Source of the DNA: a virus
Length of the DNA: 55,006 nucleotides
Reading direction: 5' to 3' (one strand)
Virus record (IMG/VR): IMGVR_UViG_3300010430_000053
Span: 1-55,006 of that record
Part shown: piece by piece, positions 1 to 55,006 of the stretch
How positions within the stretch are numbered: the stretch's first letter is position 1
Layout: the number at the start of each line of letters is the position of its first letter
Made by a program: the position numbers and the translations under genes
Notes under the pieces: model-generated
Database searches by the model: none
What the model saw: the letters and a program-made list of their open reading frames with translations, nothing else
Told to the model about the DNA's origin: nothing

Positions 1-2285
1 AGTCCAGCCGTAGGGGCATACCTAGTGAAAGTAGTGAACCCTGTAATTCTACAAGACCTACTAGAACCTGTGTCGATATAGGTAGAGAAATCATAAGTAC
101 CTTCTGGGGTTGACCCAGAGATATCATCAATGATAAGCCTATCAGGTGTAGGTGCTGTATCTACAACAACATTAGTTTTAGCACCCGTGAAAGTAGGATC
201 TTCTACTTGCTCAAGGACAGTACTTAACAAAGGTAGATCATTTCTGGTAACTAAAATTGTTGTTACATTCTCACTCTGATTTCCACCTTTATCGTAAGCT
301 CTAATCAGGAATGTACCTACTTGTGCTGTAAGAGCAGCGGTTGTAGCAGGTCTAGCTACCTTCTCAATGATAGTGTTAGAGGTTGTCCAAGATGCACCAA
401 TTAACTCAGGACTATGTTTGATAGTATAGTATGATAGATCAAGGTCTGGAACAGCATCCCAACTTAGAAGTAGAGTGTTACCATTAAGTTGTTTTTGAAG
501 GCCTGTAACGTCTGCTGGAGGATCTGAGAGAGCATCCACATTGAAGTCACTCAAGTACTCCCAGTCGCCCTTAACTCCAAAGGTATTAGTGGCCCTAGCA
601 CGGATATCATAGTCACCTCTATCAAGGTCAATACTATTGAATCTACCTAGTTCACCTGTACCAATAGAGGTGTAGTCAGTTTCTGCGGAAGGTTTAACTT
701 GGACCTCTACATGGTCAATCCTTTCAGATTGAGATGAAGATACAGTTATTACTAAAGTGTTTACAAGTTTTTCAGCTAGTACCTGAGCAATTGCAACAGC
801 ATTAACACCTACTGGTGGAACATCAAAAGGTGACAGTAGGTTAGTATTGTCTCTTTCGTAGACAGCACCATCACTAATATCATCAAATACACTTTCAGAT
901 ACTTCTCTAAGGATCATCTGAACTTGTAGATCATATTCATCAGCTAGTCCAAAAGTCCAAGAAGTAACTTCAAACTCTTTATCAACCCATCCAAATCTAG
1001 TGTTGTTTATCTTAACGTTATCACCTACTTGTAATTGGAAGGCTCTCAAACCAAAAGAAGCTGTCATAGTTAACTGTTGTCTATTTCTCTCTAGAGAAAC
1101 ATTAGCAATTCTTCTAGCTTCTTCAAAGTTATCCGTGAAAGGTAAAGCTAAGTCAATATAAGAACTTTGGTTATTATCAGCAGATAAGAAAGCAGTATTA
1201 GTTACCTCAGGGTAATCTGTAACCTGCCAATTAGATTCTTCACCTTTAAAGGTTCCTCTAACAGCATTATAGTTATCTCTTCTGGAATGACGAGTGTTAA
1301 CTGTAATGTTCCCTCTTAGGTCATCCTCATCCAGTGTCAGGGTAGGTTCTGTCCAGTACGCAGGTTTCATTCTCCACTGGCCTTGACCATACCAGATAAG
1401 GCCACCCATAGATGTAAGCAAACCACCAATGTTGTCATAAGGTGTAGCCGAAGTCAAGAATCCACCATTACAAGTGTATCTAGTCTCACCACTAGGTGTA
1501 TCTACTCTATCACAAACATCAGCAGCAGAAGACACTAGGTCATCATCAATGTTAATAGAACTCTCACCTAAACCATAAACACCACTACTTAGGTAGTCTC
1601 TTAGGCATAAGGCTGGGTTATCTGACCAAGCAGTAGATCCATCACGGGGGTCATAAACTTTCTTACCTTTGATCACCGCAGTAATCTCGGGAACACCATT
1701 AGGGAAGGCATCAGAGTCATGTGTCAACCTGATATACAGGTAGGATAGGCCTCTTAGTCTATGCTGGTCTGTCCACTCTGGAACCTCACTAACTAGGAGA
1801 GGCTCTGCTAACTGATCTGGACTACCTAGGTGAGCTTTAATAGTAACCTTCTCATCATACCTCTCTGGAAATACAACGTTACCATTTTTATTTATTGTAG
1901 CCTTCTCATCATTTATATAGATCTCATCAAAAGACTCAATCTCATGTCCAGTGAAAGCAATTACCCTATGCAGCTGCTTATTACTACTACCTGTAGTCGA
2001 GTCAAACACTCTAGCTCCACCAACCTTCACTCTACCATAAACAATCTGATGGTCTAAAGCAGAACCATTCTGGGTGACTTGGTAACCTCTATTTGTACCA
2101 GCAGTAGAGGGTTTAGGTGTAAGGGCACTTAAGGCAGAACCTAAAGCTGTTGTAACAAGGAAGTGACTTAATGCCTGCATACCAAGTGTAGCAGTCACAC
2201 CGAAAAGGGTAGCACCGAAGGCTAAAGAACTTGTAGCCGCACCTACAGCCGTTGATGCGAGTGCCATACCAGCAGAGATAGCCAT
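1..2285 (-). CDS. Tail tip (host specificity, gpJ-like) protein, N-terminal part; runs off the left edge
   Basis: This is the large central tail-tip/fibre protein that closes the tail tube and contacts the host. The frame is open from an ATG at 2285, preceded by a GGAG ribosome site, to the window edge (761 codons). The N-terminal 40 residues are small and hydrophobic, then comes a gpJ-type core. From about residue 480 there are fibronectin type III-like stretches (for example VTGLQKQLNGNTLLLSWD). It is the last gene of the tail cluster after the GNAT-like gene, the usual place for gpJ. At the edge two bases of a codon remain. Joined to the right edge they complete a Leu codon and the frame continues into 54436..55006, so the full protein would be about 951 aa. 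Confidence 0.85.
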   Translation of the reverse strand, partial: MAISAGMALASTAVGAATSSLAFGATLFGVTATLGMQALSHFLVTTALGSALSALTPKPSTAGTNRGYQVTQNGSALDHQIVYGRVKVGGARVFDSTTGSSNKQLHRVIAFTGHEIESFDEIYINDEKATINKNGNVVFPERYDEKVTIKAHLGSPDQLAEPLLVSEVPEWTDQHRLRGLSYLYIRLTHDSDAFPNGVPEITAVIKGKKVYDPRDGSTAWSDNPALCLRDYLSSGVYGLGESSINIDDDLVSSAADVCDRVDTPSGETRYTCNGGFLTSATPYDNIGGLLTSMGGLIWYGQGQWRMKPAYWTEPTLTLDEDDLRGNITVNTRHSRRDNYNAVRGTFKGEESNWQVTDYPEVTNTAFLSADNNQSSYIDLALPFTDNFEEARRIANVSLERNRQQLTMTASFGLRAFQLQVGDNVKINNTRFGWVDKEFEVTSWTFGLADEYDLQVQMILREVSESVFDDISDGAVYERDNTNLLSPFDVPPVGVNAVAIAQVLAEKLVNTLVITVSSSQSERIDHVEVQVKPSAETDYTSIGTGELGRFNSIDLDRGDYDIRARATNTFGVKGDWEYLSDFNVDALSDPPADVTGLQKQLNGNTLLLSWDAVPDLDLSYYTIKHSPELIGASWTTSNTIIEKVARPATTAALTAQVGTFLIRAYDKGGNQSENVTTILVTRNDLPLLSTVLEQVEDPTFTGAKTNVVVDTAPTPDRLIIDDISGSTPEGTYDFSTYIDTGSSRSCRITGFTTFTRYAPTAG

Positions 2286-2286
2286 A

Positions 2287-2742
2287 TTAGTCTCCTAAGT
2301 ATTTAGAGTAAACAGTCTCAATTGAATTGTAACCCAAGAATTTCATTAGTGAATGAAAAGGTTTATGATTTTTAGTGTTGATATTAAGTACTGACACCCC
2401 ATCCTCTTTGAGATACTTCTCTGCAAACTTAATAAGTTTCAATCCAGTCCTACCTTTTCGGTATTCTTTAGATACAAATATTAAGTCATTACAAGCAAAC
2501 AAGTGATCCTTATAATGGATATGAGGGGCTACAATAACTACAAAGTAACCAATTAGTTTACCTTCTAAACGAGCAGTAAAAATCTTTAGTTTACCTTGAT
2601 CTTCCAAAAGATAGTAAGTATCCCAATCAGGGTTTACCTTGATCTTATCTTTGTTCAAGGCTATGTCTTCCCAGTGTTCTTCTAGAAGTGGTTTAGCCTC
2701 ATCTACAACTTGATGTAGAAACTCTTGTTTAAACTCAGTCAT
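2287..2742 (-). CDS. GNAT-family N-acetyltransferase-like protein in the tail cluster
   Basis: A 151-aa protein with a GNAT acyl-CoA binding motif (YRKGRTGLKLIKFAEKYL around residues 95-112) and a C-terminal FLGYNSIETVY strand typical of the fold. I chose the ATG at 2742 because GGGGGAG lies directly upstream. A longer frame to 2787 has no such site and overlaps the previous gene more. The gene overlaps the tail gene before it by 8 bp and ends one base before the tail-tip gene, so it is co-translated with tail genes. The substrate is unknown. Acetyltransferases in this position are known in several phages, and modification of a tail or host protein is only a guess. Confidence 0.75.
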   Translation of the reverse strand: MTEFKQEFLHQVVDEAKPLLEEHWEDIALNKDKIKVNPDWDTYYLLEDQGKLKIFTARLEGKLIGYFVVIVAPHIHYKDHLFACNDLIFVSKEYRKGRTGLKLIKFAEKYLKEDGVSVLNINTKNHKPFHSLMKFLGYNSIETVYSKYLGD

Positions 2743-3367
2743 AATCTCTCCCCCAAACGATATCTTTATCCTGCAAAGCTTCCACAAAATCTAAACCTAA
2801 GTCACCCGGATAAACTGACTTCTGGTAAGCTGAGGTAAATCTAGCTACCCTAGCTCTTTCCAAGTCTACTAGTTTATTCTCTAAAGTAAGTTGTACTGTG
2901 CAAGTATCTGGTGTTTCCTCAATGTTCATCTGATCCATATAACCAGTAAAGATTTGACTGAGGTTTGTACTACCAGACTCTAGAGAGATACGATCACCAT
3001 TCTCCATAAGAATGTAATCACCAGACTCTAGGTTCAGCAATCCTTTTGTGAAGTTACCAAAGTATATATTAGCTTGTCTACCTTGATATGGCTCCGATAA
3101 AGCTAAAGAGAGTACCTCAGTAGGAATACCACTAAAAGTAACAGTGGCACCCTTTACTGAGATATCTGTAGTCTCTTCAACGGAGTCAACTTGTAGAAGA
3201 TCACCAGATCCAAACCAGTCTACACCTTGATAATTAAGTGTACCATAACCAGTCCAGAGACGCAAGACCTGATCACCATCGAAAAGTAATTCTACAGCAA
3301 AGAAGGGATAGAAAACGCTATCCTCTAAGCTGTCAATAGTTTTCTGAGTAATGTCTCTTGTTGACAT
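2735..3367 (-). CDS. Tail tip-associated minor tail protein
   Basis: A 210-aa protein between the 195-aa minor tail protein and the tail-tip gene. It has beta-rich, repeat-like segments (NLESGDYILMENGDRISLESG) and a conserved-looking WTGYGTLNYQGVDWFGSGDLL stretch near residue 38-58, resembling DUF2163-like tail proteins that sit just before the central fibre. The start at 3367 has AGGAGG six bases upstream. The role (tail-tip assembly or hub) is inferred from position and length. I see no enzymatic motif. Confidence 0.6.
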   Translation of the reverse strand: MSTRDITQKTIDSLEDSVFYPFFAVELLFDGDQVLRLWTGYGTLNYQGVDWFGSGDLLQVDSVEETTDISVKGATVTFSGIPTEVLSLALSEPYQGRQANIYFGNFTKGLLNLESGDYILMENGDRISLESGSTNLSQIFTGYMDQMNIEETPDTCTVQLTLENKLVDLERARVARFTSAYQKSVYPGDLGLDFVEALQDKDIVWGRDYD

Positions 3368-3377
3368 GATGACCTCC

Positions 3378-3965
3378 TTAGGTAATTGCTTCTACAGCCT
3401 CAAAAGATATACTGTAAGCACTTTGATTATTAATACCCCAAGAGGAAGTATTACTGTTTAATCTAAAGACACCTTTAGGGTTACTAATAACAGCAACCTC
3501 AGAAGTATAATTAGATCTTAATGCTGGCCAGATCTCTAACTCACCATCACCAGTTTGATCCACTAATACATGATGTAGCTTAGCAGAAGAACCTGAACCT
3601 AGTTGGATGTAATCACCAGCTAGTAGTGAGCCAGTCATAACTACAGAAACAGTTTCCTCTCCGATGGTACCTGTAACTACACAAGATGAGACGTCACCCC
3701 TAGGTGTAGCATAATCAGGGTCACCTAGTAAGAAAGTACCCACTTGACCTTTTAGAGCTACTAACATAGCTTTCCACTCTGCGGAATGTTCCCTACGTAC
3801 ATTAGGGATAGTAACAGAAGCTTCCCACTTTTGTCCAGTATGAGCAATGATCTGTTGTTTAAAAGTGAAGGGGGATTGAGAACTACCTACGGCATTAACT
3901 GACCGTAGTTCAATACTCTCAATCCCAATTGTAGTTGGTGTGTTTAAAGGGTAGCTGATTGCCAT
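3378..3965 (-). CDS. Minor tail protein (distal tail/tip assembly)
   Basis: A 195-aa protein directly downstream of the tape measure, where siphophages place distal-tail or minor tail proteins. It is beta-rich, with WEASVTIPNVRREHSAEWKA and VGTFLLGDPDYATPRG segments seen in tail proteins of lambda-like marine phages. It starts at 3965 with AGAGG upstream and lies 18 bp after the tape measure gene. The assignment rests mainly on order and general character. A direct homologue cannot be named from sequence alone. Confidence 0.6.
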   Translation of the reverse strand: MAISYPLNTPTTIGIESIELRSVNAVGSSQSPFTFKQQIIAHTGQKWEASVTIPNVRREHSAEWKAMLVALKGQVGTFLLGDPDYATPRGDVSSCVVTGTIGEETVSVVMTGSLLAGDYIQLGSGSSAKLHHVLVDQTGDGELEIWPALRSNYTSEVAVISNPKGVFRLNSNTSSWGINNQSAYSISFEAVEAIT

Positions 3966-3983
3966 ATTAACCTCTTATCTTTA

Positions 3984-6317
3984 TTAACCAAAGGTAGACT
4001 TCATAGGTCCACCTCTACGTCTTTGGGTCATTACAGCAGAGACAGATTGTTCCACAATAGGACCAGCAGCTTTATTGACAACTTGGACTGATTGCTGTTC
4101 AGCTTGAGTTAAGATCTGTCCAATTAACTCAGGTGACAACTGTACCTGAACAACAGAAGTTCCACCACCCCCACTAGAGGCTACACCTAGTTTACCATCA
4201 CTGCCTCTCTTAAGTGGCATGATAGCTTCTGGTCCAGCTTCCCCCATAACTCCTAGACCACCAGAATGACCAAAGGCTGTAGGGGAATTAACTACACCAC
4301 CATTAGCAAACATCTGTACACCACCAGAGAAGGCTCCACCATTAGCCATAAGTAGACCTGATAGTAAGTCACTACCAGCCTGTGCTAGAGGTGTAACAAT
4401 CTCTTGTTGATAAATACTTTCGATAATGTTAAACATCATTTGTTTGAAAGCATCTTCCACGGATTCTGTTTGAGTGATGATATCCATGAGACCATTAGAG
4501 ATACTACTTTGGATATCTTGTTCCAACTGTAGTTTCTCTTCAAGAGCTATCTTTTCTCTAACATAACTTTCCAGTCTTTCATCAGAGATATCATATCCTT
4601 TAGATAGAACCTGTTCACGTAGTTTGTAGACTTCTGACGTAACTTCACGTTCTCTTTCTGATAGGCCTAGTAGTTCTTCTTTAAAGTCTAGCTCTCTTTG
4701 TAGGCCAGCGAGGAAATCAGAGGCAGTTTCTTTAGATCCTCCAGATCCACCTCTTTTAGTTTTATTTTTGAACTTGTCGATAGCACCTTGGATATCAAAA
4801 CCTGTCAGTACTTGAGTACCACCGGGCATTCCACCTGAACCTCTACCAGAATATGTTTTTGTTAGGTTGACTAAGGAAAGAGCCTCAGCAAGACTGACAC
4901 CTAAGTTCGCAGCTAGTATAGCTGCTTCTTTAGCCGCCTCAGATATACCTTTAGATATATCTACATCTGCCAACCTTAATACCTCCTTAGCACCTTCACT
5001 TAACTCATCTACTAAGTCTTGAGTGGCTAAGAACATCTTCGCCATATTCTCAACATACTCTTCTGTACCTAGAGGATCAACAGAGTCTTTAGATTGGTGT
5101 TTAGCTACACCATCTAGAAGGTTTTTATACTCGGCCTCTTCCTCAGCAATGGCAGCATTCATTCTTTTGATCTCGGACTGCCAGTACTTTTGAGAGGCTT
5201 CCTCCTTGGACTGAAAAGCTTCTATAGACGCCTCTATCTCCCACTTCGTCTGCGTTTCTAGAACTTCTAAGTATTCTTGTAACCTCAGACGATTGAGTTC
5301 TCTAGTAGCTTCTCTCTCTGCTTTCAGTGCTACTTGGTAATCTTCAAACCCCGAAGCCCTAGGCTCCAGAACAGGATCAATACCTGTAGCTAACATTTGC
5401 TTGTGTTTTTGTAACCTATCTAACCTTGCTTCTTCAGTTTTAGCTTGTGCCTCTGCTAATGTCAATTGCTCTTTAGAGACACCTAAACCTAAAGCTTTCT
5501 GATTACGAAAATACTCTTCCACCGCTTCATTAATACTTGTGATACGTTCTTCCAAAGACTTAGCACCGGTTTCGGCTTGAGCCATCTGATCTTTGGATTT
5601 CATCCAAGCAGCCCCAAAGGCACCAACCAAAGCAGCACCAATAGACAGTGTAGCACCCCAAGGTCCACTGATAAGACCAAACAACTGGGCACCCTGTTGA
5701 CCAAAGGCTACAAAGGCGGATGTCCCACCTTGAACCTGAACAACAAAGTCAGACATTTGGTAACCAAACTGTTGGGTGTAAGCTCCAAACTTGTTTAGAG
5801 ATTTACCTGCCCTTTTACCCCCTTCAACGAATTGGTTAGACCATCCAGCAGTTCCATTCAAGAACTGCCTGTACTCCATCTTTAGGTTCTCTACTGTTTC
5901 AGCGTGTCTACTATTAGAAATAGCGCCTTTCTGGTGAGCTTCATTCAATTCTCTTAGGGTATTTTTGAATTGGTTAGCTGATCTATATACAGGGTTATAT
6001 TTACTCTTTAGTGTCTCCAGAGCTTTGGCTTGCTTAACCATTTCTTTTGTAGATGCAGAAGTCTCTCTAGCACTCTTTAAAGTAGCTCTCGAATAAGCAT
6101 TAACGGAGTTTCTGGCTTGAATACTGCCACCAGATTGTTTCTGTAATTGTGTAGCTAACAAACCTACCTGATCAGAATATTGCTTTGCTGTCAAACTACC
6201 AGAGGCTTCAGCTTTAGCTAACTTCCTGATTTGAGTCTCAACCTTAGTAGACTCTTTGAAAGCTTTAGTTAGTTGTGTAGTGTCAACAATAAAGGTTAGG
6301 TCTGTGTTATTAGCCAT
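3984..6317 (-). CDS. Tail tape measure protein
   Basis: This 777-aa protein sets tail length and is probably ejected with the DNA. It is the longest gene of the late block. Long charged and Ala-rich helical stretches cover residues 60-160 and 250-420. A hydrophobic, glycine-rich segment lies around residues 205-240 (GPWGATLSIGAALVGAFGAAW). The C-terminal GG-rich block (FANGGVVNSPTAFGHSGGLGV, then GEAGPEAIMPL) is characteristic of lambda gpH-type proteins. It starts at 6317 with AAGGAAA upstream and overlaps the end of the chaperone extension by 8 bp, as usual for the gpG/gpGT/tape-measure arrangement. Confidence 0.93.
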   Translation of the reverse strand: MANNTDLTFIVDTTQLTKAFKESTKVETQIRKLAKAEASGSLTAKQYSDQVGLLATQLQKQSGGSIQARNSVNAYSRATLKSARETSASTKEMVKQAKALETLKSKYNPVYRSANQFKNTLRELNEAHQKGAISNSRHAETVENLKMEYRQFLNGTAGWSNQFVEGGKRAGKSLNKFGAYTQQFGYQMSDFVVQVQGGTSAFVAFGQQGAQLFGLISGPWGATLSIGAALVGAFGAAWMKSKDQMAQAETGAKSLEERITSINEAVEEYFRNQKALGLGVSKEQLTLAEAQAKTEEARLDRLQKHKQMLATGIDPVLEPRASGFEDYQVALKAEREATRELNRLRLQEYLEVLETQTKWEIEASIEAFQSKEEASQKYWQSEIKRMNAAIAEEEAEYKNLLDGVAKHQSKDSVDPLGTEEYVENMAKMFLATQDLVDELSEGAKEVLRLADVDISKGISEAAKEAAILAANLGVSLAEALSLVNLTKTYSGRGSGGMPGGTQVLTGFDIQGAIDKFKNKTKRGGSGGSKETASDFLAGLQRELDFKEELLGLSEREREVTSEVYKLREQVLSKGYDISDERLESYVREKIALEEKLQLEQDIQSSISNGLMDIITQTESVEDAFKQMMFNIIESIYQQEIVTPLAQAGSDLLSGLLMANGGAFSGGVQMFANGGVVNSPTAFGHSGGLGVMGEAGPEAIMPLKRGSDGKLGVASSGGGGTSVVQVQLSPELIGQILTQAEQQSVQVVNKAAGPIVEQSVSAVMTQRRRGGPMKSTFG

Positions 6318-6671
6318 TTGCTTTCCTTAAGAATGTCTGATCTAGTCTAAGTAATGTGTCAATCTCATGAGGCCTAAGTTTTGTATTAGTTAGTTCCATC
6401 CAAGATTTAATGTCCGTCTGGTTGATTGGGTTAACACCGGTATAACTTTGGCTTCTTGTGTTACTTAAACGACAAAAGGCAACCCAGACATTCCCTAGAA
6501 GAGAAGGAAACTTTACAGGCTCCTTTAAATCCTCTGGCGTATGTCCAAGCTGCCTTTCTACTTGTTTAAGGTGATCCCTTTTAGTAACGCCCGTACCTTC
6601 TGGTGCATTCAAGTCAAACTGATGGTCAGCCCAAACTATAAGATCATCAACCAGACTTAAGTAAAAGCCTC
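6310..6671 (-). CDS. Tail assembly chaperone extension (gpT-like), expressed by -1 frameshift
   Basis: This second chaperone frame has no credible start. Its only early initiator would be a TTG inside the frame, and coding-like sequence (YLSLVDDLIVWADHQF) continues upstream of it to a stop-bounded window at 6661-6671. The frame is -1 relative to the upstream chaperone. Within the shared window the codons read GAG GCT TTT ACT TAA, so a tRNA-Phe on UUU can slip back one base and pair perfectly again. The fused product would be about 247 aa. This matches the lambda G/GT organisation ahead of the tape measure. The heptamer is not a classical X XXY YYZ site, so the exact slip position is inferred. 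Confidence 0.75.
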
Positions 6672-7052
6672 AGAGTTATTCAGGCCTTTTTCCAACTGGG
6701 TACGTAGACCATAAACTTTAATATAAAGTTCTTTGGCTTGTTTTACAGTTAGTTTAGGTGTCTCACCACCAAGAGTAATATTCCACTCTTTAGTAATCTT
6801 AGCTAGTAGGTCCAATGCATTAGCATCCATATCAGCAGCTTTAGGTTTAATATCTTCACCTTCTGATAGAGCTTTAGCTAGTCTCAAGTCAGCTTGACTG
6901 TACATAACCTCTTTATATTTATCAGAGAAAGTATTCCATAGTGTGATAGTCATAGGAGATTTATCTGGGTTAACCATTGTCTCTTCTGTCACAGGATGTT
7001 TGATTTCAACTGTAATTGTATCTGATGTTGGGATAAGTGTTTGCAAGTCCAT
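6657..7052 (-). CDS. Tail assembly chaperone (gpG-like)
   Basis: A 131-aa acidic/helical protein that would coat the tape measure before tail-tube polymerisation. It lies between the major tail protein and the tape measure, the standard place for the G protein, and has the usual size. Features include VNPDKSPMTITLWNTFSDKYKE near the N-terminus and the helix PKLTVKQAKELYIKVYGLRTQLEKG near the end. Its last five codons overlap the -1 frame that carries the extension. An inverted repeat with a TATACT box lies just upstream (7078..7112). Confidence 0.85.
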   Translation of the reverse strand: MDLQTLIPTSDTITVEIKHPVTEETMVNPDKSPMTITLWNTFSDKYKEVMYSQADLRLAKALSEGEDIKPKAADMDANALDLLAKITKEWNITLGGETPKLTVKQAKELYIKVYGLRTQLEKGLNNSEAFT

Positions 7053-7077
7053 TGTCGGGTTCCTTTGTAATGTTTCT

Positions 7078-7112
7078 TTAGTGTAACCTAAAGTATACTA
7101 ATGTTACACTAA
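7078..7112 (-). promoter_or_regulatory. 10-bp inverted repeat around a TATACT box upstream of the tail chaperone gene
   Basis: Arms 7078..7087 and 7103..7112 are perfect 10-bp complements separated by 15 bases. Read on the minus strand the loop contains TATACT. The right-hand arm shares GTTACACTAA with the dyad promoter at 38322..38358. There is no TTGACA at the usual distance, so this may need an activator or may be an operator or transcript hairpin rather than a promoter. Confidence 0.45.
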
Positions 7113-7138
7113 GGTAACTTGTCGGGAGTTTAATCTTT

Positions 7139-7173
7139 GGCTGGGAACCTAACCCGACATTCGATCCCCAGCC
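7139..7173 (-). terminator. Hairpin after the major tail protein gene (attenuator or mRNA end)
   Basis: GGCTGGG (7139..7145) pairs with CCCAGCC (7167..7173) across a 21-base loop, just downstream of the major tail protein stop at 7186. There is no T-run, so it is more likely an mRNA-stabilising or attenuating hairpin than a strong terminator. Confidence 0.4.
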
Positions 7174-7185
7174 TCCCCTAAGGGA

Positions 7186-8121
7186 TTAGACAGTCTCAGG
7201 ACGTTCGATGTACATGTTAGTTCCAGTTGTGTCATCATAGATAGCTACAAAAGGCATTGTGATAATACGGCTTGTAGGACCATCAACAGGTACATCAGCA
7301 CCATTAACTTTGATACGAGGGAAACCAAATGTGTATAGGTTAGCCCCACTTGGGTCATCTACTGATACAATCATCTCTGATTCTGTTTCGTTAAGGAAAC
7401 GATTTAGGAGATCAGCGTCTTCAAAGTAAGCTGTTAGAGTACCTTCAATAGTAGACATACCATATTCAAGCTGTGGAGTGCTGTCATCACCAACTACAAA
7501 TGTAGGGTTGATAGCATTGTCTACAGTGAATTCAAGGCCTGTAACGATAGCTTTAGATGTAGCACCACCAACATCACCAATCTGCATGTCACCTGAATAG
7601 GCATCAAAAGGTTGGTTAGTAGAGACAGCATCTACAGTTTTACCTGTACCACTGACTGTCATATCTTTACCTACCATAGAGAAGGTAGTTGTTACCATCT
7701 GGTTAGGTGCAATAGATACAGCCATTGAAGATACCGAGCAACCTGTGAAAACTCTATATTGAGCAATATCATTTGCAGCATCTTCGATAGAGAATGTCTG
7801 GAGATCAACACCAGTTTTAAGGATGTCTGGAGAAGCTACAGGAGTAGTGTCCCAAGTCCCAAACATAGCAGCTTCTAGCCACTCATCAAAGTCATCAGCC
7901 CTAAGGTCAACAACTACGTCACCTGCTGATTGTCTGTTACCGTGACGGTCTACTCTAAGCATACGGTCTGGTTGGATTTCATTACCTTGAACTCTATCTT
8001 TTGATAGGTTTAGGGAGTGTGTATTATAAGCTAATGCTTGGAAGTTACCTGCGGGTGTAGTACCAAAAGTTACTTCTTTAAGGTAAGATAGACCACTACG
8101 TGACCCTTGTGCGAATGCCAT
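7186..8121 (-). CDS. Major tail (tube) protein
   Basis: A 311-aa structural protein expected to form the tail tube. The N-terminus (MAFAQGSRSGLSYLKEVTFGTTP) and the pattern of beta strands with VVVDLRADDFDEWLEAAMFG around residues 68-87 match the phage tail-tube family of lambda-like marine siphophages. The stretch LEYGMSTIEGTLTAYFED near residue 222 is also typical. It lies between the tail terminator and the chaperone genes, and the downstream hairpin fits a strongly expressed gene. Confidence 0.88.
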   Translation of the reverse strand: MAFAQGSRSGLSYLKEVTFGTTPAGNFQALAYNTHSLNLSKDRVQGNEIQPDRMLRVDRHGNRQSAGDVVVDLRADDFDEWLEAAMFGTWDTTPVASPDILKTGVDLQTFSIEDAANDIAQYRVFTGCSVSSMAVSIAPNQMVTTTFSMVGKDMTVSGTGKTVDAVSTNQPFDAYSGDMQIGDVGGATSKAIVTGLEFTVDNAINPTFVVGDDSTPQLEYGMSTIEGTLTAYFEDADLLNRFLNETESEMIVSVDDPSGANLYTFGFPRIKVNGADVPVDGPTSRIITMPFVAIYDDTTGTNMYIERPETV

Positions 8122-8138
8122 AATGGATTCTCCTGAGA

Positions 8139-8546
8139 TTAGGTGTTAGTATAGACGTACCAGCCAACATTAACTGGGACTACGTAGAAGGCACCCTCTT
8201 TAGTACCAACTTCTTTGTCAACATATCGGGTTGTGATTGTCAGGCCATCGAAGGTGATATCCGTGTTAGCCTCAAAGGCAGTAATTAAATCAGAAACTAC
8301 TTGTGTAGCAGAGCCTCTACCGGATTCAGTGGAGACATTACATTCTAACCTAAAGACACCTTGGTAATAAGTTTGGAAGGATTGACCTCTAGAAGCCGGT
8401 TCCCTTACTGTAGGGATAAATAAGGCTTCAATATAATCAGTACCAACCGTGGGTGTATATGTGCCATTCTCAAAAGATACATCAGGAACCCCAGCAATAG
8501 CTAGTAGATGTGTCTCTAGGGCAGCTTCAATCTTTTCATAAGACAT
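8139..8546 (-). CDS. Tail terminator protein
   Basis: A 135-aa protein of the tail-completion type that caps the finished tail tube. Size and pattern fit the DUF4128-like family: an N-terminal helix (YEKIEAALETHLLAIAG), a YIEALFIPTVREPASRG strand region and a final GAFYVVPVNVGWYVYTNT. It sits between the gp10-like connector gene and the major tail protein. It touches the preceding gene by one base at 8546, indicating translational coupling. Confidence 0.75.
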   Translation of the reverse strand: MSYEKIEAALETHLLAIAGVPDVSFENGTYTPTVGTDYIEALFIPTVREPASRGQSFQTYYQGVFRLECNVSTESGRGSATQVVSDLITAFEANTDITFDGLTITTRYVDKEVGTKEGAFYVVPVNVGWYVYTNT

Positions 8547-8968
8547 TATCTGTTTTTATCCTTTACTGTAGCAAGGATTTTACCTAAGGCCATACCATTG
8601 CCCCTTCTAGGGACCATGTGAGGTCCATGAGGTGCCCTATTACGGACTACAGCACCACCAGAGGTTATAATAGATTCTCCGTGTGTGGTTAGGTCTTTGG
8701 TTAATTCTTTAGCTATGTGATTAGACTTCACAGCTTGTTTATTTTGCCCACCCGTTCTACCGGGAGCTTTAGAGGATTTACTTCTACCTCCACCAGAACC
8801 TTTAGGAACGATGGACCAACTCTCTACGAATGCCCCTGTGTCCACAGGAGAGGCCTGTACAGCGTCACTGGCAACTTTAAGCACCTTGGCCTTAGCAGCT
8901 TCCTTAGCGGCTCTCTCCATGGCTTCTAGCTTGACTGAGAGGGATTGAGAGTTTACCTTAATTTTCAT
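8546..8968 (-). CDS. HK97 gp10-like head-tail connector protein
   Basis: A 140-aa protein with the hallmarks of the HK97 gp10 family: an N-terminal amphipathic helix followed by ASDAVQASPVDTGAFVESWSIVPKG (residues about 32-56) and the late APHGPHMVPRRG segment. These proteins join the head connector to the tail. It overlaps the previous gene by 4 bp and the tail terminator by one base, forming a tight morphogenesis cassette. Confidence 0.82.
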   Translation of the reverse strand: MKIKVNSQSLSVKLEAMERAAKEAAKAKVLKVASDAVQASPVDTGAFVESWSIVPKGSGGGRSKSSKAPGRTGGQNKQAVKSNHIAKELTKDLTTHGESIITSGGAVVRNRAPHGPHMVPRRGNGMALGKILATVKDKNR

Positions 8969-9330
8969 TGTCTGACCTGACAGATATATAAAGCTACCGC
9001 TGATCCTTCATAGATAGTCCTGTAGGAAACAACTTTAACTTCTTTATCTACACCGGTCACCTTAGTACCAACTACAGGGGCAGGTGTAGGATCTCCAGAA
9101 GTATCTATAGAGGCTAGGAGTAATTTCCTGTCCCCAAACAATATAGAACCATTATCTATTTCTGATAAGTTGTAGTCGGCCATATAACCAATTACAGTAG
9201 AGTTTGAAGATGTTCCAGAGTATGTACCAGTAGAAGCATCGTAAGTAGCACCAGATGTGTACTCTAGGGTTACGTTCTGCCCTTTATCTTCTAGGATATA
9301 AAGCATAGCAGTTGCAATAGTATTCAACAT
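8965..9330 (-). CDS. Head closure / head-tail joining protein
   Basis: A 121-aa beta-rich protein in the position of head-closure (gpFII/gp16-like) proteins. The segment SILFGDRKLLLASIDTSG followed by VGTKVTGVDKEVKVVSYRTI looks like the beta-barrel core of such adaptors. It overlaps its neighbours on both sides by 1-4 bp. The family call rests mostly on order and fold character. Confidence 0.65.
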   Translation of the reverse strand: MLNTIATAMLYILEDKGQNVTLEYTSGATYDASTGTYSGTSSNSTVIGYMADYNLSEIDNGSILFGDRKLLLASIDTSGDPTPAPVVGTKVTGVDKEVKVVSYRTIYEGSAVALYICQVRQ

Positions 9331-9740
9331 CAGTAATCATCCTCAGTCCTTGGGGGATTCTTAAACTGATACCTACAAAATGCGTTAGGTGTATTCAGTC
9401 CACCACCAGCTACACCAAGACGACTGCCCAGAGTTTTAGCTTTCCTATTAAGATCATCTGATAGCATACGGTAGTTTTTCAATAGGTCGCTATACTCTAC
9501 AAGTAAGTCACCATCAATTTCTGTAGTCACCAACCTAGCATATTTAGCAATCAGTGAATCAGAGATATAGATAGCTGCGTAGTAAACATCATCTTGGCTC
9601 TCAGATAGACCAAAGTTAATCTCTTCGTCTTGAACCTGAGGCTTATTGCTTTCGGTATCACCTACGAGGAACCTTACTACATTAAGACGCCCTGCGGCTG
9701 TACTTTTATCCAAATCAGTTGGGTCGTATGTCCACGCCAT
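9330..9740 (-). CDS. Head-tail adaptor protein
   Basis: A 136-aa, largely helical protein (ISDSLIAKYARLVTTEIDGDL and the LLKNYRMLSDDLNRKAKTLG helix) in the place of HK97 gp6-like adaptors that bind the portal. It opens with MAWTYDPTDLDKSTAAGRLNVVRFLVGDT, the style of start seen in packaged-DNA stabilisation or adaptor proteins of marine phages. It ends with the single base shared with the next gene. Confidence 0.7.
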   Translation of the reverse strand: MAWTYDPTDLDKSTAAGRLNVVRFLVGDTESNKPQVQDEEINFGLSESQDDVYYAAIYISDSLIAKYARLVTTEIDGDLLVEYSDLLKNYRMLSDDLNRKAKTLGSRLGVAGGGLNTPNAFCRYQFKNPPRTEDDY

Positions 9741-9751
9741 AGGGCAATCCT

Positions 9752-10177
9752 TTAATCAACTAGTAGTTTGTCTCTAATGGTGAAGAAGTCTTCTTCTACC
9801 CAAGCATTGTTACGTAGGAAGCTTCTAATCAATCCACGTTGCTTATCTTCAATACGGGATTTCTTACACTTCTTATCATTAAACTCAGAAGTGCTGTTAG
9901 TTCTAGTCTTAACAATAACATTAATTGAATCTACAAGTTTACCTAGTAGTTCACTGTTAAGTTCACTTAGTCTATCCCCAACCTTAGCCTGCTTCTCTAG
10001 TTCTTCATTATGATAAATCATATCATTAATAAACCACAGACGGGCAGTTTCGTAAGGGACTTCCATCTCTTGCCAAGGTAGGTTTTGGTTATACTTGAAA
10101 GTTTTACCTTGCCACTTAATACTGTTGTGCATCCCTTTTACAAATACAGGAATGGCCACTTGAAGGTCTTTATACAT
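9752..10177 (-). CDS. Hypothetical protein between capsid and connector genes
   Basis: A 141-aa basic protein I do not recognise. The first 60 residues (IPVFVKGMHNSIKWQGKTFKYNQNLPWQEM) look like a small beta domain, followed by a charged helical stretch (ELEKQAKVGDRLSELNSELLGKLVDSINV) and a Lys/Arg-rich tail. It lies between the major capsid and adaptor genes, where head-completion or capsid-associated proteins are common. A structural role is inferred only from position. Confidence 0.6.
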   Translation of the reverse strand: MYKDLQVAIPVFVKGMHNSIKWQGKTFKYNQNLPWQEMEVPYETARLWFINDMIYHNEELEKQAKVGDRLSELNSELLGKLVDSINVIVKTRTNSTSEFNDKKCKKSRIEDKQRGLIRSFLRNNAWVEEDFFTIRDKLLVD

Positions 10178-10204
10178 AATTTTATCCTAGTCGGGTTAGG
10201 GAAA

Positions 10205-10228
10205 GGTTAGCCCCCGAAAGAGCTAACC
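10205..10228 (-). terminator. Hairpin after the major capsid gene
   Basis: GGTTAGC (10205..10211) and GCTAACC (10222..10228) form a perfect 7-bp stem with a 10-base loop, just past the major capsid stop at 10236. On the minus strand it is followed by TTTCCC, so it is a weak terminator or an attenuator that would leave capsid mRNA in excess. Confidence 0.5.
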
Positions 10229-10235
10229 ATTTTAT

Positions 10236-11225
10236 TTAGATAATGTCCGAAACATAAGTACCAAGGTTAGACCCGGTAACTTTCATGTCGTAAGCCATAC
10301 CCATGTGAGTTTGCTCAGCTACACCTTTACGGTCCAGTGCAGCATCACCAGCCCAAGTTTGAGCAGTAATACCGTAGGAGAAACCTTCCACTTGGTTCCA
10401 AGCAAAGATAGCTCCAGCAGAAGCTACATCAATACCAGACTCCATCGGTGAGTGTACCATCAGCATTTGGTTAGCAACCATACGTGCACGGTTCTCAGCT
10501 TCGCCATGGTTAGCTTGGTTAGAAACCGCATCGGCCCAAATGATCTCATCAACTTCAAACACAGAAGCGATAATAGCATCGTTAACCATAGCAGGGTTAG
10601 TAACCGAAGCACCACCGTTAATACGACCCAGAAGCTGTGTGTTCTGTAGAAGGAAACGTTTGATGTCTTTTGTCAGGACAATCTTGTTAGCCTTCAGACC
10701 ATAGTTACGGATTTCGAAGTCTTCTTTCCACTTCTGAACATCATTCAGAGGAAGGGAAGCACCATCAGACCACTTAGTGAAGTCAGTAGTACCAGCAAGA
10801 TCTTCACCCCAAACACCTGTTGTCAGATATGTGGAGATCCAGTCACGGTCTCTTTTCTTCAGCATGTTGTCCATCAGAAGACGTGCTTTACGCTCACGAG
10901 TACGAAGTAGGTTATCTTCGTTAGCAGCAGTTTTCTTGTCAATGTAGAACCCAGCAACATATTCTTCCGAGAAGTAACTATCGTCTGATTGAGTCAGTTC
11001 AAACATGTTTGGATCAGTGAGAGGTTCCCACTTAGTAACCAGATTGTCGAACTCACGGTTTTCTTCGGCAGCGTCAAAGACGTAATACTTATCCGATTGC
11101 TTTTCTACATCAATGACAGGGAAAACTCGACCAGCAAGATAGTTCTGTTCAGCGTAGTAGTTTGTAGCAAAGGAAGTTAGGTACTCATCATAATGTACGG
11201 CACCGGCAGTGTTATTAAAAGCCAT
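10236..11225 (-). CDS. Major capsid protein
   Basis: A 329-aa capsid subunit of the type seen in lambda gpE-like phages. The N-terminus (AVHYDEYLTSFATNYYAEQNYLAGRVFPVIDVEKQSD), an acidic FDNLVTKWEPLTDPNMFELTQSD segment and an Arg/Lys-rich helix (RTRERKARLLMDNMLKKRDRDW around residues 104-125) match such proteins. It follows the decoration-protein gene and protease-scaffold gene, the normal head order, and is trailed by a hairpin at 10205..10228. Confidence 0.93.
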   Translation of the reverse strand: MAFNNTAGAVHYDEYLTSFATNYYAEQNYLAGRVFPVIDVEKQSDKYYVFDAAEENREFDNLVTKWEPLTDPNMFELTQSDDSYFSEEYVAGFYIDKKTAANEDNLLRTRERKARLLMDNMLKKRDRDWISTYLTTGVWGEDLAGTTDFTKWSDGASLPLNDVQKWKEDFEIRNYGLKANKIVLTKDIKRFLLQNTQLLGRINGGASVTNPAMVNDAIIASVFEVDEIIWADAVSNQANHGEAENRARMVANQMLMVHSPMESGIDVASAGAIFAWNQVEGFSYGITAQTWAGDAALDRKGVAEQTHMGMAYDMKVTGSNLGTYVSDII

Positions 11226-11243
11226 TGTTTATTTTTCCTTCAA

Positions 11244-11627
11244 TTAAGCTTTAGTGTACTGAGCTTCGCCAAGGAAGTCGATACGAACTAGTTCACCAGC
11301 ACCACCAGCAGCTTCACGGGCGATACCTACAACAACGTCTGTAGATACAGCAGTAACAGCATTACCATTTGCATCAGCAGCAATTTCATCACCTACTGCA
11401 ACAGCAGCACCAGCGTAGACATTCGGCTCACCACCGGTGATAACTACAGCAGTACGACCAGCAGCGGCAGGATCGTTCCAAAGAACACCGACAGCAGCTT
11501 CACCAGCACCAGACTGTACAACTGTGTCGTTTGCGGCACGTTTGAAGAAAGTGTACTGCTCAGCGGAGATATCTCCAGCAGCCTCATACTTACGTCCGTA
11601 ACCAAGAATATTAGCAGAATAAGCCAT
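11244..11627 (-). CDS. Capsid decoration protein (DUF2190-like)
   Basis: A 127-aa Ala/Gly/Val-rich protein with the DUF2190 pattern: AAVGVLWNDPAAAGRTAVVITGG in the middle and VVGIAREAAGGAGELVRIDFLG near the end. DUF2190 proteins (lambda gpD-like in place and size) bind the capsid surface. The gene sits between the protease-scaffold and major capsid genes, with an 18-bp gap to the latter. Confidence 0.85.
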   Translation of the reverse strand: MAYSANILGYGRKYEAAGDISAEQYTFFKRAANDTVVQSGAGEAAVGVLWNDPAAAGRTAVVITGGEPNVYAGAAVAVGDEIAADANGNAVTAVSTDVVVGIAREAAGGAGELVRIDFLGEAQYTKA

Positions 11628-11632
11628 TGATA

Positions 11633-13081
11633 TTAACCTCTCAGAATAGCTTTTTGTAGCTCACGACCTTCGGCTGTTTTAGCAACCTCAACACGAGCTT
11701 TGTGGATACTTACATCATTTTCAGCCATGTATTCAGATACACGAGCTTCCATGATTTCTTTAGGGTCAGTCATGTCAGCTTCCACTGAAGACTCACCTTC
11801 TTCGTCCATTACACCAGCTAGAAGAGTATCAGCAGCTTTCAGTTGGGACATTACAACGTCTTTATCACCATCAAAGCTTTCAAGTGCCTCAGTGAGAGCA
11901 ACAGCAGCTTTAGGGTCAAAGTTAGGGAAGTCAGCTTCTGCTCTTTCTTTAAGTGCAGCTTCTGCTTTTTCTTGTGTAGCTGTTTCAAGTGCTGCAACAA
12001 CATGTTCAGGCAGGGAGGCCTTGTCAGTCATAACTCCAGCAACTTCAATCATCTCAGGCTCAGCCTCGGGTTCATCACGAGAAATACCTTCCGCAGTGAT
12101 TGTATAACCTTCTGCTAGAACGGCACCTTGAAGAACCTCATGAGTGCCTTGAAGAGTACTCAGCTTCTCTTGTGCTTCCGTCAGATCAGCCTGTAGCTTT
12201 TCTACATCAGTTTCCATTTTCATTCCTTTAGTGTTGGTTTGAGTTAGGATTCCTCTCTGGCTGATCCCAGCGAGTTCTTCCATGACAGCATCATAGGATT
12301 TGACACCATCCACTAGGCCTAGCTCTACAGCTTGTTGACCTCTATAAACCCGTGCCTCAGTGTCACGGATAACTTGTTTATCAAGGCCTCTAGCTTCAGC
12401 TACGGCATCAATGAACATCTCGTAAGAACTATTTACAGACTCTTGCAAGTAATTTAGAGCTTCACCTTCCAGTGGCTCATGGGGGTTACCTGCTGTCTTC
12501 ATATTTCCTGCGTGGATAAAAGTAGGTTTAATACCTACCATCTTATTTCTTTCAGATTGGTCTACATGCATGGCAACTACACCAATAGAACCGATAGAGC
12601 CTGTCTGAGAGGAATAAACTTTAGTTGCAGCAGATCCAATTAGGTAAGCAGCAGAAGCCATAGTATCTCTAGCATATGCGTAGATAGGCTTCTTCTCTTT
12701 AGCTTCCATGATGAAATCACGAAGGTCAAAAGCACCAGCTACTGATCCACCCGGAGAATCCATTTCAAGCATAATTGATTTTACTTGTGGATCATCTAGA
12801 GCTTCTTGTAGGTTAGCTTTGATAGCTTGGTAAGATTGGATACCAGAAGCAGCGTCTAAAGCAGAGCCTCTGTGTACCATAGAACCAATAATTGGTAGGT
12901 GGTACGTTCCATTACTTACCTTACTATCTTTAGCCTCTTTTGCTTCACCTTGTATGGAGAAAGCGCCTTCCTCAATACCTAGCTTATCACTAAGGACAGC
13001 CATAACTGTCTCTGCATACTCTGGAGTACATAGGTGAGGTTGATTAAAGATTAGCTCGTGGAGCCTAAGATATTGTTTCAT
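11633..13081 (-). CDS. S49-type prohead protease with C-terminal scaffold
   Basis: A 482-aa fusion of an SppA-like (lambda gpC-like) serine protease and an acidic helical scaffold. The protease half (about residues 60-270) shows SIMLEMDSPGGSVAGAFDLRDF, then DTMASAAYLIGSAATKVYSS, the conserved Ser region, and SIGSIGVVAMHVDQS. From about residue 295 the protein becomes Glu/Ala-rich coiled coil. The internal MKMETDVEKLQADL at about residue 286, preceded by GGAAT on the message, could start a separate scaffold product, as Nu3 does inside lambda C. Confidence 0.88.
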   Translation of the reverse strand: MKQYLRLHELIFNQPHLCTPEYAETVMAVLSDKLGIEEGAFSIQGEAKEAKDSKVSNGTYHLPIIGSMVHRGSALDAASGIQSYQAIKANLQEALDDPQVKSIMLEMDSPGGSVAGAFDLRDFIMEAKEKKPIYAYARDTMASAAYLIGSAATKVYSSQTGSIGSIGVVAMHVDQSERNKMVGIKPTFIHAGNMKTAGNPHEPLEGEALNYLQESVNSSYEMFIDAVAEARGLDKQVIRDTEARVYRGQQAVELGLVDGVKSYDAVMEELAGISQRGILTQTNTKGMKMETDVEKLQADLTEAQEKLSTLQGTHEVLQGAVLAEGYTITAEGISRDEPEAEPEMIEVAGVMTDKASLPEHVVAALETATQEKAEAALKERAEADFPNFDPKAAVALTEALESFDGDKDVVMSQLKAADTLLAGVMDEEGESSVEADMTDPKEIMEARVSEYMAENDVSIHKARVEVAKTAEGRELQKAILRG

Positions 13082-13090
13082 TATATTTCC

Positions 13091-14383
13091 TTATGGAGCA
13101 TCGGTAACAATATCGGCAGCGGTCATGTTAGTCATAGTAAGATCCGCTGTCGTTGTAACACCATTGTCTAACAAGTCCGGGAAAGTGTCTCCATCACCCA
13201 TCCTCCACCAAGTATCAGCAGGTGCCGCTAGTGTGGTGAGGTCAAAAGGAGTACCACTGTTATAGATGTCTGCTACGTTTGCACTCTGATCACTATCCCA
13301 TAAAGCTACTTCATCAACCCTACAGTTGTTCCTCATATAACCTGAGGAAACACTTCTTCCAATGTAAAGAACATCATCTGTAACATTACCGGAAAAACCA
13401 TAGTTTTGATTGCTTTTACTTGTTGTTTGAAGTACGCCATCAATAAAGATAGAAAATCTGCTATAGTAGTTATTAATACTACCAGAAGCTACACCTGTAG
13501 TTCCACCATCATAAGTCACCATAATATGGTGCCAGACACCCGGTGTAAAACTATTCTGAGCCGTCTCAAAAACTAAGTTATTGAAGGCTGATCCGTAGGT
13601 TAACAACAGGTTTTTATCGTTTGGGTTACCTTGGTACTTAATTTCCACACCGCCGTCACTAAAACCAAAACTATCGCCATAATAGAACATCGTCTGGTTG
13701 TTGTTGTTAGAGCTTCCGGGTTTAAACCATAGCGATATAGTCCAAGCATCAGAGGAACCAGACCCATTACCCGTTCTAGACAAGAAGGGTACGTTGTTCG
13801 CAGTACCTGTTAAGTAATCTAGGTTGTTGAAGTTAACAGACCTAGTGTTGTTGTAAGGTGGATTACTAACCGTAAGAGTTAATCCCAGAGAAGAACTACC
13901 AATATAGTTAACAGCGGTCGCCGTAAAATTGTAAGTGTTGGCTGACAGAGAAGATCCTCCGATAAGCTTTCGTATATTACCCTCTACGGTAACAACTCCA
14001 GATGGGAGGTTGTCCCACTCATAACCTACACCACCTGTAGTTACTAACTCATAGTTTAGGGTGTCACCAACAGTCATTGCTAGTTGGCTTGGTGAAGTAA
14101 ACACAGGTACACCAGAAGGACTACCTGCTGTGAGAAACAGTGCATTTAGATTGTTACATGTCTCGGTAGCACTTGAACCATAAGGTGTACCTGACTCGTC
14201 CACAAACTCATTAAAGTCAATTTGACTAAACACTTTGATTTCTCTTGCTAGGTCTGTAACATCAATATAAGTGTCTGAGGGGTTTACTTTACCTGCTCTC
14301 AATGAGTTCAAGAACTGTACGCCATTAGCATCTTGGATGAAAATAGCATTAGCTCCTGAGTCTTTATAGATTGTAATAGTCAT
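13091..14383 (-). CDS. Head-cluster protein with Ig-like and LamG (concanavalin A-like) domains
   Basis: A 430-aa protein. Residues about 1-95 are an N-terminal module, residues 95-175 look like a putative-Ig/cadherin fold (FTSPSQLAMTVGDTLNYELVTTGG, then LSANTYNFTATAVN), and residues 185-370 fit a LamG lectin-like domain (DAWTISLWFKPGS, GVWHHIMVTYDGG, FIDGVLQT, VDEVALWD). It sits between portal and protease, so a capsid-surface fibre or decoration that binds glycans is a reasonable inference. It overlaps the next gene by 4 bp, suggesting the two act together. Confidence 0.75.
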   Translation of the reverse strand: MTITIYKDSGANAIFIQDANGVQFLNSLRAGKVNPSDTYIDVTDLAREIKVFSQIDFNEFVDESGTPYGSSATETCNNLNALFLTAGSPSGVPVFTSPSQLAMTVGDTLNYELVTTGGVGYEWDNLPSGVVTVEGNIRKLIGGSSLSANTYNFTATAVNYIGSSSLGLTLTVSNPPYNNTRSVNFNNLDYLTGTANNVPFLSRTGNGSGSSDAWTISLWFKPGSSNNNNQTMFYYGDSFGFSDGGVEIKYQGNPNDKNLLLTYGSAFNNLVFETAQNSFTPGVWHHIMVTYDGGTTGVASGSINNYYSRFSIFIDGVLQTTSKSNQNYGFSGNVTDDVLYIGRSVSSGYMRNNCRVDEVALWDSDQSANVADIYNSGTPFDLTTLAAPADTWWRMGDGDTFPDLLDNGVTTTADLTMTNMTAADIVTDAP

Positions 14384-14922
14384 CTAAGGTCCACCTCAAT
14401 AGCTACACCAGCGTTAACTAAGGAGCCTCCTGTAGAAAGATTAACTTCCAAAAAGATATCATTGTCCCTAGTGTTTGCATCACCCATATAGATATAATTC
14501 ATATCAAGTGATTGTCTGTAAGGGATACCAGCACCCTCATCAAGTCTACCTAGGCTTCTTTCTAGTGTATAAGCCCCCGGCCCTGACCCTAGAGAATACC
14601 TAAATTTAAGACTGGCGTTATTACTATTAGGTGTAATAGTGAAGTCTGGCCTAATCTTAAGGTCAGAACCTAATGGAAGCTTATAAGGGGTAATAGCTCC
14701 TGTATCGGTATTCATTAAAGGTAGAACATCATCTGGTGGGTACTGTAAGTTAGTGAAAGCACCTGCCCCATCATTAGTTATCCTAGTCCATGTGTCAGCT
14801 AAAAGGGTTATTGGTGTGATTGATGTAGCTAGGTCATTGTAGTCAGTAAAACCAAAGTGGTAAGCAATGGTTCTGCCTCTACGAACGAGATCTAGGTGAT
14901 TCTCAAGCGGCATCTTCTTCAT
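14380..14922 (-). CDS. Hypothetical structural protein paired with the LamG gene
   Basis: A 180-aa beta-rich protein that I do not recognise. It contains LLADTWTRITNDGAGAFTNLQYPPDD and IFLEVNLSTGGSLVNAGVAIEVDL, like small phage head- or fibre-associated jelly-roll domains. It overlaps the portal gene by 20 bp and the LamG gene by 4 bp, so the three are translationally linked. An alternative start lies three codons in (ATG at 14913), better placed behind GAGG. The role as partner or base of a head fibre is inferred. Confidence 0.6.
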   Translation of the reverse strand: MKKMPLENHLDLVRRGRTIAYHFGFTDYNDLATSITPITLLADTWTRITNDGAGAFTNLQYPPDDVLPLMNTDTGAITPYKLPLGSDLKIRPDFTITPNSNNASLKFRYSLGSGPGAYTLERSLGRLDEGAGIPYRQSLDMNYIYMGDANTRDNDIFLEVNLSTGGSLVNAGVAIEVDLR

Positions 14923-16327
14923 CCTCTACAGTTTCAGTTTTACTGTCGGGAGTTTCCTGAGGCATTACTTTAGCTTTAGCAGCCTCTTTCTTATCCTCTT
15001 GACTCTGCTCATAAACTTCTCTATCAAGGGAAGGTAGTTCAGCATTCTTCAACAGGGCATCGACAATATCAACTTGGTCTGCAAGACTAATATCAGCACC
15101 ATTAAGATTACGTAGGTAGGAACCTAGTTCTTTGAGGTCATGAGGAGCTACATCACCAGCTTCAATTACTGGCATGTGATCATAGTTAAGTCCATTAAGT
15201 TCCCAAAGACGTTCAACCAATTGTTTGTTCAATACATCTACAACAGATTGGATGTAGCTTTCCAAAGCTCTAAGGAACAGATCAGTCTTAGATTTAGATA
15301 AAGCGTAGGAACCACTAGAGCTACTACCAAGCATTAGAAACTCTGACAGGATACTTCTAGCAATGTCATGCTGATAACGTTTGATAACCGGGTCAATATC
15401 AATGTTACGGTTACCTTCAGAAGACATCAGACTAATATCTAGAAGTCTGTGGTTTGAAGGGGCACCCTCTTTATCTGGATACATGTCAGAAGGAAGTAGA
15501 ATGTAACCATCACGTCCAAACTTGACATTCTCTAGAACTTCCTTTAAACTAGTAACGATAGCCTTCTGAGAATCAGTAGCATCTGTTGCTAGGTAGTCAG
15601 AAGGGATACGACCAACAGGGATACCATTGAGTTCCCTTTCGATAGCAATAGCTTCAATACTTTGGAAGTTGTTCAGGTATGTGTAGCTAGTGAAAGCATT
15701 TCTTAGGATACTTCTACCAGAAGGATCACCATTGACAGTAGGTGTTTTGTAGTATAGGCTTTTATCTAGTGGGATATACTGCCCACCACCTGTACCAAAA
15801 CCTGTGTTCTGCCAAAGACCTTTAACGTCACCTGATTTACGTTCAACATCGAACTTAGTGATTGTCCAAGGTGCCCGAGAGGCGATCTTACGTACACCAA
15901 GTCTACCATCGTTAAACTTTGATCTTTTCTTAGGATTACTGTTGTTTGGTCCTTGTCTACGTTTGTAAACAACCTCAAACCAAGAGAAACCGTAAGATAG
16001 GAATGAGAGGGATTCACTAACATGATCATCTAGAGTGTGATCCATATCTTTAAGGACACTCTCCACAAACTCAGCCTCTTTCAAAGCACCTTCAGAATCG
16101 TCTGCGGGTTTTACTTTGATTTCTACATCTCTAAGGATCTGTTCTACAGCGTACATAACAGCACCAATAGTACTGTCATTCTCTCTCATCTCTCTGTATT
16201 TCTTTACAGCATTTCTACCCTTAAGTTCTGGCAGAAACTCATCAGCACGAAGGATACCCGTGTGAGTGTTAGTACCAGCTACACCGAGGATCTTTTGTGA
16301 GGCTGGTTTTGATAGTTTATCTGCCAT
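14903..16327 (-). CDS. Portal protein (DUF935-like)
   Basis: A 474-aa portal of the Mu-like/DUF935 type. Markers are ADEFLPELKGRNAVKKYREM near residues 28-47, SLSFLSYGFSWFEVVYKRR near 105-123, the helix NNFQSIEAIAIERELNGIPVGRIP near 223-246, and GSSSSGSYALSKSKTDLFLRALESYI near 340-365. It forms the dodecameric DNA gate at the head vertex and the terminase dock. It directly follows the large terminase gene with an 17-bp gap. The acidic C-terminal tail overlaps the start of the next gene. Confidence 0.9.
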   Translation of the reverse strand: MADKLSKPASQKILGVAGTNTHTGILRADEFLPELKGRNAVKKYREMRENDSTIGAVMYAVEQILRDVEIKVKPADDSEGALKEAEFVESVLKDMDHTLDDHVSESLSFLSYGFSWFEVVYKRRQGPNNSNPKKRSKFNDGRLGVRKIASRAPWTITKFDVERKSGDVKGLWQNTGFGTGGGQYIPLDKSLYYKTPTVNGDPSGRSILRNAFTSYTYLNNFQSIEAIAIERELNGIPVGRIPSDYLATDATDSQKAIVTSLKEVLENVKFGRDGYILLPSDMYPDKEGAPSNHRLLDISLMSSEGNRNIDIDPVIKRYQHDIARSILSEFLMLGSSSSGSYALSKSKTDLFLRALESYIQSVVDVLNKQLVERLWELNGLNYDHMPVIEAGDVAPHDLKELGSYLRNLNGADISLADQVDIVDALLKNAELPSLDREVYEQSQEDKKEAAKAKVMPQETPDSKTETVEDEEDAA

Positions 16328-16344
16328 TATATTACCTTATCTGG

Positions 16345-17715
16345 TTATACTTTTTTACTCATATGGGCAAGCTTAAGTTCTGGTCTTGCGTAACCATTGA
16401 GCATAAGTTCTGTTAAAGCCCAAACACAGGCGTCTAGCCGGTCTGGAGAACCAATAGAACCAAGTGGCTCCCAAGTTCTCATTTGTGTCTCTAATTCATT
16501 AAGGTTCTGGCCATCCTCAGGGTTTCTGACGTGATGCACAAGACCTCTTTCATATAGAGCAGAGATAGGTTCAGCCCTAGCGTATTTACCTCTGGAAGCT
16601 CTAACAGCTTTATAAGGTACAGTCTCATCTACACCTCGAAGGGTTGTCTTAACCATGTCACCACCTTGGTTGACTTCAGCTACGATCCTGTCAGCTTGGT
16701 ACTTATGGTATAGCTCTACAGCCTTCTGTGCCCATCCCTCAGGGGATAGTTTATCTGTGTAGTCAGCTAGAATATACCCATGACCATTAACATCAATACC
16801 AGCAACCATAATACCTGTCATGTCTGACTCAGCATTAGCTGTAACAGCAGGGTCTAGAGCTACAACCACTCGATTTAGTTGAGGGACTTCATTCCTATCA
16901 ATCTGAGCATTGTCAAGCGTGTCAGTGGTCCATAGAGCACCTTCAGCTTCCTCTAGGATCTCAGCATACAATTCCTGTCTACCAAGCCTTGTACCTTCAT
17001 ACTGAGCCTTAACAGCCTCAAGATAGGTTCCAGCAAGGTTAGCAGCATTATCAAATGTTGAACCAGTAGTAATATGTGTTGTGGGGTTTTTAGTTAGTTT
17101 GCGGACCAGTTTAGTTGGTCTAGGTGTTGTCGTAACACAAACTTTAGGGTGTTTACCCAAACGAAGACAGAACTGGAGCATATCCCAAGTGTCTTCATCT
17201 TTATTCCAAGCACCAAGCTCATCACACCATGCAGCCTCAAACTGAGGTCCACGGAGACGTTCTGGTTCTTCTGCGGAATAGAATTCTACTTTAGCACCAT
17301 TCTCCCAAGTCAAAGTTCTCTTAGTAGGAGACCATTCAGGGAAGCCTAGTTCTTTACCTTTGTAAGTCTTATCACCTTTCCAACACACAGCTAGAAAACC
17401 GGACTCACCTTTAACCATAACACGTTCAATATCAGAGTTAGTAGAAGCTACAGCAGCAATACGTTTCTTACCTTGCTTAACTTGCTCTCTAACCCACTCT
17501 ACACCAGCCCGAGTTTTACCAAACCCACGACCAGCGTTAATGAACCAAGTATTCCAGTCACCTTCAGGAGCTAATTGTGTAGGTCTAGCCCAAAACTTCC
17601 AGTCGTGAGACAATTGCTCTACTTTAGTCGGACCTAGCTCTTCTAAGACTTGTCTTAAGTTACTTGCTGAAAGATTACGTAGAGTATCTGCATTAGCTAT
17701 CATATCTAAGGACAC
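16345..17715 (-). CDS. Terminase large subunit
   Basis: A 456-aa packaging motor and nuclease. Walker A is GRGFGKT at residues 62-68, Walker B is in AAWCDELGAWNKDED, and the coupling TTTPRP motif follows (VCVTTTPRPTK). The C-terminal RNase H-like nuclease begins at VVVALDPAVTANAESDMTG with catalytic-type aspartates, then VAEVNQGGD. It is unusually far (about 6.8 kb) from the probable small subunit gene at 24560..24943, with the tRNA array and tail-fibre genes between. Confidence 0.95.
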   Translation of the reverse strand: MSLDMIANADTLRNLSASNLRQVLEELGPTKVEQLSHDWKFWARPTQLAPEGDWNTWFINAGRGFGKTRAGVEWVREQVKQGKKRIAAVASTNSDIERVMVKGESGFLAVCWKGDKTYKGKELGFPEWSPTKRTLTWENGAKVEFYSAEEPERLRGPQFEAAWCDELGAWNKDEDTWDMLQFCLRLGKHPKVCVTTTPRPTKLVRKLTKNPTTHITTGSTFDNAANLAGTYLEAVKAQYEGTRLGRQELYAEILEEAEGALWTTDTLDNAQIDRNEVPQLNRVVVALDPAVTANAESDMTGIMVAGIDVNGHGYILADYTDKLSPEGWAQKAVELYHKYQADRIVAEVNQGGDMVKTTLRGVDETVPYKAVRASRGKYARAEPISALYERGLVHHVRNPEDGQNLNELETQMRTWEPLGSIGSPDRLDACVWALTELMLNGYARPELKLAHMSKKV

Positions 17716-17729
17716 TCCTAAGTAATTGC

Positions 17730-17855
17730 CTACTTTTTATTGGTTTTAGGAATGAACTTACGTGCCTTCAGTGATTCATACCTTTTATATGCATTACTGA
17801 TAGACTTATGTAGGTCTATTTCCCCATTAGCCTTAACTACAAGAATTTTACTCAT
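17730..17855 (-). CDS. Small basic hypothetical protein upstream of terminase
   Basis: A 41-aa Lys-rich protein (MSKILVVKANGEIDLHKSIS, then NAYKRYESLKARKF) between the tRNA array and the terminase gene. AGGAGG lies six bases before the ATG at 17855, a strong signal. A longer frame upstream runs through tRNA genes and is not real. Function unknown. Confidence 0.65.
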   Translation of the reverse strand: MSKILVVKANGEIDLHKSISNAYKRYESLKARKFIPKTNKK

Positions 17856-17873
17856 AGTACCCTCCTGAGTAAC

Positions 17874-17950
17874 TGGTATGAGTGGTGGGATTCGAACCCA
17901 CACTGAACTAGGTTTAAACCAGATACCTCTACCGGTTGGGTTACACTCAC
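17874..17950 (-). tRNA. tRNA with anticodon UAA (Leu codon UUA), class I shape
   Basis: Acceptor 7/7 (one G-U), T-arm GTGGG/CCCAC around TTCGAAT, encoded CCA. The anticodon loop TTTAAAC gives UAA. The variable region is only 5 nt, whereas bacterial tRNA-Leu is normally class II with a long arm. Pair 27-43 is T/T mismatched. Anticodon is clear, aminoacylation uncertain. Confidence 0.75.
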
Positions 17951-17957
17951 ATGTTAT

Positions 17958-18032
17958 TGGCAAAGGTGTAGAGACTCGAACTCTATCAGCGAGGGGTTGG
18001 AATCCTGCGGCATCACCCAAATGCTCACCCTT
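17958..18032 (-). tRNA. tRNA, probably Trp (CCA) or Gly (UCC), weak anticodon stem
   Basis: Acceptor AAGGGTG/CACCTTT pairs fully, the T-arm TAGAG/CTCTA with TTCGAGT is perfect, and G73-CCA is encoded. The anticodon region is poor. Read as loop TTCCAAC it is Trp(CCA) with only three stem pairs; read as ATTCCAA it is Gly(UCC) with almost none. A1-U72 and G73 favour Trp. It may be decaying. Confidence 0.5.
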
Positions 18033-18137
18033 ATATGTATCTATAGTTTAACTGTAGTCATTACTGACGCATTACAACACTCGTCTTTCTCTTTTGTTTA
18101 GCTACGCTAGAAGTCGAGAGAACTCCTTTAGTCCACT

Positions 18138-18240
18138 TACTACAGTTATTGGTGGGAGAGTATGGAATCGAACCATGCACCTTTCAGTTCCAGATTTACA
18201 GTCCTTCTGTAGCGACCAGCTACTGAACTCGCCCATGTAT
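18138..18240. repeat. 103-bp exact direct repeat, copy A (contains tRNA-Tyr)
   Basis: Identical by eye to 18313..18415, offset 175 bp. Each copy carries a whole tRNA-Tyr plus about 12 flanking bases, so it is a recent tandem duplication. Confidence 0.9.
18150..18234 (-). tRNA. tRNA-Tyr (GUA), copy 1
   Basis: Anticodon loop CTGTAAA gives GUA. The variable arm is extended (about 12 nt), as expected for Tyr. CCA is encoded, T-loop TTCGATT. The acceptor has one C-T mismatch and the anticodon stem has only its three inner pairs. It is identical to the copy at 18325..18409. Confidence 0.8.
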
Positions 18241-18312
18241 TTTTTTGGGGAAGGCTCGGGAGTTTTCATCCCTAGTTTTTAACGTATGGTTAGCTTCCAT
18301 TCCCATACACTC

Positions 18313-18415
18313 TACTACAGTTATTGGTGGGAGAGTATGGAATCGAACCATGCACCTTTCAGTTCCAGATTTACAGTCCTTCTGTAGCGACCAGCTACTG
18401 AACTCGCCCATGTAT
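18313..18415. repeat. 103-bp exact direct repeat, copy B (contains tRNA-Tyr)
   Basis: Second copy of the duplication at 18138..18240. The 72 bases between the copies have no recognisable gene. Confidence 0.9.
18325..18409 (-). tRNA. tRNA-Tyr (GUA), copy 2
   Basis: Exact duplicate of 18150..18234 with the same loop (CTGTAAA), CCA end and mismatches. The shared mismatches show that the duplication came after they arose. Confidence 0.8.
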
Positions 18416-18475
18416 CTATTGAAGGACTTGAGGTGCTTTAACCTATGCCAGCGCCGTAGCTGTGACATTCCCTAA

Positions 18476-18540
18476 AAGCCTTAGAGGTCTAGAAACCCTC
18501 TTCACAATGTAACATTCATTGATTACCCGAAGGCAGGCTT
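18476..18540 (-). ncRNA. tRNA-like element lacking a D-arm and CCA
   Basis: AAGCCT and AGGCTT close the element. Inside are a perfect 5-bp hairpin CAATG/CATTG with a 7-nt loop (AATGTTA, A not T at position 33) and a 5-bp hairpin AGAGG/CCTCT with a 9-nt loop. The layout is acceptor, anticodon and T-arm without a D-arm. There is no CCA. It could be a decayed tRNA. Confidence 0.35.
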
Positions 18541-18550
18541 AATAAGTAAT

Positions 18551-18628
18551 TGGTACCCAAGGTGGGATTCGAACCCACAAAAAACAGCTTCTAAGGCTGG
18601 TATGCTATTCCACTTACATCGCTCGGGC
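18551..18628 (-). tRNA. tRNA with anticodon UAG (Leu codon CUA), class I shape
   Basis: Acceptor GCCCGAG/CTTGGGT, T-arm GTGGG/CCCAC with TTCGAAT, A73 and encoded CCA. Loop CTTAGAA gives UAG. As with the UAA tRNA at 17874, the variable region is short (5 T residues) and pair 27-43 is mismatched, unusual for Leu. Confidence 0.75.
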
Positions 18629-18653
18629 ATATGTCTCTCTTGAGACTAAACTT

Positions 18654-18723
18654 TGGCGAACCGTTAGCCTAGTAACTTTGGAGGCTACTGTTGACCCCTT
18701 AGATTTCTATACCGCCACGGTTC
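18654..18723 (-). tRNA. Noncanonical tRNA-Trp-like (CCA) without a T-arm
   Basis: Acceptor GAACCGT/ACGGTTC pairs 7/7, followed by G73 and CCA. A perfect 5-bp anticodon stem GTAGC/GTTAC encloses CTCCAAA, the classical Trp loop. Only 7 nt (TAGGCTA) lie between this stem and the acceptor, so there is no T-arm. The D region is irregular. G73 fits Trp. It may be minimal, decayed or misfolded on paper. Confidence 0.4.
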
Positions 18724-18735
18724 TACGGCGGATAT

Positions 18736-18807
18736 TGGTCAGTGAGTCAGGACTCGAACCTGCCAGCCAAGCTTCCAAGGCCTAGTGCTACACCTGTACG
18801 CACACTG
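18736..18807 (-). tRNA. tRNA-Pro (UGG)
   Basis: Loop CTTGGAA gives UGG. Anticodon stem TAGGC/GCTTG pairs with G-U. T-loop TTCGAGT, A73, encoded CCA. One T-T mismatch in the acceptor and a G-A at the base of the T-stem. Confidence 0.8.
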
Positions 18808-18816
18808 TTTAATTAG

Positions 18817-18912
18817 TAACTGTAGTTCTGGGACGTATGACTATCCAGATATTCCTTACGCCATCCCCTATTGTCTAGCACTTACGTACCTATCGTCGGG
18901 TACTCTACAGTA
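18817..18912 (-). ncRNA. Unassigned structured segment in the tRNA array
   Basis: About 96 nt closed by a perfect 7-bp stem ACTGTAG/CTACAGT, with an inner GGGA..TCCC-type stem. No T-loop motif, no CCA, and no convincing anticodon arm. It could be a class II tRNA remnant or a separate small RNA. Confidence 0.3.
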
Positions 18913-18913
18913 T

Positions 18914-18990
18914 TGGCATCCTACCTAGGATTCGAACCTAGCACTGGTCGGTTAACAGCCGAGCCTCCCCGCCTAGAGGAGCCGTAGGAT
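18914..18990 (-). tRNA. tRNA-Asn (GUU)
   Basis: Acceptor ATCCTAC/GTAGGAT is perfect, loop CTGTTAA gives GUU, T-arm CTAGG/CCTAG with TTCGAAT, G73 and encoded CCA. A clean cloverleaf. Confidence 0.92.
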
Positions 18991-19000
18991 ATATAGTTAT

Positions 19001-19076
19001 TGGTCGTCCCAAGAGGACTTGAACCTCTGTCTAACGTTTATCAGACGTTTGCTCTAGCCAGTTGAGCTATAGGACA
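19001..19076 (-). tRNA. tRNA-Ile (GAU)
   Basis: Perfect anticodon stem AACGT/ACGTT around CTGATAA (GAU). D-stem GCTC/GAGC, T-arm AGAGG/CCTCT, A73 and encoded CCA. The acceptor pairs with two G-U. Confidence 0.9.
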
Positions 19077-19080
19077 ATGT

Positions 19081-19151
19081 TGGAACCCCGAGTAGGAATC
19101 AAACCTACCTGTTTTGGCTTCGTAGGCCTAACCTGTCTCAGCAGCCGGGGT
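19081..19151 (-). tRNA. tRNA-Arg (ACG), short D-arm
   Basis: Loop CTACGAA matches the classical Arg(ACG) loop. Acceptor ACCCCGG/TCGGGGT and T-arm GTAGG/CCTAC pair well, CCA is encoded. The D region is shortened (gene 71 nt) and lacks a clear GG loop. A34 would need conversion to inosine by the host TadA. Confidence 0.8.
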
Positions 19152-19160
19152 ATATTTGTA

Positions 19161-19189
19161 GTTATAGCAGTAGTAGTAACCACTGTCAA
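19161..19189 (-). promoter_or_regulatory. Sigma70-type promoter inside the tRNA array, embedded in a 10-bp inverted repeat
   Basis: Read leftwards: TTGACA, 17 bp, TATAAC. Perfect 10-bp arms (19152..19161 and 19186..19195) overlap the -10 and -35 boxes. It would transcribe tRNA-Arg and the tRNAs beyond toward the terminase genes. Confidence 0.75.
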
Positions 19190-19197
19190 CTACAAAT

Positions 19198-19271
19198 TGG
19201 AAGTCCTTGTCGGTACTGCCCCGACTTCTACGGGTTTGCAAGCCGTTGCCTTACTTTCTGGCTCAAGGACT
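19198..19271 (-). tRNA. tRNA-Cys (GCA) with atypical T-loop
   Basis: Acceptor AGTCCTT/AAGGACT is perfect, T73-CCA encoded, loop TTGCAAA gives GCA. The T-stem GTCGG/CCGAC is perfect but the T-loop is GGCAGTA instead of TTCRANY, so normal D-loop/T-loop contacts would be lost. Confidence 0.7.
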
Positions 19272-19280
19272 AGTATCTAT

Positions 19281-19404
19281 TGGTGTTTGTTAAGGATTCA
19301 AACCTTACCCCTGTTGTCAAAACTACTGGTGGATACGGTCCTTGTACTTTGGACTATCTTACCACGTTCACCCAACAGATATGCACCTTTACACCTTACA
19401 AACA
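19281..19404 (-). tRNA. Interrupted tRNA-Gln (UUG) with a 51-nt insert
   Basis: The two ends form one cloverleaf: acceptor TGTTTGT or GTTTGTA against AACAAAC-A-CCA, D-arm GTGT/GCAT, T-arm TAAGG/CCTTA with TTTGAAT, and anticodon stem CTGTT/AACAG. With the insert at 19323..19373 removed the loop is TTTTGAC (UUG). The insert lies at the 5' edge of the anticodon loop and has its own hairpin GTCC/GGAC. It may be a small intron, or insertion debris in a pseudogene. An intact tRNA-Gln(UUG) exists at 19808..19884. Confidence 0.5.
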
Positions 19405-19407
19405 TAT

Positions 19408-19481
19408 TGGCGATCTATACGGGACTCGAACCCGTCTTATCCGGTCGACAGCCGGATGCATTCCCTGATTGCTAATAGACC
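19408..19481 (-). tRNA. tRNA-Asp (GUC)
   Basis: Perfect anticodon stem TCCGG/CCGGA around CTGTCGA (GUC). Acceptor GGTCTAT/ATAGATC, T-arm ACGGG/CCCGT, G73 and encoded CCA, as expected for Asp. Confidence 0.93.
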
Positions 19482-19487
19482 AGTATC

Positions 19488-19628
19488 TTTGGACTACACT
19501 CAGGAATTGTGCAGCTTTGTAGGATTACCACGGACGTCTCTCGTACCTACATAAGTATCTTTGGGTCGGTCTCTCCCGACTTGTCACAAGAACCCCCTGT
19601 CAGGCCTAAGGCGCTACCTCAGGATGCT
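19488..19628 (-). other. Unresolved tRNA-sized stretch (two segments)
   Basis: Two segments of about 65-70 nt each end in CCAAAGATACT, like the ends of tRNA units. They contain hairpins (GTAGG/CCTAC; GTCGG/CCGAC) but no T-loop consensus and no clear anticodon arm. They are either decayed tRNAs or other small RNAs. Confidence 0.3.
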
Positions 19629-19629
19629 T

Positions 19630-19714
19630 TGGAGCGGCTGTAGGGAATCGAACCCTTTACTCACAGTGTGGAGCACTGTTACTAGCCCAACTAGAATTAA
19701 GTTACAGACGCAAT
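19630..19714 (-). tRNA. tRNA-Gly (UCC), atypical
   Basis: Acceptor GCGTCTG/CAGCCGC (one mismatch), T73 and encoded CCA carry the Gly identity pairs. Stem ACAGT/ACTGT is perfect around GCTCCAC, giving UCC but with C rather than U at position 33. The D-loop is about 6 nt longer than usual and the T-stem has a mismatch, so function is uncertain. The exact ends are approximate. Confidence 0.55.
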
Positions 19715-19791
19715 TGGTGCCGCAGTCAGGAATCGAACCTGCTTCATCGACTTACAAGATCGACCATCATCCGGTTAAATGTTTCAACGGC
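19715..19791 (-). tRNA. tRNA-Thr (UGU)
   Basis: Loop CTTGTAA gives UGU. Stem TCGAT/GTCGA has one T-G pair. Acceptor GCCGTTG/CTGCGGC with one mismatch, T-loop TTCGATT, A73, encoded CCA. Confidence 0.85.
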
Positions 19792-19807
19792 TTGTATCTA
19801 AGGATAC

Positions 19808-19884
19808 TGGTTGGGAAGGCTGGGTTCGAACCAGCACTCACAAGAATTCAAAGTTCTGTATTTTACCAATTAAACTACTTCCCA
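19808..19884 (-). tRNA. tRNA-Gln (UUG)
   Basis: Acceptor TGGGAAG/CTTCCCA with the weak T1-A72 pair typical of Gln. Loop CTTTGAA gives UUG. T-arm GCTGG/CCAGC, A73 and encoded CCA. This intact copy may make the interrupted gene at 19281 dispensable. Confidence 0.88.
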
Positions 19885-19888
19885 GAAT

Positions 19889-19962
19889 TGGAACTGGGTG
19901 AAGGGATTGAACCTTACATCAACACGGATCACAACCGTGAGACCTCACCAGAGGAACCCAGC
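19889..19962 (-). tRNA. tRNA-His (GUG)
   Basis: Perfect anticodon stem CACGG/CCGTG around TTGTGAT (GUG). Acceptor GCTGGGT/ACCCAGT, encoded CCA. The D-loop is very short (stem CCTC/GAGG with four nt). T73 is unusual, since His normally has C73. Confidence 0.82.
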
Positions 19963-19990
19963 AAATCAGGGTTGATGTTGAACTTTAGTA

Positions 19991-20191
19991 TTAGTCATCG
20001 TAACATCCTTTAATCTCTTGTTGGTGTTGTTTGTACTTAAGTTTGTCTCTCATGTCAATACAAACGCAACACCAACAGTGCATTCTTTTTGTCTTCTTAC
20101 CCTTCATCTTTACAGACCCTGCTGAGGGATGAATAGGATACTTTCTTTTCTTAAAGTTACGTCCAGTGCCATATACTGGTGATTTAGCCAT
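19991..20191 (-). CDS. Small basic Cys-rich protein within the tRNA array
   Basis: A 66-aa Lys/Arg-rich protein with a CWCCVC cluster (residues 39-44) that could bind a metal ion. AGGAGGTG lies seven bases before the ATG at 20191, so translation is likely. It is flanked by tRNA genes on both sides. Nucleic-acid binding is a guess from charge and the Cys cluster. Confidence 0.7.
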   Translation of the reverse strand: MAKSPVYGTGRNFKKRKYPIHPSAGSVKMKGKKTKRMHCWCCVCIDMRDKLKYKQHQQEIKGCYDD

Positions 20192-20212
20192 AGTGACACC
20201 TCCTAACGTAAC

Positions 20213-20285
20213 TGGTAACCCCTAGGGAATCGGACCCTAAGACAGCAATCTTGTAAGGATCGCCCGCTGACCACAGCTAAAGGCT
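20213..20285 (-). tRNA. tRNA-Val (UAC)
   Basis: Loop CTTACAA gives UAC. Stem CGATC/GATTG and acceptor AGCCTTT/AGGGGTT pair with G-U. T-loop is TCCGATT, one change from consensus. A73 and encoded CCA. Confidence 0.82.
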
Positions 20286-20293
20286 TTAAACTT

Positions 20294-20366
20294 TGGCCCT
20301 CAAGGTAGGAATTGAACCTACATTAAACCAACATTAACCTTGTGATCACCTAGGTCAAACATGAGG
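20294..20366 (-). tRNA. tRNA, anticodon probably UAA (Leu), class I shape
   Basis: Acceptor CCTCATG/CTTGAGG, T-arm GTAGG/CCTAC with TTCAATT, G73 and encoded CCA are sound. The anticodon loop is best read as GTTAATG (UAA) with one mismatch in the stem. An alternative register gives AAU. The variable region is short, as in the other two Leu-anticodon tRNAs. Confidence 0.6.
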
Positions 20367-20375
20367 ATATTTTAT

Positions 20376-20452
20376 TGGACCACCCGGAGGGATTCGAACC
20401 CTCGACCTGAGAATTAGAAGTTCCCTGCTCTAGTCCACTGAGCTACGGGCGG
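20376..20452 (-). tRNA. tRNA-Arg (UCU)
   Basis: Acceptor CCGCCCG/CGGGTGG, anticodon stem GGGAA/TTCTC around CTTCTAA (UCU), D-arm GCTC/GAGC, T-arm GAGGG/CCCTC, encoded CCA. A clean gene reading AGA and AGG. Confidence 0.92.
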
Positions 20453-20521
20453 ATATAATACTTGGTAAGACACCTAAGGACAAGGAGGGAGGAAAACCTC
20501 AGATGCCTTACGAAGTATTAT

Positions 20522-20599
20522 TGGGAGGGCATACGGGATTCGAACCCGTGTCCTTCGAGGTTGAAAACCTGATATCCTAGACCGCTAGATCAATGCCCC
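20522..20599 (-). tRNA. tRNA-Glu (UUC)
   Basis: Loop TTTTCAA gives UUC. The D-arm GATCTAGCGGTCTAGGATAT resembles bacterial tRNA-Glu. Acceptor GGGGCAT/ATGCCCT, T-arm ACGGG/CCCGT, encoded CCA. It is the first tRNA after the promoter at 20615..20643. Confidence 0.88.
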
Positions 20600-20614
20600 A
20601 CTCTTGTACTAATG

Positions 20615-20643
20615 TATATACTCTTTATTACTGCAAATGTCAA
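20615..20643 (-). promoter_or_regulatory. Sigma70-type promoter for the main tRNA array
   Basis: Read leftwards: TTGACA, 17 bp, TATATA, with GAG just before the -10 box and CAT after it, the same -10 context as at 25110, 25510 and 45147. It lies 16 bp upstream of tRNA-Glu and so drives the array toward the terminase gene. Confidence 0.85.
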
Positions 20644-20654
20644 GTAGTATTTTA

Positions 20655-20822
20655 AGTATATTGCCATCCTCTAAACCATATAGGAAACTATGGATGGCTG
20701 AAGTTATTACAACTAAATAGTAGGTTTAATCTTCACCGGGACAGCATGGAGCCTGATACCTAAGTATCCCCCTGCCTTCTGTACCTACACCCGGCCTACT
20801 TTTGTACCTCAATAGAGGTAAC
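20655..20822. other. Intergenic stretch between tRNA-Glu promoter and tRNA-Ala
   Basis: No gene found. GCCATCC (20663..20669) and GGATGGC (20693..20699) form an inverted repeat just upstream of the tRNA promoter. A second imperfect structure (GTAGG near 20793 with CCTAC near 20721) may reflect a decayed tRNA or other RNA. Confidence 0.4.
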
Positions 20823-20900
20823 TGGTGGAATGCTTGGGAATCGAACCCAACTCAGTCGCATTGCAAGTGCAACTCGCCAGCCCTTGGAACATGGCACCCC
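20823..20900 (-). tRNA. tRNA-Ala (UGC)
   Basis: Loop CTTGCAA gives UGC. Acceptor GGGGTGC/GCATTCC has two G-U, though not the G3-U70 alone that marks Ala. T-arm TTGGG/CCCAA with TTCGATT, A73, encoded CCA. Confidence 0.88.
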
Positions 20901-20905
20901 TTATA

Positions 20906-21223
20906 TTAGATAACTACTACTATGGTTTTAATACCTGCTGCCTTACTCAAAGACTTACAATTGTCACAGGCATAAGTGTGTCCTTCAAGGTACAATACAG
21001 AACCTTCAGACTTTTCCCCAACTAACCCTAATGCTACTTCTTCAGCATGACCTTGCTGTTTACACACAGACTTACATAAGTCATATCTCTCACCTGATTT
21101 AGCACTAATCTCATCCCTAGGACAAACTTTAATACTAGGATCAATCATATTATAACCTATAAACTCTTCACCAGAAGGTGTCACAATAGTAGCTTTAACC
21201 TTCTGTTTAAGGCAATGTTGCAT
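20906..21223 (-). CDS. Cytidine/dCMP deaminase-like zinc enzyme
   Basis: A 105-aa protein with the zinc-deaminase signature: GHAEE (His59, Glu61) followed by CDNC (Cys86, Cys89) in an EGHTYACDNCKSL context. This fits deamination of a cytidine-type nucleotide, perhaps supplying dUMP for ThyX (46012..46851). It is short for a dCMP deaminase and may be a minimal superfamily member, so the substrate is not certain. AAGGGGG precedes the ATG at 21223. Confidence 0.78.
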   Translation of the reverse strand: MQHCLKQKVKATIVTPSGEEFIGYNMIDPSIKVCPRDEISAKSGERYDLCKSVCKQQGHAEEVALGLVGEKSEGSVLYLEGHTYACDNCKSLSKAAGIKTIVVVI

Positions 21224-21250
21224 ATAGATACCCCCTTATATAGTAACTTA

Positions 21251-21279
21251 ACACTAGAACACTTAAGTAGAAGTGTCAA
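21251..21279 (-). promoter_or_regulatory. Possible promoter for the deaminase gene
   Basis: TTGACA (21274..21279 on the complement) with TAGTGT 17 bp downstream. The -35 box is consensus, the -10 box is poor. Confidence 0.4.
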
Positions 21280-21287
21280 GTTTTATT

Positions 21288-21713
21288 TTAGGGAGACTCA
21301 GGAATAACATAGTCATAAGGGAAACCTTCTTGTTCAGGTAAGTCCCTAAGCTCTTGTCGGTATTTAACCCAAGCTTCCTTATCTCCAGTGAAATCGTTTA
21401 ACTGTGTGTAGTCACAATCAGACAATAACTCATTTCTCTTACTACGTAAAGACTTTTCTACGTCTTCAATAGGTCTTTTTTCTACTAGCCAACTCTGGAC
21501 ATACTCATCCTCTACCCAATGCCAATCACCCTCTAGGGTAACATGGGTAATAGAATCTATCACAGGTCTCTCTGCAAGACTGGCAGGATAAACATCATAC
21601 ATAGTCAGTGTCTCACTAGAAACATCTTTAGGGAAGCTAGTGTTAGGGTTGTCACGCTTCAACTCTACGATAGAGTACTGCTTAAGTCCATCTTCTCTTT
21701 TAATAACAAACAT
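21288..21713 (-). CDS. Tail fibre assembly-like protein
   Basis: A 141-aa protein whose C-terminal part follows the tail-fibre chaperone pattern: RSKRNELLSDCDYTQLND, then KEAWVKYRQELRDLPEQEGFPYDY. Such proteins assist folding or attachment of tail fibres. It directly follows the fibre genes at 21713..23766 and shares one base with the preceding gene. The N-terminal half is less conserved in type. Confidence 0.8.
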   Translation of the reverse strand: MFVIKREDGLKQYSIVELKRDNPNTSFPKDVSSETLTMYDVYPASLAERPVIDSITHVTLEGDWHWVEDEYVQSWLVEKRPIEDVEKSLRSKRNELLSDCDYTQLNDFTGDKEAWVKYRQELRDLPEQEGFPYDYVIPESP

Positions 21714-22417
21714 CAGAAAGAAATCTCCAGAGAAAACAAGTGATGACCTTGACGGCCAGCATCAGTAGTCGTGATCTGCTCGTCTACATCTACATCACCG
21801 GGGTTGAGTATTTTGTAAGCATACTGTGTCCCTGTATTAAGAGGGTTCACATGAGTCCACCCACCCTCTACAAAAGTAGGTGTTGGGTCTTGTGTAGCTG
21901 AAGCTTGAGGACGACCTGTTAGGAAGTAACCTTTTAACCTAATGACACCCTCAGGGACTGTAGCAGGGGTTTCAGCACTTAAAGTACTATTCAAAGCAGC
22001 AGATCCATCAGCAGTTGCTGTGTTACCTACAACGATAGATTGGATAGGTGTATTTGGTGTGAAGACCATCATAGCACCATTACTAGTCTCTATTCCACCA
22101 CTAATACTTACAGTTACATCCGAAGAAAAGGAACCTGTGGAGACATAATAGTAACTAGAACCTTCTGGATACTCTGTACCATCAAAGTTGTCAACGATAA
22201 GTGTACCACTTGTCCCGTTAATACTTGTACCGTTTTCTGAGTAACCATCATTATCCCACATAACAGCAAACACGCATAACTCATCTAAAGTTACAGGAAT
22301 ACCTGTGATAGTGGTTGTATTAGTGTGTGCAGTTTCCCTACCTAGAGAAGCCACCCTAAAGTTTAACCCTATCCCATCAGAAGAACCCATTCCTAGTAAA
22401 CGTGGGATTATAGGCAT
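21713..22417 (-). CDS. Tail fibre or receptor-binding accessory protein
   Basis: A 234-aa protein rich in Thr, Ser and Gly with predicted beta strands throughout (SSYYYVSTGSFSSDVTVSISGG). It lies between the larger fibre protein and the assembly chaperone with one-base overlaps, so it is part of the fibre cassette and could be the distal tip. No catalytic motif is visible. Confidence 0.65.
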   Translation of the reverse strand: MPIIPRLLGMGSSDGIGLNFRVASLGRETAHTNTTTITGIPVTLDELCVFAVMWDNDGYSENGTSINGTSGTLIVDNFDGTEYPEGSSYYYVSTGSFSSDVTVSISGGIETSNGAMMVFTPNTPIQSIVVGNTATADGSAALNSTLSAETPATVPEGVIRLKGYFLTGRPQASATQDPTPTFVEGGWTHVNPLNTGTQYAYKILNPGDVDVDEQITTTDAGRQGHHLFSLEISF

Positions 22418-23766
22418 TAGCTTGATACCCCCACGAAATTACCATACAAGGTTGATCCAGTTTTCCACATAGCAATTACGTTTGTCTCGCTTGTGTCTAG
22501 TGTAGGTGCAGAGCCACCAAGCCACTCCATAGTAGGCCAAGTGATTGTGAAAGATGAACCATCATCAATTTGTAGTAAGACACTCTCACCATCAGCTAGA
22601 GAGTCTGTGGGAGTACTGTTGCCTGTTAAAGTCCACTCTTGTACTGTACCATTAACAGGATCAATAGCAGGAGTTGTACCTGATGGCATAGTGCCTGTAA
22701 GTTCTGTAATCTCACCACCAAAAGTAAAACCAGCACTAACACTAGTGTTACCAGAAGCGTCAATTGTTAGTCTGTCAACTGTACCACCGGATTGTAATAC
22801 CAATGGACCTTCTGACTTCATCGACAGTGCGCCAGTACTCTCACTATACTGAATCTTGGAAGCGGTTGGAGCGGTCTGTGATCCTAAGTAGATACGAGAG
22901 AATCCAGTACCATCCTCTGCCAATATGCTTAGGCCTACATCGGTCTGGTCTTTACTAACAACAAGATCATCACCATTACCATTTGCAGATGCACCATCTC
23001 CAATTGTACCGGTTCCAGATAGTTCTAGTGATCCTGTAAGATTAATATCTTTTAAGAACTCTAATCTATCGTCAGATTTGTCCCACATAAAAACTGTAGT
23101 TGTGCCATCTCTAAGAAGGAAGTCACCTCCATTAGCATGTGAAGCACCATACAAGACTAGATTAGCGCCTGAGTTAGAAGCATTACCTCCAGAAACAAAT
23201 AAAGACTCATCATCTACACTACGTCTTAAAGTGAAAGAGGCGGATACCTGACCTAATACAGTAGCAGTATCTGTAAGTAGTAATGCTGTATCAGTAGCGT
23301 TATCATCAATACCTGTAGAGGTAAAACCTGCAAAAACTACATCATCAGTAGTACTAAGACCTTGATCTAAAGCACCTAAGAAACCCCATTGGGTAACTGT
23401 GATAGTGTTAGTATTAATATTCTGTAACTGAGTAAGCTCAGCAGAAGTTAGAGGATTACTTACATAAGTGGCTAAGTTAGCACTATAAGCCTGCACATCA
23501 GACCCAATAGCTACACCAAGATTAGTCCTAGCATCAGAGGCTGTAGAAGCACCTGTACCACCATCAGCTACAGCTAGGTCAGTGATACCTGTGATTGTAC
23601 CACTATGGATAGTGATATTAGAGGCATCTCTATTTGTGAACAACTCATCCACAGTAATTTTCTTGTTAGTAGCAGAGCTAGTGTCAATAACTTGAACAAT
23701 GTCTGCGGTACCTACAATCTCAGAACCTGTGATTACGGGTAGGTCACTAATTTTTGTGTCAGCCAT
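22417..23766 (-). CDS. Tail fibre protein
   Basis: A 449-aa protein starting MADTKISDLPVITGSEIVG, the start common to many marine phage tail fibres that follow with repeats such as VADGGTGASTASDARTNLG. The middle holds repeated beta segments. The C-terminal part (SSFTITWPTMEWLGGSAPTLDTSETNVIAMWKTGS) is a typical fibre end domain. I chose the ATG at 23766 (AGGAA upstream) because the longer frame extends into the neighbouring tRNA-Ser. Confidence 0.82.
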   Translation of the reverse strand: MADTKISDLPVITGSEIVGTADIVQVIDTSSATNKKITVDELFTNRDASNITIHSGTITGITDLAVADGGTGASTASDARTNLGVAIGSDVQAYSANLATYVSNPLTSAELTQLQNINTNTITVTQWGFLGALDQGLSTTDDVVFAGFTSTGIDDNATDTALLLTDTATVLGQVSASFTLRRSVDDESLFVSGGNASNSGANLVLYGASHANGGDFLLRDGTTTVFMWDKSDDRLEFLKDINLTGSLELSGTGTIGDGASANGNGDDLVVSKDQTDVGLSILAEDGTGFSRIYLGSQTAPTASKIQYSESTGALSMKSEGPLVLQSGGTVDRLTIDASGNTSVSAGFTFGGEITELTGTMPSGTTPAIDPVNGTVQEWTLTGNSTPTDSLADGESVLLQIDDGSSFTITWPTMEWLGGSAPTLDTSETNVIAMWKTGSTLYGNFVGVSS

Positions 23767-23791
23767 AATAGCAGTTCCTGTAACTTTTGTT

Positions 23792-23883
23792 TGGCGGAAA
23801 GCAGAGGAGTCGAACCCCACACGATCTCTCGTGACCTAGTTTTCAAGGCTAGTCGCAGGACCAACCCCGCTGCATTACTTTCC
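23792..23883 (-). tRNA. tRNA-Ser (UGA)
   Basis: Class II with a long variable arm. Loop CTTGAAA gives UGA. Acceptor GGAAAGT/GCTTTCC, T-arm GGGG.. with TTCGACT, G73 and encoded CCA, as expected for Ser. Confidence 0.9.
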
Positions 23884-23898
23884 ATTATCTAAAATAAT

Positions 23899-23985
23899 TG
23901 GCAGAGAGCAGAGGAAATGAACCCCACACCCTAAGGTGCCCTTGGTTTAGCAAACCAGCCTCCAGACCTCTGAAGTTTACTCTCT
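23899..23985 (-). tRNA. tRNA-Ser (GCU)
   Basis: Class II with a variable arm. Loop TTGCTAA gives GCU. Acceptor AGAGAGT/GCTCTCT, G73 and encoded CCA. It resembles the neighbouring tRNA-Ser(UGA) in its T-arm half. Confidence 0.88.
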
Positions 23986-24020
23986 AACGTAAAAACTGGA
24001 GTTTTACTCTCTAGCGTAAT

Positions 24021-24096
24021 TGGTGTGGCCCCAAGGAATCGAACCTTGTTCTACTGCTTTTCAAACAGTCGTAGTCACCAGATCTACCCGAGCTAC
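24021..24096 (-). tRNA. tRNA-Phe (GAA)
   Basis: D-arm GTAG/CTAC, anticodon stem ACTGT/GCAGT around TTGAAAA (GAA), T-arm CAAGG/CCTTG, A73 and encoded CCA. One mismatch in the acceptor. Confidence 0.88.
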
Positions 24097-24162
24097 ATAT
24101 AACTTACGCCAACCCTCCCTCTCCAGACCTAGGATGTTTCTGGCGAGAGTTGACGCAATCTT

Positions 24163-24239
24163 TGGAGAACCGGGTGGGAATCGAACCCACGCCGACGGAT
24201 TAAAAGCCCGCCAATCTAGCCAACACGATAAGCCGGTTC
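24163..24239 (-). tRNA. tRNA-Lys (UUU)
   Basis: Acceptor GAACCGG/CCGGTTC is perfect, loop CTTTTAA is the classical Lys loop (UUU), T-arm GTGGG/CCCAC, encoded CCA. Confidence 0.92.
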
Positions 24240-24376
24240 TTATGACCGGGCGTTACCCCAGTCGGTGATCTTTCGAGCTTTACTTTCCATTGTAATAACT
24301 CCATTATTTGTTGTTTATCATAGGTGATAAAAAAGTACCTTTTAAGGTGTTATTCTCATCAGATATGATAAGTTAT

Positions 24377-24449
24377 TGGTGGCGGAGGAGGGAATCGAAC
24401 CCTCTGTACCGAGCTTATGAGACTGGTCGGAATACCAATTCTCCCCGCA
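24377..24449 (-). tRNA. tRNA-Met-type (CAU), position 1-72 mismatched
   Basis: Loop CTCATAA gives CAU, T-arm GAGGG/CCCTC with TTCGATT, encoded CCA. The acceptor pairs 2-71 to 7-66 but T1-C72 does not pair. An unpaired 1-72 is an initiator feature, but the three G-C pairs of initiator anticodon stems are absent. Elongator Met or a lysidine-modified Ile tRNA are alternatives. Confidence 0.78.
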
Positions 24450-24461
24450 TCAACTTATTTA

Positions 24462-24490
24462 ATAGTAACCTAAGAACCTTTGTCAGTCAA
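24462..24490 (-). promoter_or_regulatory. Sigma70-type promoter upstream of the Met-Lys-Phe-Ser tRNA genes
   Basis: Read leftwards: TTGACT, 17 bp, TACTAT, ending 12 bp before the tRNA-Met gene. It would transcribe the five upstream tRNAs and perhaps the tail-fibre genes. Confidence 0.7.
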
Positions 24491-24559
24491 GACCTAAGTT
24501 ATTCTTTTAGTCACTTACCAACCTGCTCATATGTCGAAGTTGGTTGTTTAGTACTTTAG

Positions 24560-24943
24560 TTACTCATCAGCATCAGGATCAAGTTTACCTAGAGCAATCA
24601 TAAGAGCATCAATGGCGTTAACCTCATCATCAGCACTATCGGACTCAACCTCTGTGACTGTTGACTGTGGTGACCAATCACCTCTAGATCTTAGGAAGAA
24701 CTCTTGTGACTTGAAGTCTCCTTCAAGAGCTTGATCAATAACCTTGTGCCCTACTTTACCTACGATATCTGCTCTTTCCTCATCCATATCACCCTTATAG
24801 AGTTTGTAGAACGTTTGGATAGAACCGGGGGCATTCTGTAGGCTTTGGATAGAACCAAAGATTTGTTTGATATTCAGACCCTCACGAATTCCTCTTCTCA
24901 CTTTATTCGCAATGTCTTTTGAGTAGGGAATTGCTTGGGCCAT
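24560..24943 (-). CDS. Terminase small subunit (probable)
   Basis: A 127-aa protein with an N-terminal helix-rich DNA-binding-like part (PYSKDIANKVRRGIREGLNIKQIF) and a central SQEFFLRSRGDWSPQSTV segment followed by an acidic tail, the usual layout of small terminases that recognise the packaging site and feed the large subunit. It is the first gene of the late block, behind a consensus promoter at 24964..24992. The call is based on character and context; no unique motif proves it. Confidence 0.65.
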   Translation of the reverse strand: MAQAIPYSKDIANKVRRGIREGLNIKQIFGSIQSLQNAPGSIQTFYKLYKGDMDEERADIVGKVGHKVIDQALEGDFKSQEFFLRSRGDWSPQSTVTEVESDSADDEVNAIDALMIALGKLDPDADE

Positions 24944-24963
24944 GTTGATTTCCTGTATTTGTA

Positions 24964-24992
24964 GTTATAACTTAAGTACTCTGTAGTGTCAA
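24964..24992 (-). promoter_or_regulatory. Sigma70-type promoter for the late block (terminase small subunit)
   Basis: Read leftwards: TTGACA, 17 bp, TATAAC, ending about 20 bp before the small terminase gene. It matches sigma70 consensus in 11 of 12 positions. Confidence 0.82.
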
Positions 24993-25014
24993 CTGTAAAA
25001 GTGACTTAAGATAG

Positions 25015-25103
25015 CTTTAGAGGTTTCACCATCGGTAGGACTGTACCTTGAGAACAAGACTTGTGGTATACGTCCTAGTTGATGAAACCACTAAAGTTAT
25101 CTA
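25015..25103 (-). ncRNA. Candidate small structured RNA behind its own promoter
   Basis: No ORF, but strong nested pairing: GGTTTCA/TGAAACC outside (25021..25028 with 25083..25089), TAGGAC/GTCCTA (25036..25041 with 25072..25077), a GTACC/GGTATAC stem inside, and an ACAAG/CTTGT hairpin at the top. The promoter at 25110..25138 would start transcription at about 25103, right at the outer stem. The late promoter follows directly downstream. Confidence 0.5.
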
Positions 25104-25109
25104 CTTATG

Positions 25110-25138
25110 TATATACTCTTTATTTTAGCTTTTGTCTA
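25110..25138 (-). promoter_or_regulatory. Promoter, repeat 1 (TAGACA-N17-TATATA)
   Basis: The -35 TAGACA and -10 TATATA are 17 bp apart. About 50 bp here are nearly identical to the region 400 bp away at 25510..25538. It points at the structured RNA candidate at 25015..25103. Confidence 0.7.
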
Positions 25139-25354
25139 CTAGTAACTATAGTTTTTCTTAAGTTTCTTACTTATAAGTATATAAAACACTATATTCAATA
25201 GTATCAACTACACATTTAAGAGTTACTATAGTGGGTGCCGGAAGTCGGAACTCAAGTTGTAACTATAGAATATCTTAAGCTATGGTCTAGGTATCATATA
25301 TAATCAATATGACCTAAAGATCATACTAGTATGTCAACTACACCTGTGTAGACT

Positions 25355-25490
25355 CTACTATAGTTATAACTTAAGACACTCTATAGATACTCTTAAGTTC
25401 TTCTTTAGTTAATATCTTATTATAATTATAACCTAAAGATAAACTATAGTAAATCTTAAGATATAACTTAAGTTAGCCCCCCTTACCCCC
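25355..25490. repeat. Long palindromic element, left copy (inverted relative to 30535..30668)
   Basis: About 135 bp, rich in CTTAAG, CTATAG and TATAATTATA palindromes. Its reverse complement matches 30535..30668 at roughly 90 percent by eye. Internally it is itself a large imperfect inverted repeat able to form a cruciform or RNA hairpin. The two copies bracket the early-left block and control region. Confidence 0.85.
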
Positions 25491-25509
25491 CAAGAGGTAT
25501 CTAAATATG

Positions 25510-25538
25510 TATATACTCCCTATTTCAGCTTTTGTCTA
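25510..25538 (-). promoter_or_regulatory. Promoter, repeat 2 (TAGACA-N17-TATATA)
   Basis: Same layout and near-identical flanks as 25110..25138. It would transcribe leftwards into the long palindromic element at 25355..25490, which carries no ORF, so the product may be a regulatory RNA. Confidence 0.65.
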
Positions 25539-26356
25539 CCTGAAACATAAGTTTTCATGTAAAAAGTGATAATTGTTACAGTATTTAGGTTAAAAGTGAT
25601 CAGTTCTGTAACAAAGTTCCTTTAGATCTTACTTGGTTAAACCTTAGCATGAACCTTTGTTCCTGTCAACCTAAGTTTATTTTTTATTTTTTATTTTGGT
25701 ATGGGCCTTGGTTAAACCTTGGTTGGGGGTGAAAGGTTTTTTCTTCTTTTGGATTCTTAGTTATATCACTGGTTAGTGCCCAAAGGTTTTTTTCTTGTTT
25801 TGGATTCTTAGGTGCCTGCCCACCCTGTCGCAATTATACCACAGTTTTCTGGAGGGTCCCACTTTTGTTATGTCAAGGGGTTGACAAGAGATATTCCCTG
25901 TGCCCCCGCATAAGATATAACTTTAGTTACAACTGTTGCATAATCATCACATGTGTAGTCACTCCTTGGTTTAAGCCTTGGTTATAAGCCTTTGATATTA
26001 CTATGGTTTAAGCATGTGTTGCACATTGGTCACACTAGGCTAATGAAATAAACTTTGGGTATATCGAAAGATTTCTATTGACACAGAGCTAAGGCTTCGC
26101 AGCCCTATAAAACACTAAAATTAAACCATTGATTATCAAACGAAACAATCAAATGTTACGCATTATCAAGTAATACCCTAGTAATACCTTGGTTAACCCT
26201 TTGATATAACTATAATACTAGTTATGAATAACACTCATGTTATGCCACTACATTATGAATAAGAATAATAATCACCTCTCACTCATTCTAAGGGTGCTAC
26301 AATAGGGGTTCTATAGCTAAGCTATGGTAGTGACCTAAGTATATCCAAAGGCCACT

Positions 26357-26378
26357 ACATGGGGGCTTATATGTAGCC
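26357..26378 (-). terminator. Hairpin after the last early-left gene
   Basis: CTACAT and ATGTAG form a stem with a loop containing CCCCC, just beyond the stop at 26383. No T-run, so a terminator role is only likely, not proven. Confidence 0.45.
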
Positions 26379-26382
26379 TCAG

Positions 26383-26655
26383 TTATTCCTTAGCTATAAC
26401 CTTGCCCATATACATGTCCATATTAATAGGATTAGACAAAACCCGCCCCGAATCTAGTTTATAGTAGGGTACACTTACGCTTTCCAACCTGTTAGACACC
26501 CTATCAAGGTCACTGCGAGGGGTATTTATATGACCGCATACATGACAAAACAAAAGAGTACGCAGTGCCGTTGCCTCTTCTATAGTCATTTCTAGAATGA
26601 TCTTTTCTTCTTGGATAACTTTAATTTCACGCTCGATTTTTGTAGCTTTCAACAT
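26383..26655 (-). CDS. Hypothetical early-left protein
   Basis: A 90-aa protein, not recognised. The N-terminal half is a charged helix (KIEREIKVIQEEKIILEMTIEEATALRTLLF), then CHVCGHI, a possible half zinc knuckle. The start at 26655 has AAAGGAATATCTA upstream, a leader almost identical to that of the next gene, so the two share translational control or arose from duplicated leaders. Confidence 0.65.
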   Translation of the reverse strand: MLKATKIEREIKVIQEEKIILEMTIEEATALRTLLFCHVCGHINTPRSDLDRVSNRLESVSVPYYKLDSGRVLSNPINMDMYMGKVIAKE

Positions 26656-26688
26656 TAGATATTCCTTTCGATAGTAACCTGAGATTAA

Positions 26689-26886
26689 TTAGAAAGAGAT
26701 GTAGCCGCAGTTACTGACTAAGGTAACACCCGTATTTTCCTTTTCATGATCACCGTATTCATTCCGTTCATAAACAAACCCACAAAGGAATTCATCTAGT
26801 GCCTTTTCTATAGGCACGTCCTTAACATTACCTAGGTATTTATTAAGGGTCTCAAGGTCCACCTCTAGCATTACATTAACTTTCAT
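26689..26886 (-). CDS. Hypothetical early-left protein
   Basis: A 65-aa acidic protein (VNVMLEVDLETLNKYLGNV; FVYERNEYGDHEKENTG), not recognised. It starts at 26886 behind the same TCGAAAGGAATATCTA leader used by the gene at 26383..26655. Confidence 0.6.
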   Translation of the reverse strand: MKVNVMLEVDLETLNKYLGNVKDVPIEKALDEFLCGFVYERNEYGDHEKENTGVTLVSNCGYISF

Positions 26887-26904
26887 TAGATATTCCTTTC
26901 GAGA

Positions 26905-27561
26905 TTAGTGTTTTGTGTAGCTAACATTGCTTACGTTAGTATTCCAGCACGCCCGACAATCACCACAGTTGTTATTCTGTTTAGGGGCGGGACATTCATA
27001 CCCTGTCACCTCGGAACCTTTCTTGTGCACTGTACTAGTTGGCAGATCGGTTGTGATAGGCTTTTGATCCACCATAGGGGCGGAAAGTCTGACACAAAGG
27101 TTGCTAGGGAAGTCCCCGAATTGCTTTTGATAGCCTTTCACAATTGCCAATTCTCGAGTAGGCAACCAATGTTTGATATGGGGAGTCTCTTTGGCAACAT
27201 TAACAATTGCAATCAATTGTCCAATTGAGTCAATATCACCACTATCAAACCAACGATGAAAGTTTTCCCCTGTCTTATTAGCTTGACGATTAATCTGGAA
27301 TACACAGGCTGCAATCCACTTCTCAGGATTTGTAGCAATCAGATTTACAGCCTTTTCATAATTGGCTTTCCAACCCTTATCAACACTAGGGCGGATCTTT
27401 TGAATACGCCTTGCGTAACATTGATCACAGATAGACCCCTTGATCTTGGCAAGCTTTGATCCTGTTACACATGCAAATGCATCTTGTGCAAATGTCGTGC
27501 CCGGCATTTTAGAATTGCCATTAGAGATATTTACGATTGCCTTAGCTTCTTTAACTAGCAT
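26905..27561 (-). CDS. GP88-family phage protein
   Basis: A 218-aa protein with the pattern of the phage GP88 family (mycobacteriophage gene 88-like): GSICDQCYARRIQ near residue 42, FHRWFDSGDIDSIGQL near 102, WLPTREL near 132, SNLCVRLSAPMV near 153 and a C-terminal cysteine cluster (NNNCGDCRACWNTNVSNVSY). The paired Cys motifs suggest an iron-sulphur or zinc site. Its function is unknown. It is the largest gene of the early-left block. Confidence 0.78.
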   Translation of the reverse strand: MLVKEAKAIVNISNGNSKMPGTTFAQDAFACVTGSKLAKIKGSICDQCYARRIQKIRPSVDKGWKANYEKAVNLIATNPEKWIAACVFQINRQANKTGENFHRWFDSGDIDSIGQLIAIVNVAKETPHIKHWLPTRELAIVKGYQKQFGDFPSNLCVRLSAPMVDQKPITTDLPTSTVHKKGSEVTGYECPAPKQNNNCGDCRACWNTNVSNVSYTKH

Positions 27562-27584
27562 GCTACTTAACCTTGTTTCTGACG

Positions 27585-27755
27585 TTATTCTTTAGTAATT
27601 GTCACAGATTGAATCTTATCACCATATTGAGATAAGATATATTGTGCCCTTTGTAGTTCTGTTGCAGCATCAATATAATTGTCATATTTGAATGGATATT
27701 CAAAAGCTTCAATTGTGCCATTGGCCTTTTCGACTGTCACATTCAATTGATACAT
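27585..27755 (-). CDS. Small hypothetical protein
   Basis: A 56-aa protein (MYQLNVTVEKANGTIEAFEYPF, then a helix AATELQRAQYILSQYGDKI). The ATG at 27755 follows the stop of the 37-aa gene by one base, with AAAGGTAAG upstream, so the two are translationally coupled. Function unknown. Confidence 0.6.
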   Translation of the reverse strand: MYQLNVTVEKANGTIEAFEYPFKYDNYIDAATELQRAQYILSQYGDKIQSVTITKE

Positions 27756-27756
27756 G

Positions 27757-27870
27757 TTACTTACCTTTAATGATCATTAGAACACGGGCTTTAGAAAGCC
27801 CCGCCATTTGGCACAATTGGTTGATTGTTTTGCCATTATTGTATAGCTGCCGGATTTGTTTGTTAGTCAT
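27757..27870 (-). CDS. Small helix-turn-helix-like protein
   Basis: A 37-aa protein, KQIRQLYNNGKTINQLCQMA then GLSKARVLMIIKG, which is essentially one helix-turn-helix unit like those of resolvase tails or small regulators. It overlaps the preceding gene by 8 bp (27863..27870). It could be a small DNA-binding regulator of the early-left block. This is inferred from pattern only. Confidence 0.6.
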   Translation of the reverse strand: MTNKQIRQLYNNGKTINQLCQMAGLSKARVLMIIKGK

Positions 27871-28021
27871 TTGAGTCTCCAAACATAGTTTCTTTATCTT
27901 CCTGAAATAACTCTGGATCATCATCATAAGCGTCTACTAATTGGCCAATTGCATAGTTTATTAGATAGCCTAAATCCCAAGATTCCACTACGGCCTGTGC
28001 TAAATCTGCTTTATTAACCAT
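27863..28021 (-). CDS. Small acidic hypothetical protein
   Basis: A 52-aa acidic, helical protein (VNKADLAQAVVESWDLGYLI, then AYDDDPELFQEDKETM). The start at 28021 has GGAGTAAATC upstream. It overlaps the next gene by 8 bp. The acidic DNA-mimic-like composition is noted, but no role can be assigned. Confidence 0.6.
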   Translation of the reverse strand: MVNKADLAQAVVESWDLGYLINYAIGQLVDAYDDDPELFQEDKETMFGDSND

Positions 28022-28026
28022 TTGAT

Positions 28027-28203
28027 TTACTCCGATTCCATATTATAGACTGCGAGTGTTTCACCGGGATTAGGTTTTGCCATTGAAAGAGCCTTTTCAG
28101 CCTCAGCCCGTGTCATGGGTGGCAGGTTAAGGTTAATCCGCTTGAAACCCTCTTCCCCGTTAGTCCAGAGTGTCAAACCGTACTGTTTATTGTAAATTCC
28201 CAT
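28027..28203 (-). CDS. Small hypothetical protein
   Basis: A 58-aa protein (YNKQYGLTLWTNGEEGFKRI, then PPMTRAEAEKALSMAKPNP). The AGAAGGAAAAAAC leader before the ATG at 28203 gives a good ribosome site. Function unknown. Confidence 0.6.
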   Translation of the reverse strand: MGIYNKQYGLTLWTNGEEGFKRINLNLPPMTRAEAEKALSMAKPNPGETLAVYNMESE

Positions 28204-28273
28204 GTTTTTTCCTTCTGTTTAACATGTGATTAATTGAGTGATATTGCCGCCAGTTTATTAACGGCAATACTTC

Positions 28274-28504
28274 TTAATCAATCATTAGATCACTGGCCCA
28301 AATTGGAACCCAACGATATGTTGCACGAATAGGCTTGAATTGCTCAATATAAATTGAACGTTTACCTATATGGAAAGCCCGGAAAGTCTTACCCTTAGTA
28401 ATTCCATAACGTTTTTTAACCAAACGTTTACGGTAAATACCTTTCACAAAGGAATTGCGAAAACGGTATCCATTTGTATTGTCATTCAGGGGCAGTTTAA
28501 TCAT
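28274..28504 (-). CDS. Small basic hypothetical protein
   Basis: A 76-aa strongly basic protein (FRNSFVKGIYRKRLVKKRYG, ITKGKTFRAFHIGKRS), probably nucleic-acid or ribosome interacting by charge. Start at 28504 behind AAGGGAAC. Not recognised. Confidence 0.6.
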   Translation of the reverse strand: MIKLPLNDNTNGYRFRNSFVKGIYRKRLVKKRYGITKGKTFRAFHIGKRSIYIEQFKPIRATYRWVPIWASDLMID

Positions 28505-28524
28505 GTGATAGTTCCCTTGTTAGG

Positions 28525-28785
28525 TTACACGTTTACTTTATTGCCGTGAATTTCCACGGTATCAGAATTCAATTCGACAGGTTTACCATTGAACAAAACT
28601 TGTTCATTGGGTAGCACTGCGATTGCCTTGTTGTTCCAACCTTTAAGCATTTGGTTAACACTTTGGTAGGAAAGTGGTTGTACCGAATTAGGCGCAACCA
28701 TTTTGTAAAACTTTCCTTTTTGCTTATAGTAAACAACAGGACGGTTTTCGTGGTAGCAATGGCGGATTAAAGCTTTAATTTTCAT
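28525..28785 (-). CDS. Hypothetical early-left protein
   Basis: An 86-aa basic protein with beta-type segments (RPVVYYKQKGKFYKMVAPNS; AVLPNEQVLFNGKPVELNSD). Start at 28785 behind TGAGGTAATACAG. Not recognised. Confidence 0.6.
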   Translation of the reverse strand: MKIKALIRHCYHENRPVVYYKQKGKFYKMVAPNSVQPLSYQSVNQMLKGWNNKAIAVLPNEQVLFNGKPVELNSDTVEIHGNKVNV

Positions 28786-28829
28786 CTGTATTACCTCAGA
28801 AGCTTGTTACGATTGTCTTCTTGTTAGAT

Positions 28830-28901
28830 TCAGAAGACTGTTGCGATACTGGCAAATAAGATTGCCAATACCATGAATTCGAGAATTGCCTTGCGTATCA
28901 T
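28830..28901 (-). CDS. Membrane micropeptide
   Basis: A 23-aa peptide, MIRKAILEFMVLAILFASIA plus TVF, a single predicted transmembrane helix. Its ATG overlaps the TGA of the upstream gene (ATGA), so it would be translated by coupling. It may act on the host membrane. A 6-bp hairpin GTCTTC/GAAGAC covers its stop. Confidence 0.45.
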   Translation of the reverse strand: MIRKAILEFMVLAILFASIATVF

Positions 28902-29101
28902 GAGATCAATTCATATTTAATTGCAGTTGTTTTTTTAGTCATTGTTAGGTTGTAACTATCGGGCAACCCCCTTTTCAAAGTCTTAAACACAAAATCCGCA
29001 TGTCGCTCCGTTGTGTTATCCGGCCCGTTACGGTCAACGGTTACTGTAAAATCATGCATACCCTTGTAAGCAACATTGATTTTATATGTTTCTTTGTCCA
29101 T
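28898..29101 (-). CDS. Small hypothetical protein
   Basis: A 67-aa protein (MDKETYKINVAYKGMHDFTV, then NTTERHADFVFKTLKRG). I chose the ATG at 29101, behind AAGGAAAG. An in-frame ATG nine codons upstream lies in a leader that is repeated before the next gene. Function unknown. Confidence 0.6.
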   Translation of the reverse strand: MDKETYKINVAYKGMHDFTVTVDRNGPDNTTERHADFVFKTLKRGLPDSYNLTMTKKTTAIKYELIS

Positions 29102-29145
29102 TGTCTTAACTTTCCTTGTTTGAACCATCTGGTCCGTTGTTCGTT
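29102..29145. repeat. Repeated gene leader, copy 1
   Basis: About 44 bp nearly identical to 29452..29495, each directly before a start codon and each carrying AAGGAAAG. Such duplicated leaders suggest gene gain by recombination at shared 5' ends. Confidence 0.7.
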
Positions 29146-29150
29146 TTGAT

Positions 29151-29243
29151 TCAATCTAGGTATTTGACGATTTCGTCGGAATCCCCTTGTGTCTCTACAA
29201 TGTAAAAGCCTTGATCTGAACTGCGAAAGCCCGCTTTGAATGA
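29151..29243 (-). pseudogene. Short open frame without a start codon
   Basis: Thirty codons that read like protein (SFKAGFRSSDQGFYIVETQG, DSDEIVKYLD) end in TGA at 29151. A TAG lies directly before the first codon and no initiator is present. It could be the tail of a gene that lost its start, or a frame reached by frameshift from the gene upstream. Confidence 0.25.
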
Positions 29244-29253
29244 CTACTCATTG

Positions 29254-29451
29254 TCATACCCCCGCTTGTTTCCTAAGTGAGGCCCGCAGTTCCATGAACT
29301 TGGGAGAAGCCATATCACAAGGCACGGCACCGAATTCCAAGGCCAATGATATGAATTGATCATCAATCACATCTGAATTGCAGTCGTCACCAAAACAGTT
29401 GTGGGAGATTGCCATGGAAACTTGATTGAAGGCTTGTTGAATTGCTGCCAT
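29254..29451 (-). CDS. Small hypothetical protein, first gene of the early-left block
   Basis: A 65-aa protein (MAAIQQAFNQVSMAISHNCF, then ISLALEFGAVPCDMASPKFM). The ATG at 29451 follows AAGGAAAG in the repeated leader. It is the first gene after the leftward promoter at 29613..29639. Function unknown. Confidence 0.55.
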   Translation of the reverse strand: MAAIQQAFNQVSMAISHNCFGDDCNSDVIDDQFISLALEFGAVPCDMASPKFMELRASLRKQAGV

Positions 29452-29495
29452 TGTCTTAACTTTCCTTGTTTGAACCATCTGGTCCGTTGTTCGTT
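29452..29495. repeat. Repeated gene leader, copy 2
   Basis: Partner of 29102..29145, at the 5' end of the first early-left gene. Confidence 0.7.
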
Positions 29496-29612
29496 TCCTT
29501 GTATTGTTTATGGCATTTTATCCCGGTGACTGTAAACCCCTAAATTCAAAAAAGTTCACATTCATTATCTAGCATGTGATTGGCTTAATCTAACTAAAGA
29601 AGCGTGCGTGCG

Positions 29613-29639
29613 GTTATAGAAATGTCAGAACCTTGTCAA
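29613..29639 (-). promoter_or_regulatory. Leftward early promoter
   Basis: TTGACA with TATAAC 15 bp on. The 25 bases from the -35 box (29639 down to 29615) are identical to the rightward promoter at 29874..29898. It would transcribe the early-left block. Confidence 0.7.
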
Positions 29640-29873
29640 CTGCTAATTTTGTAGGGTTAAACATACGATCTTTTGAATATGTCCACAGGCTCAATATAAG
29701 CCCCGCTGAGTGGGGTCTAGAAATTAGTGAGTTACGACCCATGAAAAACCTCAAGCGCAGTCTGGACGTGTCAAGAGGGTATTTCTGCACAATATCCAAA
29801 TAAAAGACTTGACAAGGCGTTTTGATCGAATCTTTCCTGAATCAGTATTCTTATTCTGACCTAAAATAAGCTG
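29640..29873. other. Intergenic control region between the divergent promoters
   Basis: No supported gene. A 61-codon frame at 29614..29799 covers the promoter and looks incidental. A CCCC/GGGG hairpin lies at 29701..29715. TTGACA boxes at about 29768 (minus) and 29812 (plus) lack good -10 partners. Confidence 0.5.
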
Positions 29874-29902
29874 TTGACAAGGTTCTGACATTTCTATATT
29901 CT
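29874..29902 (+). promoter_or_regulatory. Rightward early promoter
   Basis: TTGACA, then TATATT at 15 bp or TATTCT at 17 bp. It shares 25 identical bases with the leftward promoter at 29613..29639 in opposite orientation. It would transcribe toward the plus-strand block. Confidence 0.7.
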
Positions 29903-30054
29903 GTAATTACATTGTCGCTCTGCCATGGGTCCGGTTATTCATAATCGTATCGCAAAAAACACCGAGGGTGGGCGATAGAAACTTCGTAACATTTATGTCA
30001 CAGACGGCCAGAAAATGGCTGTCAATAGTATTGTTTGTTTTGTTACAAACGGTA

Positions 30055-30140
30055 ACAATTCGTGAGTGTCAACTGACGTTGTAATAATTATCACAATATC
30101 TGTGTCAAGGGGTTGACAAGCATTTGAAACAATTCGTGAT
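30055..30140. promoter_or_regulatory. Candidate operator cluster
   Basis: AACAATTCGTGA occurs near 30055 and 30130, and a variant (AACAATTTGTGA) near 30491. Between them TGTCAAGGGGTTGACA is a perfect palindrome made of two facing -35 boxes. Likely binding sites for an early regulator. Confidence 0.4.
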
Positions 30141-30149
30141 GTCAAACAT

Positions 30150-30298
30150 GAAAGTGAATTCAGGTTCAGGTTACGAAAGTGAATTCAGATTCTGGTAACA
30201 CCCCTCCAGTGGAAAATGAGAGTACCCCCTCCAGTGGAAAATGAGAGTACCCCTCCGAGGGAATTATAGGTACACCCCTCCGATGGAAAATGAGAGTG
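30150..30298. repeat. Iteron-like array with 25-bp period
   Basis: Two copies of a 25-bp repeat starting GAAAGTGAATTCAG (30150 and 30175) are followed by four copies of CCCCTCC(A/G)-(A/T/G)-G-G-(A)AAATGAGAGTA-like units (30201, 30226, 30250, 30275). The period stays near 25 bp throughout. Placed in the control region, it could be a replication origin or a multi-site operator. Confidence 0.75.
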
Positions 30299-30354
30299 AT
30301 GTCAAAAGTATAGGTAAGTATATGAAAAGAAAAAATATTCGTAAAAGGAACCCG

Positions 30355-30459
30355 ATGGCTCTTGACTTACGGCAACCAAAGTATAAGTTGAGAGTTGTAG
30401 CTACAAAACATAAGAAGCTACACCGTAAGAGAAAACACAAAGGAGTAACTAGTGATTAA
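30355..30459 (+). CDS. Small very basic protein
   Basis: A 34-aa protein, MALDLRQPKYKLRVVATKHK then KLHRKRKHKG, nearly half Lys/Arg/His. I chose the ATG at 30355 because AAAAGGAA lies five bases upstream. Earlier in-frame ATGs at 30283 and 30322 (58 and 45 aa) are possible but have weaker ribosome sites. Probably binds nucleic acid by charge. Confidence 0.55.
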   Translation: MALDLRQPKYKLRVVATKHKKLHRKRKHKGVTSD

Positions 30460-30534
30460 GGCTCTGACTGAAGAAGAAGTGTCAGAACTGTAACAATTTG
30501 TGACTAGACAAACACTCAGTTTGAGAGTACATAT

Positions 30535-30668
30535 GGGGGTAAGGGGGCTAACTTAAGTTATATCTTAAGATACTCTATAGTTTCTCTTTAGGTTATAATT
30601 ATAATAAGATATTAACTAAAGAATACTTAAGAGTAACTATAGAGTATCTTAAGTTATAACTATAGTAG
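30535..30668. repeat. Long palindromic element, right copy (inverted relative to 25355..25490)
   Basis: About 134 bp. Its outer arms (GTTATA-CTTAAGATACTCTATAGTT type, about 26 bp with one mismatch) pair with each other, and an inner TCTTTAG/CTAAAGA stem lies within. It ends ten bases before the first plus-strand micro-gene, so it could be a leader RNA hairpin, a cruciform or a protein binding site. Confidence 0.85.
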
Positions 30669-30677
30669 GAGATTAGC

Positions 30678-30785
30678 ATGTATCATAATTGTGTAGTTAC
30701 ATCTAAAGATGATCCTTGTGATGATTGTACTCATTGGGTAGGAAATCTAAATAAGCCTATTGACAAGGATAAGAAGAAGACTTAG
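30678..30785 (+). CDS. Small Cys-rich protein
   Basis: A 35-aa protein, MYHNCVVTSKDDPCDDCTHW followed by a Lys-rich end. The three Cys and two His could hold a zinc ion. AGGAG is placed seven bases before the ATG. A promoter for the next gene lies inside it. Confidence 0.6.
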   Translation: MYHNCVVTSKDDPCDDCTHWVGNLNKPIDKDKKKT

Positions 30786-30788
30786 GTT
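30760..30788 (+). promoter_or_regulatory. Promoter for the 30817 gene
   Basis: TTGACA, 17 bp, TAGGTT. The -10 box is the same as at 33859. Short arms ACTT/AAGT flank the -10 box, as in the other dyad promoters. Confidence 0.65.
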
Positions 30789-30816
30789 AGTGTCAAGTTG
30801 AACGAAGGAGTAACTA

Positions 30817-31293
30817 ATGACTATCAAGGTTGAAGTTGGAAAGTATTATCGCACCCGTGAAGGCCTGAAGGTTGGTCCAATGAGTAAACCTGTTTGGCGG
30901 GGCCTTGTTAATGACCCTGAAGGTGAACTTTGGAACGAATCAGATGGGGTCCACGGTGATCGGGATTCCCGCACCTCAGTGATCAGTAACGTCCATCGTA
31001 AAGACCTCATAGCCGAATGGACCGACGAACACGAAGACAAGCCCAAGACGTGGGGTGAAATGTCCGATGCTGAGAAGGGTGCGCTGCTGCTGGGTCAGCA
31101 TAATGGCGCAAGAATTCAGTGGTTAGGTATTCGTGGTTGGCGTGATGTCGAACGCAGAGAGTTCTTCATTGACACTCGTGCCTACCGCATCAAGTCAGAA
31201 CCAAAGTTTACACCTGATGAGCTGGCCGAGATTGCCGAAATGGTGGCAAAAGAACTGTGCCAACGCATCCTAATGGAGAAAGACAATGACTGA
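30817..31293 (+). CDS. Hypothetical protein with GC-richer sequence
   Basis: A 158-aa acidic protein, not recognised. Segments: YYRTREGLKVGPMSKPVWRG, then WLGIRGWRDVERREFFIDTR, and a helical end EIAEMVAKELCQRILMEK. Its bases are visibly richer in G+C (CGC, GCC, GTG codons) than its neighbours, suggesting recent acquisition, perhaps from a host-related genome. GAAGGAG precedes the ATG. Overlaps the next gene by 8 bp. Confidence 0.65.
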   Translation: MTIKVEVGKYYRTREGLKVGPMSKPVWRGLVNDPEGELWNESDGVHGDRDSRTSVISNVHRKDLIAEWTDEHEDKPKTWGEMSDAEKGALLLGQHNGARIQWLGIRGWRDVERREFFIDTRAYRIKSEPKFTPDELAEIAEMVAKELCQRILMEKDND

Positions 31294-31486
31294 TGATGAA
31301 ATTCTTAAGGCTGCTGAACGTATCCAACGTAAGCGTAATCTAGGTTATCAACTAAGGGAGGCCAAAGCTAGTATAGGTAAAGCTTTTCTTCATGTAACCA
31401 ACGATCATGGATATGATGAAGAGTTTGAGCTTGACAGAGAGGGTTTGACTGCGTTACAAGAGGTTCTAGGATACACTGTAGAGTAA
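31286..31486 (+). CDS. Small hypothetical protein
   Basis: A 66-aa charged protein (DDEILKAAERIQRKRNLGYQ, then AFLHVTNDHGYDEEFELDRE). Overlaps the upstream gene by 8 bp. Not recognised. Confidence 0.6.
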   Translation: MTDDEILKAAERIQRKRNLGYQLREAKASIGKAFLHVTNDHGYDEEFELDREGLTALQEVLGYTVE

Positions 31487-31501
31487 AAGGAGAAGTTACT
31501 T

Positions 31502-31984
31502 ATGAATATTGATTATCGTATCGGAGACATGTTCAAAGGTGAACATAAGTATATTGCTCATGGGTGTAACGCCCAAGGCGTCATGGGTTCTGGTGTAGCA
31601 AAGATTGTTAAAGATAACTACTACTATGCCTTTAAGGGTTATGCTAGTTGGTATCGTGACTGTGGACTTAAGTTAGGTCAGGTAATCAGATCTTCCGTCT
31701 CACACCAAGAGTTTGGATTAGGTAACAAACCAACAATCTTTAACTGTATCACTCAAGACCACTATGGTACAGATCAACGGTATGCTAACTACGGAGCTAT
31801 TCAAAGTTGTATCCAAGAGATTGATTACTACATGTGTAACCATACTAAACTAGGTTCTAAGGAAGAAGTAGCTTTCCCTATGATTGGTGCTGGTCTAGCT
31901 GGTGGTGACTGGGGTATCATCTCTAAGATCATTGAACGTGAATCTAATTACTTCCAGCCTGTAGTTTATGACTTTACACCATAA
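31502..31984 (+). CDS. Macro-domain protein (ADP-ribose binding or processing)
   Basis: A 160-aa single macro domain. The ADP-ribose pocket is visible as YIAHGCNAQGVMGSGVAKIV (residues 17-36) and the second loop as VAFPMIGAGLAGGDWGIISK (residues 122-141), the Poa1p/ADP-ribose-1''-phosphatase-like pattern. Such enzymes remove or bind ADP-ribose groups. It lies 290 bp before the NAMPT-like gene, so a shared role in NAD/ADP-ribose handling is likely. It starts behind AGGAGAAG. Confidence 0.88.
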   Translation: MNIDYRIGDMFKGEHKYIAHGCNAQGVMGSGVAKIVKDNYYYAFKGYASWYRDCGLKLGQVIRSSVSHQEFGLGNKPTIFNCITQDHYGTDQRYANYGAIQSCIQEIDYYMCNHTKLGSKEEVAFPMIGAGLAGGDWGIISKIIERESNYFQPVVYDFTP

Positions 31985-32033
31985 CTTAGGTGTGTTACTA
32001 CAGTTATAACGAAACAAACAAGGAGAAAAATTA

Positions 32034-32273
32034 ATGAAGATTTATGTTTTTGCTAAAGGTACGGGTGATGGTTCTGTGCGACTTGTCTATACTAAAGATA
32101 AAGATTTCTTTAGTTCCATCTGTGAGGCAGAAGATTATCCATATGACCCTTATGAGGATTTTGGTGCTAATGAGACACCTTCTGTAATTAACCTGCCTGA
32201 TGATTTTGATATTGACACATTAGGTGTGAAAGTGTATGAAACAGCAGAAGAATACCTCAAGGAGTATAACTAA
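32034..32273 (+). CDS. Small acidic protein upstream of NAMPT
   Basis: A 79-aa acidic protein (YVFAKGTGDGSVRLVYTKDK, then LPDDFDIDTLGVKVYETAEE). It ends on the first base of the NAMPT-like gene, so the two are coupled. Not recognised. Confidence 0.65.
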   Translation: MKIYVFAKGTGDGSVRLVYTKDKDFFSSICEAEDYPYDPYEDFGANETPSVINLPDDFDIDTLGVKVYETAEEYLKEYN

Positions 32274-33832
32274 TGGAACAACAATATAACCTGATGTACA
32301 TGGCAGACTTCTACAAAGTCTCTCATAAGGCACAATACCCAGAGAATGTAACTAATGTTTCATCTACTCTGGTGGCTCGTGGGGCTAACTACAATGATCA
32401 AATCTCTAAAGATCGTTTCTTTTGGTTTGGTGCTAAGCTGTTTATTGAGAAGCTCAAGAGTTTCGAAAGTTGGTTCTTTGATATGAACCATAATGAAATT
32501 GCAGAGGTTGTAGGGGAGTACAAAACTTTCCTAGATAATCGTCTTGGGGGTGACAATAGTGTGGACCACTGGATTGACCTGTGGTATCTTGATCAAAGAC
32601 TTCCTATCACTATCCATATTCAACCAGAACGTACATGGCAGGACTTCCAGACACCTCTTGTTGTAGTTGAGAATACTCATGAAGAATTTGCTTGGTTGAC
32701 ATCTTTCATTGAAACCACTATGCTCTCCAATGTCTGGGGTGTAACTACTGCTGCTAACCGTGCTGCACATATCCGACAGACTATCGAAAGCTTCATGGAA
32801 GGTTACTCTGATGATGAACTGGCTGCTGTTGACTTCATGGGACACGATTTCTCTTATCGTGGGATTCTTGGTGATGAAGGTGCTGTACTTACTGGGTGTG
32901 GCCATCTGTCGGTGTTTAAAGGTTCTGATACTATCCCCGCTGCACGGGCTATGGAACGTGTATATGGAGAGGTCACTGGGTTTTCTGTCCCGGCTACTGA
33001 GCATTCGGTAATGTGTGCTGGTGGTCAGGAGACAGAGGCTGAGACCTATAATCGTATCCTTGATATCTACCCTTCTGGTATCGTCTCTATTGTTAGTGAT
33101 ACTTGGGATTACTTTAAGGTTCTAACTGAGACTATCCCTGCTATGAAGGACCGTATCATGGGTCGTGATGGTAAGGTAGTTATCCGTCCTGACTCTGGTG
33201 ACCCTGTAGATATCGTCTGTGGTGTACCTTTTAAGGTAATCGAATCTGGGGTAGATATTGAGGATTGGGTCAGTGATTACATTTGGGATGCAGCTATTAA
33301 AGATGTACCTCATGGTGAAATGGGGGATATGGAGGCGGAGGTTATCGTGTCTCAAGGTGGACAAGCCTACGTAGCTACTGCTGACCTATTCTGGAATCGT
33401 TATGATAAACAGTACTATTTCCTTGACGAAATAGAGGACCTTAAGGTTGAACCTATTGATATGACACCAGAACAGAAGGGAACTCTGGAACTACTGGATG
33501 AAACTTTTGGTCATACTCTGGACTCTGCTGGCCTTAAGGTACTTGACAGTCACATTGGAGTGATCTATGGTGATGGTATGAACCAAGAACGTATCAAAGC
33601 TATGTTGACACGGATGGTAGCTAAGGGTTACAGTCCTCTGAACATCGTCTTTGGTATTGGTGCCTACACCTACCAGTTTATGACACGGGATGAACTGGGA
33701 TTTGCCTTCAAAGCTACTGCTGTTAAACAAGATGGTGAATGGGTGTCTATCCAGAAAGACCCTAAGACTGATCCGGGTAAGAAGTCTTTGACAGGTCGTC
33801 AGGATACCTATGGTATGGAACTTGTGTTTTAA
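32273..33832 (+). CDS. Nicotinamide phosphoribosyltransferase-like enzyme (NAMPT/Namat type)
   Basis: A 519-aa protein of the NAMPT family. Typical segments include LMYMADFYKVSHKAQYPENV at the start, then VDFMGHDFSYRG and SVPATEHSVMCAGG (about residues 180-250), the phosphate-binding VVIRPDSGDPVDIVCG (about 300-315) and VFGIGAYTYQFMTRDELGFAFKATAV near the end. Known members join nicotinamide with PRPP to give NMN. In phage NARP1 systems the homologue (Namat) joins nicotinamide with ADP-ribose-pyrophosphate to give NAD+. The Prs-like gene at 34415 makes the NARP1 option attractive. Confidence 0.93.
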   Translation: MEQQYNLMYMADFYKVSHKAQYPENVTNVSSTLVARGANYNDQISKDRFFWFGAKLFIEKLKSFESWFFDMNHNEIAEVVGEYKTFLDNRLGGDNSVDHWIDLWYLDQRLPITIHIQPERTWQDFQTPLVVVENTHEEFAWLTSFIETTMLSNVWGVTTAANRAAHIRQTIESFMEGYSDDELAAVDFMGHDFSYRGILGDEGAVLTGCGHLSVFKGSDTIPAARAMERVYGEVTGFSVPATEHSVMCAGGQETEAETYNRILDIYPSGIVSIVSDTWDYFKVLTETIPAMKDRIMGRDGKVVIRPDSGDPVDIVCGVPFKVIESGVDIEDWVSDYIWDAAIKDVPHGEMGDMEAEVIVSQGGQAYVATADLFWNRYDKQYYFLDEIEDLKVEPIDMTPEQKGTLELLDETFGHTLDSAGLKVLDSHIGVIYGDGMNQERIKAMLTRMVAKGYSPLNIVFGIGAYTYQFMTRDELGFAFKATAVKQDGEWVSIQKDPKTDPGKKSLTGRQDTYGMELVF

Positions 33833-33835
33833 TTA

Positions 33836-33873
33836 TTGACAAACAGTTGAGACTGGCTTAGGTTGGTCTCAAC
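33836..33873 (+). promoter_or_regulatory. Dyad promoter for the 33894 gene
   Basis: TTGACA (33836), 17 bp, TAGGTT (33859). Perfect 8-bp arms GTTGAGAC (33846..33853) and GTCTCAAC (33866..33873) enclose the -10 box. Confidence 0.7.
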
Positions 33874-33893
33874 AACAAACAAAGGAGATTCTC

Positions 33894-34235
33894 GTGAAAT
33901 TTATCTGGGAACGTGAAGATATTCAAGGTGGCCGCAAGATCGTAGCACCGACACTAAAAGGTGGCACAGAAGCCATTATTGCTTGGAATGGTTTGTCTGA
34001 AAAAGATGAACCTCGTAGATGGACTATTGTAGAGACTTCTACAGATGGTCGAGTACATGGACAGCATAAACCGGCTACAGAGTCCTCTGAATGTGTTTGG
34101 GAGAGTAGTGGACAAAAATTGGAGCTTGACCCTAAAACTAAAAACCTTATTTGGGTTAACTTTACTAAGGAAGAATTGGTAGATCATCTAAATAACTATG
34201 GACATCAGTGGATTCCTCTGGTAACTATAGCCTGA
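33894..34235 (+). CDS. Hypothetical protein
   Basis: A 113-aa protein rich in Trp and charged residues (MKFIWEREDIQGGRKIVAPT, then EPRRWTIVETSTDGRVHG and LVDHLNNYGHQWIPLVTI). Located between the NAMPT-like and Prs-like genes and under its own dyad promoter. Not recognised. Confidence 0.65.
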   Translation: MKFIWEREDIQGGRKIVAPTLKGGTEAIIAWNGLSEKDEPRRWTIVETSTDGRVHGQHKPATESSECVWESSGQKLELDPKTKNLIWVNFTKEELVDHLNNYGHQWIPLVTIA

Positions 34236-34256
34236 AGTAAAATAGAGGAGTAACTC

Positions 34257-34412
34257 ATGTTACTAGTAGTTGTCGTAGTGACAGAGGGTTGGTTTATCAC
34301 CTTGACACAAACCAACGAATACCTTATGAACAGTGTAGAAGAGTGTGAGACTGTAGCAGAAATTATACATCAAACAACACCTAACACTGTAGCTTATTGT
34401 AAAGGAGAATGA
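34257..34412 (+). CDS. Small two-Cys protein with hydrophobic start
   Basis: A 51-aa protein (MLLVVVVVTEGWFITL, then SVEECETVAEII and a second Cys in AYCKGE). It resembles 51489..51677 in layout and could be secreted or membrane-anchored. Good site TAGAGGAG before the ATG. Its stop overlaps an ATG of the next frame. Confidence 0.6.
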   Translation: MLLVVVVVTEGWFITLTQTNEYLMNSVEECETVAEIIHQTTPNTVAYCKGE

Positions 34413-34414
34413 CT

Positions 34415-35104
34415 ATGGAAACTTTTAAGTACTATCGCCGGGGTCAAGGTGAGCTTGACACAAGCAATTTCCCTGAAATTGTAGCTCAAGGTGAAGTGAC
34501 TGTAGATCGTCTTGATGAAAAGACTTTCACTTCTCTATCTTGCTTTATGATTTACCTCCGTCTAGAGAAGGTTAAAACTCCGTTCCCTCTTAAGATTAAA
34601 GGTTATGTTAACCATATGAGGGCTGACAAAGACTTGTATGACCCAGCTAAACACTACAGCCTACTCTCTAGTATTTTTAACATTGAGTGTTATCAAGTAC
34701 AGCATGACTCACGTTATGGTATTGTGTCTGCAAAAGTAGACCCTTTTGACGTGATGTATGACTTGGAGTTGGACCATAAGTGGTGTACTTTGTTTGTGGG
34801 GGCTGATTCTTCTGTACCAAAGTTCTTTCCTTCTATAGATACTTATGCTAATAAGGTACGTGAGAATGGTAAGGTGGTCTCTCTAGACTTTGATATGCCT
34901 AAGAAACATCAGATCAAACGTGTTGTTATTGTAGATGACCTTCTTGGGGGTGGAGCTACTGTTAAGATGTTGGTTGACAAGATCAAAGAAAGTGGCTACA
35001 AAGGTGAAGTATACCTTTGGGTTCAATATAATGAAGGGATTCATAAAGGTGAGTTCTTAAATCAGTTCAATGGTTACTACATTGGGCAAGATATCAGTAA
35101 ATAA
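34415..35104 (+). CDS. Ribose-phosphate pyrophosphokinase-like enzyme (Prs/Adps type)
   Basis: A 229-aa protein with the PRTase-type ribose-phosphate loop VVIVDDLLGGGATVKMLVDK (about residues 168-187) and a Prs-like GYVNHMRADKDLYDP segment near residue 67. Prs enzymes are about 310 aa, so this is a short member. In the NARP1 pathway the Prs homologue Adps puts pyrophosphate on ADP-ribose, and the NAMPT homologue then makes NAD+. The ATG at 34415 is preferred over 34409 because GGAG is seven bases away. Confidence 0.82.
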   Translation: METFKYYRRGQGELDTSNFPEIVAQGEVTVDRLDEKTFTSLSCFMIYLRLEKVKTPFPLKIKGYVNHMRADKDLYDPAKHYSLLSSIFNIECYQVQHDSRYGIVSAKVDPFDVMYDLELDHKWCTLFVGADSSVPKFFPSIDTYANKVRENGKVVSLDFDMPKKHQIKRVVIVDDLLGGGATVKMLVDKIKESGYKGEVYLWVQYNEGIHKGEFLNQFNGYYIGQDISK

Positions 35105-35116
35105 GGAGAATAACAT

Positions 35117-35518
35117 ATGTTTAATATTGGTGATCGTGTTCGTCTGAGTGAGCAAGGTAAGGCCCTATGGGCCAAAGGTGAATCTAACCCTGACTGTGAA
35201 GGTACGGTAGCGGTGGATGGGTTTTGGTCGGATGGTTTCACAGACTCTGTAGATTGGGACAATGGGCGAGGTAATAGCTACAGAGAAGGAGATCTTGAGT
35301 TGGTGGAACCTAAAGTTGACCTAGAGGTTTTTGTAGAAGGTCTTAATCAATATCAAGTAAAAGAACTTAAGAAACTTCTTGACACAACTAAAGTTACACT
35401 CTACAGTGCTAATGGACAGAAGTGGGGTAAGAAGAGAATCCCTGAGTCTAAACTTAAAATGACTTACAAGTTGTCCAATGGTACAGTTAAAAGTGAAATT
35501 AAAGTGGAGAATGTATAA
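35117..35518 (+). CDS. Hypothetical protein with SH3-like start
   Basis: A 133-aa protein. The first 60 residues (MFNIGDRVRLSEQGKALWAK, then GTVAVDGFWSDGFTDSVDWD) look like a small SH3/KOW-like barrel, followed by a helical basic part (QVKELKKLLDTTKVTLYSAN). Good site AAGGAGAA. Function unknown. Confidence 0.6.
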   Translation: MFNIGDRVRLSEQGKALWAKGESNPDCEGTVAVDGFWSDGFTDSVDWDNGRGNSYREGDLELVEPKVDLEVFVEGLNQYQVKELKKLLDTTKVTLYSANGQKWGKKRIPESKLKMTYKLSNGTVKSEIKVENV

Positions 35519-35519
35519 C

Positions 35520-35729
35520 ATGGCTAAAGTAAATACTAACGTAAGTACTCTGAGTAAGAAGTATAAGAGTCAGGAACGTAAGTGGGAGATGATCTCACGT
35601 AATAAATCTAATGGTAGTCTCCGTGCTTCCCTACATCAAGAGAAGGCTAACACTTCTGATGTAAATAAACGGGCTGTGATCCAACGACAGATTGATGCGA
35701 TTAGTCAAGGTAAAGGTGTAACACAATGA
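35520..35729 (+). CDS. Small basic hypothetical protein
   Basis: A 69-aa basic protein (AKVNTNVSTLSKKYKSQERK, then SLRASLHQEKANTSDVNKRA). The ATG at 35520 is preferred over an upstream in-frame ATG within the previous gene. Overlaps the next gene by 4 bp. Confidence 0.6.
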   Translation: MAKVNTNVSTLSKKYKSQERKWEMISRNKSNGSLRASLHQEKANTSDVNKRAVIQRQIDAISQGKGVTQ

Positions 35730-36094
35730 ATGGACTTATGTGGGTTCTCTATCTGGCCTCTATTCTTCCTAGTTTGGCAACTTACCTAGTTGTAATTTTG
35801 GTTGCTTCTTTTGGTGTGATCCTTATTCTATGGTTCTTTTGGGAAATGCACTATGACACAACACCCGGAGTAACTAAACCACCCCGTAAAATGCTTATTA
35901 AAACTATTGTAGCTGTATTGCTCTCAGGTGTAATCTGTGCGATCATCCCTGATAAGGAGACTATCTACCTGATGGCAGGAGCTAAAGGAACTGAGATTGT
36001 AGTTGAGTCCGAAGCTGGTCAAGAAATCTTGAGTGATATTCAAGAGGTGATCAAACATCAACTTGGAGAACTTAAAGGAGAGATTAATGAGTGA
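35726..36094 (+). CDS. Membrane protein, three predicted helices
   Basis: A 122-aa protein with hydrophobic segments at about residues 4-20, 20-40 (TYLVVILVASFGVILILWFF) and 54-72 (LIKTIVAVLLSGVICAII), then a charged C-terminal tail (EIVVESEAGQEILSDIQEVI). Probably inserted in the host inner membrane; function unknown. Confidence 0.7.
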   Translation: MNGLMWVLYLASILPSLATYLVVILVASFGVILILWFFWEMHYDTTPGVTKPPRKMLIKTIVAVLLSGVICAIIPDKETIYLMAGAKGTEIVVESEAGQEILSDIQEVIKHQLGELKGEINE

Positions 36095-36284
36095 TATTGT
36101 AGCTCTTAAACATAGACATAAGGCTGAGTATTACCTACTCCCTATTGAGGATGATAAAAACATGATCATGGAGTACAACTACAGAACTAAAACATGGATT
36201 CTACGTGAGGGTGGAATGGCTTGGTCCTACATGGCAGGCATGAAGGTCTATGAACCTTTGTATGAATTGGTGGTTGACAAGTAG
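36087..36284 (+). CDS. Small hypothetical protein
   Basis: A 65-aa protein (MSDIVALKHRHKAEYYLLPI, then RTKTWILREGGMAWSYMAGM). The ATG at 36087 has AAAGGAGA upstream and overlaps the membrane-protein gene by 8 bp. A dyad promoter for rIIA lies over its end. Confidence 0.6.
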   Translation: MSDIVALKHRHKAEYYLLPIEDDKNMIMEYNYRTKTWILREGGMAWSYMAGMKVYEPLYELVVDK

Positions 36285-36302
36285 AGACCTAACCATTACA
36301 TA
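36274..36302 (+). promoter_or_regulatory. Promoter for the rIIA-like gene
   Basis: TTGACA (36274), 17 bp, TACATA (36297). Short arms ACCTA (36287..36291) and TAGGT (36301..36305) surround the -10 box. Confidence 0.7.
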
Positions 36303-36336
36303 GGTTATATCAAGAGAAACAAGGAGAGAGTTACAC

Positions 36337-38325
36337 ATGATTATCCAACAAGCAACTAAAGGTACAGTCACTAACGTTATGGATAGTGCTGAGTTTGGTA
36401 TCCAGAATTCTGGTAAGATGTTCAAGATGGTTATCTCAGGTCTGTACTCAAAGAAGGCCGAGAGTATTACTCGTGAGATTTGGTCTAATGCTTTTGATGC
36501 TCATTGCATGAAAGGTACACCAGATCGTCCTTTCGAAGTAACTCTCCCTTCCACCTTCCGTCCTGAGTTTAAGGTACGTGACTTTGGTGAAGGTCTTTCC
36601 TATGATTGGATGAAAAAGAACTACACAATCCTTGGTCATAGCTCCAAGGAAAATACTAACCTTGCTGTTGGTAAGTGGGGCGTTGGTCGTATGTCTCCTA
36701 TGTCATACACTGACACCTTCTCTGTAGTATCTATCCATGAGGGCATTAAGACCTCATACAATGTTACTATGGAAGGTTCTGGTGAACCTCGTCTGAATGT
36801 TCTTATTCCTCCAATGGAAACAGAAGAAGAATCTGGTCTTGAGATTAGTTTTCCTGTAGCACGTCCTGATTATCAGTCTTTCATTCAGGCAGCTAATCGT
36901 GTATCACTTGGTTTTAATGTTAAGCCTGTGGTTATTGGTCAGAAGTCTTTCGAATGGCCTAAGTTTGAACGTAACACAGAGGGCGAAGGTTACTCTACAT
37001 TCTCTGTGAGTGGCATGGGTATTGGTACTTGCCTTATCCAGATGGGTTGTGTTATCTATCCTGTAAACCTCAATGAACTAGACTTGGATTATAACACTAA
37101 GTCTATTATCCAACAAATGAGGATCATCATGGATGTACCTATTGGTGCTGTAGAGGTTACAGCCTCTCGTGAAGACCTTTCGTATGGACCTAAGGAACCT
37201 ACTAAGAATTATCTGAGAGGGCGTGTGATGGGTATTGTAGCCTCTCTGGTTAAGGATGCTAGTGTAGGCCTTGATAAGTGTAAGACGCCTTATGAGGCCT
37301 TCCAGTTCATTCGTAACAGTGGCCTTCCACATAGCCTTAAGACCCAACTTAAGTGGGGCGACTATGATAAACTACACAGTTCGTACACTATGCCTTACGT
37401 AACTGCTGTGTTCCATAAGAATTACACTAAGGCTGTTAAGACAAGCACCAGAAGTACCTCACAATCTGTAAATGCAATTTTTGTGTCTTATAATAAAGGT
37501 CCAAAGAATGACGTTAGAGCAGAAGCACGGGTACGTAGCTGGGTAGTCTCTACAGGTACTCGTGTTGAGTACACTTTGTTGGTACGTCTTGAATGGGATA
37601 AGGAGACTAAAACATATGTTGAAGATGATCTTACAAAAGTTAAACAATTTTTTGGTACGTCACTGGTTCGTAACGTGTCTGATCTTTCTGATGTTACCCC
37701 AGTAAAACGTACAGCCTCTAAAGCTAAGGCGTATGATGCTTTCTGGAACGACATTGAAGTTGACATGGATCAAGGTGGGTTCTACTTTGAGAGTTACAGT
37801 GGAAATGTAGAAGGGGTTGGTTACAGATACCATGGGTTGAACTACAAAAGCATCCCGGAGATTGGCTCTAAGCAAGTAGTGATTGTACCTAAGACACTCT
37901 GGAAACGGTTTGAGGCTAATGATAAGTGGACTAAGATTGTACCTACCCTAAAGAAATGGGTTGAGGGCAACATTAAGCCTTTACAAGAGGTGTTAGAGAA
38001 GTCTAACTATCGTGATGGTATTGGACTACAGAAACGTAAGGATATGTTCTCTGGTATTATTAAAACCTACTATAACGAGCTTGATAAGGTTAAAGACTCA
38101 CACGTTGGTTTTAACCATTACCAGTGTAGCTACCTTATTGATATGTTTAGCAGTGCAGCATCTGATGTTAGTAGTAAGCCTCATACTCTAGATAGTCTGG
38201 AAGATAAAATCTATAGGGATTACCCTTTGCTGGACTGCTACCAACATAGTATTACGTCTAAGTTGGATGCCTACACGCAGTATGTTTTGGCACTAGATGC
38301 CTTTCGTGCTAAAAATAAGTCTTGA
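36337..38325 (+). CDS. rIIA-like protein (GHKL ATPase)
   Basis: A 662-aa protein. The Bergerat ATP-binding fold is seen as REIWSNAFDAHCMKG (Asn/Asp at about residues 51-54), VRDFGEGLSYDWM (about 81-93) and NLAVGKWGVGRMSPMSYTDT (about 108-127). This is the rIIA pattern of T4-like and many marine phages. It is followed by an rIIB-like gene, as in T4. In T4 the pair counters exclusion by the lambda rex system; here the role is likely host-defence or membrane related. Confidence 0.88.
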   Translation: MIIQQATKGTVTNVMDSAEFGIQNSGKMFKMVISGLYSKKAESITREIWSNAFDAHCMKGTPDRPFEVTLPSTFRPEFKVRDFGEGLSYDWMKKNYTILGHSSKENTNLAVGKWGVGRMSPMSYTDTFSVVSIHEGIKTSYNVTMEGSGEPRLNVLIPPMETEEESGLEISFPVARPDYQSFIQAANRVSLGFNVKPVVIGQKSFEWPKFERNTEGEGYSTFSVSGMGIGTCLIQMGCVIYPVNLNELDLDYNTKSIIQQMRIIMDVPIGAVEVTASREDLSYGPKEPTKNYLRGRVMGIVASLVKDASVGLDKCKTPYEAFQFIRNSGLPHSLKTQLKWGDYDKLHSSYTMPYVTAVFHKNYTKAVKTSTRSTSQSVNAIFVSYNKGPKNDVRAEARVRSWVVSTGTRVEYTLLVRLEWDKETKTYVEDDLTKVKQFFGTSLVRNVSDLSDVTPVKRTASKAKAYDAFWNDIEVDMDQGGFYFESYSGNVEGVGYRYHGLNYKSIPEIGSKQVVIVPKTLWKRFEANDKWTKIVPTLKKWVEGNIKPLQEVLEKSNYRDGIGLQKRKDMFSGIIKTYYNELDKVKDSHVGFNHYQCSYLIDMFSSAASDVSSKPHTLDSLEDKIYRDYPLLDCYQHSITSKLDAYTQYVLALDAFRAKNKS

Positions 38326-38358
38326 CAAGTAACTCGGGTTACACTAAAGTAACCTGAG
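38322..38358 (+). promoter_or_regulatory. Dyad promoter for the rIIB-like gene
   Basis: TTGACA (38322), 17 bp, TAAAGT (38345). Ten-bp arms CTCGGGTTAC (38333..38342) and GTAACCTGAG (38349..38358), with one G-T, enclose the -10 box. Confidence 0.75.
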
Positions 38359-38381
38359 ATAACAAACAGGAGAAACAAAAT

Positions 38382-39338
38382 ATGACAAACGTAATCTATA
38401 CATACAGTGGTGATAGTGTCACTGTGGTTCTTAATGGTGAGATCTTTACTATCACCTCCAGTGAAAAGTCCTATGACTCTCTGGTTAAAGAGCTTAAGAA
38501 AACTACACATGATGTGGAAGCTATTGGAGACCTTCTGGATAAGCGTAAGGCTGTCGAGAAGTTCAGCCAAGGCTCCGTGACAATTGAAGGCTCTACAGTC
38601 CTCTACAAAGGTGAGGAAGTTAATGACTCTCTGACTGAGAAGATGGTAACCCTGATGGATGAAGGGTTTAACATTGGTCCTTGGGTCAACTTCTTTGAGA
38701 ACCTTATGGAGAATCCTTCTTTCCGTAGCCGTAAGTGTCTGTTTAACTTCCTTGAGAAGTTCCAAGCACCCTTCACTGAGGATGGTTGTTTTGTTGCATT
38801 CAAACGTGTAGACCAGAACTTCAAAGACCTTCGTACACATAAGATGGATAACTCTGTAGGTGCTGTAGTTAAAATGAACCGGAGTGATGTGGATGATGAT
38901 CCTAACAACACATGTTCCTCTGGTCTTCACGTAGCAGCGTCTAGCTATCTGGACAGTTATGCCAATGCTTCTCGTGCTAAGACTATTATGCTTAAAGTTA
39001 ACCCTCGTGATGTGGTAGCTGTACCCCATGATTACAACTTTGCTAAGATGCGGGTGTGTCAGTATGAAGTGATTGCAGATATCACTGTAGAGCAGATGGC
39101 TGATCTTGAGTCTCGTACTGTTGTTACCGATGACTGGGAAGTGTTTGATTGCACTGCCGACGATGATGACTGGGAAGTTGGTGATTATATCACTTGTACA
39201 GACCCTAAGGGGGTAGACTACTTGACAGCAGGTAATCGGTATCTTATCACAAGAGTAGATTACTATGACGACACTGTTAAGGTGGTTGATGATGATGGTG
39301 ACGAGGTGTGGCTAGACTTCGATGGTAGCAGTTACTAA
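38382..39338 (+). CDS. rIIB-like protein
   Basis: A 318-aa protein. Residues about 75-200 match the rIIB pattern: FSQGSVTIEGSTVLYKGEEV, GPWVNFFENLMENPSFRSRK, LFNFLEKFQAPFTEDGCFVA, and CSSGLHVAASSYLDSY followed by VNPRDVVAVPHDYNFAKMRV. The C-terminal 70 residues are a separate acidic SH3-like tail (DDWEVGDYITCTDPKGVDYL). Partner of the rIIA-like protein directly upstream. Confidence 0.88.
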   Translation: MTNVIYTYSGDSVTVVLNGEIFTITSSEKSYDSLVKELKKTTHDVEAIGDLLDKRKAVEKFSQGSVTIEGSTVLYKGEEVNDSLTEKMVTLMDEGFNIGPWVNFFENLMENPSFRSRKCLFNFLEKFQAPFTEDGCFVAFKRVDQNFKDLRTHKMDNSVGAVVKMNRSDVDDDPNNTCSSGLHVAASSYLDSYANASRAKTIMLKVNPRDVVAVPHDYNFAKMRVCQYEVIADITVEQMADLESRTVVTDDWEVFDCTADDDDWEVGDYITCTDPKGVDYLTAGNRYLITRVDYYDDTVKVVDDDGDEVWLDFDGSSY

Positions 39339-39341
39339 GTC

Positions 39342-39380
39342 TTGACAATAGTGTAGCTCTGGAGTAATCTGGGGCTACAC
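39342..39380 (+). promoter_or_regulatory. Dyad promoter for the 39404 gene
   Basis: TTGACA (39342), 17 bp, TAATCT (39365). Perfect 7-bp arms GTGTAGC (39351..39357) and GCTACAC (39374..39380) enclose the -10 box. Confidence 0.7.
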
Positions 39381-39403
39381 AAGATACAAAAAGAGGAGTT
39401 ATT

Positions 39404-39559
39404 ATGTTAGATGCATTTTTTGGTGGAATGCTTGCCATGCTCGTTATTTGTTGTAGTCTCCTTATTGCTATTCTGGGTGGTGAGAAAGACGAATGCAAGA
39501 AACAGAACAACGTTTACAAATGTGAACGTATCTATGTACCAGTTGGGAGTGACAAATGA
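39404..39559 (+). CDS. Small membrane protein with Cys-rich tail
   Basis: A 51-aa protein: one transmembrane segment (about residues 6-26, GGMLAMLVICCSLLIAILGG) and a tail with two Cys (DECKKQNNVYKCERIYVP). AAGAGGAG site. Overlaps the next gene by 4 bp. Possibly a periplasmic-facing protein. Confidence 0.65.
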   Translation: MLDAFFGGMLAMLVICCSLLIAILGGEKDECKKQNNVYKCERIYVPVGSDK

Positions 39560-39780
39560 CACAGATTAAAGATATCGTAGGACGTGAGATTAAGCAAGGT
39601 GACACAGTAGTTGCTATGGCTTGGGGTTGGACTAGTATTATGAAAGAGTATCAGGTTACAGGCTTCACTGGTGGAGGTAACGTTAAGGTGTTAGGTTCAC
39701 AGACCTACTCTAATAACTTCACCGTTGAGATTAAAACTTGGGCAAGACCGGAAGAATGTGTAGTAGTAACTAAGGAGTGA
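39556..39780 (+). CDS. Small hypothetical protein
   Basis: A 74-aa beta-rich protein (IVGREIKQGDTVVAMAWGWT, then VKVLGSQTYSNNFTVEIKTW), possibly a small SH3-like fold. Not recognised. Confidence 0.6.
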   Translation: MTQIKDIVGREIKQGDTVVAMAWGWTSIMKEYQVTGFTGGGNVKVLGSQTYSNNFTVEIKTWARPEECVVVTKE

Positions 39781-39783
39781 CAT

Positions 39784-40161
39784 ATGACACCATTAATGTG
39801 TTTAGCTGTTGCTATCTTCTTTGAAGCTGGTATAGAAGATGTTCAAGGTAAGGAAGCTGTAGCTTCTGTGATACTTAACAGGGCCTCTGATGAGAGGTAC
39901 CCTAACGATATCTGTTCTGTTGTCTTTGAGGATAAACAATTCAGCTTTACACATGATGGTAAGTCTGATAAGCTACCTACAGGGGAATTGGCAGAAGAAT
40001 CAATGACTGTAGCAAAAGAAGCCCTTCGGGGGAATATAGCCGTGAATACGTCTACCCACTACCATGCTGATTATGTCAGCCCAGAATGGGCTAAAGTGTT
40101 CACATTTGATGGGAAGGTAGGAAAGCATTTGTTCTATACTAATGAGACTCCCTACCGTTAA
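39784..40161 (+). CDS. SleB-like cell wall hydrolase
   Basis: A 125-aa protein of the Hydrolase_2/SleB family. The catalytic-type Glu14 lies in LAVAIFFEAGIEDVQGKEAV, followed by VILNRASDERYPNDICSVVF, FSFTHDGKSDK and STHYHADYVSPEWAK. These enzymes cut peptidoglycan glycan strands. No signal peptide is seen, and it lies among early genes, far from the endolysin (53964..54431). A role in wall modification is plausible. Confidence 0.85.
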   Translation: MTPLMCLAVAIFFEAGIEDVQGKEAVASVILNRASDERYPNDICSVVFEDKQFSFTHDGKSDKLPTGELAEESMTVAKEALRGNIAVNTSTHYHADYVSPEWAKVFTFDGKVGKHLFYTNETPYR

Positions 40162-40176
40162 ACGGAGGGAAGAAGT

Positions 40177-40236
40177 ATGGAGTGGGTGATTATCATCATT
40201 GCTATCATAGTGCTTGTTGTGCTAGCAGATAAATAA
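40177..40236 (+). CDS. Membrane micropeptide
   Basis: A 19-aa peptide (MEWVIIIIAIIVLVVLADK), a single transmembrane helix, with GGAGGG nine bases upstream. Probably a small membrane-active peptide. Confidence 0.5.
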   Translation: MEWVIIIIAIIVLVVLADK

Positions 40237-40247
40237 AGGAGTGTGTT

Positions 40248-40499
40248 ATGTACGGTTATGAGTATGACATTGATTTCTACTCAAATGACTTTCAGATTGA
40301 CCTAATGGTTACAGCAGAGATGGTAGACCATGGTGTCTACAATAAAGGCAAGGACTACTTTGATATCATCTCTGACCCTGAATTCAAAGTTACTCGTGTG
40401 GCTGACTCTGAGGATAATCTGAAAGAACTGTCAAAAGAAGAACTTCGGCGTGTAACTGAGGTGTTTTGTAATATCTACTGGGCTGAGATCCGGTACTAA
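40248..40499 (+). CDS. Hypothetical acidic protein
   Basis: An 83-aa acidic protein (YEYDIDFYSNDFQIDLMVTA, then SEDNLKELSKEELRRVTEVF). Not recognised. Confidence 0.6.
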   Translation: MYGYEYDIDFYSNDFQIDLMVTAEMVDHGVYNKGKDYFDIISDPEFKVTRVADSEDNLKELSKEELRRVTEVFCNIYWAEIRY

Positions 40500-40517
40500 T
40501 AAAGAAAAGGTGCTATA

Positions 40518-41087
40518 ATGAATTCACCCTTCACTACAGAAGAAGTCCTAAGTAAAGCAAAACGTCTTTCGGCTAAATATAGAGGTAACAGTAACAAGGA
40601 AGACCTGCAACAAGAAGCACTGTTGGCTTATTATGAAGCTCTAGATAAAGGTATTACAGATCAAGGGCGTCTAATCACTGAGATGCGTAAAGCTATGTAT
40701 CACTCAGTAAAGACACAAGATAAACCTACAAAACTACCTAAGGGTGGAAATATCTACAGGCTCACTAAGGAACTACCCAAAGAAGAGTTTGATAAACTTA
40801 ATGAAACCCAGAAACGTATCTACCTAGCCTTGCAAGAGAATATGATTGATTTTGATGAGGTAGCCGAAATGCTATCGTCTAAAGCTATACCTGTAGAGGA
40901 TGCAGTAGCTGTACGTCAAGTGTTTGACACTGTTCTTACAGCTAAAGAGCAATTGATTGTAGTAGGTGTAGTTCTCCAAGAGAAAACTGTACGAGAGATG
41001 GCTAAAGAGCTTGACACCAGTTACCAATGGGTTCATAAAGTAAAAGAAGATGCACTAGATAAACTGAAGGAGGCGCTGGATGTCTGA
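40518..41087 (+). CDS. RNA polymerase sigma factor-like protein
   Basis: A 189-aa protein with a region 2-like start (RGNSNKEDLQQEALLAYYEA, about residues 22-41) and a region 4-like helix-turn-helix end (LTAKEQLIVVGVVLQEKTVR then EMAKELDTSYQWVHKVKEDA, about 140-180). It could redirect host RNA polymerase to phage promoters. If so it may read promoters lacking a -35 box, such as the one before the tail chaperone. Overlaps the primase gene by 8 bp. Confidence 0.75.
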   Translation: MNSPFTTEEVLSKAKRLSAKYRGNSNKEDLQQEALLAYYEALDKGITDQGRLITEMRKAMYHSVKTQDKPTKLPKGGNIYRLTKELPKEEFDKLNETQKRIYLALQENMIDFDEVAEMLSSKAIPVEDAVAVRQVFDTVLTAKEQLIVVGVVLQEKTVREMAKELDTSYQWVHKVKEDALDKLKEALDV

Positions 41088-42813
41088 AGTATCTCATCTA
41101 CCATGTCCTGATCAAGAGGGATGTGGTAGTAGCGATGGTTACTCCTTTAATACAGAGAAAGAAGTAGGTAAATGTTTCGTTTGTGACTTGCATACTTCTG
41201 TATTTAAAGGTAAACTATATGGTAAGAGTGGAAAACATGGTAAGAACCGTGTACTAGGAGAGGTAGAAGATATGGACGGAGATCTATTTGATGTAGGTGA
41301 TACTACTTCAGTTAATACTAAAGAAGTAACTAAGGTTACTACTGGTGGTGTGTATAAGCCCATGCGAGGCATCAAAAGCTCAACTATGGATTTGTATGGT
41401 GTTAAGACTTACCCTAATGTTGAATGGTATGAACGTAAGACTAAAACTTCAGGTAAATCTGAAGAAATTCGTTTCCCTTACCCTAATGGCACAGAGAAAT
41501 ACCGCCGCCTTGACCTAGAGAAAGATCATAAAGCTCACTTCAGTAAAAGTGAAGGTACTCTTACCGAGTTCTTTGGTATGGACTTGTTTCCTGCTGGTTC
41601 CTCTCGTAACGTTACTATTGTAGAAGGTGAGTTTGATGCTATGGCAGCTTACCAGATGCTTGCTACGAGCAACTACACAAACCCTGTGGTATCTCTACCT
41701 AATGCTACACCTAATGGTAAACTGTGGAAGAACTGTGAGAACTGGCTAGGCTCTTTTGATAAGATCATTCTGTCTCTAGATAGTGATGGAAAAGCGGATC
41801 ATGTAGCTGAAACTTTGTTTGACATGTTCCCTGATAAAGTCTACACTATGGATCATGGTAAGTATAAAGATGCTAATGACTTCTTGGTTGATAATGAAGG
41901 GGCAGCTTACCGTAGTGCTTGGTGGAAACCTCGTAAGTTCTCTCCTGCTGGTTTCACTGCTGGTACTGAAGATTGGACTAAAGCTATCACTGAGGAATCT
42001 CCTTATGAGTATGTGGAGACACCTATTCAGGAGTTCAACAAGGTAGCAAGAGGGCTAGTTAAAGGTGGTTTGACTATCATTAAAGCCCCACCGGGTACAG
42101 GTAAGAGTAGTCTCCTTCGTATGCTACAGCATGACCTCGTGATGAACCACAAGAAGACTGTAGGCGCTCTTATGATGGAAGAAATGAAGTCTACTACCGG
42201 TCGAGCTATGGCTACATATCAGTTGGGTGTTAACGTAAATACTCAAGAAGATGCTGAGGATAATGGTGTATCCGAAGATAAGGTTATTGAGGCAGTCACA
42301 CAAGTTGTAGCTGATGAACGGTTTATCTCTTTTGATATTAACCCTCAAGACCCTATCCAAGATTGCCTTAAGCAATGTAAGTTTGCTGTTAGTGTTTATA
42401 ATGCTGAGTTCATCTTCATTGACCACCTACAACGTCTAGCTTACCTTAGTGGTACAGAAGGTGCTACAGCATCCTTGACAGAGCTTGGGGTTAAGCTTAC
42501 AGAGTTTGCTAAGCGTAAGGGTATCGGTATCGTATGTATCTCTCACGTTAACTCTGATGGTAAGACTAAGTATGCTTCCTCTATTGAAGAAGAGGCTATT
42601 GTACTTGTCGAACTGGAACGAGATAAAATGTCGGATGATCCTGTAGAGAAGAACACTACGTATCTTACTGTAGGTAAAAATCGACCTTTTGCTCTTACTG
42701 GTCCTGCTGGGGCCTTGACATATGATGCAGAAACGACTATTGTATCTGAGAAGACGTTCAAAGGTGGTGATACTCCTGTCTATGACAAGGGTTCTGACCC
42801 TTTTGATGTGTAA
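41080..42813 (+). CDS. Primase-helicase (T7 gp4-like)
   Basis: A 577-aa fusion that primes lagging-strand synthesis and unwinds the fork. Zinc finger CPDQEGCGSSDGYSF..CFVCDLH at residues 8-36, TOPRIM motif VEGEFDAMAAYQ at about 181-192 with the LSLDSDGKAD aspartates after it, then a RecA-like helicase with Walker A PPGTGKSSLLR at about 338-348 and Walker B EFIFIDHLQRL. Co-located with the DNA polymerase, as in T7-like modules. Confidence 0.95.
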   Translation: MSEVSHLPCPDQEGCGSSDGYSFNTEKEVGKCFVCDLHTSVFKGKLYGKSGKHGKNRVLGEVEDMDGDLFDVGDTTSVNTKEVTKVTTGGVYKPMRGIKSSTMDLYGVKTYPNVEWYERKTKTSGKSEEIRFPYPNGTEKYRRLDLEKDHKAHFSKSEGTLTEFFGMDLFPAGSSRNVTIVEGEFDAMAAYQMLATSNYTNPVVSLPNATPNGKLWKNCENWLGSFDKIILSLDSDGKADHVAETLFDMFPDKVYTMDHGKYKDANDFLVDNEGAAYRSAWWKPRKFSPAGFTAGTEDWTKAITEESPYEYVETPIQEFNKVARGLVKGGLTIIKAPPGTGKSSLLRMLQHDLVMNHKKTVGALMMEEMKSTTGRAMATYQLGVNVNTQEDAEDNGVSEDKVIEAVTQVVADERFISFDINPQDPIQDCLKQCKFAVSVYNAEFIFIDHLQRLAYLSGTEGATASLTELGVKLTEFAKRKGIGIVCISHVNSDGKTKYASSIEEEAIVLVELERDKMSDDPVEKNTTYLTVGKNRPFALTGPAGALTYDAETTIVSEKTFKGGDTPVYDKGSDPFDV

Positions 42814-42837
42814 CTTGTGATTAAGGAGCTATTTATA

Positions 42838-42882
42838 TGAATACTAGAGAGAAACTAGGGTTGTCTATTCTTAATAAGTAAG
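42838..42882 (+). CDS. Very short ORF before the tRNA
   Basis: Fourteen codons (MNTREKLGLSILNK) behind AAGGAGC. Possibly a leader peptide for the polymerase gene; weak support. Confidence 0.25.
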
Positions 42883-42883
42883 G

Positions 42884-42912
42884 TTGACAAAGGTTTAGAA
42901 GTGTAGTGTAAT
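42884..42912 (+). promoter_or_regulatory. Promoter overlapping the tRNA, for DNA polymerase
   Basis: TTGACA (42884), 17 bp, TGTAAT (42907). The -10 box lies inside the tRNA gene's D-arm, so a transcript started here would lack the tRNA 5' end and serve the polymerase gene. Confidence 0.55.
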
Positions 42913-42972
42913 GGTGGCACTCGGCGCTCATAACGCTTGCAGAGTAGGGTTCGATTCCCTCCACTTCCACCA
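42897..42972 (+). tRNA. tRNA-Met-type (CAU), position 1-72 mismatched
   Basis: The only plus-strand tRNA. Loop CTCATAA gives CAU, T-loop TTCGATT, acceptor pairs 2-71 to 7-66 with A1-C72 unpaired as in initiators, A73 and encoded CCA. Lies between primase-helicase and polymerase. Confidence 0.88.
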
Positions 42973-42991
42973 GTAACAAAGGAGGTAACGT

Positions 42992-44899
42992 ATGAAACAC
43001 AAGGAAATCATCTTTGATATTGAGGCAGATGATCTGCTTCCGGGTGTATCTAAGATGCATGTGGTATCTTGGCAGGAACGTTTGGATGAAGGCCCAGTGT
43101 CTTCACCAGACCCACAGTCTTTCGATTTGGTAGAAGACTGTGACCTACTGATTGGCCACTTCATCATTGGTTATGACCTTCCAGCTATTGAGAAGTTGTT
43201 TGGTCGTAAGCTTAAGCCTAAGGTGTTGATCGTAGATACTTTGATCCTCTCTTGGTATCTTGATCCTGAACGTAGTTCTTATGGTCTTGAATCTTATGGT
43301 GAGTCTTTTGGTATTTCTAAACCTAAGATCAAGAGTTGGAAAGACTTGACATATGAAGATTATAAACATCGTTGTGAAGAGGATGTTAAGATCAACACCC
43401 GCCAGTGGAAAAGGTGTCGAGCTAAACTAGTAGCCCTTTATGGTACAGATGAACACGGGAACCTCTCTAAAGATGCCCTTAAACTCATCCGTTATCTGGG
43501 GTTCAAACTACAATGTGCCTTTAATACAGAACAACACGGTATCCGTCTAGACTATAATTCTGCTGTATCCCTCCGTGACAAATTGGCTGAGCTTAAGGAT
43601 GTTAAAGAAGTAGAACTTGCTAAGGCTATGCCAAAACATGCCTTGACAAAACGGATAACTAAGCCTAAGAATATCTACAAGAAGGATGAGACACTATCTG
43701 AGGCTGGTAAACGGTGGTTTGCTAACCTAGAGAAAGCTAAACTACCCAAAACTACTGAGATCCCTTTCAATGTAGTTTATGACTATGAGCAAGGTAATCC
43801 GGGGTCACATCCTCAGATTAAAGACTGGTTGTTCTCTCTTGGGTGGGAACCTTGTACTTTTGATTACAAGAAAGACAGTCAAGGGAATGACAAGAAGGTT
43901 CCTCAGGTCCGTAAGGATGGTGAGCTTACGCCTAGTGTAACTAAACTTATTGATAAAGACCCTGCTATTGAGCAGCTTGAGGGTTTGACTATCATTACAC
44001 ATCGTCTGGGTGTTGTACAAGGTTTCCTTGATATGGCTGAACTGGTTGAAGGTAATTGGATCGTCCGTAGTCGTATTGATGGTCTTACGAATACATTCCG
44101 GTTTAAGCATAGGAAACCTATTGCCAACCTTCCGGGTGTAGATAAACCTTATGGTAAGGAGATCCGTTCACTACTACTAGCACCTGATGATGATCATGTG
44201 TTGATTGGGTCTGATATGGTTTCTCTTGAGGATACCACTAAAAGACACTATATGATGCCTTATGACCCTGATTATGTGGCTGAAATGTCTGTAGAAGGCT
44301 TTGACCCTCACTTGAACCTAGCACAGTTTGCTGGGGCTTGTACTCAAGATGAGATTGATGAGTATAACCTTGGAGTGCCTTCTGTTGTAGCTAAGCTTAA
44401 ACCTCTTCGTAAAGGTTTTAAAGCTGCTAACTACTCTTGTGTTTATGGTGTAGGTAAGGTAACTATGAATAGACAGACAGGTATCCCTATTAAGGAAGCT
44501 GAGGCTCTAATTAAGGCTTACTGGGATCGTAACTGGTCTATCAAGAAGGTAGGTACTACACAGACCACTAAGACCCTTAAGGATGGCTCTCTGTGGGTCT
44601 TGAACCCTGTATCTGGCTTCTGGATGTCTCTACGTAACTACAAAGATGTCTTTAGTACACTTAATCAGAGTACAGGTGTTTTTGTGTTTGACACTTGGCT
44701 TGCTTATGTGTTAGAAGAAGGTCTACCGGTTATCATGCAGTACCATGATGAATTTCTTGGGTACATTCTTAAAGGTGAGACTCAGGAAGCTCAAACTAAA
44801 GTGGATGCAGCCACGGTTAAAATGAATGAGGCCCTACGACTGAATGTTGATGTAGGTTCTGATACTCAGTTTGGTAATAATTATTCTGATTGCCACTAG
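42992..44899 (+). CDS. DNA polymerase, family A (T7-like)
   Basis: A 635-aa replicative polymerase with an N-terminal 3'-5' exonuclease (FDIEADD, Asp9/Glu11; later DLLIGHFIIGYDLPAIEKLF and CEEDVKINTRQW). Motif A is LIGSDMVSLEDT, motif B is RKGFKAANYSCVYG with Tyr at the position of E. coli Phe762, and motif C is QYHDEF. It probably uses host thioredoxin or none; no thioredoxin gene was seen. AGGAGG precedes the ATG. Confidence 0.96.
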   Translation: MKHKEIIFDIEADDLLPGVSKMHVVSWQERLDEGPVSSPDPQSFDLVEDCDLLIGHFIIGYDLPAIEKLFGRKLKPKVLIVDTLILSWYLDPERSSYGLESYGESFGISKPKIKSWKDLTYEDYKHRCEEDVKINTRQWKRCRAKLVALYGTDEHGNLSKDALKLIRYLGFKLQCAFNTEQHGIRLDYNSAVSLRDKLAELKDVKEVELAKAMPKHALTKRITKPKNIYKKDETLSEAGKRWFANLEKAKLPKTTEIPFNVVYDYEQGNPGSHPQIKDWLFSLGWEPCTFDYKKDSQGNDKKVPQVRKDGELTPSVTKLIDKDPAIEQLEGLTIITHRLGVVQGFLDMAELVEGNWIVRSRIDGLTNTFRFKHRKPIANLPGVDKPYGKEIRSLLLAPDDDHVLIGSDMVSLEDTTKRHYMMPYDPDYVAEMSVEGFDPHLNLAQFAGACTQDEIDEYNLGVPSVVAKLKPLRKGFKAANYSCVYGVGKVTMNRQTGIPIKEAEALIKAYWDRNWSIKKVGTTQTTKTLKDGSLWVLNPVSGFWMSLRNYKDVFSTLNQSTGVFVFDTWLAYVLEEGLPVIMQYHDEFLGYILKGETQEAQTKVDAATVKMNEALRLNVDVGSDTQFGNNYSDCH

Positions 44900-44916
44900 T
44901 AACAAAGGAGTAACTT

Positions 44917-45126
44917 ATGAGTAACCTTAAACACCAAACACCAGAAGAACTAAGGAAAACCTTAGAGTGGTGTAAAGCTTGTAAAGATGAACATAAGGCT
45001 TTTTGGTTGTATAAAGAGAAACAAGCGCATAATCTTCTGGAAGAAGTTATGGAACACCGAAGGCTATGGCATAACATAGGTCAAAAAGAAGCTTGGGCAA
45101 GGAAATATCTTGCTGAAAAGACTTAA
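44917..45126 (+). CDS. Small charged hypothetical protein
   Basis: A 69-aa helical protein (TPEELRKTLEWCKACKDEHK, then KEKQAHNLLEEVMEHRRLWH). Not recognised. Confidence 0.6.
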   Translation: MSNLKHQTPEELRKTLEWCKACKDEHKAFWLYKEKQAHNLLEEVMEHRRLWHNIGQKEAWARKYLAEKT

Positions 45127-45146
45127 TTAAAACAACAATACTCCCT

Positions 45147-45189
45147 TGACAAATGGTGGAATAGGGAGTATATACATACGTACCACCAG
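45147..45189 (+). promoter_or_regulatory. Strong dyad promoter for the SSB gene
   Basis: TTGACA, 17 bp, TATATA, with the GGGAG-TATATA-CATA context shared with minus-strand promoters at 20615, 25110 and 25510. Six-bp arms TGGTGG and CCACCA enclose the -10 box. Confidence 0.85.
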
Positions 45190-45230
45190 ATAAAACTACT
45201 ACTGTTTCACTATATAAGGAGAAATGAAAC

Positions 45231-45779
45231 ATGGCTAACTTTGATTTTAAAATGACTCTGGAATACGCTAAAGTCTTCAAAGAGAATGCAGACTATGGTG
45301 ACGAGAATGCTCCAGCGAAATCTGTACAAGGCTCTATTGCACGTAAAGGTGGTCACGCCATCGTTAATGCTTACTTTGATTCCGATGCAGATATGGACAA
45401 GCTGATTGCATCTGGTCTGGATCTTAAACCTATGGGTCATGATCGTATTCTGGAGGGTAATTCTGAGTATGGTAATGGTCAGTTTATTAAACTGAAGCGT
45501 AATATTGAGAGTAACGAGATGACCTTTACAAACAAAGGTAAAGAGGTTACTGTAGAGTACGGCCTGCCACCTAAGGTTATCGACCTTCGTGACCCTGAGA
45601 CTAAACGTCTGTGGAACTACAGTGAAGATGGTGAGCTTGGTAATGGCACTAAGGCTATCGTCCGGTTCTCTACCTACTCTAATGGCTCTGGTGTCCGGTT
45701 GGAAGCTATTGCTGTTACCGAACTAGTCGAATGGGTACAAGAAGATAAGTCTGAATATGCAGACGTCTGGGATGTGTAA
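45231..45779 (+). CDS. Single-stranded DNA-binding protein (T7 gp2.5-like)
   Basis: A 182-aa protein with an OB-fold-like body (ANFDFKMTLEYAKVFKENAD; VKAIVRFSTYSNGSGVRLEAI-type strand region near 140-160) and an acidic C-terminal tail (EWVQEDKSEYADVWDV) that in gp2.5 contacts polymerase and helicase. The strong promoter upstream fits the need for high SSB levels. Starts behind AAGGAGAAATG at 45231. Confidence 0.85.
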   Translation: MANFDFKMTLEYAKVFKENADYGDENAPAKSVQGSIARKGGHAIVNAYFDSDADMDKLIASGLDLKPMGHDRILEGNSEYGNGQFIKLKRNIESNEMTFTNKGKEVTVEYGLPPKVIDLRDPETKRLWNYSEDGELGNGTKAIVRFSTYSNGSGVRLEAIAVTELVEWVQEDKSEYADVWDV

Positions 45780-45781
45780 TT

Positions 45782-46015
45782 ATGGAGATCTTTAAAGATA
45801 TTTCTGTAGTTGTCCTTAGTATCATGGCAGGGATTGGAATTGTGCTTCTGGCACTCTTCCTAACCTTCTGTGTAGGTTGGCTTGTTGGTTGGGGTGTAGT
45901 TTGGTTTATCCCAGCACTTGGACTTTGGACTACAACTACACTAGGGGTGACATTCCCGTTTCTCTTTGGTGTACTGTTTACAGCCCTTCGACTGTTGGTT
46001 GGAAGTTCCAAATGA
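45782..46015 (+). CDS. Small membrane protein
   Basis: A 77-aa protein with two predicted transmembrane segments (about residues 10-34 and 42-70: VVLSIMAGIGIVLLALFLTF, ALGLWTTTTLGVTFPFLFGV). Overlaps ThyX by 4 bp. Function unknown. Confidence 0.65.
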   Translation: MEIFKDISVVVLSIMAGIGIVLLALFLTFCVGWLVGWGVVWFIPALGLWTTTTLGVTFPFLFGVLFTALRLLVGSSK

Positions 46016-46851
46016 AAGCAACATATAAAGACCACATGGGAACTGACCTTAGTGTAGTTAATGCTGCTAGGGTTAGTTTTGGCAAAGAGTCCAATTGGGT
46101 GAACGTACATGCTGCATTTCGTGATGCTGGTGAATGGGATATTGTTAAAGAACTCTCCAAAGGTGACAAAGGGCTGATCCAATTCCTAGCTCGTGGGTGT
46201 ACCTCAGGTGACTGGGAAGACCTAGTAGCTACAGCCACAACAGAGAGGTGGGAAGACCATGTGGAGGAACTACTAAACCACATCCGAAAGATGCCTCCCC
46301 ACTGGACACCTTTTGCTCATACTGCTATTACTATACACTTGAAGATGCCTATCTTTGTAGCTAGACAGATCATGAAGTCTACAACAGGTATGGTCTATAA
46401 TGAGGTCTCTCGTAGGTATGTTGATGATGAACCTGAGTTCTATGTTCCTGAGGTTTGGAGGAAACGTGCAGACAACGTGAAGCAGGGTAGTGGAGAAGGT
46501 GAAGTCGTGATGCTCTGTCTACATGAGGACGGTTCGCAAGCCCGTGGCCTTCCTGCGATTGCTGACCGCAGCGGCACGGTTAAGTCATCCTACAGACGGG
46601 CTATGTTTGCCATGGATGAACTCTATCAGGAAATGCTCCGGTCTGACATTGCACCCGAGCAAGCCCGTATGGTTCTACCTCAGTCCATGTACACAGAGGT
46701 TATTGCTACAGGGAACCTTTACTCATGGGCTAACCTGTACGTCCAAAGGACTGATGCACATGCTCAGAGGGAGACACAAGAACTTGCCAAGCAGATTGGT
46801 GAGATTTGTCAACCGTTGTTTCCTGTGTCTTGGGAGGCACTAACACAATAG
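46012..46851 (+). CDS. thyX: Flavin-dependent thymidylate synthase ThyX
   Basis: A 279-aa enzyme that methylates dUMP to dTMP using folate and FAD. Key segments: MPIFVARQIMKSTTGMVYNE then VSRRYV (the ThyX motif, here with RQIMKST replacing RHRIAS), an SYRRAMFAMDELYQEMLRSD helix and QARMVLPQSMYTEVIATGNL near residue 215-235. The start at 46012 overlaps the previous gene by ATGA. The substituted motif (Gln for His) is worth noting. Works with the RNR, MazG and deaminase genes. Confidence 0.88.
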   Translation: MKATYKDHMGTDLSVVNAARVSFGKESNWVNVHAAFRDAGEWDIVKELSKGDKGLIQFLARGCTSGDWEDLVATATTERWEDHVEELLNHIRKMPPHWTPFAHTAITIHLKMPIFVARQIMKSTTGMVYNEVSRRYVDDEPEFYVPEVWRKRADNVKQGSGEGEVVMLCLHEDGSQARGLPAIADRSGTVKSSYRRAMFAMDELYQEMLRSDIAPEQARMVLPQSMYTEVIATGNLYSWANLYVQRTDAHAQRETQELAKQIGEICQPLFPVSWEALTQ

Positions 46852-46859
46852 GAGTAACT

Positions 46860-47582
46860 ATGGATAAACCAGAGTTAATCAAGAAAGTGTATATTGATGG
46901 GGATGTCTTGGCATACAGGGCATCCTTCTCAGCTACAGATAAACCCGTCTCCAAAGCTTACTCTAAAGTTGATGAACTGATGAGCTTCATCTTGAATTCA
47001 ACTGTACTTTTTAGTAATGGCAGTGATTATGAGAACTACTTGACAGGAGATAACAACTTCCGTTATGATGTTGGAGTGACACATGTATACAAAGGGAATA
47101 GAGGTGGGACTAAACCTGAACACTTACAAGCTTCTAGAGACTACCTGTGTGAACGTTGGAGAGGTGTAATCATTGAGGGTCAGGAAGCTGATGATCAAAT
47201 GGCTATTGAGGCAACTAAAGGGCCTCTAGGGGAAGTAGCCATTGCTTCTATTGATAAGGATATGCTACAAGTTCCCGGTTGGCACTTCAACTTTGGTAAG
47301 AATGAATGGCATTATTCAGACCAAGAATATGCAACTAGGTTCTTCTACACACAGCTGTTGACAGGAGACAATGTTGATAATATCATAGGTTTGTGGAGAG
47401 TGGGTCCAGCTAAAGCTAATAAAATCTTAGGTGATTCTACAGATGAACTTGAGTTGTACCAGAAGTGCTTAGAGGCTTATGATAATGATGCAGATAGAGT
47501 ATTAGAGAATGCTAGGCTGCTTTGGCTTAGACGTTATGAGGGTCAGATGTGGACCCCACCAGTAGAAAAGGATACAAAATGA
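46860..47582 (+). CDS. 5'-3' exonuclease (T7 gp6-like)
   Basis: A 240-aa PIN/FEN-type nuclease. Catalytic acidic motifs: YIDGDVLAYRASF, IEGQEADDQMAIEA, ASIDKDMLQVPGWHF and TGDNVDNIIGLWRVGPAKAN (helix-hairpin-helix). It degrades host DNA and processes primers and recombination ends. The ATG at 46860 has GGAGTAACT upstream; an earlier in-frame ATG overlaps ThyX and is less likely. Confidence 0.92.
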   Translation: MDKPELIKKVYIDGDVLAYRASFSATDKPVSKAYSKVDELMSFILNSTVLFSNGSDYENYLTGDNNFRYDVGVTHVYKGNRGGTKPEHLQASRDYLCERWRGVIIEGQEADDQMAIEATKGPLGEVAIASIDKDMLQVPGWHFNFGKNEWHYSDQEYATRFFYTQLLTGDNVDNIIGLWRVGPAKANKILGDSTDELELYQKCLEAYDNDADRVLENARLLWLRRYEGQMWTPPVEKDTK

Positions 47583-47770
47583 AGATCAAAGTTACCATCG
47601 AAGACAATGAATCAGGTAAAGTTACTCAAGTAGAAAAAGACTGTGATGGGTTCTTGACAGATGTATCAGGAGTGTTTACTGATGTTGTATCAGCAGCTTA
47701 TGGTTACCCTGTCCACGTAGTTACAGTAACTGAGTTTGCTGCTTGGGACCGTGAAGGTGTAGTTGAGTAA
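47579..47770 (+). CDS. Small hypothetical protein
   Basis: A 63-aa acidic protein (MKIKVTIEDNESGKVTQVEK, then DVVSAAYGYPVHVVTVTEFA). Overlaps the exonuclease by 4 bp and endonuclease I by one base. Not recognised. Confidence 0.6.
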   Translation: MKIKVTIEDNESGKVTQVEKDCDGFLTDVSGVFTDVVSAAYGYPVHVVTVTEFAAWDREGVVE

Positions 47771-48162
47771 TGAAATCTCCAACTAGAGCAAGAGCCTTAA
47801 AGGCAGGCTACCGTTCTGGTCTTGAGGAAGATGTTAGTAATGAGTTGAAGTCTAAAGGTGTATCTTTTGGTTACGAAAGTATTAAGATTGAGTGGGTAGA
47901 CCACAAAGTACGTAAGTACACACCAGACTTCATTTTACCTAATGGTATCATTGTTGAGACTAAAGGTAGGTTTGTAGCTGCTGATAGGCGTAAACACCTA
48001 GAGATTAAGAAACAACACCCAGAAATGGACATACGTTTTGTCTTCTCTAATGCTAATAATAAACTTAATAAAGGCAGTAAAACAACTTATGCTAAATGGT
48101 GTGAACAAAAGGGTTTCTTATGGGCTGAGAAGTCAATCCCTCAGTTTTGGTTGGATGAATAA
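47770..48162 (+). CDS. Endonuclease I, Holliday junction resolvase (T7 gp3-like)
   Basis: A 130-aa protein. YRSGLEEDVSNELKSKGV at residues 14-31, YTPDFILPNGIIVETKGRFV around 55-74 (the D..E-x-K nuclease core) and RKHLEIKKQHPEMDIRFVFS match T7 endonuclease I. It cuts branched DNA and may help degrade host DNA. Confidence 0.93.
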   Translation: MKSPTRARALKAGYRSGLEEDVSNELKSKGVSFGYESIKIEWVDHKVRKYTPDFILPNGIIVETKGRFVAADRRKHLEIKKQHPEMDIRFVFSNANNKLNKGSKTTYAKWCEQKGFLWAEKSIPQFWLDE

Positions 48163-48175
48163 AGGAGGATAACTA

Positions 48176-48436
48176 ATGCTACTTACAGCTTATATTATAA
48201 TTGTACATGTGGCAATTACACATGGTGTCTACACAGCAATTAAAGACTTTGGGCTTTTGGATGATACAGTCCCTCGTTGGTCAGACTGGCTTGTCACCTT
48301 AGTTCTCTGGCCTTATCTTCTGGGGGTGGGCCTTATGGGTATGGTTCTAGCTGATGAAGAAGAGATTGAAGTGGGTTCTGTAGGTACCTCCTTCGAAGAT
48401 TTTACTAGTAAAGAGGAAGAAGAAGATGAACAATAA
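48176..48436 (+). CDS. Membrane protein with acidic tail
   Basis: An 86-aa protein with two hydrophobic segments (AYIIIVHVAITHGVYTAI; WLVTLVLWPYLLGVGLMGMV) and a Glu-rich cytoplasmic-type tail. Overlaps the MazG-like gene by 11 bp. Function unknown. Confidence 0.65.
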   Translation: MLLTAYIIIVHVAITHGVYTAIKDFGLLDDTVPRWSDWLVTLVLWPYLLGVGLMGMVLADEEEIEVGSVGTSFEDFTSKEEEEDEQ

Positions 48437-48845
48437 GGAACTTCAACTAGATCTGTTTGTATACTACGAACCAGTATCTATGGATGACCCTCGGGATCAA
48501 TCTGTAGCTTCTATGGTGGAAGAGTTTGCTATTACTGCTGAGCAGGAGATTGATGTACCTATGTCACTAAAACTTGTGACAGAGGAATTCTACGAATTAA
48601 TGGAGGAAGTAAGAGATTCTGCTAGTAAACCTGAGAATGAACTTAAGGAAATAGGTGATCTAGTTTATGTTCTCTATGGTTATGCTCGTGCTAAAGGATA
48701 TGATCTTGAAGAAGCTGTAGCTCGTATTCATAAGAATAACCTAGGTCGAATGAAGCAACCTGATGGTACTATTAAACGTAGGGATGATGGCAAGATCCTT
48801 AAGAATAAGGATTATCCTAAGGTTAATTTGGAGGATTTGGTGTGA
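48426..48845 (+). CDS. MazG-like nucleotide pyrophosphohydrolase
   Basis: A 139-aa all-helical protein. LVTEEFYELMEEVRDSASKP and ELKEIGDLVYVLYGYARAKG carry the EExxE..ExxD metal motif of the MazG/HisE superfamily. Such phage enzymes hydrolyse (d)NTPs or lower alarmone signals. Belongs to the nucleotide cluster. Confidence 0.82.
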   Translation: MNNKELQLDLFVYYEPVSMDDPRDQSVASMVEEFAITAEQEIDVPMSLKLVTEEFYELMEEVRDSASKPENELKEIGDLVYVLYGYARAKGYDLEEAVARIHKNNLGRMKQPDGTIKRRDDGKILKNKDYPKVNLEDLV

Positions 48846-49015
48846 ATATTTTCTTTAGATACTGGCGATATCTCTTGACTTGGAGAGAACATCGTGACAC
48901 TATCAAACAACTTAATCGTCTGTCTAACCGTGAGTTGGAGGATATTGGCCTCAGCCGAGCAGATGTAGATGCTATGATCTGGCTTGAAGAGGATATGAAC
49001 GAAAGGGGTAACTAA
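48842..49015 (+). CDS. DUF1127-family protein
   Basis: A 57-aa basic protein with the DUF1127 signature: THREHRDT-type helix then QLNRLSNRELEDIGLSRADV and DAMIW. It begins with GTG at 48842, preceded by GGAGG, and overlaps MazG by 4 bp. DUF1127 proteins are common in Alphaproteobacteria, where they affect RNA turnover and metabolism; a phage-borne copy may be host derived. Confidence 0.8.
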   Translation: MNIFFRYWRYLLTWREHRDTIKQLNRLSNRELEDIGLSRADVDAMIWLEEDMNERGN

Positions 49016-49224
49016 TGTTTATAGCGCTAGTATTAACTTGTGGGCTTCACCAATCAGTGTTCACACCAGAGGGTTGTAGTTTGAAAGCTTATAAAAACCC
49101 ATTTACTTCTAAAGTAGAGTGTGATTGGGTGGTAAGGGAACTTGAGTATAACGCTAGTGGTTCTCTACCTAAGGGAGCTTATATAGTTGATGCTAAGTGT
49201 GTAACATTAGGTACTTCGAGTTAA
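49015..49224 (+). CDS. Small secreted-type two-Cys protein
   Basis: A 69-aa protein with a short hydrophobic start (MFIALVLTCGLHQSVF) and three further Cys (EGCSLKAY; VECDWVV; AKCVTLG). Possibly exported. Starts one base into the previous stop. Not recognised. Confidence 0.6.
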   Translation: MFIALVLTCGLHQSVFTPEGCSLKAYKNPFTSKVECDWVVRELEYNASGSLPKGAYIVDAKCVTLGTSS

Positions 49225-49240
49225 ACAAGGAGAGAGATCA

Positions 49241-49477
49241 ATGAAAACACGTTATGTAGATTGCTTGGGCACACCTATTTATGTAGGGGATATTATTATG
49301 GCTTACACTAAATACAACGGTATGAAGGTCTACAAGGTTCTTGGTGAGACAGAACACAAATTAAAAGTAAGCACTGGTGGTAAACCTAGTTATATTCCTT
49401 GTAATACGTGGTCAGTATTTAGGCTTACATACATGGATAGCCCAGAAGAAGTCTATAAGCAATTCAATAAACTGTAA
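49241..49477 (+). CDS. Small hypothetical protein
   Basis: A 78-aa beta-rich protein (YVDCLGTPIYVGDIIMAYTK, then KLKVSTGGKPSYIPCNTWSV), likely an SH3-like fold. Sits directly before the RNR gene. Not recognised. Confidence 0.6.
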   Translation: MKTRYVDCLGTPIYVGDIIMAYTKYNGMKVYKVLGETEHKLKVSTGGKPSYIPCNTWSVFRLTYMDSPEEVYKQFNKL

Positions 49478-49485
49478 GGAAACTT

Positions 49486-51165
49486 ATGTATAAATCTAAT
49501 CTAAATCCCATGTTCCGAAGTAAGTTTTCTGAGGATATCTTTAACCATAAGTATCGTCATGAAGGTGCTGAGACTTGGGCTACACTAGCTAAAACTCTTG
49601 TAGAAGATGTATGTGGTGAACATATGCCACAAGATGAGAAAGATCAACTTATTCAGTACATCACTGATATGAAGTTCCTACCCGGTGGTCGTTACCTATA
49701 CTATGCGGGTAGACCTAACAAGTTCTTCAATAACTGTTATCTATTGAAAGCAGAAGAAGACACTCGGGAAGACTGGTCTGATCTATCGTGGAAGGCTGAA
49801 AGCTGCCTCATGACAGGTGGTGGTATTGGTGTTGACTACTCTGTGTACCGACCCTCTGGTGCCCCTATTCAGAGGACAGGAGGTCAAGCCTCAGGGCCTA
49901 TCCCTAAGATGCTTATGCTCAATGAGATTGGTCGTAATGTCATGCAAGGTGGTAGTCGCCGTAGTGCTATCTATGCAAGCCTTAACTGGCAACATGGAGA
50001 TATTGAACAGTTCTTGACTATCAAAGATTGGGATGCTATCAAGGTAGGAAGTACTGGTAAGTCTCTTTGGGATATTAAACAGGAAGATTTTAACTTCCCA
50101 GCACCTCTTGACATGACTAACATTAGTGTTAACTATGATACTAAATGGCTCATGGAATACTACAAAACAGGTGACCCCGGTGAGACCTTCCGTAAGAATG
50201 TCAAGCAAGCTCTTAAGACTGCTGAACCGGGCTTTAGTTTCAACTTCTTTGATAAAGAGAATGAGACACTACGGAATGCTTGCACTGAGGTAACTTCTGA
50301 GGATGACTCTGATGTATGTAACCTAGGTTCTCTTAACTTTGGTCGTATTGAAGATATCTATGAGTTGTCTAAGATTGTAGAGCTTGGAACTAAGTTCCTT
50401 ATCTGTGGTACTCTTAAGGCTCAACTACCCTATGAAAAGGTTAATGAGACACGAGAGAAGAACCGTAGACTTGGACTTGGTATCATGGGTGTGCATGAAT
50501 GGCTTATTAAGAAAGGCTATCGTTATGAAGTTACACCTGAACTACACCAATGGTTGGAAATCTATAAAGGAGTATCTGATGGAACTAGTAAAGACTTTGC
50601 AGATGCATTGGGCATCAGTCGTCCTGTGGCAAACCGAGCAATCGCACCTACTGGCACTATTGGCATTCTGGCTGGAACCTCTACTGGCATTGAGCCTATC
50701 TTTGCTGTAGCTTACAAGAGACGTTATCTTAAAGGTGGCTCACGCTGGCACTACCAATATGTAGTTGACTCTGCTGCTCAAGTCCTTATTGATACCTATG
50801 GTGTTGATCCTGACTCTATTGAATCTTCTCTTGATCTAGCAGAAGACTATGAACGTAGGATGAAGTTCCAAGCTGATGTTCAGGACTATGTAGATATGTC
50901 TATTAGCTCGACTATCAACCTACCTGCATGGGGATCAAAGCTTAACAATGAATCTACAGTGGATAAGTTTGCTGAGACACTTGCTAAGTATGCTCCTAGG
51001 CTTAGAGGCTTTACATGCTACCCAGATGGTGCTAGAGGTGGTCAACCCCTTACCTCAGTACCCTACAGTGAAGCTGTAGATAAGCTTGGGGAAGAGTTCG
51101 AGGAACATATTGAGACTCATGATATTTGTGATATTAGTGGTTCTGGTGGCTCTTGCGGAATTTAA
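49486..51165 (+). CDS. nrdJ: Ribonucleotide reductase, class II (B12-dependent)
   Basis: A 559-aa single-chain reductase. FFNNCYLLKAEED (active-site Cys near residue 86), SCLMTGGGIGVDYSVYRPSG, the NACTEV motif (about 264-269), CNLGSLNFGRI (about 281) and PTGTIGILAGTSTGIEP (about 386). The C-terminal CDISGSGGSCG pair is the redox shuttle served by glutaredoxin, whose gene follows. There is no class I small subunit nearby, so adenosylcobalamin dependence is likely. Marine alphaproteobacterial phages often use this class. Confidence 0.93.
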   Translation: MYKSNLNPMFRSKFSEDIFNHKYRHEGAETWATLAKTLVEDVCGEHMPQDEKDQLIQYITDMKFLPGGRYLYYAGRPNKFFNNCYLLKAEEDTREDWSDLSWKAESCLMTGGGIGVDYSVYRPSGAPIQRTGGQASGPIPKMLMLNEIGRNVMQGGSRRSAIYASLNWQHGDIEQFLTIKDWDAIKVGSTGKSLWDIKQEDFNFPAPLDMTNISVNYDTKWLMEYYKTGDPGETFRKNVKQALKTAEPGFSFNFFDKENETLRNACTEVTSEDDSDVCNLGSLNFGRIEDIYELSKIVELGTKFLICGTLKAQLPYEKVNETREKNRRLGLGIMGVHEWLIKKGYRYEVTPELHQWLEIYKGVSDGTSKDFADALGISRPVANRAIAPTGTIGILAGTSTGIEPIFAVAYKRRYLKGGSRWHYQYVVDSAAQVLIDTYGVDPDSIESSLDLAEDYERRMKFQADVQDYVDMSISSTINLPAWGSKLNNESTVDKFAETLAKYAPRLRGFTCYPDGARGGQPLTSVPYSEAVDKLGEEFEEHIETHDICDISGSGGSCGI

Positions 51166-51169
51166 CGAA

Positions 51170-51196
51170 AGAGGGGGCTTCGGCTCCCTTTTTTAT
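51170..51196 (+). terminator. Rho-independent terminator after the RNR gene
   Basis: A GGGGGC/GCTCCC-type stem closes on a TTCG tetraloop and is followed by six T residues. The next promoter begins within its T-run. Confidence 0.92.
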
Positions 51197-51225
51197 TTGA
51201 CAAGAGTATCTTTAGGTGTTATCTT
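51197..51225 (+). promoter_or_regulatory. Promoter for the glutaredoxin gene
   Basis: TTGACA (51197), 17 bp, TATCTT (51220). Placed right behind the RNR terminator. Confidence 0.75.
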
Positions 51226-51249
51226 AAGGTATAAACAAAGGAGTAACAT

Positions 51250-51489
51250 ATGGCTTATACTATGCTAACTAAAGACTATTGCCCTTGGTGTGATAAAGCT
51301 GCTAAACTGCTAAATGATAAAGAAGTACACTTTATAACGGTAGAACTATCTAGTCAAACACAAGGTCAAGCTGCTATGCTGACCCTAGCTAAGATGGCAG
51401 GGTTCACTACAGTACCTCAAGTGTTCACCCATGACGGTACACACATTGGGGGTTATGAAGATCTAGTTAAACATTTAGGGAGTAACTGA
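51250..51489 (+). CDS. Glutaredoxin
   Basis: A 79-aa glutaredoxin with the CPWC active site at residues 11-14, TVPQVF (cis-Pro) near 55 and the final GGYEDLVKHL. It can reduce the RNR next to it. Ends on the first base of the next gene. Confidence 0.93.
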   Translation: MAYTMLTKDYCPWCDKAAKLLNDKEVHFITVELSSQTQGQAAMLTLAKMAGFTTVPQVFTHDGTHIGGYEDLVKHLGSN

Positions 51490-51677
51490 TGGAATGGGTA
51501 GTTGTATTATGGTTTTACAAAGGTATGACTTCATTCCCTGTAACCTCAGTGGAAGCTTGTGCTGATGTAGTTTACGGTTGGACTGAAGAGAGACGAGATG
51601 CAAGAGGATGGTGTATCAATAGTGTTACAGGTGAGACCATATCTTATAAAAAACTTTATAGAATGAGGAGTAACTAA
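51489..51677 (+). CDS. Small two-Cys protein with hydrophobic start
   Basis: A 62-aa protein (MEWVVVLWFYKGMTSF, then SVEACADVVYGWTEERRDAR and WCINSVTGE). The SVEXCXXVX pattern with a second Cys resembles 34257..34412, so they may be paralogues. Coupled to its neighbours by one-base overlaps. Confidence 0.6.
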   Translation: MEWVVVLWFYKGMTSFPVTSVEACADVVYGWTEERRDARGWCINSVTGETISYKKLYRMRSN

Positions 51678-51925
51678 TGCTATGCTATAAAGATAGAACA
51701 TTCTGTAGTGTCAAGTGTGCAGAACTTAGGTGCACTCGAAACCTAACAGAAGATGTAATTCGAGATGCAGAGGCTTGGTGGGGTTCTGAGGAAGCACCTA
51801 TTACTACAAGTGATCTTAGTAGTACTTGTGGTATGTACAAACCCATCACAGGCACTATACGTGAGTTCTCCGAGGAAGAGAAACAAGCAAGTAAAGAGAG
51901 GGATAAAGCTAATGAGTGTACGTAA
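51677..51925 (+). CDS. Cys-rich small protein
   Basis: An 82-aa protein with six Cys (CYKDRTFCSVKCAELRCTRN; STCGMY; NECT), likely metal binding at the N-terminus. GAGGAG before the ATG. Overlaps the next gene by 14 bp. Not recognised. Confidence 0.6.
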   Translation: MLCYKDRTFCSVKCAELRCTRNLTEDVIRDAEAWWGSEEAPITTSDLSSTCGMYKPITGTIREFSEEEKQASKERDKANECT

Positions 51926-52355
51926 GAAGTTCGATAAGCAGATGTATGATATGGTAGATGGACCTGCCAAGAATGCACTAGTGAAGATCCTAGAGTCCCA
52001 AGGCCATACTATCGTTGATACATCTGAAACCTACTATGCTGATGTAGTCTCTGAGAAGGGTGGTGTAACATACTACAATGAGGCTGAGGTTAAACTAGGG
52101 TGGAAGGGTGATTGGAACCCTACATGGACTGAAATCCGTATCCCTGAACGAAAGAAACGTCTTAAGGAGAAGTATAAGGACGATACAGGAGTCCTTAACT
52201 TCTACATCTTCAGTAATGGTTATGAGTATGCTTGGCGTATCAAAGATACACAGCTTACTGAGGAAGGCCTTAAAGAAGCTAAAGGTCGATACATTAAGAA
52301 GGGTGAGAGATTCTTCCACATCCCTTATAAGGAGGCTGAGTTGATCACATGCTAA
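51912..52355 (+). CDS. Hypothetical protein, possible DNA-processing role
   Basis: A 147-aa basic protein (SVRKKFDKQMYDMVDGPAKN, EVKLGWKGDWNPTWTEIRIP, FHIPYKEAELIT). The ESQGHTIVDTSETYYADVVS and YYNEAEVK segments resemble restriction-nuclease-like cores, but the catalytic pattern is not clear. The ATG at 51912 is preferred over the much longer frame. Confidence 0.55.
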   Translation: MSVRKKFDKQMYDMVDGPAKNALVKILESQGHTIVDTSETYYADVVSEKGGVTYYNEAEVKLGWKGDWNPTWTEIRIPERKKRLKEKYKDDTGVLNFYIFSNGYEYAWRIKDTQLTEEGLKEAKGRYIKKGERFFHIPYKEAELITC

Positions 52356-52522
52356 AAACTGGTGACAAAGTTAAGGTTAAACTATCTGGAACTACTTGGG
52401 ATGGCTCCGAGGGAATTGTGCAATATGTCATGCCTTGTGATAAATACCCTATCTTTGTAGTCTTCCAACCTCACGGTGGTAATGGCTTTAAGTATAGTGA
52501 AGTGGAGAAAGTAGATGATTAA
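52349..52522 (+). CDS. Small SH3/KOW-like protein
   Basis: A 57-aa protein (MLKTGDKVKVKLSGTTWDGS, then GIVQYVMPCDKYPIFVVFQP), probably a small barrel. GGAGG upstream. Overlaps both neighbours by 7-8 bp. Confidence 0.6.
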   Translation: MLKTGDKVKVKLSGTTWDGSEGIVQYVMPCDKYPIFVVFQPHGGNGFKYSEVEKVDD

Positions 52523-53078
52523 ATTCGAAGTAGGTGATTATGTCTTGGTGGAGGTTTCCTGTAACTACACAGACACCATCCTCAAGGGTGTTATTGAAGC
52601 TTATCATGGTTTTAAATATCATGAGTATCCCGGTATGAGAATGGAGTATGAAGAAACCTATAGTGTACGTACTGGTTACATCACTAGTGAGTATCCGGTC
52701 TCTAAACTTACTTTGGTGGGGTCTGAACAGGAAACTGAAGAAACACCCTCAGTGGAAATTAAGGAGACACCTGTAGTGGAACACAAGATTGAATCAGATG
52801 GTGGACCTAGTGACTACTATGACTTCCCTTCATCTTGGGGAACCTTCAATGACTTCATTGAATACAAGTCAGAGAACCAATGGAAAGGCTTTAGTTTCCA
52901 TCTAGGTAACATTGGTAAAGCTATCTGCCGGTGGGGAGATAAGGATGGGACTACAGAGGAATATGATGCTAAGAAGATCATCTACAGTGCTTGTAGAGTT
53001 CTTAAGATGCTTGTAGGTACAGAGAAGACTCGACAGTACCTACAGTCACTACTAGATGATGAGCAGTTTAAGCCATGA
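52515..53078 (+). CDS. DUF3310 protein (T7 gp1.7-like nucleotide kinase family)
   Basis: A 187-aa protein. Residues 1-70 form an SH3-like start (FEVGDYVLVEVSCNYTDTIL). The C-terminal part (about 120-175) has the DUF3310 pattern: WKGFSFHLGNIGKAICRWGD, then YDAKKIIYSACRVLKMLVG. T7 gp1.7 of this family is a nucleotide kinase. Fits with the deoxynucleotide genes. Confidence 0.72.
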   Translation: MIKFEVGDYVLVEVSCNYTDTILKGVIEAYHGFKYHEYPGMRMEYEETYSVRTGYITSEYPVSKLTLVGSEQETEETPSVEIKETPVVEHKIESDGGPSDYYDFPSSWGTFNDFIEYKSENQWKGFSFHLGNIGKAICRWGDKDGTTEEYDAKKIIYSACRVLKMLVGTEKTRQYLQSLLDDEQFKP

Positions 53079-53152
53079 TTACATCTATACTTCTACCATT
53101 ATTTGGGCTAGTCTTAGGTGTTTCCCTAGGCTTATATTTCTCAGACGATTAA
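53075..53152 (+). CDS. Membrane micropeptide, last plus-strand gene
   Basis: A 25-aa peptide (MITSILLPLFGLVLGVSLGL plus YFSDD), a single transmembrane helix. Overlaps the DUF3310 stop by 4 bp (ATGA). Confidence 0.5.
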   Translation: MITSILLPLFGLVLGVSLGLYFSDD

Positions 53153-53156
53153 ACGA

Positions 53157-53195
53157 CAAAACCCCAGAGTCCAACTAAGGATTCTGGGGTTTCTT
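53157..53195. terminator. Bidirectional terminator between converging blocks
   Basis: AAACCCCAGA and TCTGGGGTTT form a 10-bp stem, with T-rich ends on both strands (TTTCTTTATTT on plus, TTTTGTCG on minus). It separates the early and late blocks. Confidence 0.92.
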
Positions 53196-53206
53196 TATTT
53201 GTAACG

Positions 53207-53602
53207 TTAGTTATTTTTCTTCTTCCAGATTTGGTCTGGACTTGGTAGTTTATATAGGAAGTAAGACCAGACAATAAAAGCTAATATCAAAGTACCAAAC
53301 AATAAAGGGTTAATCTCATTAACTACAACAGTTTCCACTGTCTCTGATTTAACCTTAGTGTCATCTCTAGTTTGAGTAATAGTAGCTCCGTGGGAATTAC
53401 GTACTGTTTGATCTGTAACTTGGGTAGTTCCTACTGTTTGACTGTTAGTAGCTCCAGCCTGAACATTAGCTGCCGTGTTGACACCTTTACTTACCAGATC
53501 TAAAGGATTGAAGCTGCTGCAACTTGTTAGGCATAAAAGCAGCAAAGACAAACCCAGAGACCGGATAAATAACGATCTGTACCATTTCTTGCTTCTCAGC
53601 AT
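53207..53602 (-). CDS. Unimolecular spanin (u-spanin) candidate
   Basis: A 131-aa lipoprotein: basic start, hydrophobic LGLSLLLLCLTSC with a lipobox (Cys28), a Thr/Gln-rich periplasmic part and a C-terminal transmembrane segment (LLFGTLILAFIVWSYFLYKL). One protein linking outer and inner membranes is the u-spanin plan (T1 gp11). It fuses membranes at the end of lysis. AGGAG precedes its ATG. It overlaps the holin-like gene by 116 bp in another frame. Confidence 0.78.
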   Translation of the reverse strand: MLRSKKWYRSLFIRSLGLSLLLLCLTSCSSFNPLDLVSKGVNTAANVQAGATNSQTVGTTQVTDQTVRNSHGATITQTRDDTKVKSETVETVVVNEINPLLFGTLILAFIVWSYFLYKLPSPDQIWKKKNN

Positions 53603-53693
53603 AGATCAATACTCCTAATCCAATGATAAGGGCTACAGCTAATTCCCTAGACCAAGACTTAGGAGACTCTTTAGTTTGTACTTCGGTTGCCAT
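53487..53693 (-). CDS. Holin candidate, two transmembrane helices
   Basis: A 68-aa protein with two hydrophobic segments (ELAVALIIGLGVLIYA; MVQIVIYPVSGFVFAAFM), a basic C-terminus, and a place between the endolysin and spanin genes. A holin role is inferred from size, topology and position. Confidence 0.65.
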   Translation of the reverse strand: MATEVQTKESPKSWSRELAVALIIGLGVLIYAEKQEMVQIVIYPVSGFVFAAFMPNKLQQLQSFRSGK

Positions 53694-53964
53694 CTAATTT
53701 TCTCTCAATTCTGTCTAACGTATTTCTCGTAGCTCTGATATTCTCTTCAATCCTACCAAGTTGAACTGCTTGGGCATTTGATCTTTGCTCAAGCTGATCT
53801 TCTCTAGCTCTCATCTCTACAATATTGTTAGAGTTGTTGTTGACCTTCTCAGTCACTTGACCTGCATACCATGCAAACCCTGCTAACTGTAACAAGAGTC
53901 CAACCAAAAGGCTGATAGGCACACTCCTAGATAAGTGCCAAGCTTCTTTCTCTTGATGTGGCAT
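53671..53964 (-). CDS. Membrane-anchored coiled-coil protein, holin or pinholin-like
   Basis: A 97-aa protein with one transmembrane segment (SVPISLLVGLLLQLAGFAWY, about residues 14-33) and a coiled coil after it (VEMRAREDQLEQRSNAQAVQ, LGRIEENIRATRNTLDRIER). Shares one base with the endolysin gene and overlaps the holin candidate by 23 bp. It could be a holin or antiholin. Confidence 0.6.
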   Translation of the reverse strand: MPHQEKEAWHLSRSVPISLLVGLLLQLAGFAWYAGQVTEKVNNNSNNIVEMRAREDQLEQRSNAQAVQLGRIEENIRATRNTLDRIERKLDGNRSTN

Positions 53965-54431
53965 TAGGGATATACTTTCCTATCTAATTCCCAATGAGGA
54001 CCATCAGGGAAACTACCGGGATAAGCTTTGTGTAGCTCCCTAGCAGTTCCTTCCCATGACCTAACATCAGGTATTCTCCAATTTCCACCCCAGCGTAAAG
54101 CTACATCAAGTTCCTTAGCGGCTTTAATCATAGCATCAGCTTGGGGGTAGTACTCATCCCAGTCTTCAATACTTGGGATACCATCACCATCCATATCCCC
54201 ATTGAAAGGGTACGGTAGTAAGTCCACAGCATGGCCTGTGAGATGCCTTGAGTTCATAGTCTGGGACTTACCCTTACTAAACAACATATGCTGCCTCTCA
54301 AGGCTTCTCAGGCCCTCTGAGACACTAAAGTCTCTACTGGTGTTACTGATGGCTAACTTAACTACAGCTACCAAGTCTGGGTTAACACCTCTCAGCCGCT
54401 GTAGGCTTCTTCTTCCTAAAATATAACTCAT
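53964..54431 (-). CDS. Endolysin, M15 (VanY-type) peptidase
   Basis: A 155-aa zinc peptidase. Markers: FSVSEGLRSLERQHMLFSKG, SRHLTGHAVDLLPY (zinc His/Asp at about residues 63-70), then LDVALRWGGNW and DGPHWELD (final zinc His). Such L-alanyl-D-glutamate-type peptidases cut peptide bridges of the wall. No signal peptide, so it needs a holin. Confidence 0.92.
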   Translation of the reverse strand: MSYILGRRSLQRLRGVNPDLVAVVKLAISNTSRDFSVSEGLRSLERQHMLFSKGKSQTMNSRHLTGHAVDLLPYPFNGDMDGDGIPSIEDWDEYYPQADAMIKAAKELDVALRWGGNWRIPDVRSWEGTARELHKAYPGSFPDGPHWELDRKVYP

Positions 54432-54435
54432 ATTG

Positions 54436-55006
54436 TTACCTCAATTCTGACCAAGTCCTAGTGCCAGCAGGGCCTGATCCTGTCCACCTATAGTAGTAGG
54501 TATCTGGAATAATGAAACCACCGGGTTGACCACCGGAGTCTTGGTCTGTATCAGATCGCCCGAGTTCTACCCAAGGTGACCCTCCAGTAATAGATACTTC
54601 AAAGCTCTCATCATCTGGGCCTCTAGCTGCTACCATGATAGACCTACCAGTGGTATTCTGGTAAGCTACACCATAAGACCTAGAACCTTTAACATCTTGC
54701 CAAGTTTGTCCATCACCAATTGAGGGGCTTAGTGCTAAGATAGCAGCAGCAATTTTCTCTGGTGACACAAGGCTCTCTGTGGTACTTGTACCAGCCTCCC
54801 AAGCCGCTGTAGTCTGATCACCAATAAGACCTGTTTGATTCCCACTAGTATCAGTAACTAAGGTATCATCAAGTAAATTGAAAGTGTCCAACCCTTGGTC
54901 TAAGTAACAAATATTAATCCAAGCATCATCAGCTTCTGATCTAATCTTCAGAATATTAGTTGCTGTATCAACCCAAGGCATGTTAGCATATGTTGTTACT
55001 GGTGCG
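54436..55006 (-). CDS. Tail tip protein, C-terminal part; continues 1..2285 across the linearisation point
   Basis: The frame is open from the right edge to the stop at 54436 (190 codons). It holds a conserved-looking APVTTYANMPWVDTATNILK stretch, an internal segment common in tail-fibre C-termini, and ends in WTGSGPAGTRTWSEL. An ATG at 54981 could start a separate 181-aa protein. The unbroken frame to the edge and its match with the frame at 1..2285 argue for one protein of about 951 aa. Confidence 0.75.
   Translation of the reverse strand, partial: APVTTYANMPWVDTATNILKIRSEADDAWINICYLDQGLDTFNLLDDTLVTDTSGNQTGLIGDQTTAAWEAGTSTTESLVSPEKIAAAILALSPSIGDGQTWQDVKGSRSYGVAYQNTTGRSIMVAARGPDDESFEVSITGGSPWVELGRSDTDQDSGGQPGGFIIPDTYYYRWTGSGPAGTRTWSELR

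Follow-up and report, generated by a model that had tools for sequence, protein, structure and literature searches.

The closest described systems are the NARP1 modules of SPbetaL1, ICP1 (NrsAB) and the mycobacteriophage DyoEdafos, in which a clamp-bearing Namat (nicotinamide ADP-ribose transferase) with its full catalytic set is encoded near a Prs-family partner, Adps, and no NMN adenylyltransferase is needed. NARP1 is a counter-defence that defeats many NAD+-depleting systems together. The NARP1 operon of DyoEdafos (gp77-79) also contains RyDEP, which, according to PMC13232231, is a precedent for an ADPR-supplying third gene inside NARP1. In the parts of the NARP1 literature that were covered, among which the original NARP1 paper (Nature 2024) does not count, no mention of a macro domain beside NARP1 was found. 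Here we describe a locus in a 55,006-nucleotide stretch of viral DNA (IMG/VR record IMGVR_UViG_3300010430_000053), hereafter the window, which shares the features of the three known modules listed above, has a third ADPR-metabolism gene as the RyDEP-containing operon does, and differs from all of them in its Adps, in the depth of its Namat branch and in its gene order.

Layout of the locus

Six ORFs from the macro gene through adps share one orientation (Table 1). A preliminary description had placed a NAMPT-like and a Prs-like gene 582 bp apart, counted from the start of the latter at 34415, and both ORFs were found exactly there; the order is namat followed by adps, opposite to that of the SPbetaL1, ICP1 and DyoEdafos modules, and two small ORFs of 113 and 51 aa lie between them. 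The same description put the macro gene directly upstream of namat, which is right as to the side and wrong as to immediate adjacency, since the 79-aa ORF intervenes. The stop codon of this ORF overlaps the namat ATG (TAATG), and it has no match in Pfam or NCBIfam. An alternative start of the Prs-like gene at 34409 would give 231 aa; the ATG at 34415 is better placed, with AAGGAG about 7 nt 5' of it, and the relatives likewise begin METFKYY. Scanned for promoters and terminators, the region gave signals at chance level.

Table 1 Predicted genes of the macro-namat-adps locus (positions in the window)
Feature	Position	Strand	Length	Remark
Macro domain protein, ALC1/SCO6735-type	31502..31984	+	160 aa	
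ORF, function unassigned	32034..32273	+	79 aa	phrog_13236
Namat (nicotinamide ADP-ribose transferase), activity predicted	32273..33832	+	519 aa	
ORF, GTG start	33894..34235	+	113 aa	without match in any library
ORF	34257..34412	+	51 aa	weak phrog_16556; end meets Adps start
Adps-like, short Prs-family, putative ADP-ribose pyrophosphokinase	34415..35104	+	229 aa	

The NAMPT-like protein is a Namat

The NAMPT-like ORF matched the NAPRTase/NAMPT_N families and phrog_448 (1e-144), and its best PDB matches were the Namat structures of SPbetaL1 (9w5x/9w5w, 1.3e-95), against 5e-63 for Xcc Nampt and 8e-51 for the human enzyme. It lies inside a Namat clade of 49 rows (SH-aLRT 99%), with Xcc Nampt and the phage Nampts outside, and within that clade it belongs to a subclade of six members (support 100) on a deep branch of length 0.95, separate from the Namats of SPbetaL1, ICP1 and DyoEdafos. 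The preliminary description had proposed a comparison of substrate pockets, and this enzyme has both the clamp and the catalytic residues of Namat. The residues of the Nampt-like catalytic core, D13, Y15, F189, R192, D215, H245, R306 and D308 in SPbetaL1 Namat, are all identical in the window protein, and the nicotinamide, ribose and phosphate residues listed for Namat are all kept save S391A and A362G. The adenine-clamp motif, which Nampt does not have, reads GAYTYQFMTRD, so that positions 392, 394-396 and 398-400 are Y, Y-Q-F and T-R-D in the window and A, L-Q-K and D-R-D in Xcc Nampt. The SCH clamp motif, as given in PMC12774641, is GSX-phi-X-phi-X-phi-TRD, its third and seventh residues being aromatic; the window has Y and F there, some relatives have Leu at position 7, and Ala replaces Ser at position 2, likewise in L023 and in the Listeria phage L007. 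The window protein also carries an insert of about 80 residues (residues ~320-400). On these sequence grounds we identify the ORF as a Namat, with the corresponding predicted activity.

A short Adps-like partner

The Prs-like ORF is much more divergent. A search of PDB, Pfam and NCBIfam with the single sequence gave only sub-threshold phosphoribosyltransferase matches (PF00156 among them), with no clear likeness to Prs or Adps beyond the C-terminal PRPP-loop region; phrog_619, ribose-phosphate pyrophosphokinase, matched at 1.3e-6. The family profile aligned with classical Adps by hhalign (E 7.6e-8, 94.5%), and R71, D73, H99, D133, K149, R151, D176 and D177 align with E. coli Prs as well as classical Adps. 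These catalytic residues (RxD, His, PD-type Asp, KxR and the DD of the PRPP loop) are invariant in nine sequences. The AF2 model is of moderate quality (pLDDT 77, pTM 0.57). With 16-22% identity to classical Adps, including those of the three known modules, and about 229 aa compared with 280-305 aa, the protein falls outside the classical family; judged from its sequence, it is a divergent short Adps/Prs-family protein, a sister type to classical Adps. Its shortness had been taken as a hint of a changed substrate. We rejected this argument as weak, because classical Adps is also shorter than Prs, the deletions lie at both ends and the further shortening is lineage-specific. Phylogeny had been suggested as a check that neither enzyme groups with ordinary Prs or NAMPT; it placed the window Namat in the Namat clade, and the sequence of the Prs-like protein has diverged too far to yield a dependable tree.

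All eight distinct homologues of the short Adps outside the window lie beside namat or a remnant of it, with an intact namat in seven and a truncated remnant in the eighth (L013), and the pairing is thus not due to chance. The two genes overlap by 1 bp in one relative (L002), and in L023 the short Adps gene lies directly upstream of a classical Namat, which is the gene order of known NARP1. Phage DSS3_VP1 (Noahvirus arc, Naomviridae) matches the window in gene order and in both proteins, gp030 belonging to the same Namat clade (60% identical) and gp029 being a short Adps (51%); unlike in the window, the two genes are adjacent (10 bp), and its complete genome has no macro gene. Because of the Namat partner, together with the context, we consider ADP-ribose very probably the substrate of the short Adps. 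Neither the window nor its relatives contain NADAR (PF08719). As the preliminary description proposed, the locus is likely to be a phage NARP1 module, a reading supported by the Namat clade and clamp motif, the alignment of the Prs-like profile with Adps and the constant pairing with Namat; its macro domain may supply ADP-ribose.

In the mechanism we propose, host TIR, SIR2 or SEFIR NADases would cleave NAD+ to nicotinamide and ADP-ribose, the short Adps would pyrophosphorylate ADP-ribose at C1'' with ATP as donor, and Namat would couple the product with nicotinamide to give NAD+, a restoration in two steps that would involve neither PRPP nor an NMN adenylyltransferase. The macro protein would most likely free ADP-ribose from a conjugate, either ADP-ribosylated DNA or protein or 1''-blocked ADP-ribose, and this action would undo host ADP-ribosylation and supply Adps.

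The macro domain protein and its linkage to NARP1

The macro protein matched PF01661 at its cut-off and phrog_335 at 3e-36, and its AF2 model (pLDDT 90) matched the DarG macro domain, BT1257, Poa1p, SCO6735 and TARG1 in Foldseek. By profile, its closest solved relatives are the ALC1-like macrodomains SCO6735 and BT1257 (1e-25 to 4e-33), and Poa1p, TARG1 and DarG are more distant. His20, Asn23 and Gln85 are invariant in the phage family (Asn23 and Gln85 were scored over 28 phage macro sequences). Where TARG1 and DarG have their catalytic Lys (K84/K80), the window protein has Gln85, as in SCO6735 and BT1257, which also share the conserved Asn; the essential Gln85 and supporting Asn27 of SCO6735 are both represented, and its Val25 is not conserved, being Gly in the phage protein. 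The protein is a probable ADP-ribosyl hydrolase, and since the Gln essential in the de-ADP-ribosylase SCO6735 is kept throughout the phage family, ADP-ribose freed by it may serve Adps. That it has this activity and also feeds the NARP1 pathway is plausible, though we stop short of calling it probable.

About equally plausible is that the macro gene has nothing to do with NARP1 beyond a shared early region, and encodes a phosphatase that acts on Appr-1''-P in RNA repair, or an independent enzyme for anti-DarT or ADP-ribosylation reversal. Macro domains are widespread in phages and as a rule lie among early or RNA-repair genes (PMC9503650), and other early genes cluster too: in 10 of 80 loci, primase/helicase was no more than 5 kb from namat. 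Against this, among records of at least 45 kb carrying both genes, macro lay within 5 kb of namat in 15 of 21, where 2.3 were expected, and counting by lineage gave 6 of 12 against 1.5 expected (P=0.0015); PF01661 was too insensitive for the whole-record counts, and a phage macro profile was used instead. Sampling from the macro side, Namat was present in 19 of 80 loci, compared with 0-5 of 80 for core genes. This macro-first set is our sole basis for judging macro linkage in Nampt-only phages, because the single-protein scan for the control, Nampt without clamp, gave only three near-copies. In several lineages macro overlaps the NARP1 genes or is interspersed with them, and the macro tree has at least 14 label changes. 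In Vibrio Thalassavirus (Wyman, Ceto, AG74), as in the window, macro and NARP1 form one locus on one strand; there, unlike in the window, macro lies between adps and namat, overlaps adps and accompanies classical Adps and Namat. The earlier suggestion that macro extends the pathway is thus better founded in phages at large than was then apparent, and weak in the lineage of the window phage: the rest of its Namat clade has no macro gene, the link being restricted to this one phage, and the closest relatives of its macro protein in the macro tree occur mostly away from NARP1, so that the linkage here may be incidental.

It is rather unlikely that the macro protein sequesters or hydrolyses ADPR signals of the Thoeris type, in the manner of RyDEP, instead of acting as a de-ADP-ribosylase. 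RyDEP yields ADPR and occupies the same place in the mycobacteriophage NARP1 operon, and small ADPr derivatives were predicted as substrates of phage macro domains by Iyer et al. RyDEP is a glycosidase with an RyR domain, and its gene lies between adps and namat; phmmer found no homologue of it at E 1 in the window and related ORFs. Against the signal reading, the macro domains of ThsA are MacroD/macroH2A-like and do not bind 2'- or 3'-cADPR, whereas the window protein is ALC1/SCO6735-like, with the conserved Gln85 of the de-ADP-ribosylase type.

Improbable alternatives: ordinary salvage or a travelling phosphoribosyltransferase

We regard as improbable an ordinary, NARP2-like PRPP salvage, in which the Prs-like protein would make PRPP, the NAMPT-like protein NMN, and host NadM or NadR would adenylylate it. 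In its favour, the Prs-like protein is divergent, and according to PMC12774641 Namat can still act to some extent as a Nampt on PRPP in vitro. In Namat the stacking residue of the SCL loop is Arg, Lys or Tyr at the third position; the loop (R-G-A-N-Y-N in the window, with Tyr40 invariant in the clade) is not diagnostic, because Xcc Nampt has Tyr there too. The SCH adenine clamp is present, however, Nampt-type GGALLQ is missing and the protein sits in the Namat clade; moreover, PF01467 (NMN adenylyltransferase) has no match in the window, whose record may be a fragment, or in the complete DSS3_VP1, unlike in the Nampt phage CcrBL10, which gave a match. There is equally little chance that the short protein is a base phosphoribosyltransferase or regulator merely travelling with Namat: its top single-domain sequence and fold matches are PyrR, HPRT and APRT, but its N-terminal half aligns solely with Prs and Adps, with RxDK, His, Asp and KxR kept, every Foldseek match that exceeds 200 columns is a PRPP synthetase, and it occupies the adps position in L023.

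Implications for phage NAD+ metabolism

Because the short Adps has been missed by annotation, gp029 of DSS3_VP1 being a 'hypothetical protein', the frequency of NARP1 among marine and environmental phages is probably underestimated. A further, joint reading, which we put forward more tentatively than any of its parts discussed above, is that the window holds the most divergent NARP1 among those compared, with a new short Adps type, and that the SCO6735-type phage macro protein is a recurrent third NARP1 enzyme, which would remove ADP-ribose from DNA or protein that the host has modified, or free it of a 1'' modification, and pass it to Adps and Namat. If the macro reading is true, reversal of ADP-ribosylation defence and rebuilding of NAD+ would be one pathway. 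The Vibrio phages with adps, macro and namat have been cultured, and whether removal of ADP-ribose marks feeds NAD+ synthesis could be tested cheaply there.

Organization of the locus

The 55,006-base IMG/VR virus record belongs to a tailed phage, contains 17 tRNAs, and very probably carries a NARP1 locus (two-enzyme phage NAD+ rebuilding by Adps, of the Prs family, and Namat) with a new type of Adps. All the genes from macro to the rIIA/rIIB-like pair form one co-directional plus-strand block, in which four small ORFs separate the NARP1 genes from that pair. Clear Shine-Dalgarno sequences are present at the starts of the macro gene, the 79-aa ORF and the Prs-like gene, and the Namat start overlaps the stop of the preceding ORF. 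The gene coordinates and the 582-bp gap between the Namat-like and Prs-like genes in the preliminary description are correct, as judged by the ORF positions in the window. On the minus strand, two consecutive small ORFs (28898-29128 and 29254-29478) share the N-terminal peptide MVQTRKVKTM and diverge beyond it, which suggests a duplicated leader or start region.

Features of the window and of its NARP1 block
Feature	Position	Strand	Note
Terminase, portal, head protease, tape measure		-	
DNA polymerase A, primase/helicase, RNR, thymidylate synthase		+	replication genes
macro	31502-31984	+	160 aa
ORF	between macro and Namat-like gene	+	79 aa
Namat-like	32273-33832	+	519 aa
Two ORFs	between Namat-like and Prs-like genes	+	113 aa, 51 aa
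Prs-like (short Adps)	34415-35104	+	229 aa
rIIA-like and rIIB-like	36337-39338	+	phrog_612, phrog_609

The Namat-like protein

The best PDB match of the 519-aa protein was the SPbetaL1 Namat (9w5x/9w5w), far above bacterial and human Nampt, the PRPP-using counterpart without an adenine clamp. In published structures, the hallmark of Namat is a selectivity clamp with two elements: a helix carrying the motif GSX-phi-X-phi-X-phi-TRD, and a residue of the beta1-beta2 loop that stacks on adenine (PMC12774641). At the motif position the window protein has GAYTYQFMTRD versus GGALLQKVDRD in Xcc Nampt, and phage Nampts resemble Nampt here; the loop element of the window protein is not diagnostic. Its catalytic residues are all identical to those of SPbetaL1 Namat, and the core contact residues differ at S391A and A362G. 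A maximum-likelihood tree placed it inside Namat (99% support), in a six-member clade (100% support) with a long stem, basal to other Namats. Together, the PDB ranking, clamp motif, catalytic residues and tree position identify it, at the level of sequence, as a member of a distinct, deep-branching Namat type.

An insert of about 80 residues (residues about 320-400), ahead of the C-terminal half, is common to the window Namat and the Namats of the complete phage genome DSS3_VP1, of L014 and of several further phages, and is missing in L002 and SPbetaL1. At another locus (L175:11610-14516), Adps adjoins a Namat/Nampt intermediate with the motif GVGGLLLQDHSRD, and a macro gene lies 1.2 kb off; the intermediate branches between Nampt and Namat and is possibly a transitional enzyme.

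The short Adps

Among 50,697 phage entries, the only close records of the 229-aa protein were two copies of DSS3_VP1, where it is annotated as a hypothetical protein and its gene adjoins Namat. Scans of IMG/VR and GTDB contigs added L002, L013, L014, L017/L018, L020, L022 and L023. An adjoining namat was found in all relatives, intact except in L013, and the order is namat-adps in all but L023. In L013 (7877-8702) an intact short Adps lies behind a Namat truncated to about 47 codons, reflecting either NARP1 decay or an assembly fault. L023 (5926-8172) has the short Adps upstream of a classical Namat, as is usual for NARP1; the contig, binned into a Methylophaga MAG and also carrying an rIIA-like gene, is probably a phage contig inside a MAG. 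Such an exchange of partners counts as good evidence for an Adps role of the short protein.

Profile comparison with six classical Adps gave an E value of 7.6e-8 over 166 columns, and the Prs-enzyme residues RxDK, His, Asp, flexible-loop KxR and PRPP-loop DD are aligned and invariant in the short Adps. The 5-phosphate loop is GGGAT, where Prs has TGGT and many Adps have DGGxT. In searches with an AF2 model of moderate quality, fold matches of more than 200 columns were PRPP synthetases, and single-domain matches were PRTases. No NMN adenylyltransferase was found in the window or in complete DSS3_VP1; from this absence, the Namat clamp and the pairing with namat, we infer that the substrate is probably ADP-ribose.

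The macro protein and its linkage to NARP1

The 160-aa macro protein is of the ALC1-like class, and its closest solved structures are BT1257 and SCO6735, followed by TARG1, DarG and Poa1p. As in SCO6735, a Gln (Gln85) replaces the catalytic Lys of TARG1/DarG. SCO6735 removes DarT thymidine-ADP-ribose and protein ADP-ribose, and Q85A abolishes its activity (PMC9411070). Because this SCO6735-type Gln85 and Asn23 are kept (both invariant in 28 phage homologues), the window protein is likely to release ADP-ribose, although Val25 of SCO6735 is not kept in the phage proteins.

Within 5 kb of 80 Namat loci, Adps occurred in 71 and macro, always on the Namat strand, in 18; these were the commonest of the genes tested, and ten control core genes each occurred in 0-10 loci. 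This sample was ranked on the macro-bearing phage Wyman and is biased accordingly; without Wyman's three close relatives, macro remains in 15/77. Among records no shorter than 45 kb in which macro and NARP1 both occur, macro lay within 5 kb of namat in 15 of 21 (2.3 expected), or in 6 of 12 lineages grouped by eye (1.5 expected, P=0.0015). A macro-first sample of 80 loci had Namat in 19 and Adps in 13 within 10 kb (core genes, 0-5). On the macro tree, the label "near NARP1" must change about 14 times, and well-supported branches force at least 5 of these changes; the counts are approximate given the few alignment columns. Gene orders include adps-macro-namat (Thalassavirus, L036), namat-macro (L030, L045, L163, L180) and macro-adps-namat (L153, L156). 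In L009 (1581-4587) and database matches H106-H145, from cultured Vibrio Thalassavirus isolates, macro overlaps adps in the order adps-macro-namat. Thalassavirus macro genes are usually labelled hypothetical or phosphatase, and the best 40 macro matches in cultured Vibrio phages all contact a ribose-phosphate pyrophosphokinase gene.

The link is stronger globally than in the window's own lineage, because no macro gene was seen in the other members of its Namat clade (sequence available for each) and members of its macro clade are mostly distant from NARP1. In the phage contig L021 (6422-8380), Namat is reduced to its first 31 codons, 90% identical to the window's and followed by unrelated ORFs, and a macro gene (55% identity to the window macro) lies about 1.4 kb beyond; this is a NARP1 remnant beside a retained macro gene.

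We propose, tentatively and with somewhat less than even confidence, that the macro protein supplies NARP1: it would release ADP-ribose as substrate for Adps and Namat. RyDEP, which lies as a third gene within the NARP1 locus of a mycobacteriophage and yields ADPR that Adps and Namat convert to NAD+, is a direct precedent for a third ADPR-supplying gene (PMC13232231). For phage macro domains, Iyer et al. predict action on small derivatives of ADPr, and they describe NADAR close to NadV/NadM; the passages concerned draw no macro-NARP1 link (PMC9503650). Since some macro genes also lie within 4 kb of clamp-less Nampt genes (L138, L147, L155, L159, L171), macro may be tied to NAD+ rebuilding as a whole, including NMN-based synthesis.
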